A stretch of DNA of 64,000 nucleotides from assembly GCF_001653235.2 (NCBI RefSeq), contig NC_035791.1:4154001-4218000 (forward strand), in the 5' to 3' direction. The number at the start of each line of letters is the position of its first letter. Position 1 is the first letter of the stretch. The stretch is from Pochonia chlamydosporia 170. Lineage: Eukaryota > Ascomycota > Sordariomycetes > Hypocreales > Clavicipitaceae. Under the pieces are notes generated by a model, which made no database searches, was not told where the DNA came from, and saw only the letters and a program-made list of their open reading frames with translations. Both the position numbers and the translations under genes were made by a program. Shown in pieces: positions 1 to 64,000 of the stretch.

Positions 1-706
1 GCATAGGCGACATCACCGAGTCGACACTCTCCTCCGCCGCCGCACACTTCACCTCCATCAACGCCAGCTTCACAACCACAAAAGTCGACGTATCGAAGCG
101 CGAGGAAGTAGATATCTGGATTGCGGGCATCATCGAAAAATTCGGCCGCCTAGACGGCGCGGCGAATATAGCAGGTGTGATTGGGCGGAATCACAGCAAG
201 GGCTCGATAGCGGATCTCGAAGACGATGAGTGGGAGAGGATTATCGGCGTGAATCTGACGGGGTGTATGTATTGTTTGAGGGCGGAGTTACGGGTGATTA
301 GGGATGGGGGGTCGATTGTCAATATGGCTTCTATTCACGGAACAAACGGTATGTACCTAACTTGTTGTATGAGTGAATGGGATTGACATGTACAGCGATG
401 GCATATCACGGCGCGTATGGAGCCAGCAAGCACGGCGTCGTGGGACTTACGAGGGCGGCCGCCAAGGAGAATGGCCATAGGGAGGTGAGGGTGAATGCTG
501 TTGCGCCGGGGGCGATATACACGCCCATGATGCAGGAGGCTTGGGATCGGATGGGCAGGGCGGCAGACGCGCCGTTCAGCGAGCCGACATCTTTTCAGAG
601 GCAGGGCACGCCAGAGGAGATTGCGCAGGTTGTGGTGTTTTTGCTGGGTCCGGAGAGTAGTTTTGTGAGTGGGAGTGTGTATTCTGCCGATGGAGCGTGG
701 TTGTAA
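1..706 (+). CDS. Short-chain dehydrogenase/reductase (SDR), 5' end outside window
   Basis: NAD(P)-dependent oxidoreductase of the classical SDR family; substrate unknown. Two exons, 1..348 and 396..706, are joined across a 47-bp intron (GTATGT...ACAG) in the codon for the Ala of TNAMAYHG; the visible part codes for 218 residues. Visible SDR landmarks are AANIAG (the NNAG element that stabilises the central sheet), VNLTG (the helix-4 Asn), the catalytic Ser region SIVNMAS, and the catalytic YGASK (YxxxK). The PG motif and a C-terminal SGSVYSADGAW, in the place of the usual G...xVDGG end, follow. The N-terminal TGxxxGxG dinucleotide-binding loop lies before base 1. The gene converges on the FGAM synthase gene. 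The family is certain; no specific substrate can be read from the sequence. Confidence 0.9.
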
Positions 707-1025
707 TTAAATGGGAAGGGTATGTTTGAATGGGTTATGGGCGTGAGCTTCATTTTATGGTGGCCTATGGAATCTGCATGACAGAACTTCATATTTCGTG
801 GGCAAAATTTCGACATGAATGGTGATGTTATTGACGCGATGTAAAATTTTCATTATATTTTCATAGCTTGGGCTGTCATCTATAAATTGTCATTGCTACC
901 TGCGCAGTACACAAAGGAAACTCCTATACCAAAAAGAATAAGAACAAAATTCGCCACTGGTATTTTTGTCTTTTCATTATGCTTTAATCCTTCCACCTTT
1001 TTCTAATACGCCGTCCGCATGCGCC
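707..1025. other. Convergent 3' intergenic spacer
   Basis: This spacer of about 320 bp separates the stop codons of the SDR gene and the FGAM synthase gene. It is AT-rich and presumably holds both 3' UTRs and poly(A) signals. No other feature is seen. Confidence 0.6.
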
Positions 1026-4000
1026 TTAACCAACCCATCTACGGGCACTCTTAAAGATTCGAACCCAAGGCCCGAACTCACCCCATTCCTCAGTCGCCTT
1101 GGGCGGCATGTAGCTGTTGACGCCAGCAACAATGGTTCGTTCAGGGTGAGGCATCATGGCAACGAAACGGCCGTCTCTGCTCGAGACACCGGCAACACCG
1201 CCAGGACTGCCGTTGGGATTATATGGGTACTTCTCAGTCACCTTTAGCCTGTTGTCAACGTAGCGCATAGGAACCATGCCTGCATTGGTGAGCTCCTGGA
1301 GGGAGTTTGGTGACGAGAACTTGGCTCTTCCTTCGCCGTGAGAAACAACCACTGGCAGTGATGAGCCGTTCATGCCGTGGAAGAACACCGACGGCTTGTT
1401 CTCGTCCTCGTGAATTGTCACCATGCTATATCGGCCCTCGAACTGAGCGCTCTCGTTGTGCACAAACGTTGGCCAATGCTCAGTGCCCGGAATGAGCTCC
1501 TGAATACGTGTCAAGAATTGACAGCCATTGCAAACGCCAAGCGCAAAAGTGTCGGGTCGCTTGAAGAAATGCTCAAACTCGCGACGTGTGCTTTCATGCA
1601 TCAAAACAGACTTGGCCCAACCCTGGCCGGCGCCGAGAACGTCACCGTATGAGAAACCACCAGGGGCGGCAATACCGGTAAAGTCAGCGAGAGAACGTCC
1701 TCCAAGGACATCAGTCATATGAACATCCACTGGTTCAAATCCGGCGGCCCTGAATGCAAACGCCAGTTCAGCATATCCATTCACACCCTGCTCCCGGAGA
1801 ACAGCCACTCGGGGCGTCTTGTTGAAGAACCCGGTAATGGAAGATGTCAAGGGCAGGATGTTCTCAGAGGGAGAATAAGTCAGACGATAAGAGATACCTG
1901 GGTCGGTGGCATCAGAAATCGTGGCATATTCGGAGTCTGCACATGCAGGGTTGTCTCGGAGCCGCTGCATCTGGTGTGAAGTCTTGGACCACCACTGTTG
2001 CATCTCGGTGCGGTCGAGGTTGACAAAAGTCGTTGCGCCATGGCGGATAGTCAAGGTCTGGTTGGCAGTAGCCTTCACAACACCAAATTTGCGAATCAAC
2101 CCAGGGGGTGGGCCACAGGTGGCGAAGCATCGCTTGAAGTTCATCTCATCAGAGGCCTTGACCTGGAAGACAGCTCCGAGCTCTTCGTTGAATAGACCTT
2201 CAATCATATCTGCCGTTGAGCTGCTCTTGGAAATGCCATCCATCATCATGTCAACTCCGCAGCGACCCGCAAACATCATCTCGGCGATTGTGGCAACCAA
2301 GCCGCCGTCAGAACGGTCATGGTAAGCCAGGACAACACCACTCTTGTGAAGCTGCGAGAGAGCATCAAAGTAGTCAGTGATGAGATTGAAGTTCTTCATG
2401 TCGGGAGCCTCATTGCCAAGAGCGCCAAGAGACTGGGCCAAAGCAGAGCCTCCCATGGCTCGTCGACCCTCAGCAAGATCAACAAACATCAAGATTGTCT
2501 CCCCGACCTCCTCAACTCTTCGCAGCTGAGGAGTCCATGTGCTCAGAATATCCTCCACAACAGCGAAAGCGGAAATAGCTACCGAGACGGGAGCTGTCAC
2601 GCTCTTCACTTCATCCTGATCCTTCCACACAGCCTTCATTGAAGTAGAGTCCTTTCCAACGGGGATGCTGACGCTAAGTTCGGGACACATTTCCATACCA
2701 ATAGCCTCAACTGCCTCATAAAGGGCGGCGCCCTCTCCAGGATGGCTGACAGCGGCCATCCAGTTGGCTGAGAGCTTGACTCGTCGAAGGTCTCCCATGA
2801 CGTCCGCGGCACCGATGTTCATCAAACTCTCTGCCACTGCCATTCTAGCAGACGCGCCAGGGTTGATGAGGGCAAGAGTTGGCTTTTCACCCATGGCCAT
2901 TGCCTCACCAGTTCTTTGCTTTCCGCCGAGGCTAAATGACGTTGCTGTGACAGCAACGTCTGCCACAGGAGTCTGCCATGGACCAACGAATTGATCACGA
3001 GCTGTGAGACCACCGACAGTTCTGTCGCCAATGGTGATGAGGAAGGACTTGGAACCAACGGCCGGCATGAGGAAGACACGTTCCACTGCCTTCTTCAGCA
3101 GCGTAGCATTGTCCAGCTCAACACCAAAGCTCTCCTTGAGACCAGCCAAAGCGTCGAATGGGGTCAAGTTTGGTTTCTTGGAGTCAACATTGCGTTCTTG
3201 CTGGCGTTTTGGAGGGAAAAGAGCATCCATTGGCAGGTCGATGGGACGAGGGTATTCCTTGGATTCACGGTCTGTAAGAATCAATTTTGAATCACCGCTG
3301 GCATCCTTGGTGGCCACGGCACCGACATCAGAAAATCCACATCGCTCTCTACGGCAAATGCTTGTGAAGCGATTCATGTTCTCAGGGTTAATGAGAAGAA
3401 CGTATCGTTCCTGGGCTTCGTTGCACCAGATCTGAAGGGGACTCATGCTTCGGTCGGCGCTTTCGACTTGGCGGAGTTCAAAGTTGCCGCCATAGCCAGC
3501 GTCCTTGACAACTTTAGACGAGGTTAGTAACTAAGACAAGTAACAGCAAGTGCGACTCAGACTTACGCTCGGGAAGGGCATTGGAGAGACCTCCAGCTCC
3601 AACATCATGGATCATGGCGATTGGATTCTGGTCGCCTAGAGCAGTACAAGTGTTGATGACCATTTGCGCACGGCGTTCCATCTGACGCAAATTGTTAGTA
3701 AAACGAGCATCCAACAACTCTGGACTATCAACCAACCTCAGGATTCCCACGTTGCACACTATCAAAGTCCAAATCAGCGTTACTCTCGCCAGATGCGTTG
3801 CTAGAAGCAGCACCTCCGCCGAGACCAATCAACATGGCTGGGCCACCGAGAACAATAACATGGGCGCCTTCTCGAACAAAGCGTTCCTCTTTCAATGCAT
3901 TGGAGGGACGAACTGTTCCAACGCCGCCAGCCAGCATAATGGGTTTGTGGTATCCGCGCCACGCGGACGCATCAGCTTTGGCATCTTTTCCGGGGGTCTC

Positions 4001-5209
4001 GGGAGTGAGAAGCGTTCGGAAGCACCCGGTAAGACAAGGTCGACCAAATTCGTTGTTAAATCGGGCACTGCCGATAGGAGCCTCCAGCATGATGTCGAGA
4101 CTGCTAGCGTAGTGCGCAGGTCGCCCAATATCAACTTCCCAAGGAGCTTTGTGGTCTGGTATCAGAAGGTCGGAAACCCAGAAGCCAGCAAGTCCTCCCT
4201 TTGTGACGGAGCCACGACCAACGGCAGCTTCGTCACGGATTTCACCGCCGGAGCCGGTGGCGGCGCCGGGGAAAGGCGATATGGCGGTAGGATGGTTGTG
4301 CGTCTCGACTTTGGCCAAGATGTGGGCAACTTCAGGTGTCAAGTTCCAGGTTCCAGTAGAGTAGTCTGGAGCCCAGAAATTGGCAGACTCGCCTTGAAGG
4401 ACGGCGGCATTGTCACTGTAGGCCGAAACAGTATAATCAGGCGTCTTCTTGTGGGTATTTCGGATCATTTCAAAGAGACTCTTGTCCTTCTTCACGCCAT
4501 CAATTGTCCAGCTGGCGTTGAACACTTTGTGTCGGCAGTGCTCCGAGTTGACTTGGGCAAACATGAAAAGCTCAACATCGTGAGGCGAGCGGCCGAGCTT
4601 CTTGAACACGTCCACAAGGTATTCCATTTCGGATTCATCCAAACTGAGTCCCTTCTCCTTGTTGTAGTCTCGCAGAACACTGAGGGGTTCTTTGCCGTTG
4701 GCAAAAATGTCGACGACGACGAGAGGGGCGGGAACACCGGTAGCGAACATAGTATCAAGCTCGGGCTTCTCGAAAGCAAATACTTCGGTCATGCGATCAT
4801 ACAGAACATCTCTGAAAGTCGCGTCTTGGCCCGATTGATATGGCTCCTCGAAATCAATGACAATGAGTCGACCTTTCTCGATGCGGTTGACCTGGTCCTT
4901 CAGGCCGCATACATGGGCTATGTTGGTAGCTTGGGAGCTCCATGGCGAGAGATATCGGGGAGTAACATAGACGGTGATAGAGTTGCTAGTGCTTTCGGAA
5001 GCAAGGAGGGGCTCGGAGTCGACGTCTTGGAGAAGGGTTTTGACGTGGTTGAGAACAGCCTTGTTGGATGACTTCAAATCGACAAAGTACACCCACTGAC
5101 CACGGATCTGCTTGATCTTGGGCTGGCTGGTCTTGTTGGCACGAGCCTTGAGCTCTTGCGCACTGGCAGCCGTGTAGCACGAGCTACCTACAAGAATTTC
5201 GTGCGACAT
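1026..5209 (-). CDS. ADE6: Phosphoribosylformylglycinamidine (FGAM) synthase, purine biosynthesis
   Basis: Catalyses the fourth step of de novo purine synthesis in the cytosol: FGAR + ATP + glutamine to FGAM. Three exons on the minus strand: 5209..3737, 3681..3567 and 3511..1026 (introns of 55 bp each). Together they give 1357 residues, the usual size of the large eukaryotic/proteobacterial PurL. The junctions restore the family sequence NPE|MERRAQ and [12 protein letters not shown]. Visible are the PurM-like halves with [31 protein letters not shown] (ATP/metal site), [12 protein letters not shown] and SDGGL. The C-terminal glutaminase domain spans roughly the last 265 residues, with the nucleophile Cys in GVCNGCQ and His/Glu in PHPERT. 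The protein ends in ARRWVG, like other family members. ATG 5209 is chosen because the family N-terminus starts just after it. A housekeeping gene, complete and apparently intact. Confidence 0.97.
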
Positions 5210-6578
5210 GGTGACGAATGTACCGCCGTGAGCGATGTTTTAAAACGCGTAGAACGCCTTAACGTGGAAAGGCGTGCTCAACATGAGCATTGACTTTTCT
5301 GTTTGTCGAGAAATTTAGACTCCAGTTGCACTTGCCCCTCCTCTTATCGATAGAGGGGCAGATGAAAATTTTCGGGCCGGCTTTTGCCCGCGCAAGGCCA
5401 ATGCAGCTACAGGTACAGTAGTTACAGATAATCAGCAACGAAGGAAAGCATTGTTTTGTAATATGACATAACTCATAATTGCATACTCTGCCATGCTAAT
5501 GTCTGGTAGACTTGGCTGCGGGCAGCGCTTCTTGCCCGGAATGTATCTGTCAGTGTGCACACCAGACTTGGATTGATCTTGGTGGGGCAGATTGATCACA
5601 ATGATCGGATCTCGTCTTCTGTGAATGCCAAGGGCTCAAATGGTGAGGCTAGACAGCCATGTGCAGTTTTGGAACTATGTATCAATATGACGTTGGAATT
5701 CTCCAATTGAATGCAATTGCAAGCTGCAGAATAATTTCCAAATTGAATTCGGTGATATAATGCACAGCTACCATGCCTCTATTGCAAATCTCATCCAATT
5801 GCGTTCGAAGCATAGGGTAAGCCAAAGCAGTCTACTTTGGCTACCATCAAACATGCAATTTATCAATGAAGGCGGCACCTTCCCTACCTAGGTTGGTTTT
5901 CATGAAATTAGAGGCTCTAGGGTCAAAGAGCAAAGAGAGGATGAGACGATAACATTGTCATCAGAAGCAGCAGCCCGCTTTCCCAACACTGCCCAGGCTA
6001 ACGATAAGATAAATCTGTGGGCATCCCTAATTTTGCACAACATACTACGTGGCCAAGTTTGAATTAAATCCTCGTTCATAGTTGTTATATGAGGCCAAAT
6101 TAAGGTCCGCGTCGTATTTTCAACGCAGAGTTGTTGAATTGACCACCGCAGATTAGTTGTCCGTAACTGGCAATATCCGATTGCACCGCCAATGGCTTCG
6201 CCAAACTTCGGTTGTCAGCACACAATACTGTAGCCAAGACTTTTAGTGCTTCCAAACTTGTGCCGTACATCTAATATGTGGTTGCGTTGACCAAGTATGG
6301 CGAGCGGAAAGCCATTCCGCTCATGGAAACATCATACGCTTCGCATTAATAATGCAACTCTGTGATGAATACATCATCTGGCGCATGCGTCCCGGAAATT
6401 TAATTGACCCTGCCTTTACTCGTATCCATTCACAAAAGAACAGAACAACACCGCTTGACATCAGAGAGTCACCTCCGATTATAGCGTCAACTCACTTTGC
6501 CTCTTGTCCTGCCCTCCTCTCATTCATAGAGTCATCCGTACCTCGACAAGACCGGGAATTTCCAACATCTTAACTACA
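5210..6578. other. Intergenic region, divergent promoters
   Basis: About 1.4 kb between the divergent starts of the FGAM synthase gene (minus) and the enoyl reductase gene (plus), so it should carry both promoters. Around 5700-5810 several CAATTG/CCAATTG words occur close together; their meaning is unknown. I see no coding exon. Confidence 0.5.
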
Positions 6579-7811
6579 ATGGCAAGCAAGGTTCAGAATT
6601 TCGGTCTCGTGAGAAAAGGCGCCGGTCATGCGGTTCTAGAGGCAACTCCCATACCGAGGTTGCCAGACGACTACCTACTCATCAAAACTGTTGCAGTCGC
6701 CATAAACCCAACAGACTGGACTACTCTCGACGCAGTTGGAGACAACGGTACTCTAGTTGGATGCGACTTTGCTGGTATTGTAGAGGAGATCGGCCCGGCT
6801 GTTACCAAGAAGTTCCAAAAAGGAGACCGTGTTGCCGGGTTTTCTCATGGAGGTTGGTAGGGCCACCCACCAGAAGACTTGCTATTTGTATTCACCGTCA
6901 TTTCAACAGGAAACGATGCAAACCCAGAGACGGGTGCCTTTGCTCGATTCGTCATTGCCAAGGGCGACCTCGTGATGCATATTCCGGATAATGTCAGCTG
7001 GGAAGCGGCGGCTACAGTTGGAGTTGCGATAGGTACTGTTGGTATGGGTCTGTACCAGATTATGGGCTTAAAACTGCCGACTGAGGCTCCTCAAATTGGG
7101 GATGGCAGTGATCCAGTTCTCGTATACGGTGGGAGCACCGCCACGGGGACGATTGCTATTCAATTTGTCAGATTGTCAGTGCAAATACCCCAGACAAAAC
7201 CTAACTGTAACTAACTGACGAATAAGGTCCGGGCGAAAAGTTCTTACAACGTGCTCACCAAAACATTTCGAACTAGCTAAAGATCGAGGCGCCGAACTTG
7301 TATACGATTACGTATGTGCGCTTCTCTTACATCTTTGCAGTCGCTCAGCTAACCATCCTAGCATACACCCAACATTGCATCGGACATTCGAAGTGAAACT
7401 AATGACCAACTGATAGACGTTTTTGACACTGTAGCACTAGAATCTACCGCAGCTTTCTGCTCAGATGCGATTGGCTCTTCGGGAGGGCTATATGTCAATC
7501 TGCTAGGTGTTCAAAGTCAACGATCGGACGTGCGGTCTGTTTTCTATTTGGGATATAGCGCCTCCGGAGAGAGCTTTATATTTGAGGGCCAACATTTTCC
7601 GGCGAAACCGGAAGATTTAGTATTCGCCAGGAACTTTTTTGCTGTCGCTGAGAAGCTCTGGATGGAAGGGAAGTGGAAGTCACATCCGGTTCGTGTTGGA
7701 TCTGGTGGGTTGATTGGTGTGCTTGATGGGATGAAGCAAATGAAGGAAGGTAAAGTGAGTGGCGAGAAGCTGGTGTATCTTGTTGATGACACCGAATGGC
7801 CCGCGGTGTAG
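6579..7811 (+). CDS. Zinc-binding-dehydrogenase-like enoyl reductase (LovC/ToxD type)
   Basis: Medium-chain reductase of the group that includes stand-alone trans-enoyl reductases such as LovC, which act with polyketide synthases; members outside clusters have unknown substrates. Four exons, 6579..6852, 6910..7174, 7227..7311 and 7362..7811, give 357 residues, the usual length. The junctions restore HGG|NDANPETGAFA, RL|SGRK and YDY|HTPN. Visible are the GroES-like N-terminal part (AINPTDW, VGCDFAGIVEEIG, GDRVAGF) and the Rossmann part with YGGSTATGTIAIQF in place of the usual GxGxxG loop. No zinc-binding cysteine set is seen, as in LovC-type enzymes. The start follows an upstream stop and matches the family N-terminus KVQNFGLV. 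No polyketide synthase lies in this window, so a secondary-metabolite role is only inference. Confidence 0.88.
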
Positions 7812-9599
7812 AGAGCGGATTCTAGCGCTTTGGACTTTGTGAACAGATAAGATAGTAATGGTCAGAAGCGCCTTCTTCCATGGCACTGGGAGATGACGAC
7901 ATTGAAGTTGACTTCGCTCTCATCAGCCGTTTTCCGTGGCATATGACAAGCATTGTGTGCTATTAGAAGTGAGATCTGAGCCGAAGAACCGAACGGCAGA
8001 CTGAAATCCGCAAAGGTGCCATGCATTCCTGCATATGCCAGCAGTAAGTGTCTTGTACATGCACGGGGCCGGGTATTTTTGCCCCTACTTAACTTACACA
8101 ATTGGTCTACTCATGCCACACCTTTCAGCGCCGGCCGTGGTGCAATAAAAAGCAGCAAGCCTTCTGATCTTTACAAGGGGAGAAATGACGTGTGTGGACA
8201 GCCATGTAGCTGACAAAGTCTCAAAGCAGCCACACCAAACGCCATCCGGCATTACCACATGGCTGACTTCCCGCGAACCATTACGCGATCTAATCCCTGT
8301 TCCGTAGCTTGGGCGCGGTTGACAAGCCGACCGAGAATCCGCATGGAATCATGGATTTTGCAGCTTGATATTCTTTTCGGCCTCGGATATGATAATTTGA
8401 TCAATCTCATAATCAGCCACGAATTAGAAACGGTCCATTTACAGCTGCCATACATCCGGATGACGAAATATTAGGTGAGAAGCTTGCAATTTATGAACCC
8501 AAGCACGTCTCCGAACTGGACGCTGTGACGCTGTTTGCGCCTGTCATAGGATCAATCCCGTCAGACTCAGTACTGCCAACGGACTCATGCACGGTGGTGG
8601 TATCTCTTTTAAAGACATCTCAGTACCCTTCTCACAAACAACAGTCACCTTGACGCCCTTTGTTGCACAGGTGGTCACATCCATGGGAGGGGTGTCCAGG
8701 TCCAACCTCCGGTGGAAGCAACCACCCTCCACTTACACGGACAAATGTCTCATCGAATCCGGTCAATAGTGCTTTGTAATTAAGCATGCAATAGCTACAC
8801 CATGCGATTAATCTAATCCAAACTAGCATTAGTGTACTCTTCCCCATGTTGCAAAAGCTTCCAACAATCGCTTTGCTTGCTTTGAAGCAGCCTTTCTTCC
8901 GCGTTGTTTCCGGAGATCCCCACTTCGCCGTGGTTTGCACCCTGCACCCGAGACTTGTCTTGCCAAGACTTGAAACATGATGTGCATTAGTATCACCTAC
9001 CATGGGATTATTTCCAACTCAACTTCCATTAATTTTTCTTAATTTTTAGAAAATTAGACAGTCGACCAAATATGTGATGAGAATGAAGCTGGTACAAATC
9101 TGCCCACGGCCCCATCTGATACCCTCGGCGCCGCACCTCGGCAGAAGTGGGTCCGGGAATGATGAGCTGATCCGTGATCAGTAATCGTAAATAACACTGC
9201 GACCTGGCAGCCCTTCGCATTCGCTGCCGTCAAAAAGACTGGCAAGCTTGTCTGCTAGTCTAACCGAATCTGCTCTGACACGATGCCAGTACACATAAAT
9301 GGTTTACAAATCCACTGAAAGGGCGCTGTTGGGTGTACAATATGTAATCTAGAGCGTGGCATCCTAGTATGCCACAACGTATTAAATAAACAGAATCCCC
9401 ACCCAACGGTCAACATTTGGAGGACTCGGTATGAATATGTATTCGACAACATGAGAATCAGCTACAAGTTATAAAACGTACATATCTGCAAAAGCTGGAT
9501 ACCGCACAGGTCGATCCTCCACTTACACGACTCCAACACTAGGCACTGCGCACATCCACCTCCGCTACAGCATCAAACCACAACCAAAAAAAGGGAAAA
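7812..9599. other. Intergenic region without recognisable gene
   Basis: About 1.8 kb between two plus-strand genes. The open frames here are short, with no family resemblance and no plausible splice partners. An AT-rich patch lies near 9020-9060. It presumably holds the promoter of the MFS gene. Confidence 0.45.
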
Positions 9600-11301
9600 A
9601 TGCCCTCAACACCAGGGACAGAAGTGCCCGCCGAAAAAGCAGAGGACAACACCTCCAACGGCACAACAACCCCAAACGATGTCCCATACTCCGGAGACAC
9701 AGACGTCGAAAGCCAAGCCATCCAAACAGCCGAAGCACCCAAGGACCTCATTCGCGAAGAAGAATGGGCAAAAGAGCCCTCCAATCCAATCAACTGGCCG
9801 GCATGGAGAAAAGTAATGCTCATCTCCTGCATATCATCAATGGGCTTCATGGCGTAAGACACCTATCCCAATCTCCACTCGACAACAACTAACAGAAGCC
9901 AGCTCAGCAGGAACTTCGATCCTCAGCCCGGCAAGATCGCAGCTGATGCAAGAATTCAACGTCAGCAGCACGGTGGCCATCCTCCCTGTCGCGCTGTACG
10001 TCTTCGCCCTTGGTTTTGGCCCCATCATCGGCGGTCCGTTGTCCGAAACGGTCGGTCGTCTGCCAATTTACGTCTTTACCATGCCGCTTGGCTCACTGTT
10101 TGCTCTGGGCGCCGGATTCACGCATAGCTTCGCGGTGTTATGCTTTTGCAGGTTCATGAGTGGCTTCTGCTGGTCGCCTGTGTTGGCTGTTCCTTCGGCG
10201 TCGATTTCGGAGACTTTTGCGCCTAAGTCAAGGGGGCCAGCTTCTGCGGTGTTTATTCTCATGCCGTTTTTGGGGCCTGGATTGGGGTATGTGCAGATTT
10301 GTAGCTCTTGTATCTTCTTGGAGTCAGTTAACTAACATGGCGGTAGACCAGTTATGGGCTCATTCATCGTCAGCAGAAAAGGGTGGCGCTGGACACAATG
10401 GACGCTAATCTTCTTCGCCATCTTCTGCATGATTCAACTGCCGTTTATTCGAGAGACATTCTACCCCAAGGTCAAGAGACGACTCGCCAAGAAGAAGGGT
10501 CTCAAGGTACCTCCCAAGGTTCCTCTCCGCGACAAACTCTCGCTGTTTGCTCGCGTCGCCGTCATCCGACCCATTCACATGCTCTTTGCCGAGCCCATCG
10601 TCACATTTCTCTGCCTCTACATCGCCGTCAACTTTGGCATTCTTTTCAGTTTCTTCGCCGGAGTCCCGTACACATTCACCCTAGTATACCACTTTAGCCT
10701 CGAATCCTCCGGCCTTGTATTCTTGTCGATTGCGACGGGCTGTATTGTCGGCTTCTTGACCATTATTCTCTGCGACGTCTTCATCTATCGCAAAAAGATC
10801 AAGTTGTATCCGCCTCTCAAAACGCCTCCCGAGCACCGACTTTACCCTGCTATGATTGGCAGCCTGGGTCTTCCGATTGGACTCTTTTGGTATGCCTGGT
10901 CTGCGAGGGCAAGCGTCAGCTGGGCTAGTCCTGTTGTTGCCATTTTCCCATTCGCTTGGGGAAATCTCTGTGTGTTTGTCAGCTCGGTGCAGTACATGTC
11001 TGATACGTATCATGGGACGGTGATTGCTAGCGCTGTGAGTGCGAATGGTTTGGCGAGATATGGCTTCGCTGGAGCATTTCCGCTGTTCACAATTCAGAGT
11101 AAGTTTCTTCTACACTGGGGAGTATTAAAGATGAATGGCTTCTAACTTATGACAGTGTATCAAAATCTTGGAATCGACTGGGCATGCAGTCTCCTCGGGT
11201 TTGTTGCATTGCTTCTGTTGCCTATCCCCTGGGTCTTGTTTAAATACGGCCCCAAGATTCGCGCAAAGAGCAAGTACGAAACTGTCGACTATTCATTGTA
11301 A
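9600..11301 (+). CDS. MFS drug/polyamine-type exporter (DHA1)
   Basis: Twelve-helix major facilitator of the plasma membrane, drug:H+ antiporter-1 group (FLU1/TPO-like); it likely exports small toxic molecules or polyamines. Four exons, 9600..9853, 9903..10286, 10347..11098 and 11156..11301, give 511 residues. The junctions restore MA|SAGTSILSPA, GLG|PVMGSF and IQ|MYQNLG. A hydrophilic N-terminal tail of about 70 residues rich in Thr/Glu is followed by NPINWPAWRK before helix 1, a typical DHA1 start. The motif LSETVGRLPIY (GxLxDrxGRkp-like) is in loop 2-3, and GPGLGPVMGSF is the motif C helix 5 region characteristic of antiporters. It is the first of three transporter genes in a row. The exact substrate cannot be read from the sequence. 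Confidence 0.93.
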
Positions 11302-11794
11302 TCAGCATGCATATTGATATTAGCGGGGAGGATGGAATTTAGCATAGCATTTTAGCGAGCATGAGTGTAGACATAGACATAGACTCTAATTATGAGACAA
11401 TATAGACGCATGTCGCATTACAAACTGGCAGAGCATTCGACTCATTCGCAATCACTGCAATAAAGGTCTAGAATCATGAGATGACCAATCACAATTCACG
11501 AATACTACTTTCAGCTTCCTTTGTTCGATGGTGAATATTTGCGTGTCGAAGCTGATCACAGATTCACCACAAGCCGCAGCAATCAAGGTTCCCACCCAAA
11601 TCCCGCCCAGCGCCACCAAATTCATCTTTGAACATCAACGGATTGATTAGATCCGAGTCACACCACAACTCACAACAACTCAACACCCCAAATCATCCAT
11701 AGAACCCCAGCCATAAAAGAAACCTAAAACACCATCCCCATGAGTCTAATACCTCAGATACCACTGTAACTCTTGCATCAACAACCTCCTCAAA
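11302..11794. other. Intergenic spacer between transporter genes
   Basis: About 490 bp holding the 3' UTR of the MFS gene and the promoter of the ferroportin-like gene. CA-rich, pyrimidine-biased sequence precedes the start at 11795. No other feature was found. Confidence 0.5.
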
Positions 11795-13414
11795 ATGCCT
11801 CTCTCACACGAATCGCTCCCAAGCACAATCAACCGCACCCGCACAGAATGGCAACTCTACACATCCCACTTCCTATCCATGTGGAACTCACGGCTCTTCG
11901 AGTTCGGCGCCGTCCTCTTCCTCGCATCCATTTTCCCATCCACCCTCTTCCCCATGTCCATCTACGCCCTCGTTCGAAGCCTATCAGCAATACTCCTTGC
12001 CCACGCACTCGGCAGATGGATCGACACCGGAAACCGCCTCACCGTTGTTCGGGTATCCATTTTGGGGCAGAGACTTGCCGTGGCAGGAAGCTGTGGTGTC
12101 TTGTGGGCCATGGAGACGCGGATAGGAGGGCTGAATGCGAGTCGTGTGAATGGTTTGTTTGTCGTTCTGGTTGCGTTGGCGTGCGTTGAGAAATTATGCG
12201 CTACGATGAATACTATTGCTGTGGAGAGAGATTGGGTACGTACGTTCTGGTAGGAGGCGAGACAATGCTAAACTGTGTAGGTTGTTGTTATAACGAACGA
12301 TGACGAGGACTGGAGAAGAGGTATGCAATCATGTCTGCACTTTGACAGGATGCTGACTTTGTTATAGCTGTCAATGCGAGAATTCGTCGGATAGATCTCT
12401 CTTGTAAACTTGTCGGGCCACTCGTCATATCCCTCGTGGCAATGATGTCCACCGTCGTTGCTATCTGGACAGTCTTGGGCATGAATATGGCCTCCATTTT
12501 TGTTGAGTACATCTGCATAGAAAAAGTATGTCTACCACGGACTCTGAACATCACCCATCACTCACATTCAAATTCACAGGTGTACAAAAGCGTTCCCGCC
12601 CTCGAAAGACGTGCCGCTGATGAAGAAACTCCACCTGACGATCAACCAACATCTCGCCTCTCGTCCTTCTTCACCAACATTATCCCTCTCTCCTCGGTCC
12701 CATTCTACATCCATCACCCAGCGTTCCTCCCCTCATTCTCCCTCTCCCTCCTCTACCTCACTGTGCTCTCCTTCTCAGGCCAAATGATCACATACCTCAT
12801 GTCCGTCGGCTACACGCCGCTGTACGTCGGTATAGCCCGCACGGGAAGCACCATCGTCGAGCTAAGCGCAACATGGGCAGCACCGAGGCTCATGAGGAAA
12901 ATTGGTCCTATACGAGGCGGATTGTGGAGTATCAACTGGCAGATGGGTTATCTGGCGGTCGGTGTTTGCTGGTACATCGTGGATATGAATAACCAGTCGG
13001 GTAATCAGTTGATTTCAGCAACCGTCTTAGCTATCTGCGTGGCTTTTAGTCGGCTAGGTCTTTGGGGGTATGATCTCTGCGCACAGAATATAGTCCAGGA
13101 TGTAAGTCTATTTCAACAGTCACACTCTTGGAGCATTCGTCTGACCCCTGAAATAGGAAGTGGAAGCTTCGCATCGAGGGGCGTTTTCCACAGTCGAAGC
13201 AGCATTCCAGAATCTCTTTGAGTTGCTTTCCTTTGCGTCGACGATGGTATTCTCCAGACCAGAGGAGTTTAAGTGGCCAATGCTGATAAGTATTGTGGCG
13301 GTGTATGTATCTGGAATAATGTATGCGGTGTTCTTGCGTTCACGAAGAGGGCATTTGTTCCATGCGCCGCCGTGCTTGAAGGGTAGATCGGAAGGAAGGA
13401 TAGTCTTGGAATAA
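11795..13414 (+). CDS. Ferroportin-family transporter (SLC40/FPN1)
   Basis: Membrane protein of the ferroportin family; animal and plant members export iron or other divalent metals, while the role of fungal members is poorly known. Five exons, 11795..12235, 12281..12320, 12368..12525, 12580..13101 and 13157..13414, give 472 residues. The 40-bp exon 2 is a micro-exon supported by frame on both sides. Family features are the N-terminal SMWNSRLFEFGAVLFLASI, then LVRSLSAILLAHALGRWID, RIDLSCKLVGPLVISL, and LGLWGYDLCAQNIVQD|EVEASHRGAFSTVEAAFQN. The last corresponds to the conserved VIESERGIINGVQ region of ferroportin. About ten hydrophobic segments are visible. It lies between the MFS exporter and the phosphate permease; a role in metal efflux or vacuolar loading is inferred from the family only. 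Confidence 0.88.
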
Positions 13415-13682
13415 CGGTCGAACGTATCAGCTGTTCATTCGTGTATACTCCATTTGAACAATTTACTGACATCTACCTATGCATCGATATCTCCATATGT
13501 CTAAGAATATACAACTATATCATATCTAGGTACTCAAGGATACGACCCCCAGTCTCGGGCATAGTGATAAGTCTATATTCTATCAGAAAGAGCGAAAAGT
13601 AGAAAAGAAACAAAAGTCGCTTGCTGTCCCCTGAATCACCCAAAATTCCTCAACGCCAAATCCCACACCAACATCTGAACCC

Positions 13683-15523
13683 TCACCACTTCGGCGCATA
13701 AAGCATCAACCCCATCAAACAGCCCGAAATCACCGCCGTCACCGGCACCGTAACGACCCATCCCAAATATATCCATCCCACCAACCTCGAATTAATACAC
13801 TTCCAATCCCCATTCGCCAGACCAACTCCCACAGTAGCCCCCGTGATACACTGTGTCGTCGACACCGGCAGCTGGAGCCTCGTCGCCATCAGCACAGTAA
13901 TAGCGCTTGCCAGCTCCATGCAGAACCCGCGACTCGGCGAAATGAGCGTCAGTCTGTTCCCCAGCGTCCTCATAACGTGATACCCGTACATCAACAGACC
14001 TAGCACAATCGAGCCGCCGCCGAAACACAGCACCCAAATCGGGATGTTGACGATATCGGGTATGACGCCCGTTGTGTAGACTTCGTATGCGGTGGTGAAG
14101 GGGGCGATCGCGTTGGCTACATCGTTGGCGCCGTGGGTGAATGAGGCGGCGGCCGCGGTGAGGATCTGAAGCGCGGAATACATGTACTCGGCTCGGTTGT
14201 CGAACCTTGATGCACGGGAGTGCATGTCTTCGATGTCCCATTTTAACACGGCGTTGCGCTTTTGCATGCTGATGACGTCTTGTTCGATGCCACGGAGGAG
14301 GAACCGGTTGATCTTCCAGGTGAGTACTGGGAGGCTCGTCAACGGACCGGGAGGCCTCGGTGGGATGAGGGAGTCGCCTGATTGCGAACTTCGCCTTGTG
14401 TTGAGGGTGGGAGACGTGGCTGGAGGCGGGAGGATGAGATCGTCGTCCTTGTCTCCGTCTGGTCTCTGCTCGGGATTGCTCGTCTGTACCGATTGTAACA
14501 GCGTCTCTGAGGCTCGCATGTAGTGTAATTCCTCGGCTGTCAGATGGCCGCGGTAGTAATCTTTGATCTGGGGCTTGGTGAAGCCGTATGGTGTTGCGGG
14601 AGGAGGTTCTCGTCGTAATAGCCAAGGTCCTTGAAAGACGTGGTACCATTTCAAAGTCCAATCTTCCCGCATAATTCGTACCCAAAGATAGGGCATGACA
14701 AAAACCATTTGCAATAGCGCGCCACCAGCAGCTGCCGCAAATATGGAAATTAGAATCTGCGTCGTTGTTGGTTCAACCCCATGTATGCCCTTCCACACAA
14801 TTAACACTGCATACCGTCAGCTTCAGACTGTCTAGTTCTCATCTGTCATGACTCACTGGTAATAGACCCAACAGTTAGAAAGGTGTAAAACGGAATCGAA
14901 TAAAACGCTCGCTTTACAGCAGTCGGCTTCACAAGAACAGTATACTTTGTAATGAGAAACAGCAAGGCACCCAAGCAGCCCGCGATACCAGGGGCAATGA
15001 CCCACGCCGCAAATACTTGGGAGACGCCCGCCCAGCCCCAATTCACATTTTGAATGCCAATGGATGCTGTAGCCGTTCCTACCAGCCCACCGACTACGGC
15101 GTGAGTAGTCGAAACAGGCATACCATACCGTGTAGCAACCGTGAGAAAAGTCGATGATGCCACGATGGTGCACATCATGGCCAGCAGGAGGACGGGAGGG
15201 GAGGAATCATAGTGATGAGGGTCGATTATTTTGGTGCGGATCGTGTCGGCTACTCGACTTCCGACGGTGACACTGCCAGAGAATTCGCAAACGGATGCCA
15301 GAACCATGGCCTGCTTCAAGGTCAGAGACCGGGAAGAGACGGACGTTGCGAAGGAATTGGCCACATCGTTGGCGCCTAGGTGAGGGTTAGACAATGCGTC
15401 CGTGTGTTTCTATCGCATATCAGCAAGAACGAAGTGTGAGTACGTACCAATGTTCCAAGCATCCAGGAATGCGAATACTGTCGTAATGGCAAAAACGTAG
15501 GTATACTGACTTAATACCGCCAT
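13683..15523 (-). CDS. PHO89/PHO-4-type phosphate permease (PiT family)
   Basis: Cation-coupled high-affinity phosphate symporter of the plasma membrane. Three exons on the minus strand, 15523..15448, 15375..14857 and 14806..13683, give 572 residues, the normal size. Splicing restores the first signature WNIG|ANDVANSFATSV; the second inverted-repeat signature GANDVANAIAPF is in exon 3. The two halves flank a hydrophilic central loop of about 150 residues, rich in Pro/Ser/Arg (SPTLNTRRSSQSG). The last helices contain QLPVSTTQCITGA, the counterpart of GMPVSTTHAVVGG in the first half. It converges on the ferroportin gene with 268 bp between stops. Yeast and Neurospora homologues are induced by phosphate starvation; whether this one is cannot be decided here. 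Confidence 0.95.
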
Positions 15524-17505
15524 GTCATGAGTCTAGGCGACCCCAAGAGGCATTACCAGCCTCGCCGACACTCAGTGGTATTGGGCCGATCTTCAACTCC
15601 TACAGCTTTGCAAGGCTATTGGAGAAATACAGGTAAAGTCTTGACATAAATGTACTTCAATTCCATTGTTATGGCAGCCTGTGCCATTGGTACCGGAGCA
15701 AACAGGTCAAATCGCGAGGTCAGTGTCGTGAAGTTGACGAAGAGAGGGGAGCGCGTAATGTCCTCAGAAAATAAGAGCTGGCCCAAGCTGCACGAGGTCC
15801 CTAGCAAGAACCAGAATTGGGCGAGATCTTATCATCGACGGCGTGCAATAGTGTATGCGTGAGCGAGTTTGTCGTACTAACAGGCAAGGTTGCCACGAGT
15901 TTGGTATGCCAATAGTGGCAAAATCGCTCGGTAGCGAACAAGGATGTGTCCTGACTATGAATAAACAGATTCAGGGCTGCGGGGATAAAACGGCACAAGT
16001 TCTTGTTTGGTCAGAAGTGGAATTCGTGGGTGTGCTCGGGACGTAGACTGTGATTCGATCTGGTCTGAGTGGCCATGAAGGATGTGGGAATTGCTTGTAT
16101 AATATGGCAGGGGAGTGAGATACGGCCAAGAATAAGATGACCCATTGACAACTCGATGAGAATACCGAGTGTCCGGAAGAGTCTGGTGTAAGGAAACGTG
16201 GGGTTTCATGTCACCAATCTCGTTCATCGCCTCCAGCTTAGGAGGAACCTGTATCATCCGTCGCATCATGCTCGGTGGACCGGTTTAGCAACGAGCCGAC
16301 AAAGAAAGCCGCACGTATATGTACGTGGCTGCCCAAGCCAAGACCAAATGGAAGTGGACAGGGTTTGTTAACCGTTACAGTATTTCTCATCGACGCTATT
16401 GAATGGCGCAGGGTGTTTTTGCAGTGTCAAGATGATGTATGATCTGATGCCGTTGAGCCAATGAGATGTTGTAGATGCGCCACGGGCACGGTCCGCTTCT
16501 CTCAAGCCAACATTGAACTCTCATGACCCGAGACAGCCAACGTCTTTGACTGTGCAAATGACCCTCATCGTTTCATTCTGGGCCTAGATTGCTCCAGAGG
16601 GTTGAACTTGTATGGTGTTTCGTGTGCGAAGGAAATGGTCCCGTTGGTGACAGCACCACCATATTCCTCCAAACTTGGCCAAGATGAGGGTCGCTCCACT
16701 TACCAGTGTTCGGATTATATAACATGTAGATCATTTACTGGGTGCAAGGGGTGATATAGTCTTGTAATTGTAGTACCAGGTTGTCAGTTACTTTGCGGCA
16801 AGAGAGGCAATGAACTCCCCTACTAAACCCAAGGTCAAATTTAGATCTAGAGCCGTAGTCCATATGCAATCAAGTTGAGCCTCTGCTTCAGTAACAAGAG
16901 AAAGTATATTTGGCCATGGTACAAAAGAAACAATTCTAGAACATAAAATGATACCTGGCCGTTTCTCGCGACACCAACCAAACCAGCCGCTTTGACCGAT
17001 TGTCCCATATAAATTCTGGGCCACTAGCACGTTTACTTTTACTTCAAACCTGTCAAACCTAGTGAAGAACGGGAACGTCATTTATATCTCATCTCAAAGT
17101 GCTGAAGGTAGCTAGGTTCTACCGCTTGACCGTTCCGAGCGACAGGTCTCTTTGTGTATCACAGCTACACACTCGACTGGATGGGGGAGGGTCGGCAAGC
17201 TAAACGAGCTTGTTATTAGCTTCTCCTTTTATCAGTCCGGTATCTTCGTCAAAAGTTGTCGAGCTAAATGCCAACATAATCACCGAGTTCTATCGATAAT
17301 CATTGCGTTCAGCACAGTTGAACAATGATCAACGATTTAAACCCCTACTAAACACTAACTACAGCTGATAGGAGACAACCTCAACCCATCATTTCGAAAG
17401 AAAATCCAACTTTCCCAAGCTTATCCATGCTGTCCCTCCATGGGGTGTTGAACCCCATACCTGCTGCCATTCTCCCCATCTCCAGACCGTCCTTGTCCGT
17501 CTCCC
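15524..17505. other. Intergenic region, no gene recognised
   Basis: About 2 kb upstream of the phosphate permease gene and downstream of the secreted-protein gene. Single CACGTT/CACGTA words (about 16195 and 16322), the kind bound weakly by Pho4/NUC-1-type bHLH factors, lie roughly 670-800 bp upstream of the permease start. They are not strong evidence by themselves. No coding exon is supported. Confidence 0.4.
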
Positions 17506-18102
17506 TTAACAATTCCAGTATCCGATAAATGAGCGGAACCCACAGCAGTTGTTAACATTGGTGCAAGAAGCCCTATCATCCACGCCGAAATGCTGTAAAC
17601 GATCCCCTTGGCAACGCGGGCTCGCCCAAACATCCATAGTAGGATAAGGGTTCCCGTGGATCTGCTGTATCACTAGGCCGCTAAGGGCATTAGAATTGAC
17701 GGTGATACAGCCGGTACCGCAGCCAAAGTTGACTACGGAGGCTATGATAGTTTCGATAGGGCAATTGTAACCTCCGAAAGCGCCGATAACGCGGTTTCCG
17801 GCCCGTTTTGTAAGGTTGGTATCAACACCTAGGTCCAAGATGTTTCCTGCCTGTAGTTCGATGTGTGGCATGCCCGCTGGCATTTTCCACGGTCCACCTG
17901 TAGAGTGCGCATGGAGAAGTTCCGCTTTATCTTCTTCCGTGAGCTCGTACCGAGGGCCGTCGTACTTGATGACAGGAAGGCTTTCCATTCCAGGAAACTT
18001 GTCAAGCCCTACTTCGTTGCTGGGTATGGTCACGGCAACAGCCCAGACTCCTGTGATGAACAGCAATAAGATAAGTCCGTACTTTTGCATATAGTTTGCC
18101 AT
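17506..18102 (-). CDS. Secreted pro-protein with eight-cysteine C-terminal domain
   Basis: Single-exon gene of 198 residues; family not recognised. Residues about 6-23 form a hydrophobic signal peptide (LILLLFITGVWAVAV). A pro-region follows, ending in the dibasic LTKR at 97-100, a Kex2 site. Cleavage would release a 98-residue domain holding all eight cysteines of the protein (114, 128, 132, 164, 180, 186, 187, 198) in the order C-C-C-C-C-CC-C, with Cys as the last residue. This layout fits an oxidised, secreted peptide such as an effector, antimicrobial or signalling protein; which one is unknown. It is isolated, with about 2 kb of non-coding DNA on each side. A TATA-like box lies 130 bp upstream. 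The start is the first in-frame ATG and gives a good signal peptide. Confidence 0.75.
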   Translation of the reverse strand: MANYMQKYGLILLLFITGVWAVAVTIPSNEVGLDKFPGMESLPVIKYDGPRYELTEEDKAELLHAHSTGGPWKMPAGMPHIELQAGNILDLGVDTNLTKRAGNRVIGAFGGYNCPIETIIASVVNFGCGTGCITVNSNALSGLVIQQIHGNPYPTMDVWASPRCQGDRLQHFGVDDRASCTNVNNCCGFRSFIGYWNC

Positions 18103-18231
18103 GTCGACCGTTTGAAACGTCGAATAGTTTATGTGATCTGATTTCGGATAGTAAAGAGTAATTTGAGGAGGGAGGGTAATGGAAGTGATGAACTCTGGGG
18201 CTTGCCAATTGCCAAAGATCGACTCGAGGGG

Positions 18232-18239
18232 TTTTTATA
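18232..18239 (-). promoter_or_regulatory. TATA-like box of the secreted-protein gene
   Basis: TATAAAAA on the minus strand, 130 bp before the ATG at 18102. Position and sequence suit a core promoter of a regulated gene; there is no experimental support. Confidence 0.4.
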
Positions 18240-19991
18240 AGTCAAATAAATCCCATCTTCTATATTCATGGTACATATTGCATGACATGCAATTAGAAAC
18301 ATTCGGACATGATGTTCGGCCTACTCTCCTCTCTCGGGGTCTGGTCTGAGTCCCGGTGTCTGAATGCTACATCACGAACTCCGATTCTTTTCCGGCCTCT
18401 AATACCAGAGCCAAATCTAAGACTCCGACCACCTTTTATTATGACATGTCGCATGGTGTCATCAGCATCTTTTGGGTTCTAGGATATAAACACCTGGCTC
18501 CTGAGCTAAGTCTACATCGTACCGCTTCATTAGCCAACTGCACAAGGAGCCACTCCCTGGAACCTTGGGCACTATGTAAGGCGACAAGAATCATGCAAGA
18601 ATCATGCCACTTCAAGTTTCTCCGGCATTGATCAAGAACCTTGGTTGGAAACATGGATCCTCTTAGAGAATCTTTTGCGACAGATAATCACGAACGCACA
18701 TGTGCATGGAAGTGGTGTAGGGAGAGACCTGCTGATGTTGCCGACCTGGTGCTGAAGAATGTTATGCATACATAACTTAGAATGCTGACTTTGACAGTTT
18801 TAATCTGTGAATTACTCTATACAATAGTTATTTAATCAACTTGCTGCAGTAGTTTCCTCTTGACTGTATGTATCATGAGGTAGAGCTTACGGTAGAGTTA
18901 ACCGGCGCCAAAAGGGCAGAGTTGGTATCCTCGCCCTCAAACACACCAATCAATATACAGTTCGTGGTAAGAAGTATTTGCTTATATACAAGTACACACT
19001 AATGCACCTCGATCTATCTTGCTATATAATCTACACAACGCGGTATGCGAAACCTTGTGCTTGTTCAAATACTTTCAACCCCCCACTGTACATGAAGCCG
19101 TCTGGTCCATCCGATGTCTGATTGCCTGGCAGTTGAAACAGGCGCCACATGCTCAGGTACGCCGACTTCAGCGCCCCTCATTGGTCAAGTCAAAAGCTGT
19201 TAGTGCGTGGGGGACCCACCTTTTCTACCAGTTGACAAGAACTCCGACATACATTGATTGTAAAGCTTGTAAAACAATTTAATATATTTGAAGGTATACT
19301 TAATTTTACGGGTAAATGTCCATATTAATAGAAACCGAGAGCCAAAGTCGGAAGCAGTGTAGCAGGTTGGTCGTAGAGGTGCACTCAGCTTACGCCGATG
19401 ACTAGAGGAAACCGTCCCCTAACGTCCTAAGTATGATCCGCCAAAACTGCTTCAATGTTTCTTGTCTGGCATCAGACGAGCATGAGAGATGCAAACGACC
19501 ACAAAACTGCAAGCCCCGATCTTGCGCAGCGTAATTGCCGTGATTATATACTAGACAAGTATACAATTCTAATGACCTCCCCTTTCTCAATGTGAATTTT
19601 TCGGCCATTATGCTTTCATCAAACAGGCCCTGAGACACCAGATGTCCATTGTGAGTAGAAGTCAATCGCAGTATGGGGTACCATCACCAGTCAAGAATCC
19701 AAAGGCCGCGCCACAACCATCAAATACAAAAAGGGCAAACCATCACACTCAGATCGGTAATAAACCTACAGCAATTCCTCTAATTTCGTCACCTATACAG
19801 TTCCCTAGTTCCCCAAACCCCATCAAACCGCATTCTCCAGTCATATCAAAGTCATAGCCTATATGACAGCCGACTCCCGACGCCCCACAATTTCAACATC
19901 AAACCAATCCCACTGCCACCGATCACAAGCAAGCAGATCAAACTTCCACCTCCAACAAACTCCAAACACCGTCACCATCATCACCAACAAA
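18240..19991. other. Intergenic region, no gene recognised
   Basis: About 1.75 kb between divergent genes. The open frames are short, without domain resemblance or plausible splice partners. A pyrimidine- and CA-rich run from about 19880 precedes the SDHAF4 start and is probably its 5' UTR. Confidence 0.45.
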
Positions 19992-20363
19992 ATGCACCGC
20001 CCAACTCCCCTCCGCACAATCCTATTCCGCGCTCGCGCACACACACGCCTCTCCTCCTTCCAACACCGCCCCTCGCCCCCCAAGCTCCCCGCCTCACAAC
20101 AAGCCGAATTCGAACGCCTCCAACGAGACGCAGCCGTCTCATCCGCCTTCCAGCCCGACACCAACGCCGCCGAACCACAAACACAAACAGCTACCCTCGC
20201 CGAAGAAGAGAGTGTGAATCCGGCGCTGTTTCGCGGTGCGAAGCCCGAGTTTGAGGGCGACAAGAACCCCAAGACGGGGGAGGTGGGCGGTCCAAAGAAT
20301 GAGCCGTTGAGATGGGGTGGCGAGGGCGATTGGAGCTACAATGGGCGTGTTACCGACTTTTAG
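19992..20363 (+). CDS. SDH8: Succinate dehydrogenase assembly factor 4 (Sdh8/SDHAF4, DUF1674)
   Basis: Mitochondrial matrix chaperone that binds the flavinylated SDHA subunit and helps complex II assembly. Single exon, 123 residues. The N-terminus is rich in Arg/Ser/Thr and lacks acids (MHRPTPLRTILFRARA), a mitochondrial targeting sequence. A variable middle is followed by the diagnostic C-terminus: GEVGGPKNEPLRWG and GDWSYNGRVTDF. These match the DUF1674 signature (GGP..PEPTR..GDWe..GRv.DF). The frame is open upstream, but ATG 19992 gives the best targeting peptide and the normal family length. Convergent to the Rxt3 gene. Confidence 0.93.
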   Translation: MHRPTPLRTILFRARAHTRLSSFQHRPSPPKLPASQQAEFERLQRDAAVSSAFQPDTNAAEPQTQTATLAEEESVNPALFRGAKPEFEGDKNPKTGEVGGPKNEPLRWGGEGDWSYNGRVTDF

Positions 20364-20745
20364 GGGCGAGCATGTTACTATCGATGATATGGGACTGGGT
20401 AGTTGATGGTGGCTACGTGTACGACTTTATTATTAGAGGGGGGAATCCGACCGGCCACAAGCTTGGCTAGAGAACGGAATAAAGGACAAGACAGGAGAAT
20501 TAGGATGATTATGATTTTAAATTGAGAGGACAGGTCGCTCCTCATTATGTACCATATCGCGACACTTATCTGTACAATATAGGCTGCATGCCACATATCA
20601 TGCCGTCGCTTCGCTTTGCTTGATAATCAATAATCGTACAGTTTTGCAAAAAGTCAGGTTCAAAGACCATGGTATCCAGACGCCACCATCTAGGTATCCC
20701 GCATTTTCCATAGAGTAACACCAAGCTCAAAAAATCCATTCGGAA
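20364..20745. other. Convergent 3' intergenic spacer
   Basis: 382 bp between the stops of the SDHAF4 and Rxt3 genes; AT-rich in its middle (about 20480-20600), presumably both 3' UTRs. Nothing else was found. Confidence 0.55.
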
Positions 20746-23700
20746 TCACTTTTCGTCTCCATTACTCGGCTCTTTCTTCTCTTCTCCAGCTTCGGCCATT
20801 TCCACATCATTGCTTGCTGTTTCATTTGTCCCTTCTGGCGCCTTTTCCACGTTTCCCGATTGTGTCGTCAGGCGATTCTCCTTATTTCCCTCGCTTCCTG
20901 CCCGTTCTTGGTCAGTCTGCTCGCCCATGGTCTCGGTCGCGCCCTCTGCTTGGTCCTTCTTCCTCCAATTGCCAGTAATTTCGCCTCTCAGCGGTGAGGC
21001 ATGATTCTTGACTTGTTCCAGATCCACTCCGTTGATATTACCAAAGCTAGCCGTGACTTCCTTCATCGCCTTCCGCATACGCTCCCTCCTGGCTTTGCCA
21101 CGTAGTCTTGCTTGAGGTTGCGCACCGTTCTCTACCCATCTGATGCTCTTGATCATGTAACTGAGGCCATCGTGGATGGAGTGTCGGCTTCCATACTGGC
21201 CGCCAAACTCACGACTAGACAGTCCAAATCGAGTGCAGCCTGAGTACTTGAGGAGGCGAGGCAGAATCAAGACGTTGACGTGCAAGTCGCGGTTTGCCGG
21301 GATGTCCATGGGTCCCGATGGCGGTGGCATGGTGATGGCGCCCTCTGATTCTCGACTCGGTAGCTCAGCCGTTGGAATTTTGCTTTTACGCTTCCCTCCT
21401 TCGCCTGTTCCTGCATCCAGGTCCAACATTGCCGTATCAACATCGTCTGTCCATTCGCCCTTGATCCATCCCCCATGGATACACGCTGCAACTACATCGG
21501 AATCATCAGTGTACACATCCGTTCCCCACAGATATGCCCGTGCTGTGATTTCTTCACGAGCAACACTAGAGAGATGCACAAGTGGGACTTTGACGGTTAG
21601 GATACAGTTCTCCTTATCCTTGATAATATCCCATGGAAGCGGCTTGGGATTCGACGAGAACCCTCTATGTGTAGGCGTGTTCGGAAGGAGCCGCCCCGGT
21701 TTTAGCTGGGGTTCGTAAATGAAATCTCCGAGATGATGTCTGGCGCGGTTGGCTACTGACTCCAAGACTGACTTGGAGGCCACAATAGTCTTCGTCTTTG
21801 GTGGTATGACGGGTGGTGCAGGTTTCGCTTGGCTGGTCGGTGCTGGCGTCCCTGGCTTTTGTCCGTGGTGATGATGGTGGTGGTGGTGGGACTTGTCAGT
21901 CGGTGACGCTGTAGGCGTGCTCCCTTTAAGATTCTTAAACTGTGCAGCTGGCGTCGGTGAAGAAGGTGCAGCATCTTGTGCATGGTGATGGTGGTGATGG
22001 TGATGACTACATTGCTAGTTAGAGGCGCCCCACGTTTGCATTTGGCAACACAATAAAGTGAACTTACTGGTGGTGATGATGCTGATGTGGCTTGGACCGT
22101 TTGTTTGCTCGTCCTGCTGGAGTAAGTCTGCCAGAACTGTCATCATCTCGAGCATCTTCATCCTTCAATTTGCGCCTTCTACCAGGTTTGGCAGCTTTAA
22201 CATTGTCTGGGCCGGAGTCCACGGTAGTGTGTTCCAGCTCGTCGCGTTTGACACCGCCAGGATGTGAGGTCTGACTCGGAAACGATGTCACAGCTGAAGA
22301 GGTCACTGGACTGGACATTCCAATACCACTAACGCCGCTTCCAATACCAGAAAACATGCGACCAAATTCGCTCTTGATACCAGGCTCAGCCGCCGGCCCA
22401 GGTTGTTGCGGCTGGGCGCCTTGCACTGCTTGAGGAAGAGGGGACATTCGCCCCTTGCGATTAATGTCTTGAACCGCCAGCAGGTTTCGCTGAAGGCCAT
22501 TTGGTCCATGATGGTCATCACTCCCCTTACGAGGCGACTCGAATGAAGGGCCGTGTGGAGGGCCGTATGCCCCAGACGCAGCAGCTGATGGCTCTTCGCG
22601 GCGAGGAGGCCCGTGGGGCTGTGGTGGTTGTGGATGGACCTGATCCATTCGGGCCCGATCAGCTTCATACGACTGCGGAGGTGGTGCTGCAACACCGGCT
22701 GGTTGGTGAGGAGGATGTGAAGTCGGCGGGTATCGATCGGGAGGAGCAGCCTGATACGGTGGTCCGTGGTGAGAGTACGGTCCAGACGCAGGAGGGTATT
22801 CAGGATGTTGTGGACGTTGATGTTCTAACGGTGGCCGATAATTCGGATCCGATGTTGCTGGTCGTCCCCACTGGTCTCGAGCTTCTCGGGCCTCGGGAGG
22901 ACGGCCATAAGGAGACTGACCAGGGTGAGTCTCTCGATGCCCCAATTCGTGAGGAGACATGTGTTGTCGACGTGAGTCTGCTCCCCCTGAGTATGCTCGT
23001 TCCCTTCCCTCTCTCTCGCGATGTTCGGCAGCCGGCTGTCGGTCTCTATCTGATCGAAATCGTTCGTCGTATGGGTATGGTCTTGGTGGCCGCTCAGGAT
23101 TATATTCCATTGGAGCAGGTGGTCGTCCATCGTCTCGGCGTGCGTAGGGGTCTTCCGGTCGACCAACCTCCATCGGTCGCGCTTGCATGCCGCCATATGG
23201 TGGCGGTTTAGGTTGACCCGGTGGCGGACCAGCGGACAATCTCCCGGGTTCTCGAGAGGTATCGGCAGGTGCAGACGGGTGTCGTTGGTGATAACCTTGT
23301 GGCGTACCATATCGTTGTAAATCAGGGGTTGTCGCATATGGGCCGTGAGGTGAGGGTGCAGCACTCCCACGGGGATCGTAAGGTCGGGGGTGATCCGGAG
23401 TTTGGGGTCGACGGAATGGGGGATAGTCGGACGATGCAGAGTGCATGCGCGGTGAGGCTTGCATTGGAGGACCGTATGCCGGCCCTGATGACGGAGGCTG
23501 CCCATGAGGCGAGTAATGTTGTGGAGGAGGCTGTGAATCACGGGAAGCAGGAGGTGGTCCGCCTAGCATTGCAGATATAGACATGGAGCTGCTTCCAGTG
23601 CTGCTTCCTGATCTCGTGAGAGAGCTCAAGCCTGGAAGCTCCCTTCCAGTTGGGAAGGACGTTGGTGGCCCAACAGACAAGGGAGGCGGTCGAGGAGGAG

Positions 23701-24127
23701 GTGGTCCGTAGCTCATGGAGCTCTGCGACTGCTGGTGATGATGCGGCGGCGGCTGTCCTCCTTGATGGCCCTGCGAGGGCGACGTCGGCGGAGGAGCCAT
23801 TGTGCGACTGAGCTCCCTTGCGGACGGGAGCGATGATGCGCTCTGCGCGCGCGAATGTGAGAGACCAAGCTCCCGAGCTGGCACAGCTGCGCGAGCGACC
23901 GGCGGGTAGTACGGTGTGTCTGAGGTTCGACGATGATCGGGAGCATACGCAGACAGCGGTGCAAAGTTGTGAGTCGCGAACGGGTGATGGGATGAGTGCG
24001 AGGCCGGCGACACGACCGTTGACGCTGGAGCGAAAGGAGAAGCGCTGTTGGAGTTTGGGTATGAGTTGGATTTGGAGTTGGAGTTGGACCGTGGCACGGG
24101 AGCAGGCTGGCGGTGTCTTGGATCCAT
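20746..24127 (-). CDS. RXT3: Rxt3 subunit of the Rpd3L histone deacetylase complex
   Basis: Nuclear corepressor subunit; Rxt3 belongs to the large Rpd3/Sin3 deacetylase complex. Two exons on the minus strand, 24127..22068 and 22006..20746, give 1106 residues. The 61-bp intron (GTAAGT...TGTAG) falls inside a poly-His run, which splicing makes continuous. The first ~690 residues are low complexity, rich in Pro, Gln, Ser, His and Arg, ending in a basic stretch (RRRKLKDED, NKRSKPH) that may be a nuclear localisation signal. The conserved Rxt3 domain starts near residue 780 with LGDFIYEP and continues through LPWDIIKDKENCILTVKVP, ARAYLWGTDVYTDDSDVVAA and CIHGGWIKGEW. The acidic, Lys/Glu-rich C-terminus is typical of fungal homologues. 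The start codon is the first ATG after an in-frame stop. Confidence 0.92.
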
Positions 24128-24383
24128 GGTCGTGCCGAGTTTTTAGCTCGAAAAACCCGACCTGTCCGATGGGGGCGCGAGCCTTGCCTCCACTTGCGCA
24201 GCAAATGAGATGGACTGCTCGACACCTCGACAGGAAAGCTGGCAGGGATGTGAAGTGTGAAAAAGATGGATCAGAAGAGACTGACGGGAATGGTGCGAAT
24301 GTCCCCCGGATTCCAGGGACAAAGCAAGCACCGGACCAGTTTGGTCAGTACGGAGTACTAGACGAACAGATGGGACCAGATGA

Positions 24384-24403
24384 GCAGGCAGGCAGGCAGG
24401 CAG
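24384..24403. repeat. (GCAG)5 microsatellite
   Basis: Five perfect GCAG units, 260 bp upstream of the Rxt3 start codon, probably within its 5' leader. Confidence 0.85.
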
Positions 24404-25351
24404 AAAGGCGGAATGGGAGGGCAGCCCAAAGACAAGCCCTTCGTCAGAGGCGTCCTCTCAGGGTCGGCGCATCGCACCTTGAAGCCAGAGAGGGTGTCTC
24501 GTGCGCCGCTGCGAGTCTTCACTCTCTGTCTTCTTGGAGTCAGTCCAGGTATCGGGTGCCAAACATTCGCAGCCACCTCACGACCTTGAACACAGCGCGG
24601 AACCGCAAAATACAGCCAGCCAACGCCTCTTACAGTTGAGGCCGGACGGTGGCGATGGCAAGAACAAGCCCAGAAGCAGACGAAGGGGAGAAGAGGGAAA
24701 AGGATGGAGAAACAAGAGGGTGCCAGCGAAGATGACCGTTGTTGAGGAAATTTGTGGTCGGTTGCAGCATCAGACGCCGCAAAAGCCCACCTGCGGCACA
24801 GATGGAGACTGGCGATGTGACGAAGCTGCTTTCTGGAGACAAGGATGTCGCGCCAAAGCCAAACACGACAAGCTCTTTGGAACCACCAATTACTGCACTC
24901 CGAATCTATCGACAAATCGAAACAGTCAGTCGTCAGGCTGGACGTTGCCGGGTGCCTTGCCCTAGTAAGCTCTAGGAAGCTCAGGGTTTGGACCAGGGCA
25001 CCTGGTACCACCGTCCCATGTTGAGAGCTTTCTGTTGGAGACGAGAGCTGTGTGCAGTTCCGAGGCATTGCACCAGTTGACCCTTATTGATGTACCTTTG
25101 ATGCTGGGAGAAGCTTGTCCTCCCAAGTTGCCACCAACAGTCAGATGAAGCTTGAGATGCAGATGAGCCCCAGACGTTCAAGAAGGGTGCGTCGCAGCCG
25201 AAACGGAACGGTATATCGCTCTGCAACGCTTACTTGGGCGTCAATGTTTTGCACAAATGATGTCTGGTACTGGGCACGGTCCTCATTTTCCTGAAATTGA
25301 CTGCATTGGCGGACAGAGTAGACGAACCTAGTAGTCTGGCATACTGAACAA

Positions 25352-25399
25352 TTACCTACCGAGGTAGATACCTAGGTAGATACCCAGGTAGGTAGATGG
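25352..25399. repeat. AGGTA/TACCT-rich repeat cluster
   Basis: Imperfect repeats of AGGTAGATACC and TACCTAGGTA within 48 bp, several of them palindromic. Such TACCTAGGTA words are frequent between genes of many Sordariomycetes; function unknown. Confidence 0.7.
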
Positions 25400-27122
25400 A
25401 GTATCCTGCCGCTCTTCTGTCACGGTGAAACTCCAGAGTACCGTTCCAAATCTTGCAAATACCAGCAAGCAAACCTGTTCCTGGATCTCTCTGGTTGCCA
25501 AGATCTTTACGACGTTCAGACTCCCTCCATCACAGTCTGTTCAGGAAGCGTCGACCAGTGCAATACCAGGCCAAGAAATCACGTAGGGGCGGCAGCATCA
25601 ATTATCATCATCGGCTACTGCGTATGTGCCAACGACATCTGGATTTATCGACAAAGCTGGCCAAATACGACCACTCTCCCAAAAATCTACCGCATGATCT
25701 TGACCCACTGCCCTCGCACGCCTCCACATCATGCAGCCACCCGAAATGATTGACTGGTGACACCCTCAGGAACGATGTTTCTGGATGTGCAGATCGATGG
25801 TAACACCATGGCAATGATTGGTGCCAGCGAAGTCGGGGTTTATGTGGAAGGAGGGGACGACCTGGAGAGTTGGAGCTGCACATGAGGGAACACGGAGCTC
25901 AGCAGGGAAGCTCGATAACAATGGTCAAGTCTGGAGTCTTTGCGCTGTCAGCCTGTGCATCACTGCCTTTAATGTTGATGCGCCCATCGTCATCAGAGAC
26001 TTCCCCTTCCCCCTGTGCCGAAGAAGGCGTCGACCATTCAGAATGTTCCATGTGAGGAAATGGACATGTCCACCACGGAGTTCGAGCCGCGCAAAAGCAT
26101 TGTGTGTGACAAGTCCTCAATGTTCGCATCCTGAATTGTGCTTCTATCATGGGTGTTTAAAAGGAATCAAGCTGAGCATGGGACGGAGACAATCGTGCAT
26201 AATATGACCGATCATTCAATTGTCCCTCCATTTCGATTGCAGCTTTGAGACCAGAATGAATCACGAGGACTTGAGTCTGGTACAAGCTGAACGTATCCTG
26301 TCCCAAACCCTCCCGTCGTTCAAAAGCAAAAAAGAGCAGGAGCAACCAGGCAATGAATCAATTACATTGTTTGGTTTGAGCAAGTGCATTGCACTGGGCG
26401 GGCGGTGCAGTTCAAAAGGTCCGGTCGGGTGGCATCAATTGAATCTCTTTGATTCACAGGCTTAGTTGGCATCGGCATTGTCTCTCAAGCGAACATTTGA
26501 ACATGAACACGCAATGCGTCATCCGACCAAGGTACCGCCTCTGCATATATGCGTCAGATTGGGAAAATCGCTTCATTCCTACACTCTCCACGTCATCAAG
26601 TCTAGCCCTACAATCTATTGACTCTCATGCACCGGATGACAGCCCGATGGAGATCACGCTAAGCGTCCATGGTTCACGTAGATCAGAGTCGCCCACGACA
26701 AAAGAGCTGGGAGCCAGGGCAAATCCGCCATTCCCTAGCGTCAGGACAGCACAACCAGCCCTTTTTTCCGGTGGATCGAAAGAGGCGCCGGCGGTGGCTG
26801 GACCCCAATCTGTGGGTTTAATCTTGTTTTTCGCTTGATCCCATTCATCAATGCTTTTTCATGCTGGACCAGCTGGAACCTGGTGGGCGCAGCTCATGAA
26901 TACCATGGTCAGGCCAGCATTGAACAAAAAAGAAACTAGTGGTTTAATTTAATTCGGCCAACCCCCGCCAGATCTCAATTGAAATCCCGATCTCAACTTC
27001 TCTCTTCTCTTTACATTGGATCTGCGATTTCAGAAAGCGGTTCCGTAAACCTCGAGCAGCAATTTGTTTCCACCTCTCAGCAATCCATCTTTAACCACGA
27101 AAAACAACGTGTCCTGCTCAAT

Positions 27123-27663
27123 ATGAGACTCGTCTTCGCCTACTTCCTGTTTCTCATCTCCCTAGTCGCGGGTAACTCGGCGACGTGTGGCAAAACCCAG
27201 TACAGCTCAGATGCTTTGAACAAGGCTGCCGACGCCGCATGTGCGCTGTTAAAGAAAGGCACCACAGTCGGGCGGAACAATTATCCCCATGAATATAAGA
27301 ACTTTGAGAAAATTAAGCTTACTGGCAGCGCGCCGTGGTACGAGTTCCCTGTACTTTCCAACGGTCAGGTATACAATGGTGGTAAGTGTCTCGTTGCCCA
27401 CATGGTCTCTCTCGTCCCTACCAGCACATCGAAATAAAATTGTTGAGCTTACATGCGACTAACATATCTCAGCCGCCCCTGGTCCAGATCGGGTCATTAT
27501 TACCAAGGACTGCAAGCAGGCCGGTGCCATCACCCATACCGGAGCCAGCGGAAACAATTTCGTCACTTGCGATGTCAAAACATCCGGGGCTCCTGCAGCT
27601 GCCGTAAACCAGCACATTGTTGCTTTCTGCTCTACGCTGATGATTTACATGATTTTTCCTTAA
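27123..27663 (+). CDS. Secreted guanyl-specific ribonuclease (RNase T1/N1/F1 family)
   Basis: Extracellular endoribonuclease that cuts single-stranded RNA after guanine. Exons 27123..27381 and 27473..27663 (intron GTAAGT...TCTCAG, 91 bp) give 149 residues. Residues 1-20 form a signal peptide ([15 protein letters not shown]). The four active-site residues of the family are present: His56 in YPHEY, Glu74 in YEFPVL, Arg93 in GPDRVI and His108 in [10 protein letters not shown]. Four cysteines at 22, 40, 100 and in FVTC match the disulfide pattern. It is as short as RNase T1 and lacks the long loops of ribotoxins. The C-terminus is uncertain: a second possible intron (27604..27673) would replace the last 20 residues by nine and move the stop to 27700. 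ATG 27123, not the in-frame codon at 26979, is chosen because it begins the signal peptide. Confidence 0.88.
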
Positions 27664-28477
27664 TTTTGTACAGTACCGGCCTTGGGATGAGTTTTGGTAG
27701 CACACAATGACAAGGTTGTATGATCAAGCCTATGATTCGAACGATAGACGATGGCATATCAGTGGAAACGAGTGTTATAGACATGCTTCAGCCCCGGAAA
27801 GTTTTCGATGTCGCAATTCTAGATCAACGGGTGGGAGATGATGGATACAGTACTCAAATTCCCAGTTATCGTAGCAATCTTCCTAGTCACATAGACGAAA
27901 ATATACATGTGCATGGCACCACGCTGCAATATTTCCCCGATATCAGAATTTTGTCTTCGTTTGCAAGCGTCTGAGTAATGGCAGTTGATGATATCTTGGA
28001 GTACTTTTGTCGTAAAAGTGTGTCATCACTTGATCCGTATAAACCGAAATGCTTGTCTTGTGATGCTAACAAAGTCTGCTAACATCCAAAACTGGACGAA
28101 TATTCACTTTTATTACCCATGCATCCTCCTGAACGGGCTTTGCCGTCTGATGGGTTTCGTTTGCAATGAGCACTTTATCGCTATTTCGATATTTGGCCAG
28201 AATGTCACAATCAATATCTGTATTAGACAGTTCTGCAATCCTTTACTTGCATTTTTGAGTCTTTTCAATCATACTTTACTCCAATTAATTGATATCATGC
28301 GTCGGCGGCTTTTAGTCTTTCCCGATTTCGAGAATTAATCTGCCAGGTGCTCTTGCCAGTTGCTTTCCGGAGTTGCCAGCTGGCAAGCAGCCACAGCTTT
28401 TATCATGGTTCTTTATTATGATTCAGCTTGTCTTTTCCTCAATCTCACATACAGGCATTGTTTGCCAACCTTCAACC
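27664..28477. other. Intergenic region, AT-rich
   Basis: About 800 bp between two plus-strand genes; relatively AT-rich, with no supported exon. It holds the 3' UTR of the RNase gene and the promoter of the next gene. Confidence 0.5.
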
Positions 28478-29477
28478 ATGGCGAAAACAATATGGGACTA
28501 CGCCCGAGAAGTTGCTACGGAATGCAACATTCCTATTCCGAATGACAGCCCTTTCTTTGTTCATCGTCAAGACCCGGGAATTTCCGCTATTCATTCAGGG
28601 AATTATAACCGGGTACTCTTGTTCCCAGGAGCATTCAACCCTCCTCATCACGGCCATTTGAGCCTTCTATTGAGCATTCTGAGAAACGTGATGAAGCATC
28701 TCAATATAAGGAACGTCATTATCTATCCACATGACGACCGGCACATCTTAGAGAAAACCAGAGACGAAACCCGCAAGCTTCATCTATCTCAGGCCGAACG
28801 ATCAGCTCTATGGAGAAACGCAGATGAGTTTCCAGCGAACGACACATGGGTATTTGAAGGTTCGAAACGGTCATTGACAAGATTTCAGAGAGAATTACAG
28901 AAACGTATGAGGAGAGAAGGTCTGAATTTGACATTTCTGCTCCTTGTCGGGCCAGATTGGATGAGCACTCGTGGAGTTTACGATCCGGGTCAGTGGAATT
29001 GCACCGAGGTTATTACCTCTGATGTCTCCCGGCCTGTGGATTTTCGGTGTGAATATACACTTAGGCAATTACCGGTCTGCTCTCCCTGGGCATTACATAC
29101 CTCCGAGATTGTACATGACGAATATCACCATGATACGCTTCATGGAACACTTAGATGTGGGTGACCAACCTCTCGGAGTGGACAAAAATGAGTGCTAACT
29201 ATTTACATTAGACGGCGTCGTCGGGAACAATGTTAATGCTAGACTCTGGTCAACTTCCACGATCAGACGGCCAATTCGGCAATACTACTTTGTGCCGTAT
29301 TCTTGTCCAAGCCCCGCGGAAGTCATTCCTCCGAGCTCAACTGCTATTCGACAAAGAATTTTCGAGGACAGCGTGGAACGACGTCCAATAGACAACAATA
29401 CAGTGGCAGCAGCACTTTCGTCGGGTATTCTTCTGGAATATATACGAAACAGGCACCGGTTCTCAGTGGGTAACTAA
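28478..29477 (+). CDS. NMN adenylyltransferase-like nucleotidylyltransferase
   Basis: Member of the HIGH-motif nucleotidyltransferase superfamily (cytidylyltransferase-like), closest in motif layout to NMN/nicotinate-nucleotide adenylyltransferases, which make NAD. Exons 28478..29156 and 29212..29477 (intron GTGGGT...ATTAG, 55 bp) give 314 residues. Residues 48-60, LFPGAFNPPHHGH, are the nucleotide-binding GxFxPxHxGH motif; SSTAIR at 268-273 is the second signature (ISSTxxR). The start was chosen at 28478 because of its ACCATGG context; an in-frame ATG upstream would add 35 hydrophobic residues. It is larger than standard housekeeping NMNATs of bacteria and has a long insert, so its substrate may be different. 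Fungal genomes often hold several such paralogues. Confidence 0.8.
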
Positions 29478-30066
29478 AGAGCTTGGCTAGTAGTCCGGAT
29501 AGGCTGCTGTGCGATTCGCCTTTACTCACAATGAGTTCTGGCGTTTCGTGCCACCACCAAGACGTCAATGTATCTCCATCGATCACGTAACACAAATGAT
29601 ATACCAAACGTCAAACAACACAAATCAATAAATGTCTCTCCCTTGACACGACTCCTTACATTTTAGCTTTTTCCTAGAACAGGAACACAAGAGGATGTCT
29701 TACTAGACCCAACATTAGCACACCTACCCTATATCACAATGAGTTTCAAATAGGACATCGAACATCGTTTTGCAACTCAGTTACTTGCACATTGCACTTC
29801 AACTGCAGTATTACCCAATACACGGTGACAAATACAACACTATGGATATTTCGATGGCTACTCACAGCCTCGTCGTCTCTAGACACAAAAGCCTCAGGAC
29901 GGAGACAACGGTAAGCCCGAGACCCGGTCATAAGGACTAGGCTCAGCCGCGTAAGATTGTCACTCCTTTCCAAGTCTGTTGTGGCTGTGAGACTTCATTC
30001 CGCCAACAAAGTTTCCGGCGACTTCATTAACCTTCATACTGAACTAAACACCACACGCCGTAAACG
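29478..30066. other. Intergenic region
   Basis: About 590 bp between two plus-strand genes; only short open frames and no recognisable element. Confidence 0.5.
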
Positions 30067-31438
30067 ATGGGATCAAGCGATATACCGCCCTCCACAGCCC
30101 CTACTTGGCTCATCCCAGCATCCACCGCCCTTCTAGGCGGAGGCGTTCTATTCTGGCTCATATGCTACTTCCTCATGGCTCGACGGTCTCTCAGCACCGG
30201 AGACACACCCATTCCCCTCCTGGCACTGGGCATCAACCTCTCCTGGGAGGTAGTGTATGCCTTGTACGTGACAGAGGAATGGCTCGAGTTTATCGGGTTC
30301 GCAATGTGGCTCGCCCTCGACATCCCCGTGCTGTACGCCACCCTCAAGAATGGGCAGAGGTCGAATTGCACATCTCCGCTGATTGCCCGGAACGTACCTG
30401 TGCTTCTGGGTCTGGTATTTGCTTTTGGACTCGCCGCCAATGGATTATTTGCATGGTGGTGGCTGAAGGAGCCTCATCGCGGGTACGGTCTGAAATGGGG
30501 CAAGACGTGGAAGGGCCTCGAAGCCAGAGATACGACTGAGCTGGCGTGGTGGTCTGCTGGCGTGGCACAAATGACATTGAGTGTTGGTGCTTTGGGGATG
30601 CTGCTTCAGCGAGGGCATTCCGGTGGTCAGAGCTACGCGATATGGTGAGTGGGCGTTTCTCGTTTTGTATTCCTCATTGGGGTCTTTCTGCATCTCCTTT
30701 TTCTGTCGGAAGTGCGGACCGCGATGCTTTGCTAGGGGCGTATTGTGCCTCGTTTTCCTTTGGATCATTGATAATATGACCCATCAAGACCATTACGGAG
30801 AAGGAGAACTTTGCGCAAATTGTGACTACTCCCCACAGGCCAACGTTTTGTCCCTGTATGGCCTCTTCCTTGAGCCCGTTTCATAAACGGTTCCGATACC
30901 CTTGTTCAAAGCTGATCAATATACACCAACCACTGCATCCAATATTCTCCGTCATCCAAAAAAGATTTTGCCCAACCGTTTTGACTTCACAAGGCTGTAC
31001 CAGTCACACCCCTCATGGTTGGCTGGTGCGCTTGTCTCGTCCCGAAGAACTGGTTTTGACACTTCGCTTTTCGGCCCGATGGAATTACAGGTGCAGTAGT
31101 GCAAGGCACGGCACAATATCACTTCTGATAGTTCGAATCTTGTTATCAAGAAACGAAACAGGCGGCTGACCTTTTGGTCCATCTGACATTACGATAGGTT
31201 CTGCCGATTTGTCGGGACGCAGCTTGGCCTTCCCGGAACCTGCGTGCTCCTATGGTGGTACTGGCCTGAGGCGCACGGATTTGTCTTTCATCCGTTGTCT
31301 ATCATAGTTGTTGGGACCTCTTTGGTTTGTGATTTGGCGTATCCGTTTCTGCTGGCGCATGTTAAAGCTACAGAGAGAATTCTTCCTGATGGGACAGTCA
31401 TGGCGGGCGATTCTGATATCAAGCCCAAAACGCTGTGA
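30067..31438 (+). CDS. PaxB-like seven-helix membrane protein, putative meroterpenoid/indole-diterpene cyclase
   Basis: Resembles the small membrane-bound terpene cyclases of fungi (PaxB, AtmB, Pyr4), which protonate and cyclise prenylated substrates in the ER membrane. Exons 30067..30644 and 31198..31438 give 272 residues with seven hydrophobic helices. The two catalytic acids known from Pyr4 have counterparts: Glu61 in NLSWEVVYALY and Asp238 in LVCDLAYP. Frame, GTGAGT donor and the completed Trp codon at the junction support the join, but the intron is 553 bp, far longer than any other here. Without exon 2 the protein would lack the last helices and the second acid. No prenyltransferase, GGPP synthase or monooxygenase gene lies near it, so its product is unknown; non-cyclase members of the same fold also exist. 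Confidence 0.72.
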
Positions 31439-32858
31439 TAGATTGCCAACTTCGGAGGGCAAATCAACAAGATACATTTCACGCCTGGATTTTAGGTTCT
31501 GACATGCCACGGGCACTAGCACACCATTCAATGACTAGCCGCAATTCTGATCTGCAGACACCACCGGATGCCAGATTTCCCCGTCACCTCCTTGGCTCGG
31601 CAGAAGCAGAACCAACATCATGCCAACGCAAGCTCGTTCCCAAATGTGGCCCTGCCTTCACGAATACATGTCAGGGTACGTACGTCTTTCCGCTCTGATC
31701 CGTCATATGCGTTGGATCCGCGATAGCCTAACAATTTTCTAGGCTTTTCTGCCAGCCTTGTCATGGTATCGATTCATGGAAGGAAGAGCACTGGCGCTTC
31801 CATGACTTTCAACCGGGGCCAAAATCACGGACGCAGTAACCGCCTGCCCACCAAGACATTTCTTTATCAGGGAAGGAATTGCAGTGTATAATCTACAACT
31901 ACCGAAGAAGAATTGCCTATTTTGAATATTTCTCATTTCGCTGATCCCTAAAAAATCGTGTTCATGTCTCCACCTGGCCCGGGAAGCACTATGGACCCAG
32001 ACCGTCGGTAGTATTGAAGAGAGCACATCCAGCTACTAGCGGCTTATTGGTCTTCCAACCAACATGCTAGGCTATGAAGCTATGGTCGTCCCGTGACTGT
32101 TACGACTACTGGGTCACTCGGGAGATGCATGAATTTTTGGAGCGCCGGCATGGAGATTATTTTCGCTACCAACAATATTGTTCATGTCGTCCAGCCTGTC
32201 GGGTTCGTCAGGATGAAACTCACGCAGTTCACGCATGTCTGTGCGTGCAGAGAATTGAACACCATGAACAGCAACTGGGGGCCAAATACGAAGTCCAAGA
32301 CAGGCATTTTGAGCGACAGCCGTAAAATATGTCTCCGATCGAGTAGCGTTTTGATAAATTGGTGGATCGGGAATCTATCTAGGAACCGAAAATGGCGTTG
32401 AGCATCTCCTCGCAATCGTTTAAGCACCAGCCTCCACAGACCCTCGGTATATTGCAAAAAAAAAAAAAGGGCAGGAGAACTCCGGACGAACCTCAATTCA
32501 ACACATTTCTATTACCTAGTTTGGAAAAATGCGGTTGCATTACAGGGAGTCACATGACAATTGCTCCATGCTGGATACCGTGTGTCCGACTCAAATGGTA
32601 CCGGTACTTTGGTCTTCAAGTTGAAACAACAAAATACACACCCCTAAATAAGTACAAGTCTCTGCTATCCCTGATACATATTTGTGTTCAAAAGCGGAGC
32701 AGGAGTGAAAAGTTCATCAACGGTTGGCTCTTGACCTCACTTCGGGAGCGTTTATTACACGATCGGCTAGCGCCAAACATGGCCGAGCCGTGGTTACATT
32801 ACCATGACAAATGCTGTTTGATAACTGTCCAGGCAGAACTATTTCGGCATAACACACT

Positions 32859-32892
32859 GCAGGAAAAGTCATTGAGCAGGAAAAGTCATTGA
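32859..32892. repeat. Perfect 17-bp tandem duplication
   Basis: GCAGGAAAAGTCATTGA occurs twice head to tail without spacer; it lies in the gene-free stretch. Confidence 0.9.
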
Positions 32893-32923
32893 ACCGTTTT
32901 CTTTGACGACTTGAGTGTTCCGC

Positions 32924-32949
32924 TTCGAGATCAACATTCGAGATCAACA
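32924..32949. repeat. Perfect 13-bp tandem duplication
   Basis: TTCGAGATCAACA occurs twice head to tail, 31 bp after the 17-bp duplication. Two fresh tandem duplications so close together suggest local replication slippage or repair. Confidence 0.9.
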
Positions 32950-35900
32950 TGGCGTGAGAAGCCTCCCTGTCATGCCTTGCATCACAAGAACGGAAGGGAA
33001 ACTTTCGGAACTAGGCATCACTATTTTGCAACAAGGTAAATATTGACAGCTCTTAGGTGTGGTAGCAATTGTTAGTGTCAACAGGGTTTCGTTGCGTGTT
33101 GGTTACACGACACACCCTAAACCCTGGCCATTATGATCCGATTTTCCCCCCGTTTGATCTCTCACTTCATGGGTTTTGTAAGGATGAACTGCCAAGGCGC
33201 CAGTGCGATGCTTTTGTGTGAGATTATCGGACAAGAAGATAACTTGCCTGTATAGGTAGTCTGGACGATGAGCGAGTTTGCATGGTGTTCTGCATTCGTT
33301 ATTGGAGCGTATTCTAAGTGATATTTGCACCAGGAATAGATTCAGGGGTGCTTTTGGAAACTGGGCTCGATAATTTGCAATGTTTTGGTCATTCCAGAGA
33401 TGTGTCGAGTTGCCAACGTGCTGCTACAGCAATTGAGGAACCAATTAACCAGAGTCTCGTACCCAATGTTGGTACTTCGGGACGAAACATGAACAAAACA
33501 TATGAACGGTTTGCAAATCGGAGGGTGCCACTCATCATGACCGCCGTGAGTAAGCAGGACTTGGTTGTCTTGTTGCGATGTTACAACAGGGTAGCATCGG
33601 GCCTCAAACCAGAGCTTCAAAATGTCTCCTAACAACAAACTGCCAACAATCTCATAGAACATTGTTACCAACAAGGACCGGCATGCCGTCGGAATTGCCA
33701 ACGACGGGATTCGCGAACAACACCACTGGTTGCCTTGCCTAAAGCTTCCCCTTCCCCTTCAATGGGAACCCCGGCTCTCCGCTTTACTCCGGCGCAATCC
33801 TGCGCTGGCGGCAATATATTTCAAGTCCAAACTGGTCTTGACAAGTGACCGGCCCTTGGTTCCGTTGGGCGATCCCCCGCAGTGGACAAGCACGTACATA
33901 CCATCTGTGCATTGGTTACCAGGGCGGGCGGTACCGCGCCGTTGAAGATGCCAGGCAGTATAGGACAAGGGATATGCTTGCACCGGCATATGGTGCATGA
34001 CCTGGTGATCAGGAGGTATGAGGTGGCTTCGAAAGGCTGAGTTTCATCAGTTGATGTGATTGATTTATGTTGGCGAGGGTATTCTGACCGATGTTTTGTG
34101 CCCTGCGCATTTCGGCCCTCATGTTCTATGTTAAATGATATGTACAGAATCATTAATGTGTTGTAGTCGGCAGATGAGCCTTTCTCCCGGCATTCCCACA
34201 GTTAGGCGTCAGTCTTCGGTTTTGTCACGTTCACTCGGTGTGATGTGGTGTCTGCCAGGATCATGTCAATGGCTTTGCCGCGCACGCCACAGCTAAGACA
34301 CCCAGCCATATTGGCTTGGCTTTGCTGGAATAGGCAAAAAATTGAGATCCCCCCTCTCAGGGCTGCGATGGTGACATGCTGCCGGGTTTGTTGTGGAGTT
34401 TGTCGTCATGTCGTCAGTGGTAATTGCTCCCTGAATGTTACAAGTGCCTAATCGTCTCGGGCGTTTCAAGGTAAAGTAACGGGAGTCGTGTATCCCACGG
34501 CTTACCTTGGAATGACTCGTAGAGCATCATTAATTGCAGAGAGCAGTTGTACAGATGTGCAGATGTATACAATAGGTATTGCAAATTTCAAATAGCTTTC
34601 TTCGTCTCAACCTCAACTGCCGAAGCGAAGCTAATTAGATCCACTATCTCGTAAGAAACTGGCAATTGCCTTCTGTAAGGTACGGAACGAATCCAACTAG
34701 GCAAAATAACCAGTGGCGTCGAACTCCATCTCTAGAAAAATGTTGGAACGTTGGGACTCCAATGTTACCCGCTCTTAGTTGAACTGTCACAAACCTCATC
34801 AGACATTCCACAACAGCCACCGTTGATGAGGGATCCTCTCTGCCGTGCATTTAAATGAACGCATAACGGCCAAGAAAGGTCACCTGCCAAGGTCTCAGTG
34901 CACTGGTGCGCCAATTCACTTATGAAATGGAGAGCACCTTGATTGAGTAAATGATGTCCCGTGCACGGGCGGCAGTCTGTTCAACCAGTTGCTTCCGATG
35001 ACATTCTGTGGGCCGCCCTCAATGTGATGGAACTACTTTTGGCTACGAAAAGGTAGACACAGAAGATATTTGAGCCCTTTTTGGGTAGAAATTCGGCATG
35101 CGGGCTGAGACTACTTGACATTCGATGCCGTTTGATGGGCCTGTGTCTTCTGGCACACAACCACGTACGAAGTATGATGCATGGCGTTGGTGGATATCTT
35201 GAGCACAGATGGCTATTTCCTGAAATGATGGGGTATGTATGTTACGTTGCTGACATAGCGGACTGAACAGATGCCAGGAATAAACCAATGGTCGTGTTCC
35301 CGTACAAGAGTTGCGAGGTTGCTTGAGGCATATGACATTGCATTCGGCATTGGCATGACATGTCATAGCACGACAATACACCGCTGTCCTAAGCCATTGA
35401 TGAGACTGACAGCCTGGGAAGCCATTCTGCCATCCCCCCTTGTTAGGTTCGCATCTCATACATGCATGTATTCGAAATGCAATGTAGAAAGGGTCAAGGT
35501 ATGGGTTTCGACCGCCACACCACCCACTCACTCCTTACCACACCATCATCTATTCCGGGGGGGAACCAAGCGCGAAAACATCTTCACTTTGCCGCGCACC
35601 ATCGTAAAATGAAGAATCATTCAGCCTTTCCCAGTCCGGCGGATTGGTGTCGTCTCCCCCCGTTTGAGACGGTGTGGGATTGTAATTTAGATCTGCCACA
35701 TCGGAGCATTCTCCGACTTTTCTGAGCCAACCGGAGACAGCACTGACGGACTGAAGAAAGAGAAGAACACCACAAAAAGGAAACATCTAAAGAAATAGGT
35801 ATAGAATCAAAACCGATACGCCCTAAAATAAGCGAATTGTCTTTGGCGCACTCCTAGTCATGGGGCTAGCTCAAAAGTAAGACCTCTTGGGCAAAGTCAA

Positions 35901-38900
35901 CCGAACCATCGGGACACTGGAATGCGACTCTAACCTGGTCATGCGTGGATGTGCGACAAACCCGACGACTCTGCACCAATAGGTGCTCGTAGAATGATTT
36001 TATTCCATGTTGTCAGTGGTCTGGGGAAGACGTATCATTTTTCTCAAAGGAAAAAGCAAGCAATTGGCTTTTCATTTCAACCAATGGCATTGCGTCCTGG
36101 CAGACTTCATCTGCCGCAGAGGGTGCATCCCTTCCAGAAAACTCGGTGTTATCGCCGAATATGGCCTGAACCCGACTTAAGCGTTGTTGTCTCTCTTCGC
36201 CATCAGTCTGGGGAGGGGGATGATTAATCTGAAATTCTTTGCTTTACCAAGTACATACCATCGCCGTGATGGTTTGAGGTTTTTCGTCCCATCAGAACCG
36301 TGTGAGGGATGTGTATTTTGCGGCATCACAGCAGCTTTAATCCACTGTCAGGGCTTCTGGGCATATCCACCGGATAGTGTGCGTCGGTCTTTGTCGAATC
36401 CGCTTCGCTTTCGAACAACAATCGGAGCCGACAATAGTTGACAATGGCTTCATGATCCTGGTCAGTGTGAGGTGTCGAAAAAGCCTCAACGCCATACATA
36501 ATGTAGTTGACTCAAAAAGGATACCGGATCACCGGATGCTGAGATCCTTACAGCCTTCTAACATGAACTCACTCCCCAATGGTCTGGTCTCGATCGATAT
36601 GCGATGGCGTGGGTAGCAGTCATCGACGGCCTTGAACCCATGCACTGGACAAAGGTGGGAGATGCCAAACAGGTGCAACACTCCTTTACTCCAAAATCCG
36701 AAATCCCGGGTCGCGAGAAAACCGACCTACAGAATCAACTGCAGGTACTGTCTAAGCCCTGCACCTTTTCGCACTGCCCATGCAACAGGCCACCAGCAGA
36801 CGTGGACCAGACATGGACGTTTGTCTCGCCCACCCAGCAGTATGCTTTGCCTGTAGCCGCGTATCGTTATTAGTCGCCGTCTTGAAGACTCTTCAATTTG
36901 ACTTGATTCCCCTTCCTCTTCCCGCACGCGAATGACACCGTCCATATGCACCAGAACCTCAGCCGGCGCCAGAAGGAGCTGAAATCCAGGCAAATACCCA
37001 GCGGCAGCCCGCGCGGCACATCGGTATGATCGTCGTCAAAGCTGCAACTTTTTCTTGCGCCCGCAGCCGCGCCAGCTGGACGGGACGGGACGTGGCGCTA
37101 GGCACGATTGCCCGTGGATAGGCGCAACCCATCCCTATCTTCCCTCCCATCCTTCCATCCCCTGGTACATTTCTTGCCGTCCTTTAGTATATTCAGTGCG
37201 GAAAGAGGCGAGAGAGGCCGAAGGTCATCGGGGAGAAAGGAGGCGACAGAGGCGTCGTGTGAGAAGATGAAGGAGGAGGGGTGCTTGTCACTGTCGGACG
37301 GCGAAATCGCCGCTGCACCAGACAGATCTGGAGGAAACCTGGGGGACGCCTGTCCACCGGACGCCAAATACCACATGCGGCTTGAGTTTTGCGCAAGGCT
37401 GTTGAGGAAAACATGTCCATGAGAAGTGATCGTGGCTGCTGGCTGCACGAAAAAGGTATTGGTATTGCCGAGTGAGCCTACTCGGGGCGCCCTGCCGTAA
37501 GCTGCCTTTCTTCTGCTTGTTACCTCATGGCGGTAGCCGGCCATGCTGCCTCTGCATAGCCTCATGCATCTGACGACATCATGAGGTTGGGCCTGAATTC
37601 CAGGGTCATAGTTGTGCGAAGTAGATGCCATTACGGCAGTACGCCGTTTTCGAACCCCAACGCCAAGTGGTTGGCATCTGCGCATCCCTGGAGGCACTGG
37701 AAATAAGCATGCAGGCTGCCCCAGTCCATCCCTGCATCCATACAGCTATGCATGGTTTAGCCTGCAATGCGACCTCCCCAAGGGCAGTGGGTGTCAAGAT
37801 GGTTGCTCAGAAGCCCCTGTGGTGGTTAGCCGCCACAACCTCGATCATCAGTCGTGAACCATTGGGGCTGGTAGTCGAGACAAGCTGGCCGGGATAAATT
37901 GTTTATAAGAAAAGGCGAGAAAAGCAAAGCCAAAATGCACCTGACATGGCTGTAAGGCGGACTTCGAACGGTTAAACGCCACAGTCCCTCGGTCGTGTTT
38001 CGGCCTTGAGAGGTGTATTGCGGTAACAACCAGGGTGATATCGAAACGATGTTCGTGCAACGATCTGTGAAGTGCTCAGTTTATGTGCGCATCTTCAGCG
38101 GTGAAGCAAAGCATGTGGATTTCCATGGAATATTCTCCCCTCTTCTTATGGCTTTGAGCAGCTCGCTTCGATATCGGCTGTCATGCCCGTTGCACCCTTG
38201 TGAACGACTCAGAAGAGGTTACGCAAAACAGACGCTGTCTGCCTTTTCAAACATGGATAGTAGCACGATGCCAACGGTCGAGCTATCATTGCTAATCCTG
38301 ACTGGCCCATTGCAAAGTGACACAAGCGACCCACGTCTTACGTGCAAGTAGGTTTCTCGGACGTACCGCTCGGCGGCGTAGCGTTTCACGTTTGCCCAGG
38401 ACCGGTGAGGTGAGGGAAGCATAAAGCTGAGTGGCCAGCCAAATAGTAATGTTGAATAATCCACCCACTTTCAATATGAATTAGATTTGGATCAATCTTC
38501 GGTGTCTCAAATTTTTGTGTGCTACTGCAGCATCTTTGTGTAGATACAAGCCCACAGTTTGACCAAAAGGGAATGTTTATACAAAAAATATTGGAGAAAA
38601 CGCCGTTCCAGCCTCACCCTGTCTTGAACCCTAAGTAAAAATACCATTCCCAAGGAAAACAAAATCAAGATGAAAAGAGTAGCGTCTCGTCCAAGAGGAA
38701 CTGATCTTCACATTGCTTCTGGTGCCAACAGGCAGGGGAGGAGTGGATGTAATCCATTTCGGCAAGGAAACACCAGCCAAGGTGCGAGATTTCGTGATCA
38801 CAGCCGTCGCCAGTCAGACCGAATGTACGTTGTTATATTCGGCCACGTGCAGCAATAAGACAGTATGAGACGGCCCTGTTGACGAATCCAGCTGTTGTGG

Positions 38901-41900
38901 TCCCAAGTCTGACGTAGCCCGCCTTCCTTTGGAGTCAATCCCTTTTGGCTATTGCCGCTCATTTGGCCGGTTTCCGTGCAAGGAAAGTTGACCCATGTAT
39001 TCGTAAATCGCCAAGCGTGCTGCTCTCTCCATGAAGGACGTCTTGCAGCATGTCCAATAAAGCAAATGCTGACGAGAACGATTCGAAAAGATTAAATGAA
39101 AAAAATAAAAATAAAAAAACATACAGAACATGAGCCCAATACCAGAGTCAATGAGAGGCAGAAACCAGTTCAGTACCTGTAGCCACCCATTCGAAAAATA
39201 CAAGTCAGGTTCGCACCAACAACTTCGCGCTCTTTCCTTTCCAGTCCAATATGCACCATGCAATATGTTTTAATCCTTGCGCCAATCAGAGCGTTTTATG
39301 ACCTGTTTCCAATAAAATGATTTGCCCCAATAAACAAAACAAAAAAAAGTTGAAGAAAACAGAAGTGGAAGATTGAGTCGGTCGCTGTGCCCGCATTATC
39401 GTTGAACAAGGCATGTTGGAGACCGTTGTGGGTCAGCTGTATCCGGTTGGGACGGCTCGCGGTACTTGATGCTTGATGACAATGCACAACGATCTCCTTA
39501 GAGGTCGGCATGTCTCTGCATGTAAAAAGCCGTTGGCGCCCAAACATCCAGATTACCTCCACAACTGGTCCCTATCGTGTATCCAAGGAATAGATGCAGG
39601 CGAGGCAGCACGCGACCTAACTGCCAGGTTGAAGATACTCATGTGCCATTACCGCGCAGAGACGTGGTATTGATACGAAGGTAACTTCGGAGCGGGTCTC
39701 TGAATGAGCTTCGCCCAAGGGTGATTGCTTGGCTGTTGTCGCTCTCGGCAAGCAGCTGACGATCAGTAGTTAGCGTACGAACTAGAATAGAGCCGGATAG
39801 AATAGTGTTGAGAGTGATTTGTTTTGTACGCACAGCAGATATCGTCGCCCCTGCTCCTAAACGTTAGTAAAACCACTTTCACTGCAATGGATGCGACGTC
39901 AGGACTAAGAAGTGCGGAGTTGAACCAACTCACCAGTACTGTTTGCTCACAATGGTAGGGGGACACCTTCGTTCAGTCTCGATGTATTTTGAACACCAAG
40001 ACTCAACGAGGTGATAATGGTGTTGACAGCTGAGCTCCTTCTACCCGTTGACGCTGTCAGTAAAGTCAAAGGCTGGCGGAGAGACTATGCGTATGTAGCG
40101 CTTACGTAGATATAGTTGCACATTTTGTTGTGGGCGGTAGCAAGGTCGGGAAACGATGTTGTCAAGACCGGGCTTCCAATACTGTGGTGAACTATGTTCG
40201 AATAATCGAATCCGAGGTAGTACAGAAATAATACGTTTTCGTCCTTGATCAACGGATGAGCAGGAGGGGCCTTGGTGTTTGAATGGTGCGGAGAGAAGTT
40301 GCAGAAGCAATTTGGCCGGTGACTATAGAAACTAGGAATGGACAATGTCTGAGAAGAAGAGTTCAAGTGCGTAACCACTCTATGTCGGAGACTGTCAAAG
40401 CTGAATACGATGTTCCAAGGTGCAGATAAGATTGGGGAGCGTATTTTGTTCCGTGGTGTCTGCCTCATATACTCTTCCCAGATGGAGCGGACGAGGTTGA
40501 TGACGAGCAAGGGCCTACTTATTAGGACCAGACCGATGGGCCTGTCCACCACTGCTCCGCTTTGCCATGCGGCTGCTACCCCCTGGACAAGTCGATACCG
40601 ACCAAGTACCTAAGAAGTGTCTAGCGTGCGTTTGCCAGCTTTTGAGTACGGAGTACCGGGGTCAACAAAGAGCGGCGTGCCAACCGGCGGACTTGGGCAA
40701 GGATGTCTGCCCTTGCCCATAAATTGACACTCCCAAGAGCAAGAGGGGTGTGGGCACCGACCCAGAGGGTGGCACCTCCGCTGGAATCTCAGGTGGGTGT
40801 GTGATGTTAGGACCAAACCAAGACCCAGCCAAGTGCCAGAGCTTCTTCCGGAGGCCACAATGGTTGTATCTGTACCAGTGCCAGGAGGTCTGGTCAACGG
40901 TCAGACCCTGCACCCACCTTCATATCCACTCGAGGACTGTGACCACCCCGTTATGACAATTCCTTCAACTGGCCATTGTCCCCCACTGGTATCGCCATAA
41001 CCAGAAACAGGCTCATCCCAACCCGAAGAATGCGTGTGAGACCTGGCCACTGGAACAGTCCCGTCTTGAGTTGTTGAATCAGCTGGTCTGTGCATTCTGT
41101 TCTCTCATGTCAAAGCAACAGGCTCTCACGGACAGAAGGTTGCCGTGGTCTGTCGTAGTCAAACGTCCTGGCATAGTTTTTTGGGGGGAAGGCAGAAACG
41201 TGTGTCCTGTGTGACTCGAGACACGTTGTCAAGACACAAGGAAACGCAAGTTTGTCACGAGCATTCATCTCGCATTGCTGGTCTCTTCCAGCAAGTCGGG
41301 CTGTTGCTTCCCCTAGGCTTCCAGGACCCAACATGACGCCAGGTTGGATGTTGCAAATCTCATGCATCGCGGCCTGTGAAACTCAAGGCAGCTCAGTTGT
41401 TCACCGGTGACAAGGAACGCAACATCTGTCGCCATCGGGGATGGACTGCATAGCCACCTGGCGGTTTGTTATCGTAGCTGACAGGTTCTGCCTCGTCGCA
41501 GCTCGTGGCGTGTACCACTCAATGATCAACTGGACAAGCAAGGTGTGGTGCTTTGGTCGGGCAAATTAAGCTGGCCTAGTAAATCTCTCTCGTCAAAGTC
41601 GCTTCTGCCCATCCAAGAACTGCCAGTAGTCCAAGTTGCAAGCGGTGTTCAGTCCCAAAGTGATAATGGCACGCGCATGAGAACCTGTACGGCTCCTGGT
41701 TAACCCTCGTTTCAGAGGTCATCTGACTATCTGCCTTGCAGCAAGTCTTGCTTTGTACGTCGTCAAACTCGGAATACCTCAATGTTTGGGAGGGGCAATA
41801 AAGCAAAGTTCAAGAGTTTCGGCCGAAGCATCGACAAACAAATGGCGCCCCAGTACTGGACTTGGACAAACCAAGAAGCAATTCCGTGATTGGATATTGC

Positions 41901-44900
41901 GCAGCACGAAATGGGTGGGTTGGAGCGAATACGGGATTGACTTGCAAATGGGATGGACGATACATCGAGGGAGTCTCTTTTCGCAGAGCAGACTACGTAG
42001 GAAGACAGGATGCCATGTCAATTGTCCATTCGAGCTGCAATGCTCACCAGCAGTTTTGCCCCCAGATCTTGCAGATAGAGTACAGAGTACTCCATGCAGG
42101 TCGCTCCTGCCTTCGATGCCACCTCCGCCTTCCTGCCCATCAGCCAGGCACCAGACGCCACCCCTCTTTCCTCCAGACCGGGCATGAACACTTCGCCTGT
42201 TGCCTCAAGCACAACCTTCAAATTATTTCTGCCCAAACACGTCGTCGCCTTCTGTTTCTTTTAATCTCGACCACGACCACAGACCAAACATCCCAACCAC
42301 CTTACTCCTCACGTGCTGATTTTAGTCCTTTCCTAGATGCCCGATCCGCACCACCGTTTTTTTTTCTTGTGTCGGTTGACTCCCGTTACACCACAATCAT
42401 GGTGTTGCCTTCAACTTATGCCGCCACTGTTCGGCATTGCTCATGCCCCGTTGACGCTGATTTCTCAGCCACGCTTCTCACCGACAAAAGCTCCAATTTC
42501 TCAAAAGATCACATTGTTTCCAACCATTTTGGCCACTCCAGAATACCATTGCCGGACCGATGATACCTCAGCGTCTCGGCTAATGTCCATTAGCGGAACA
42601 TGAAGTGGCCTGGATTTCCGCGTTTTAGGTCGCCCCAGAGATGTGGTTCGGCGAATGGCGTCCGGACTACCCCATCTCTATCACCATGGTACGAAACAAG
42701 CCAGCTTTACTTGATGACGATTCACCGTCGTCTGGTCTGCCCTACCGGCCAAGTCCGAACACCAGTTCATTTTCCCAAACTATGGAGCCATTCAAGCCCG
42801 TCCAAATCCACGCTATTTTATCCTGGCATATGCTCTGCAAAAGAAATACACTAGCTCTTACTGCCCTTGTATTTTCTTTCCCACCTTGTTCCATGCTTGG
42901 ATTCGTCCTGAGCTGTCGCCCAGTGCTTGATCAAGAGCAACGAGTCAAACGGAGTGGTTCGTGGGTTTTTATTACTATTGCCATGGAGTGTATATCTGAT
43001 TTTAGTGGATGTGGTCCGGTCAATATCAACTTGTTTCCAGCCAGCGCAGACCGGTGTAATATCCAGGGCTATTAAACAAGCAGGGCCATACTGGTTCGCA
43101 AACTCGTTTGCAGCGAGTTTCGCCATTCACTAGGTTATCATGACATCTAGCAACAGCACTCAGAGCTGGATAGCCCCGTAATGAAATGATTCACCAGCTT
43201 ACAAGGTGTCAGGTGCGCGTTGGCCCCAAGGAATTGCTGCAACCATCGGATATCTACTTGGTTACTGTCTCTAGGGCTTGGCTTGTCATCCAAGTTGGCA
43301 TCTGTGCTGGCCACTGCTAGAGGAACGAGCCGATACCGTTATTCGAGATTGGGGAGCAACAAACACACGGATTGTTGAGAGAGATATCCGAAATCTTGTG
43401 TTGGCACGGCCATCCATCTCAATCCGTGGGTGAGCAACCTCCATGATGCAACAGCGTAGAGACTCCGGATGGAGTTGGGCAATGTGCATAAGCCCCAGTC
43501 CCATTTGGACCTCCATCCCGGACCGGTGAAGCTGTGTTGACAAGGGCTTGCACAACGGTCTCTTTGCACCATCCAATAGTGAGTGCATGGGTTGAGGAGC
43601 CCTTGAGCAGCGTGATTGACCCAATTTACAGGCTGGTACCTCGGCCGAGTGTATGATGCCATACTGAGGCAAGATTGACAGCAACTTATGAAAATGAGAT
43701 TCGGCCACATGTCGCGAAATTGGTGAATACCCGGTTACGGTGGGGATATCTGGGGTCCAGAGGCAGAACTCACCGTCTCGACGAGGAACGTTGCCTCCAA
43801 ATTATCAAAAGTAGATGGGAAAAGCTGGTGACAACCCAAGCCACGGCGCATGAAGACAAGTCAGTTGCTCTCAACTGCTCCCCCAGGGTCATCGATGGCT
43901 GAACACCGTGGTCGATTTCATATTGCCAAAGTTGAAAGTCATGCATTTCATCCCATGAATTCTTCTTTGACGAGGGCACAACCATCGTTGGCCGAGGACG
44001 ACCTAAACTCATTTCACCGCAGTTCGTCGTTTGCCAGAGGAGGCGGGTGCTTTGAGTTCCAGTTCAGTCAAGCCATGTGGCACCAGTTTGGGCTTCGCGC
44101 TACGGCTCGGTCCATCCGCCACGGCGGGTCAGCTATGGAGAGAAGCGAAGAAGTTGTCGATCAGACGGGCACGATTCTGCACGACGAGCCAGCACCTATG
44201 TGGCGTGCACGGGTCAAATCCAGCTTTGGCACATCGCGATGTCACGAATTAAATAAAGAGTTTCCCGAAAAGACTGGGCGTAGGTTCTTTGGCAATTCCA
44301 AAGCCCCCGTTTCGTATTGGTTGCTATGAGCTGTACAAGCCATGCCGCCTCGCTCACGTTCAAGAGTCAGAACCCGGAACTATTGTGCAGGGTTGTCCAG
44401 TTTGGAGGGATGAGGCCAATCAGCTTTGTCCCAAGTCCACGTCTCTGGTGCTGCTAAGTTGCAAGGATTTATTCCACCCGTCGGGCAACATGGGTGTCAC
44501 GGACATGACGCATTGTTCGGTCCTGACTGTCACTCATTTATCCAGAGCGGTTTGCCTGGAGTAGATGCCCTTGACAAGCTCGATAAGTTAGTGTTGACAG
44601 AGTAACAAAACCCGCCCCTTATGACACAAACGGCATGCTCTCTGAGAGCTGAATACCCACCGGCACTTCAGTCGCCGGGGTGCGTTCGGTTCGCCGTGGG
44701 CTGCATACATATGCGTCAACGTTTTCCGCACCCCACAGATCATCCCTCGCCCAACATAGCCGAGTCAGCCATTCAGCCATTGCTGAACTGAGCAGGCCTG
44801 GGTATCGGCTGTTCGTGACGAAACCTGCGAGACGTTGCAAGTTACCCCATGACTTCGCCCCCATTTCCGTGGAGTCTTGGATACCTCCTCTCTTGATACG

Positions 44901-47900
44901 AACTCAGGCGATGAAGTAAGCTGAGGAAGAAGGTGGCTTGTGGGCGTTAGGGTGAGTCTAGAGTGTTGTAATCAACTCCAAGGAAGCTGTTTTGGTACAC
45001 TGTTCTAATGTGTGCCACGGCTTTGGGACAGTATTTGGTTGGCAATCAATCACGCCATCAGCACACTCTATCCAGGAGGTGAATGACAGGCCGGCCCTGG
45101 TGAACGGAGTATGGGGTTGACGGATTACGAGCTGCCCACACTCTGGGTCCCAAACATGTTTCCCGTCTGGCATGTTTCGCTTTTCCTTTCCCCAGATGAT
45201 CTTTTACCGTCCTGAGAAGGCCAAGAAGTTCGGGACCCAAGGGGTTCAATTGGCCCACCAGCCACTCAGGCAAGCGTTGTTGTCTCGCAGGTGGAGGTGA
45301 GAGGGGGACTTGGTGATTGATTTCACTGTTAGTCTTTGTCCAGGGTAATCGCCAAACCTTGAAACTTTGTACTGAGTCATGCATTGTGCCATTGTGATGT
45401 CCGTGAGGACCTGTGTGGAGAGGTTATTGCGATCGTGCATCGAGATGCTTGTGGAGAGAATTCCGCGCATGCCCTGACCCTTGTGTAACCTTGGTGAGGA
45501 GGGCTTCATTTGCTTTGGGACGCATTGTCTATTGTTTGCATTTCAGGGGCCGCTTAAATGGAAGCAAGGCCTAGTCGACTGAAAGCAAGTGAAATATGGA
45601 CCATCTTGTGACTCGCCGAACATCACCTTGGCAGAAGTCACAAGTTCAAGGTTGAATATGGATTTGGTGCCTTGACCATCAAGCTATCTGGGTAAGTAGC
45701 CTGTGAACCCGGGAACCTGGTTGTGGGAAAATCCTTTGCCTCCACAATTTGACAGGGAAGAGAAGAAGAGTCTGGTGGATCATGTCGCCTTCAAGCCTCC
45801 TTGCTGCGTGCTGGTGGTGATGAAGATTACATGTGCCTGCAATTCCCAACAGCGTAATTGGTATCTTTGCTTGTATGGGCCTCAAAAGTGTGGTACTTTG
45901 ACTATGTTCTGATTGATGAAGTTTAGGTATGTGTGAAGTAAATTACCCGGAGAATGCTGAGAGTAAATGTGACTAAGATGATGAAACTTGTTCGTACGAT
46001 GTGCTTGCAAGCACTTGTAAATATGCGCGTGACATGCAGGTATGAGGCTTTGCATCGCTTCATGTACTCTCTTTCTAATTACCATGTTGCTTCCTAGCTG
46101 GTAGAAATCTCATGTCATGTCACGTTAGCCACCTTGACGCTGATGTTTATTGTGATGGTAATTATGGCTGTCAATGATGTGCTAAGGAGTAAAATTTGCA
46201 ATGTTGCAAATCTCAGACACATTCTTTGACACTCTTTGAAGTAGATTTATCTACATGAGACGAAAACTTTGTCCAAACTTGTATGGATAATGGCATGCGG
46301 TCCAACTACAACTACCGCACTTACTCTCATTCAGCAAGCTCAACCTGTTCAGGTACGGAAGGGTGTCTCAATACAACAAAGTTGAAAAGGAAGTTTTTGC
46401 CCTTCTTTTAGCAGCCATTCTGGCGCTCATCGCGGTTAGTATACCAACTCATATCCACGACACAACTACAGCGGAGGGCGTCCTTGGGCCGCGAACTGAG
46501 AACACCCTCACAAGTACTTCGTCTCGCAGAAAGGAGCCAACGAATCGTACTGGACTCTCCTAGATTTGCGGACCCAATACAGTGTGGCCCTGCAGCACCA
46601 TCTTGCCAACTGGCCCGTACGATTTCACAGTCGGTAGTTGGAAGAAGTATCCTGATGGATGCGGACTGGACACACTTACACCATACTGCCGCACTATCAA
46701 AAGTGGAAACTCGTCCCTTAGAAGACGCTTTGATAGCGTGACCTATATTTCTTACATGCAATGTACAAGACGAGGACCGTGAACTGCAAATATTGGGCAG
46801 TGGTCTAGCCGTATTGTCGGGAGATGGGACCTACACAACCTGGACGGTTATTTTCGTACCCTTCGAGATTATACACGGCTGTGCAGAAGACAAGAACGAC
46901 AAAGTCTCATATTGGAATTGTGTAGACGAGCTATCTTGCTGAAGGATACTGAGCGAATTGGCCCGACTGCTCCTCGAACTTTGAGTATGAAGGAGACGCC
47001 AGCTTTCCGCTGTTTAGGTACGAATCTCAAGCAGACTAGAATAGCATGACTATAACTGCGCAAATTCCTTCCACTTATAGCGGTATACCGAGACAACTAA
47101 AAGACCTATCACGACATCGTGAGGAATATGCAATAAAGACAGAGGTTTAGGTAGATTAAACACGCCATGACTCTAGCAGTTTCTTTTCAAATGGGTAATA
47201 CTAAAGAAGACTTTTCTAGGACCTAATTAGCTACATTTACAAAGTATGGAGCATCAAATACCAGCACATCCTGGCACGCAGCTGCAAGAATAGACTCCCA
47301 TACCAAGTACCATGACCAAAGTATTTCGACTTCTCTCATCCTCACAGCACATCCGGCATCCCCAAAGCAGTAACAACCACTGACAACAAACGCGCGCAAC
47401 CCCATACCACCCACCAAAGAGAGGGTGGGCAAACCTCCTCTCCTCGTGGCAAGGGTCTCTGTGGTTGCATGTGCCTCAGCAACAAGCACCAAGCATCCGG
47501 TGGAATTGGCGCATCGCACGCCCCCCCTTCAAAAACGAGCGACGACCCGCCATTATGTCCCTGTGAGGGTTGTCATCCAAGATGTGGTGTTGATTGCGTG
47601 TCCGCGACGAGGAGGGTATCATCGGTGAGGAATGGGGACAGTGTGACGACCCAGGAAATTGTGCAGATTTTGCCTGACGCGATAAAAATACACGTGCATG
47701 TATCTCCTGGGTTGAAAGGACTGTCGAAGAGGATGAAACATACTTATAACTTTGACTCAAAACCAGAGGTTGAATAATGGACTCGCGATTCAAGGGGTCA
47801 ATCACACAAGTTTGCTGGCTAGGGTCCCAAGTCGGATACTCGGCGCTAAGTCTATTAGCCTTCACGTTGTTCTTCGTGCATCATCAAACCGGACGTGGCG

Positions 47901-49011
47901 AGGCGCCGTCTAATCGCATCATGGGCATAACGCCTGACGAAAGGGTCCGACTTCCGAACCCGGAACATTATTCCCGACCTCCCATGTTTCTCCCCTATCA
48001 AACGGCCCGTTCTAGTCTCAAAAGATTATCTCGATTTGTGCTCAGTTTCACCACCAGTGTTTGCTACCTGGGTGTCTACCTACATTAGCTCGCCAGCTGA
48101 ACTTATCAGATGGACAGCCCAGGCTAATCGCGGCTGAGACCTGTACCCAAGGTCCACTGCCAAGTTGGGCCGCAATGTTCCAGAGCTCTCTATCTTGGGG
48201 GCCGTGACGCCATGACGACGACACATGGACGAAGTGGCCTATATGTTATGACGGTGTCCTCTACCATCTTCTCTTGAAAGCGATTTTTTCATCGTACATA
48301 TTCACCATTGCGGAAACGTAGACTGAGAAAAGGGAGAACCGTTATCTGGACATGCTATATTACCGGTTTAGTTGCCTCCACGAGTTCGACATCTGGATTT
48401 GCGGTGAAAGGAGGCTTGCTTCGTTTATCGTATATTCCCCCAGGAGATGATTCACACAAGATTGCTCGACAAGGGGGGAGTGTCTGTAGTTTTTTGGCAG
48501 ACAAATTTTTGTGTTTTTGTCGTCGAATACACGTTTAGTCTGAGTTGTGAGTCCTTTTGTTTGCGGCATATTTTGGCTCAGCGGATCCTTAATTACAATG
48601 TGACGACTCGGGACGGAGCTGGCCGTGCCGCTTTAACTACCGAGTTGATGGGTCGGGTTGAACCCTTTCCGTGTGACTCCCTAGGCGAAACTCGGAGTTT
48701 GGCGGAATAGTTGGGAGGCGGTTTCTGTAGTCCTCAACTTTGCTATACCAGCTGGTTCCGGGCAGGGTTTATACAAAGTTCACATTCTGGAATCTCCCGG
48801 CCATAGTCGTGACAATGGTAAAAGCAAATACACCACACTTTAGCGGAACGACAGTCACTACTTGAAGAATAACGAACAAACTCTGCACCAAACAAATTTT
48901 CAAGTCTCTTCACCCAACACCTTCTAGTCTAAGCACAACATACTACTATCCACCAGAGTAACTCACCCTTTCCCATGTCTCGGTCTAACACAGTTCTAAA
49001 CCCAACATAGT

Positions 49012-50542
49012 TCAAGGATTCAAGAAAGCTTCAATTTCATCTCGCAACTCTGCAAGATGCTTCCCAAGACTTTCTTCCTTTGTCTTGACCGCCCTGTACG
49101 AAATGTCCACCACATCCGAAAACATCGACTTGCCATTGGCATTGTCTTCAGATATTGACTTGCTTCCCCCGCCGTTGCTCAGCGCAGGATCCAGGGCAGC
49201 AGTTGCCACCCTTAAACGAGCGAGAAACTCTTCAGCGAGCTGAATAGTAAGTGACATCTGCAGCGAAGGTGACGGATCGACAGCAAATGATCCGACCTGA
49301 ACGTCTGGGAGTCTCCAGAACCTGAACGCTGCTTCCGCCTCAGCTTGGGACACCTCCATGCGAACTAGACTGAAAACTCGTTGATACATGTCAAGGAGGC
49401 GGACATAAGTTGACAGGACAAACATGGAGTTGCCTGGGTCAGAGTTGTCCATGCGAGCCGAGTTTGGACTGCCTCCTGCAGACAAGCGGTCCAGTACATC
49501 TGCTACTCGACGTGTAAGCTTAAACATCTCATCAATTGGAAATCCTTGAGGGGGAAAGGCCTCATCATTGGACCTGTTGAGGGTTTGAAAATTGCATCCT
49601 GCCGTGTGCTGCTGAGGCAAGACAGACGCAAGGTCCAGTAGGCGAGAGTTTATTTCAGATAATTGCGCCATCCAGTGAACAGTTGAGGAGCTTGTATGTG
49701 GCTCTGGTGCGTTTGCAATTTGTCTCAAGGCAATTTGTCGTGGCCTATTTCTAAGACGAGGTCTTCTGCGTTTGTCTGCTATGGACGGAGAGTGCGAAAT
49801 TCCTGTCAGGCCCAAGACAGGGACTGTGGATTGATATCCGCTACCTTCGCCCTGTTGGAAAGCGGTTGGCGTGGTATGGAATGCTTCGGAGGGCCGATTT
49901 AGTGACGGGTCCCAAGGGTCTGGGAAGGTAGATACGGACTGAAAAGCTTCAAGAGCTCCAGTAATAGAACTGTGCGGTATAGGTCCTGTGGGAGGAGGGG
50001 AAAAGAAATTGAGATTCTCAATCTGACTAAAGTCGAAGTCTGCTGGTTCCAAGGACCCTTCAGCCACGATGGCACTCTGGTCTTCTGGTAATATATCTTC
50101 TCCTTGTTGAATGATTGGAAGCCCTAAATTGAAGACGAGTCTATTAGAAAGAAAACGCAATGAGAATCAATGTCATGTTCCCTGACTCATTCGTACCTCG
50201 TTCTCCAGCCACCAGTCCCAGCTCGCTGGCTGTCCTTCGACGCTTAGGTGAACGCCTGCCGGCCGGGGGCTTTGCTCCTGGCGTGGGATAAGACGACTGC
50301 TGCGTTTGAGGCTGTTGTTGGTTCTGGTATTGTGTTCTTTGCTGTTGGCGTTGATATTGTTGCGCCTGCTGTTGCTGCTGATGCTGCTTCTTATAACGAA
50401 GGGAAGGGCTTGATTTGCACTCTGTCTGAAGTCTAACACAACGTTCGCAGGCTTCGTCGCCGACACGTTTACAGCTCAGCTTCTGGGAGTGGCAACGGTC
50501 GCAAGCTTTCCTAATAATACTATCGGCCATGGTAATAGCCAT
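49012..50542 (-). CDS. Zn2Cys6 (C6) fungal transcription factor
   Basis: Nuclear DNA-binding regulator. Exons 50542..50197 and 50123..49012 (73-bp intron, GTACGA...TTTAG) give 485 residues. The binuclear zinc cluster at about residues 14-41 has perfect spacing C-x2-C-x6-C-x7-C-x2-C-x6-C (ACDRCHSQKLSCKR ... ACERC ... TEC). A Gln-rich stretch follows (about 50-85), then a basic RRSPKRRR segment that may direct nuclear import. The C-terminal ~170 residues have the Leu/Arg-rich pattern seen in aflatoxin-regulator-type C6 proteins (STYVRLLDMYQRVFSLVR). Another ATG four codons downstream (50530) has the better ACCATGG context and may be the true start. It stands alone, so its targets are unknown; the nearest unassigned gene is the 545-residue protein 1.9 kb upstream. 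Confidence 0.9.
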
Positions 50543-52412
50543 ATTTTCGGGGGCCAGAAGGGGCTGGTAAGAGACATGTGGAAGGTTTAAGAAGGCGTTG
50601 CCGAAATGTGAGAAACACTTGAGCCTTGCACAACTCCAGTGATAATTTTTCTTTCGCTACTTCTCTACGCGTGAGACAAGTCTCGGCGAATTCATTGGTT
50701 ACCGATGAAGCGTTTTGAGAGATGCAAACCACCGCGGCCCTGGACCTAGCTAGTCTATCCCCAGCCTGGTTGATGTTGAAATGGCACTTTCTTTGGGTTG
50801 GCAGGCGTGTTAGACTCCTTGTCCTGTGAAACGGGTTAAACCCGACAGCTTGGATAGCATGAGACAAACTGACGAAATGTTGTCTCCAGAAAATGTCACA
50901 AAGATGTTGGCGTCGAAGCACCAAACCGTTCGCTAACCAAGCCGCTGGTCCAAGATGAACCGCCACGAACCTAGTCTTACCGGATCTTCGTATACTAGTA
51001 ACACCAGGAACAACGACCAAATATCTTGATTGGAGTACCGGCACAGCGGTTCGGTGTTTCAACGTGTTCCGAACGGCGGGTCTGTGGAAGATCCAAGATC
51101 CATCCTAGGTGAGATTTTGGTGACAAAGATTTTGCCTTGACAGAGTTTACGTCGGCATGTAGGTGTTTGCGTAACGTTACTCAGGATATAACTACATGGC
51201 ATCGCAGCAGAATAACATCTCGCGTAAATTGGGAGAGTTTTTGTTTACTTTCCAGCTTTTACACTTGTCCACGCATGTCAGACAAGTCGTTGCATAAGCA
51301 TGAAAGACGCATTTCTGAGACCTGGCGGTTGTGCGTAGAGGAGCTTCATCGCCGAGGCACACTTGTATTACAGTGGCAAAATTGTTGATCGCTTCATTTC
51401 GCGCGAGAAACGGATTTCGGCATATGTGTTGTTTTGAGTCGTGTAACCCGACCCGCCGGCTTCAGAAGGCTCATCATTCCAACGTCACCAGATACTCCCC
51501 TGATTTCGTTGGGACACACTGAAATAGAAGCCAGGGGACTCAAGTTGAAGACCCGTAGAAGCAAGAATGGTCCAGTAGTCTGCGGACAAGTGCATCACGT
51601 GTCCCGGTGTGGTTCTTCACGATGTTCCAACATTGAATTACGGCGCAGGAAATATGTCAATCATTCGCACTGGCAAAGTGATTCTTGTCTCCTACGTAGA
51701 TAACTAAGTCGAGATTTGTCTTGATGTGTGAAGCAATAAGCCAGTAATTGATGGGGCAAGTCATCGCCCCTGGATACATTCGAGAGTCCATGGCAGAACT
51801 GTTGTTATCCAGCAGAAATCAGGAATCGACAGGGAGGTATATCTCGGTTGAAGGTTGGCAAAGCCCTCCACGACAGTCAGGAGCTACCGGAACCAGGATT
51901 CAAGTAATAAGTGCCTCGACACCAAAATGGCTATATACATAGCGGCATGCTCGACGCAAGCCACGATTTCCTGGTTCGGCAATGCCATCTTTATGGATGC
52001 TGCGTCTTTTTGGAGTCGCGTCAAAATTCCAAGGGGCCAGGAAGCAAACCGCATTGAAAGACGACCTTGAGATGTCGCTCACAAGATCCCCAACCAGACG
52101 TTCGGATCAGAGAGGGCGGTGAGGATGCCGCTAGCCGCCTTCAAGTGTAACAGCGGCAGCTGGGAATGCATGCAGTCGACATCCGAAGCTAAACTCGGCT
52201 CTTGTGTGATTTGGTTTGTGACTGTTGAGTTTTCAGCAACACATAGACCCGTGGATGTGAACCACGTTGGACCCTTGGCGTGGGACCTGGAGCTAGACTC
52301 ATTGTCCAAAGTTCATTGGTAGCGCAGCCGTACTTCCATACCAAATGTTCGGAGTTCGTATTGTACATGGGCACAATCGGCGTTCTGGGCGATCATCAAG
52401 CTGCTTATGTTT
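50543..52412. other. Intergenic region, no supported gene
   Basis: About 1.9 kb between two minus-strand genes; it holds the promoter of the C6 factor and the 3' UTR of the next gene. A 180-codon minus frame (50520-51062) overlaps the C6 start region and lacks any family features. Confidence 0.45.
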
Positions 52413-54050
52413 TCAATATATCTCAAAATCTGGTTTCCAGTATCCATGTCTTGCGAAATTGACTTGATCATAAGTGCGACAACCAGGTTTCCAGTAGTCA
52501 TCACTGGTTCCCAACGGCCACATCACGGTCAGAAGTAGTTCGTCGGCTGCACAAATTTCCGGTTTCCGCCAAGTTGACCAAGCCAACGTCTGTTTCAGGG
52601 TGACGAACAAATGCCTGGCGGCGGTTAACTTATCGAGCCTTTTATCGTGGTTCGCCAGCCCTCCAAGACTCCGGTTGTGATCATCGTGGTCATCAACCAT
52701 GATTGCTCTGGCATTGAAAAACGTGTCGCATATATGAGTCGTGACTCTGTATATCGCTGCATGAATGAGGTGATCCTCCAAGCCCCAGGAAGAATCTCGA
52801 TCGAGATACGTTGGCAACAGATAATGCTGCTTACAAGCTAAAAGCGCATCAGTGGTGAGATTGGCGTCCGGGTTCTCTTGAACGCTTATGTCACCGTTGC
52901 GAGGTGGTGCGTTGACATATGCTTGAGTCGCAATTTCTAACTCGTTCGAGAACACTTCAAGTGGCTGCTCTGGTGAAGCAAGAAGCGCCAATCTATGGGA
53001 ATATCTCGCAACGATCATGTCTACAACCGCCTGCCAATTTACCTTGAACCTTCGAGGGGCTTTCAGAATACCTTGAAGGTGTCTATTGATGTCCTTCAGG
53101 TCTTCCAGATTGGCATTAGCGAGGCGGTGGAGATCTGGCCGGTCCGGATCAGTGTTTGAGATATTGACAGGAAAGAAGTATGCTGAAACCATAGATGAGA
53201 AGTCAAGCCTTGCTCTATCGCCTCCAATACCATCGTATCGCTCAGCGGCAGCTCTAGCCCACTGAAAAGGGTTCATGTTCGATTCAAACGACTTTTCGTC
53301 GTGTATCGCAGACCGTGTCATCATGATCCGATCAACACCATTGGCGAAGTCGCAATAAATAAGCTCAAACCCCATCTCCATTCGCATGAGGCCATCATAT
53401 TTTAGCTGAGTCAACAGCTGGCAGATGCTCTCAGCTCGTTCTATTTCGTCCATAAATGGGCCCCATGTTTCCGAAGTGTTATTTTCGCGGAGAACCAAGT
53501 CTTGAGTATCCAGGGTTCCCATGAACGATTTTCCGGCACTCATACCGTCCACGTAGAGTATGTTTAAATCTCTATTTGCCCTGTAAGTGTGGAGATATCC
53601 TCTGAAGTAAGTAGAGCTGCCCTTGGGTTGGTTTATCGGTAGTGTAATTGGTTTTTGATCTAAGGAATGTCGGGCCGTGACATCGCTTTGGTCGTCGTCT
53701 TCCCCGTTCTTTTTCTTTGCAGAAAATGCAAAAGCTTCAGCATGCTCGACTTCGAAAGCCATCCATTCCGGACCTGGTGGAAGGTCACGGCTCTGGGATC
53801 CATGATACAACAGGGTGCCCATTGGCATAACCACGGGGAAAAAGCTCAGACCATTGTGATATATCGCCGAACCCCATTGTCTCCCAGCAGCTTGAATCGA
53901 GTTGAATATGTGGATGTAGTTTCGCTCAGCGGCTTCACGATCTGGAACTAAAGGACTCCTCGCGAGCACGAAAAGGCATGTTGACTCGAGGTAGACTAGG
54001 ATGCAGAGGATCAAGCCGAACTTGATCAAGCAGTTTGAAACTGCCGCCAT
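52413..54050 (-). CDS. Protein of unknown function, signal anchor or signal peptide
   Basis: Single uninterrupted frame of 545 residues; I do not recognise the family. Residues about 9-30 are strongly hydrophobic (LIKFGLILCILVYLESTC) and would serve as signal peptide or membrane anchor, so the bulk likely lies in the secretory pathway or outside the cell. Conserved-looking blocks include QWGSAIYHNGLSFFPVVMP and GTLLYHGS near residues 60-90, EWMAFEVEHAEAFA, FRGYLHTYRANRDLNILYVDG, and YDGLMRMEMGFELIYCDF. No obvious catalytic triad, zinc or nucleotide motif is seen. The length, the lack of stops and the coherent composition argue that it is a real gene. The start is the first ATG giving the hydrophobic leader. 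Confidence 0.75.
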   Translation of the reverse strand: MAAVSNCLIKFGLILCILVYLESTCLFVLARSPLVPDREAAERNYIHIFNSIQAAGRQWGSAIYHNGLSFFPVVMPMGTLLYHGSQSRDLPPGPEWMAFEVEHAEAFAFSAKKKNGEDDDQSDVTARHSLDQKPITLPINQPKGSSTYFRGYLHTYRANRDLNILYVDGMSAGKSFMGTLDTQDLVLRENNTSETWGPFMDEIERAESICQLLTQLKYDGLMRMEMGFELIYCDFANGVDRIMMTRSAIHDEKSFESNMNPFQWARAAAERYDGIGGDRARLDFSSMVSAYFFPVNISNTDPDRPDLHRLANANLEDLKDINRHLQGILKAPRRFKVNWQAVVDMIVARYSHRLALLASPEQPLEVFSNELEIATQAYVNAPPRNGDISVQENPDANLTTDALLACKQHYLLPTYLDRDSSWGLEDHLIHAAIYRVTTHICDTFFNARAIMVDDHDDHNRSLGGLANHDKRLDKLTAARHLFVTLKQTLAWSTWRKPEICAADELLLTVMWPLGTSDDYWKPGCRTYDQVNFARHGYWKPDFEIY

Positions 54051-54978
54051 GAGGAGAGATTTCTCGAGTCTTAGTCGATATCTCGTTGAACAAAGCAGCG
54101 TCCACGGTAGCGCTGAGGATGATTTGTGACAAAGTAGTCAGAAGGGCGACAAAGTCTGATGATTCTTCCCAGGTTGGGTGGTTTTCAGATGTCAGCAACG
54201 CGTGGTTAGGCGTCGGAAACCGACCGAACGGGATGGTCCTTCCTGTTAAGGATCTCACCGGGTGCGCGTCCCGGCCTCCGGTCAACAGGTTCAAAAAAGA
54301 TTGCATGTTGTCGCATGTTGCATGGTGACTTGCGGCTGGCCACTATGGTGCTGAATGCGTGTTTTCTTGATGATATCATGGTTTGTGCAACAAATGGATC
54401 AGGTGTACCTCAGGGGCATACCGAATTGTCGGAACAGTGACAGGTCGACTTCACTTGTATGGAGTATTGACGTGGCACTGACCTCTTGCACTTTGATCCC
54501 CGCATATTCATTGTTGCACCCACTTACCACATTGCTTTTGGTCTTGACTTTTAATGCACATGAGCGTTATTGCCGGGGGATATCATGATTCACTTTGCAT
54601 GTGGCGAGAATGATTGCTATCGAAATCTCGTTGGTGAATCAACCAGACAGGCCAATAATGTGGGCAGTTGTGCTCCTGCCACTTGTATGGCTGCAAGAAA
54701 ATGACTGGCACCTGCCGCCAGGTGCCATCCATGTCGGTCAAGACTGGCTTGTTGTCTGACAACATTGAAGGTACCATGGATTTCGACATTTCAAAACAGA
54801 TCCTGACCGAAATTACTGCGTCCTGCCTCCCGCGTTTGTCGTATTGTCCACGGGCTCTTTCGACTTTTGTCGTAATCAGTAAGCTGCCACAGAGTCCATT
54901 CGAGCCTGTCACAGTTCTCCCAATCTTCTGTCTCGCAGTCCGCATTACCAGCAGAACAGATCTGTGTCCAAACTGAAA
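54051..54978. other. Divergent intergenic region
   Basis: About 930 bp between the 545-residue protein gene (minus) and the APH-like pseudogene (plus). A short minus open frame (53935-54306) overlaps the start of the former and could be 5' leader; no gene is supported. Confidence 0.45.
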
Positions 54979-56120
54979 ATGGCGATGAACCCAGAACGAG
55001 AACGAATGCTCAAAGAGAATGCTGACAAAGAATTTGAACCTCTCAATCCGCTACCTGTAAAATGCATTCGCATCACTGGCGCAAATGTACTTGCCCTCCA
55101 AGATCCGAGTGCTGGACAAACCCAGTCAGATTCTCCCAAGGTCAATAAAACAGTGGCCAAAGTATCAAGAAAACGATCTTATGATTCGTTCGAACAACAG
55201 AGCGTGGTAGATTCTGCGTACGATCAACGGCTGAAACGCAGACTGCCGCCTCAGTTGCCTCCTCGTATGTTAGGTCCAAATTTCATTCAGGCTCAGCTAA
55301 CTTTTACATAAAAGCACCACCCTCCAACAACCACACGGCATATCTTGCAAGCGTCCTCCGAAATTGGACGTTGAAGCTTACGCTGGAACCGACAGCGACC
55401 AAAAAGGCTGCCCCAGTAGCAGCAACACATCTGAGGCAGACGACGAGCGTGGGATTGCTGGTGACGGAACAAATAAGACGGCTTAATGCAATACCAGTGC
55501 TGCGGTTGCCTACGTTAGAGCAAGTCGAGAAGCTCCATTCTATGTCTCCGGGTCCCCTTGAACGAGTGGCACATGGCTCGCTGCTGGAAGACGTCTAGTA
55601 CAGTTTTTCAGCTGCGAATAAATACCACATGGCGCGCCAGATTCGAAAACTGGTCACACACTTAAGAAGCATGCCAAATAAAAACATACAGTTGGGATCC
55701 GTTTCCTCGGGAGGTTACTCTCTCCTCCTAGATAAGCATCAAAAAAGTACCTACTGGGCCGTGCGATCAAGTCCGACTTCTCGCACATTTGTTGCTTTTC
55801 TCACATCATCGTTTTACACCACCGTTCCTGGCCCGGTGGCCGCTACGCTTGCTGATCAACTACGGCCACATCCCATTGTTATGTCACACGGCGACATTTG
55901 TCCCAAGAACATCATTGTTGACAATTACAAAATTATCGCCATTCTAGGTTGGGACTGTGCAGGATGGTACCCTGATTGGTGGGAGTATGCCAAATTCTTC
56001 GAGGCCCGTACCAGTGACAAGAACTCGGACTGGTATGAGTATGCCGGCGAGATATTTAATACGGAGTTCCCTGCCGAGCTGGCAGCATACCAGGGAGTTG
56101 TTCGCTGCCAAACACCCTAA
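54979..56120 (+). pseudogene. Broken APH-like phosphotransferase (aminoglycoside/choline kinase fold)
   Basis: The 3' half (55315..56120) reads in one frame as the C-lobe of a fungal APH-family kinase: HGSLLEDV, LVTHLRSMPN, VMSHGDICPKNIIVDN (catalytic loop HGDxxxxN) and AGWYPDWWEYAKFFEART. It is interrupted by an in-frame TAG at 55596-55598, just where family members have Trp after LEDV, as if TGG had become TAG. In addition the metal-binding Asp of the IxDWExAGW motif is Gly (AILGWDCAGW). The N-lobe is not recognisable. A 5' frame from 54979 to 55264 joins to it by a good 50-bp intron (GTATGT...GCTAAC...AAAG), so a protein of 189 residues ending at the TAG could still be made. Inactive as a kinase; degeneration or a remnant fusion are both possible. 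Confidence 0.7.
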
Positions 56121-56411
56121 ATGATGGATGACTGCCTAAATCCGGTTCATTCAAGCGCCTCATAGTCCATGCTTCGTTTCATCTGGCACGACTGGTGTGT
56201 GGGCTTAAGTCAGCTTGAAAAAGTGTACGTACTGCATGATTGGGCGTTGTAGCTTTGTATTTTTGTGCGCAGTCAGCATAGACGACTAGTTTCTAAAATG
56301 GGTTTCAAACGTATACACTACTCACGACTCTTTCCGTATTCACAATTGCATAGCTGTATATTTTACAATATCTTAACCTAACTTCATCACAAGTTGGCGA
56401 CTGCCATTCTT
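56121..56411. other. Convergent 3' spacer
   Basis: About 290 bp, AT-rich towards its right end, between the APH pseudogene and the SOD gene; probably 3' UTR sequence. Confidence 0.5.
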
Positions 56412-57240
56412 CTATTTCTCGAATCTCTTAGAGACAGTGCCCCAGTTAACAACCTCCCAGATGGCACTGAAGTACTCGGCCTTGCGGTTCTGGTACTGCA
56501 AGTAGTAGGCATGCTCCCAGGCATCAATACCCAGGAGAGGCTCCAGATTGCCAGTGATGGGATCCTGGTTAGCTCGGGTGACGAGACCAAGGGTACCAGA
56601 CGTCTTGTCCTTGACGAGCCAAGCCCAGCCAGAGCCCTGGATGCCAGCAAGAGCAGCGTTGGTCTGCTTCTTCAAGTTTTCGAAAGATCCGAAATCCTCG
56701 TTGATGGCGGTCTATAGGTAAGCGACTGTCAGTATTTGCTAGAATGACACTCCAAAAACAATGCTCAAAATCGGGCTACCATACCAAAAGCTTGCCCTCG
56801 GGCGCACCACCACCACCCTTGCCATTGGGAGCAAGATTCTCCCAGAAGAGCGAGTGGTTGACGTGGCCACCACCGTGGAAGTTCAGAAGAGGAGCCTGCG
56901 CAGCAGCAGCCTTGGTGTCGTTCTTGGACTGCGCCTCGGCTAGGGCTTCGGTAGCGGCGTTGAAGCTGTTTACATAGGTCTGGTGGTGCTTGGAGTGGTG
57001 CAGCTCCATGATCTGGCCGGAGATGTAGGGCTCGAGGGCGGCATAGTCATCTATTCGATTGCGCCGGTTAGCGAAACTCGCGCTCTTGCGAAAAGATAGT
57101 GAAGTGATAGTTGACTTACAAGGGAGATCGGGCAGAGTAGCCTTGCCGCGGACGAAGCTGGTGCTAGCCATGGCGATTGGCTTAGCGGCGCGGAAGCCAG
57201 CCCTCACAATGGGCGTTGTGCGAAGAAGCGCTGACGACAT
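56412..57240 (-). CDS. SOD2: Manganese superoxide dismutase, mitochondrial
   Basis: Converts superoxide to oxygen and hydrogen peroxide in the mitochondrial matrix. Three exons on the minus strand, 57240..57120, 57050..56785 and 56711..56412, give 228 residues. The junctions restore [13 protein letters not shown] and [18 protein letters not shown]. The first ~33 residues, rich in Arg, Ala and Ser without acids, form a targeting peptide. Metal ligands are His58 (MELHHSKHH), His106 ([11 protein letters not shown]), Asp192 and His196 ([13 protein letters not shown]). Other hallmarks include the Gly-rich GGHVNH and NYxxA-like helices. Gln/Gly positions suit a Mn rather than Fe enzyme ([18 protein letters not shown]), though metal choice is inferred from family. 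An alternative upstream ATG at 57306 would add 22 residues; 57240 gives the usual family N-terminus. Confidence 0.96.
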
Positions 57241-59101
57241 GATGAATCTGTGCGGGATGAGTTTTGAGCCGTGGAGAGATGCGATTGGGTTGCTGGATAT
57301 GGGCACGAATGGGGTAAAAGTATTGATGGGAGTAATGTGGTTGGAAACTAATCTTGGGGAGTGTAGTGAAGTCGGATTGACGGGTTGATATGGATGTTGG
57401 GCTTACCAATTGGAGTTGGGTCGTTGGTGGACAGACGGAAGAGGTGGATGATGTCAAAATGTCAAGTTGGAGACAGGAGCTTTCGGATAGCCGAGCTTTG
57501 AAGAGCGGGAGCTCCAGTCGAATTGCGTGCATCAGCCTGTCGTCACTGTGGGTGACGGCATGTGGAGACTGGATTGGACTCGTTGCGATGGTGGCTGGTG
57601 GTGTGGCGTTAACGGTGTGTGGCTTGACTGACGGTTGGAAAGCTGTTGCAACGGCTCTGCGGTTGTATGATTGCCGACAAAAACGGAGTTCAGATATTGT
57701 ATTTATTCTCTTTATTTAAGACCAAACTGTATCTTAATGTAGCAAACGTATCTTTACTGCAGCTATCTTGCGAAGGGTTGGTAGCAGTATTGAGTATACG
57801 TAGGCTATTCGGGAGGTTTTCATCCCCACAGTCAACCTCCTCTATGACGACCAACTGGCAGCACAACTTAATTCATAAAAACGTGGGTGAATTATTAATC
57901 TATAGGAGAAGCATCTTTATTGTAAAAGGAACCTATCACTCGGGAATTTCTGAGGTGCCGAAGCGCGAGATGGATCAGATTATCAACGGTTATGCTCCTA
58001 GTGGGCCGATCGGAGGCGAGCGCACTTCCGAGCCAGTTAGGGTAAAGCTTCTTGGCAGACATCATGCCATGGCAATTCACAGACGCAATTAGCACGCGCA
58101 GTCCTTTTTATTGGACTCCAGAGATATGAAACTCTGTAGCTGTTAATACCATCAACCAAGCAGAATTATAATCCCCGACGCCGTTCATGACGAATTGACA
58201 GGTCTAGCATCGTACTCCAATTCTGTCCGGTGGTGTGATGGCTGCCTAACTGGAACATTTGAACCAATAATTGGGCCAGACGGATTGATTCCTGTCTGTT
58301 CTTCACTGCAATTTTAACCTCCCATGAGACTTGATCCTCCACACAAAATAGGACAGGGGAAATAGCATTGAACCTTCAGTGGTCGGGCTTGGCAGTGGGG
58401 GCTGCATGTGTATTTTCTGGGGGGGACGGTGGGCACCAGACTTCACTGCAATTTTAACCTCCGTCGAGGGCGGATCCTCGTCCGTAAACCTACAATGGGA
58501 CGTGGAAAGTGGAAAAGCTCTCCGACTTAGGCCTCATTCCCAAAAGTGAGGCTGCAAAAATCGGTTTCACTGCATGCGAAACCGGTCCAGAAGAGTTTGC
58601 TTATCACGAATAGTAACTTCTCGCCTGGCAACTCAAGGCTTCCAATCCCATTCACAGGCTCTTTATTCTAATGGCAATGCGGTATCGCTCTACGGGAATG
58701 AAGTGTCCGCAGACGCTGTCCCATCAACGTCGTCGAACAAATTCTCAAGAAGCAGCCTTTTGCACTGTCCTCCACTCTTGCAAGTAGCTCAGAAATCTGA
58801 AGCTGTGCCTCTTGGTGGCAGTGTTTGGAGGCTTAGCAGACAAAGTCTGAGGCCTTACCTCCCTGTTCCTTGACAAGCCGTTGGTGGTGACACTGCAACC
58901 GGAGACCACATACACACGACATGCTTACAACCACGAGAGACCCCGAGTGAGGCTGACATCACCGTAAACTGTCGCTGACCGTACATGATGACACAACTTT
59001 AGGAGGTCAAGAAACTCACCGTCTGCCCACACCCAAAATTTCTGTAAGAATAACACCGTTGGCCTCCACGCACTGCAAGCCGTGGGAATGCATCACGGGC
59101 T
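57241..59101. other. Intergenic region with a 22-bp direct repeat
   Basis: About 1.9 kb between the SOD gene and the HET gene (divergent). It holds a direct repeat (58301 and 58441, exactly 140 bp apart). No coding exon is supported; the short frames lack family features. Confidence 0.45.
58301..58462. repeat. Direct repeat CTTCACTGCAATTTTAACCT, two copies 140 bp apart
   Basis: Copies start at 58301 and 58441. They are identical over 22 bp, then share a diverged tail ending in GATCCTC. This looks like a decayed tandem duplication of a 140-bp unit; the rest of the units has drifted. Confidence 0.75.
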
Positions 59102-61120
59102 ATGAGGCACCACCGTCAAACTCCGGCTAAGGGAACTTCAGGACAAGCTGAAGCAGGCCTCGACGATGCCCAAGATGACCTGAGGCGTAAGAGACCAAGA
59201 AAAAGTAAACATAATGGTTGTTCTTTGTGCACTTCACTTTTCTCACACCGTGGCCTGGCACTTCTCAATTCAACCACTGGCTTTAGACACGGCACTCGAG
59301 AGGAATGCATGAATTCAAAGGCGGAAGGTTGCGAGATGTGTGTGTTCATACTGTCTTCCGTCTCCAAGAATCACGATGTATGCTGGACGGATGACGATCC
59401 CCTTATATTCCGCAATGTTGGATCTGTACCTTCTGGAACGCCGAATTCACGGCCCCAGACAAGCGGCATACACAAGCTCCACGGCAGCTTTGCGTCAAAC
59501 CGGCAGGATTCTGTCATAGGTATTCATACCTTTGCTGAGAAAGGCAAGTATCCTTTAGTGATGCATAGTAACCGCAATCTTGCCTGCCTCTAACAGAAGC
59601 TAGGGGATCCTATGAGTTCCATTGTACATCGGAGACCACTCCGCCGCGACGTGACCCGTGATTCTGTGTTTGCAGCGGCAAAGAGTCTCATCATGGCTTG
59701 TATGGATCCCGATAAGCCTCACGTTCTTTGCAAATACTCTCGAGATACTGTACTTCCAACACGAGTTCTAGATGTTAGCAACCCCGCCGACGATGAGTCC
59801 ACGGTGAGATTGCAAGTGAGCGAGACCGAGGTTCACCAGCAATATCTCGCATTGAGCTACTGCTGGGGTAAACAACCCAAGTCCACAAGCCCAACGAAGA
59901 CGGTGCAGTTACGCAAAGAAAATACGGCAGACCTCATCTCCGGGTTCAGGCTCGACAGTCTTCAACAGTCTTTGCAAGATGCGGTTTTCGTCACTCGCAA
60001 GCTAGGCTTCCGCTACCTCTGGATTGACGCGATGTGCATCATTCAAAATTGTGAAGATGACAAACAAAGAGAGATTTCCCGCATGGCATCTATTTATAAG
60101 AATGCTACCGTCTGTATCGCAGCGTCAACTTCAAAGAATGCGGCTCATGGGTTTCTCACGAATAAAGGACCGGCATATCTCCCAGATCACAAGTTCCGTA
60201 TCTCCATGAACGAAGGAGAGATCGGGACTGTTCACCTATCGGCAGAGGATTACGAGCCGGAACACCCTCTGGATACAAGGGCGTGGGCCTTGCAAGAGTT
60301 TATGCTGTCATCCAGATTGCTGATCTTCTCCGACTACGAGCTGTTGTGGCAGTGTAAGGAAGTGAGCCTTCGCGGCGTTACTGGAAATGGTCTCGACTAT
60401 GTACAGCCGCTGGAGGATTTGCCGTGGGCTGTGTTTGATAGTGACGGGGATTCTTATTTTGGAAACCAGGATTTTGACAGGCTATACCTGTGGAAGACTG
60501 TGGTTCGACAATACACTGACAGGAAGCTCACCGACCCAAACGATAGACTTCCAGCAATCACTGGAATTACCACGGAGCTACAAACACTATGGAACGATGT
60601 CAATATTTATGGGCTCTGGAGACGATGGTTTGTATCACTCTTGGCATGGTATAAGCCAAATTCTGAACGAGAAAAAAAGCGTCACCTCAAACGAGCGCCG
60701 AGTTGGTCTTGGGCCTCACTTGATGGAGTCATTTATTTCGAAGGGCCTTTAATTAAAGAGGACGCACAAGTCAAGTTATTGACTATATCAAGTGCAGAGC
60801 TCACTGGTCGTATTCTCACGTATGATGAAGTATCCAAAGATGAAAAAAAATTGGACACCATATCGGAATGGTCAGATCTGAAAGATCCAATCTCAGAACT
60901 CCGAAAGATGAAATCCGCGGACGCAGAGGCGGAGTACTTGCTTTTAGGTACGGCCAAATCCAAACAATATGGCGAAATCGGTATTGGCTTAGTTGTGGTA
61001 AATGTAGGCGGTGGGATGTACCGACGGATTGGACTGGCAAAGTTCTTGGACATGAGTGTATGGGCAGAATCCCGGCCACGAGACGTCACCTTGGAGCCCA
61101 AACGTGCATCTAGAAGATAG
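59102..61120 (+). CDS. HET-domain protein (heterokaryon incompatibility family)
   Basis: HET-domain proteins trigger cell death in fungal non-self recognition; the domain is distantly TIR-like. Two exons, 59102..59543 and 59604..61120, give 652 residues. The 60-bp intron is of the rare GC-AG type: donor AAAG|GCAAGT, branch CTCTAAC, acceptor AGCTAG|GG. It restores EKGDPMSSIVHRRPLRRDV, the xGDPxxxxxxRPLxxxV linker found before HET domains. A GT-AG alternative (donor after Leu in KYPL) is possible but fits less well. The N-terminal part has CxxC pairs (NGCSLCTS, GCEMCVFI). The HET domain begins near residue 228 with YLALSYCWG and continues with DAVFVTRKLGFRYLWIDAMCIIQ (about 272-295), RMASIYKNATVCIAAS, and DTRAWALQEFMLSSRLLIFS. 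It converges on the NACHT gene with 60 bp between stops. Confidence 0.92.
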
Positions 61121-61180
61121 GTATATTGTTATTATATCGAATTCAGTGAATAGCAAACTCCATAGTAACAGTTGTGTGCT

Positions 61181-63910
61181 CTAGGCTCCCTTCCGTCTAT
61201 GATTCTTCTCATGCCTTCGACAATCATTCAACCTCACGAATTTCTTGCCGCAACTTGAGCAAGCATATGGACGATCATCAAAATGACTTCTTTCGTGCCC
61301 TTTCAGATTGATTTTCCTCGTAAACTGTCTCTTGCAAATGTAACATGTAAATCCACCCGGTGTGGATTTGCGACTCAATCCCCTGAAAATGGACGGACCA
61401 TCGTGCAATTCAGTATGGTAGAGCCTCACATGCCTCTCTCTGCTTGCGTTGGTAGAAAACCCGATGGGAGCGGAGCTGCAGTTCACCGGGCACGCATATG
61501 GCCTCTCATGTCGCTTGTCGTGTTCATCGCGATCTTTCTTGTCGTCGTACCCAAGGTAGAAGTACCTGCACAACGTCCGCTTGCATTTGAAGAGATTGGA
61601 GCCATAATACTCCTCAACAGTGTCGCCAGAGAAGACCTTGTCGCTTGGCTTCAAATTGTTCTCAATAGTGGTTCTATTTTGCTGTAGTGCGTTGTCGATC
61701 TGAGGAATTCCGACCAAATTGCGCATCGTTTCGTCCACGCTCTCCTGGTGTATGTAGATTTGGTTACAGACTAGACGAAGATTATCAAAGAATGGGAATT
61801 CCGCGAAGTATGCAAGCTCAACAAACGACTGGCCGAGACCCGGGTGTAATGTTTGCTCAAGATCATGACCGTGTGTCTGTATAAACAAATCCAGAGCCAA
61901 CCCAAGCTTAGTTTGGTACTCTTTGTCATGGTCTTCGAAGAGAAGAAAGTTGCAGCAGTCCACAAGTATGGTATGGATATGCGTATACCATTGCGAACAT
62001 GCATAATCCTGAAAACTGAACCAACCAAGCTTTGCTTCTCGCTTTCGAGACCGTTCGTCATAGTTTCGCGAGAAACAAGGGAGACAGAGGTACCTGAGAC
62101 AGAGTATCCCCAAGTCGCACTTGACTGCTTGCTGATTTATGTGACTGTTCTGTATGATATACCTGATTCGTGCCGTGTTACCTTTCGACTCTCGTCATCT
62201 CGTTATGAGCATACATGTCTAACTTACAATCTCGCGGTGGGATGAATGATGCGGATGTGACCTCCATCCAAAATATGCACCAGAGATCCCAGATACGTTC
62301 GTATATACTGTCGCAGCATTCTATTGTCAAAGTCGACGGTCTGGTTTATCGGGTTGTATGACAATATAGCCTGCATTTCATGCCACTGCAGTGGCCGCTT
62401 CGCACAGGCCAGCCAGCCCAGAAGAAGTTTTGACTTTTGCCACTGCTTTTCGCCGTCCGAGAGGCGAAATAATTCGCTCTTCATGGCGCCAATAAGCTGC
62501 TCATATCTGTGTCTAGCAGTAAGCATTTGCCACTTGGAAGTGATGAAAGGATCTGTAGTGGATATACATCTCTTCTAGTTTCTCTGGAATCATCTGGCCC
62601 CTAATCTTTTCACGTAGTTCGCCTTTATCAGGCTGTTGCAAGAGGTACTCGATTGCGAGATGTGCATATAGGAACATATCTGTTGAGTTACTTAGTATAC
62701 GTTTGCACGAGCTCTGCGCTTTCTAGTGAGACTTTTGCAGAAACTAACCTTCACTTCGACTGCAAATGATCCCTTCGATTTGGGCTACATCCGTGTCCTC
62801 CAAGTTAAACCCATTTCTCGTGCCACGTGGCGTAGAAAACTCAATTACCCTTTTCTTGACATATGCTCTGATGTCTTCTGCAATGTCTGTCGGCTTCAGT
62901 GCGATGCATGGATCATCACCTTGTGTGAGCTCGTCCCTAACCAACTCTGGCATCGGCTGGCTTATGAACATCACTCTCATTCTACCCTGTTTAATTTCGC
63001 TATCAAACCTTTCAGCTTGCTTAACAAAGAACCTTGCAATTTGGGTTGCTTCAACTTTTTCACACTCATCAAGTCCATCGATGAGGATGTATTGTCTGGG
63101 GTTGAATTCCAGAACTGCACCCATGATAATCTTTGCAAGGTCGGCTTCTGCCAACGCCGGTCCGCCGCCTGACACAACTTTGTCGTTAAAAAATGGTAGC
63201 AAGTAGCTGGTATTATCGATCATCTGATGCAGAATGCCCTTCAGAACATTCAAGTAAGTACAGCTGTCTGGGTCTTCTTTCTGACAGTAAAAATAATAGA
63301 CTTTGCTCCCCTTTGGAATCGAATGTCTAGTCGTATGGCATAAATCCCGCAATTCGTCGATGATTACGGACGCCAGGACAGTTTTTCCTGTTGCCCGATT
63401 AGTCTTGTCATTGGTATAGTCCGAATATATCCGTACCAAACCCCCGGTTGGAGGATAGCCAAAGCAAAGACTCCGGTGGCTGTTCTAATTGTATCCAGTC
63501 ATTAACTTTGCTGTATCTTTTGAATATCCAGCGGCCTGTCCCAGGACAAATTCTCATGCACTGAAAGGTTTTGTGAAGCGCCTGAGTTTTACTTGACGCC
63601 TGGACCCAATTCAAGACTCTCTCCTTCATGTTCCGCACCCGGTCCTCTTCTTGCACTTCAAAGTTGGATCGAGATTCGTTCAATGTCCTCCGATAATAGT
63701 CAAATTCCGCTTCAGCAGAGTTTCCAGTCATAGTTCCCATCGGTATCCGGGGGCTTAACCACTGGATGTCGTCATGAACTGTTGCTCCGGCCTTCCTATG
63801 AGACCAACCATTGTTCTGGATGAATTGTCCGTGGCTTGCCAAGGAGTCAGCTAGGTGCCTGAACGTCTCCCTCAGTGCTGTCCATTTTGTTCTGTGCAGC
63901 CTCTGCCATA
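61181..63910 (-). CDS. NACHT NLR-like protein with C-terminal C2H2 zinc fingers, 5' end not visible
   Basis: STAND NTPase of the fungal NLR class. Visible exons on the minus strand: 63910..63437, 63387..62749, 62679..62568, 62506..62228 and 62144..61181, together about 820 residues; each intron keeps frame and restores family sequence. Exon 1 codes for a helical region (TALRETFRHLADSLASHG) ahead of the NTPase. Walker A is assembled across an intron as SNRGFGKTVLAS; Walker B is YILIDGLDECEK. Then follow MFLYAHLAIEYLLQQ, the winged-helix-like KLLLGWLACAKRPLQWHE and LCLRYLCLPCF. The C-terminus has about four C2H2 fingers, the last two perfect (C-x2-C-x12-H-x3-H: FTCYICKRQF..., YACSSCGKKF...) instead of WD, ankyrin or TPR repeats. 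Upstream of 63910 the frame meets a stop after a likely acceptor (GCCAG), so the first exon(s) lie at or beyond the window edge. Confidence 0.85.
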
Positions 63911-64000
63911 CTGGCTCGACAATTTAGTATTATTCTACGATACTTCCAACATTTCAATAGGGCTTACATTTATTCGGGAGCGAAAAGAGCCTGTAAGCTA

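What the first reader, a model, noticed from the sequence alone, without database searches (positions are those of the whole stretch)
59102..63910. Tail-to-tail HET-domain / NACHT-C2H2 pair: candidate allorecognition locus
A complete HET-domain gene and an NLR-like NACHT gene converge with only 60 bp between stop codons. In known fungal systems NLRs are often genetically linked to the effector they activate (for example NWD2 with HET-S; PLP-1 with SEC-9). Here the NLR carries C2H2 fingers where most fungal NLRs have WD, ankyrin or TPR repeats, so ligand sensing could involve nucleic acid or zinc-finger protein contacts, and the HET protein could be its death effector. Functional pairing is inference; the architecture and spacing are seen directly.
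Basis: partly seen in the sequence, partly recalled or inferred. Interest (0 to 1): 0.75.

Follow-up and report, generated by a model that had tools for sequence, protein, structure and literature searches.

The report
Conserved zinc-finger NLR–HET gene pair
In an unnamed filamentous fungus, a HET-domain gene and a receptor-like NACHT gene ending in four zinc fingers meet tail to tail 60 bases apart, and their relatives lie on contigs of identical length in 15 other fungal genomes, so the two proteins likely work together as a predicted two-part cell-death alarm whose trigger is still untested.

Summary
The pair is real. The HET gene is complete (652 aa, one predicted GC-AG intron). Stop codons are 60 bp apart.

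Within this genome the spacing proves little (4 of 93 NACHT loci within 5 kb of a HET locus; 2.2 expected). Comparison does better: independent searches put both families on contigs of identical length, same organism, for 15 of 41 NLR-family rows; 26 are unresolved. Consecutive locus tags in 5 of 5 testable cases. The 15 genomes span three classes. Both gene trees reject Nectriaceae as one clade, so the genes probably travelled together.

The fingers look DNA-binding: 16 zinc ligands invariant in 17 of 17 tails compared, tail as conserved as NACHT, which does not suit a hypervariable allorecognition sensor. Best reading: NLR plus trans-acting HET effector, a split counterpart of HET-E. Allorecognition is untested. 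New variant of a known kind.

The parts
59102..61120 (+). HET gene, 652 aa, two predicted exons: 59102-59543 and 59604-61120
   Evidence: Open frames, splice model, PF06985; best homologues 59-60% identical over nearly full length
59544..59603 (+). predicted GC-AG intron (GCAAGT donor, CTAG acceptor) of the HET gene
   Evidence: restores a stretch like that of homologue P0058
59843..60298 (+). HET domain (PF06985)
   Evidence: own-genome match C2:4213843-4214298, 114.9 bits
61121..61180 (.). 60-bp gap between the two stop codons
61181..64000 (-). NACHT-C2H2 gene (NLR-like), part inside the window; seven predicted exons, 988 aa, predicted ATG at 64507 outside the window (exons 64507-64226, 64166-63968, 63910-63437, 63387-62749, 62679-62568, 62506-62228, 62162-61181)
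   Evidence: exon joints agree with homologues
63002..63542 (-). NACHT / NPHP3_N NTPase domain (protein 284-447), spans one intron
   Evidence: PF24883 86.7 bits, cut-off 24.8
63380..63452 (-). Walker A region (SNRGFGKT), split by intron 63436-63388; its first glycine is serine here
62141..62433 (-). winged-helix domain GPIID_WHD (protein 594-669)
   Evidence: PF22939 30.3 bits, cut-off 27
61199..61585 (-). four C2H2-type zinc fingers (protein 855-983): 61508-61585, 61415-61492, 61283-61345, 61199-61261
   Evidence: 16 ligands invariant in 17 of 17 tails compared, of 21 aligned; Pfam C2H2 matches for fingers 3-4, below cut-off in the query

Best explanation
The locus holds an NLR-like gene with four C2H2 zinc fingers and a stand-alone HET-domain gene, whose relatives lie on contigs of identical length in 15 other genomes, and they likely form one two-gene cell-death module in which the NLR is predicted to switch on the HET protein. 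Predicted steps: the zinc-finger tail binds a conserved target, most likely a DNA sequence or a DNA-like ligand, and holds the NACHT ATPase at rest. Loss or change of that contact, or binding of foreign nucleic acid, lets the NACHT domains assemble. The assembled all-helical N-terminal domains gather and activate the separate HET protein, which would then kill or disable the cell. This would be the split form of what HET-E does in one polypeptide. Shown here: the architecture, the 60-bp convergent arrangement, the equal contig lengths, the shared tree splits and the conservation of the fingers. Inferred: every step of signalling.
For: Independent homologue lists for the two proteins give 15 of 41 NLR rows with a HET row (of 120 listed, 288 found) on a contig of identical length, all 15 in the same organism (names compared by eye); one of these contigs is only 22,200 bp. 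Consecutive locus tags in 5 of 5 testable cases: DL771_000109/110, DV736_g1623/g1624, TrAtP1_007485/7486, QQS21_003142/3143, FAVG1_11496/11497. Pairwise identities of the two proteins over 16 pairs correlate at r = 0.964 (0 of 5000 permutations as high). Both proteins reject Nectriaceae as one clade (AU p 2e-5 and 9e-4; 3e-6 and 0.002 without the query) and Hypocreales (3e-4 and 0.02). Own genome: no close second copy; other NACHT matches are 21-28% identical and the best-scoring other HET 34%. The model of family member P0002 (pLDDT 86.6) matches CED-4 and NRC2 and, at the tail, fingers of ZBTB38, WT1 and Zif268. Finger 4 positions R972, D975, R978 are invariant in 17 of 17. Precedent: NWD2 beside het-S (PMC3321046, PMC9815663, passages).
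Against: 26 of 41 NLR rows have no matching HET row; only 120 of 288 HET hits were listed and rows are 90% clusters, so these are unresolved. Same contig is inferred from equal contig length; strands and distances elsewhere were not seen. Adjacency in this genome alone is only about twice expectation. No local similarity between the two proteins (best E 4.6), so no shared amyloid-type motif is visible. The query's Walker A lacks its first glycine, so this copy may be weak. A class-level conflict with taxonomy did not hold once the query was left out (AU p 0.42 and 0.34). No cell-death, binding or expression data exist here. Correlated trees are also expected from plain linkage, and no control gene pair was run.
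Confidence: 0.6

Rival explanations
1. The pair is an allorecognition (heterokaryon incompatibility) locus: alleles differ between strains and the mismatch triggers the HET protein.
For: HET domains and NLRs recur among het genes (PMC10197012, PMC10890737, passages). HET proteins from three genomes named Fusarium avenaceum are only 79-84% identical, along their whole length; other same-name comparisons gave 85-90% (four species) and 53-61% (F. lateritium).
Against: The sensor-like fingers are conserved across genera (mean column identity 0.68, NACHT 0.64) instead of hypervariable. The within-species differences may be species misnaming, species complexes or gene models. Only 4 of 132 HET genes in P. 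anserina are incompatibility genes (PMC10890737, passages).
Confidence: 0.15
2. The two genes are neighbours by passive linkage or shared transfer and do not work together.
For: This genome alone shows only a mild excess of NACHT-HET neighbours (4 against 2.2 within 5 kb). Correlated trees follow from linkage alone. A possible third neighbour, a SNF2 gene, is hinted at by the names of two Colletotrichum HET relatives.
Against: Equal contig lengths in 15 genomes of three classes at 44-61% identity to the query, consecutive tags in 5 of 5, and shared taxonomy-discordant splits.
Confidence: 0.13
3. The zinc-finger NLR is mainly a transcription regulator that binds DNA and controls the HET gene or other genes, and does not switch the HET protein on at protein level.
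For: Near-canonical linkers, invariant ligands and conserved contact residues in fingers 3-4; fold matches to DNA-bound fingers (E 0.004-0.012).
Against: The finger array is the tail of a full NACHT-winged-helix STAND ATPase with an N-terminal helical domain, the layout of a switch. Binding sites near the HET gene were not tested.
Confidence: 0.12

Closest known systems
NWD2 / HET-S two-gene cluster (Podospora anserina and others; PMC3321046, PMC9815663, passages)
   Same: An NLR gene next to the gene of the cell-death effector that it activates; gene neighbourhood kept across species while orientation may vary
   Different: Effector there is a HeLo pore-former and the signal is a shared amyloid motif; here the neighbour is a HET protein, no shared motif was found by blastp, and the tail is four C2H2 fingers
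HET-E / HET-D / HET-R (HNWD family; PMC4986451, PMC12881547, passages)
   Same: Combine a HET domain with a NACHT NLR
   Different: There the HET domain is fused to the NLR and the sensor is hypervariable WD repeats; here HET and NLR are separate genes and the sensor-like tail is conserved fingers
C2H2-tailed NLRs of Sordariales (PMC12258605, section 14 and passages)
   Same: 34 of 4613 Sordariales NLRs carry C2H2 fingers; zinc fingers of all types were C-terminal in 52 of 57
   Different: The text seen treats the fingers as non-canonical binding domains or possible decoys, notes a debated nucleic-acid role for zinc fingers of plant NLRs, and does not mention a linked HET gene
het-B locus, Bh/Bp (PMC10890737, passages)
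   Same: A HET-domain gene that works with the product of the adjacent gene
   Different: The partner is a PII-like protein, the HET protein carries a lectin fold, and alleles are strongly divergent

Membership tests
Fungal NLR (STAND NTPase) | NACHT-type NTPase over the curated Pfam cut-off | tested here: met
   PF24883 86.7 bits against 24.8; PF22939 winged helix 30.3 against 27; PF05729 itself is below its cut-off in the query (13.9 against 26.7)
Fungal NLR (STAND NTPase) | intact Walker A and B motifs | tested here: inconclusive
   GKT and a Walker B stretch (ILIDGLDE) present; first Walker A glycine is serine in the query, glycine in the other 20 of 21 aligned; motif names recalled
Fungal NLR (STAND NTPase) | C-terminal WD, ankyrin or TPR repeats | tested here: not met
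   Pfam finds none in the query; four C2H2 fingers instead. Filed as NLR-like with a non-canonical tail
Fungal NLR (STAND NTPase) | recognised N-terminal effector or signalling domain | tested here: inconclusive
   DUF7708 matches 8 of 21 family members but not the query at E 0.01; the region is all-helical in the model of P0002
HET-domain protein (PF06985) | HET domain over cut-off | tested here: met
   111.2 bits against 22.5
HET-domain protein (PF06985) | TIR-like fold | tested here: inconclusive
   [not shown]
HET-domain protein (PF06985) | induces cell death | not testable with these tools
   needs expression in a laboratory fungus
NLR-effector two-gene cluster (NWD2/HET-S type) | receptor and effector genes adjacent and adjacency kept across species | tested here: met
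NLR-effector two-gene cluster (NWD2/HET-S type) | shared amyloid signalling motif | tested here: not met
   no local similarity between the two proteins, best E 4.6; amyloid profiles were not scanned, so the test is weak
Allorecognition (het) locus | divergent alleles under balancing selection within a species | not testable with these tools
   no strain genomes of this species; F. avenaceum HET proteins 79-84% identical is only a hint
HNWD (HET-E type) all-in-one NLR | HET, NACHT and WD repeats in one protein | tested here: not met
   separate genes on opposite strands

The most novel reading that the evidence does not exclude
A two-gene immune cassette that has moved between lineages of filamentous fungi as a unit: a nucleic-acid-reading NLR (conserved C2H2 tail) that fires a separate TIR-like HET executioner, the split counterpart of HET-E and an assigned job for a stand-alone HET gene.
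Probability: 0.26. Interest if true: 0.88.

Novelty: new variant of a known kind. Interest (0 to 1): 0.7.

Why it matters
HET is one of the commonest domains in fungal genomes (117 per strain or species on average in Sordariales, PMC10890737, passages), yet only a few HET genes have a known role and how HET domains kill is unknown. A HET gene tied to one NLR in genomes of three classes gives a concrete candidate receptor for a stand-alone HET protein, in genera that can be worked with in the laboratory such as Trichoderma. A conserved zinc-finger tail in place of variable repeats would point to nucleic-acid sensing or to guarding of a fixed chromosomal or protein target; in the passages that I saw, this was raised only for plant NLRs (PMC12258605).

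Tried and rejected
First splice models (993-aa NLR; 649-aa HET with a 69-nt GT-AG intron) were replaced after comparison with homologues; searches used the first models, which differ by a few residues at the joints.

Chance spacing in this genome: about twice expectation at each distance tried (3 kb 3 against 1.3, 5 kb 4 against 2.2, 10 kb 9 against 4.4, 20 kb 16 against 8.8), so not used as evidence for the pair. Two of the four cases within 5 kb (C12 near 200879, C13 near 345412) look like HET and NACHT in one gene.

Transfer between classes: both genes rejected the 13 sordariomycete rows as one clade (p 0.004 and 0.025), but that test put the query on the excluded side. Repeated without the query it is not rejected (p 0.42 and 0.34), so I withdraw it; the Nectriaceae conflict stays. 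The groups were chosen after the trees were seen, so all these p-values are optimistic.

Related loci as DNA: viral contigs gave none; genome contigs gave two weak HET loci in a bacterial MAG (33% and 44% identity), not this family. Metagenome scans had a cap of zero. Orientation and spacing elsewhere are therefore unknown.

Shared amyloid-like motif: none by blastp. Fold of the HET protein: no convincing PDB match. The 50 rows shown by the second look for the NLR name neither MLKL nor HeLo, but the N-terminus was barely tested.

Rows dropped before the contig count: P0023-P0052 and P0192-P0193 as distant relatives (31% identity or less, except P0031 with 35% over 11% of the query). One search used 20 of the 52 rows; the structure alignments used 43 of 73 NLR rows and 44 of 120 listed HET rows.

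Papers: nine searches of the held library. None of the titles and abstract beginnings listed (capped) describes a conserved pair of a stand-alone HET gene and a C2H2 NLR. Supplements were not available and most subscription papers are not held.
Full report
What is there. The HET gene is read on the + strand from ATG 59102 to stop 61118-61120. An in-frame stop lies upstream of the ATG (59051). Homologue P0058 contains GDPMGTIVHRRPL; a matching stretch is restored here if the intron is 59544-59603 with a GC-AG boundary (GCAAGT donor, CTAG acceptor). This gives 652 aa. The HET domain matches PF06985 with 111.2 bits (cut-off 22.5, first splice model).

The NACHT gene lies on the - strand and ends 60 bp from the HET stop codon. 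The model has seven exons, introns of 49-69 nt with GT-AG ends, 988 aa and an ATG at 64507. Exon joints agree with the homologues in alignment A1. Domains: NPHP3_N/NACHT at 284-447 (86.7 bits), winged helix at 594-669 (30.3 bits), C2H2 matches at the tail, below their cut-offs in the query. DUF7708 is recognised at the N-terminus in 8 of 21 family members, not in the query.

Is the spacing more than chance? Within this 44.2-Mb genome, only weakly. After merging hits closer than 1.5 kb there are 105 HET loci and 93 NACHT loci. Four NACHT loci lie within 5 kb of a HET locus where uniform placement gives 2.2; within 10 kb, 9 against 4.4; within 20 kb, 16 against 8.8.

The comparative evidence. 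Two protein searches were run independently, one per gene, and one with the NLR alignment. Each row shows the length of the longest contig that holds the protein. Of 41 NLR-family rows, 15 have a HET-family row (of 120 listed, 288 found) on a contig of exactly the same length, and in all 15 the organism is the same (names compared by eye): Xylaria FL1777, Biscogniauxia FL1348 (a contig of 22,200 bp), B. mediterranea, Dactylonectria macrodidyma, Xylogone PMI_703, Monosporascus 5C6A, Trichoderma barbatum, Thozetella PMI_491, Chaetothyriales CBS 134916, Clonostachys rosea, T. atroviride, Fusarium redolens, Conoideocrella luteorostrata, Fusarium NRRL 52700, F. avenaceum. By eye, I found no assembly listed on both sides with different contigs. 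Where both names carry serial locus tags the tags are consecutive, 5 of 5 (Monosporascus, Chaetothyriales, T. atroviride, Conoideocrella, F. avenaceum). The 15 contig lengths sum to 17.3 Mb, so random placement in genomes of about 45 Mb (an assumed size) would give about 0.4 shared contigs; this is rough arithmetic.

Breadth and history. Xylogone is a leotiomycete, the Chaetothyriales isolate a eurotiomycete, and Dactylonectria, Conoideocrella, Thozetella and Biscogniauxia are sordariomycetes; the remaining genera are sordariomycetes by recall. Pairwise identities of NLR and HET over the 16 pairs (query included) correlate at r = 0.964, 0 of 5000 permutations as high. Dactylonectria's pair is 80% (NLR) and 81% (HET) identical to Xylaria's, but 47-49% and 48-54% to the two Fusarium pairs compared, which belong to its own family. 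Holding Nectriaceae together is rejected for both genes (AU p 2e-5 and 9e-4; 3e-6 and 0.002 without the query), as is Hypocreales (3e-4 and 0.02). A conflict at class level is not shown: with the query left out, the 13 sordariomycete rows are not rejected as one side of a branch (p 0.42 and 0.34). Groups were chosen after seeing the trees. Either transfer or old duplication with loss fits the Nectriaceae result, but the two genes went through it together. In the query genome no close second copy was found: other NACHT matches are 21-28% identical, finger-only matches up to 51%, and the best-scoring other HET is 34% identical (only the best candidates are scored there).

Mechanism. I commit to a receptor-effector module: fingers as bait or ligand binder, NACHT as switch, helical N-terminus as signalling platform, HET protein as executioner. 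Only the parts list, the linkage and the conservation are shown. PMC3321046 (passages) states that STAND and effector couples can occur as an adjacent gene pair or all-in-one. HET-NACHT all-in-one proteins are known (HET-E), and this genome seems to have two (C12 near 200879, C13 near 345412). The pair described here would be the split form with HET as effector.

Novelty. C2H2-tailed NLRs are in print (34 of 4613 in Sordariales, PMC12258605, section 14 and passages), and NLR-effector gene pairs are in print (NWD2/HET-S). A conserved pair of C2H2-tailed NLR and stand-alone HET gene was not found in the listings of nine searches of the held library, which lacks most subscription papers. I call it a new variant of a known kind.

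Limits. No DNA of the other loci could be read, no control gene pair could be run, no strain data exist for this species, and the query's own NLR lacks the first Walker A glycine, present in the other 20 of 21 aligned sequences, so this particular copy may be impaired.

Noticed in passing
window 63380-63452: Walker A of this NLR reads SSNRGFGKT where most relatives read HGSKGFGKT or similar; the first glycine is serine only in the query among 21 aligned.
   Followed up: partly
window 59544-59603: Predicted GC-AG intron in the HET gene, a rare donor type (recalled).
   Followed up: yes
L010 1264 onward (window about 65264, outside the window): A SNF2-domain helicase gene, with a RING match below cut-off, is divergent from the NLR (start codon chosen by eye); two Colletotrichum HET relatives (P0155, P0157) carry 'SNF2 family domain-containing protein' in their names, hinting at a wider shared neighbourhood.
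   Followed up: partly
G000 C12:200879-201934 and C13:345412-346350: HET and NACHT matches on one strand within 0.8 kb, likely all-in-one HET-NACHT genes.
   Followed up: no
G000 C6:2957051-2960052: A NACHT match with five internal stops lies 2.6 kb from a HET match; perhaps a decayed pair.
   Followed up: no
window 58301-58479: Two direct copies of a 39-nt repeat, 82% alike, 140 bp apart, upstream of the HET gene.
   Followed up: no
P0121, P0122, P0145: HET relatives from three genomes named Fusarium avenaceum are only 79-84% identical along the whole protein; diverged alleles or species misnaming.
   Followed up: partly
[not shown]
   Followed up: no
window 56776-57306 and 55629-56120: Open frames matching an Fe/Mn superoxide dismutase (-) and an APH-family phosphotransferase (+).
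   Followed up: no
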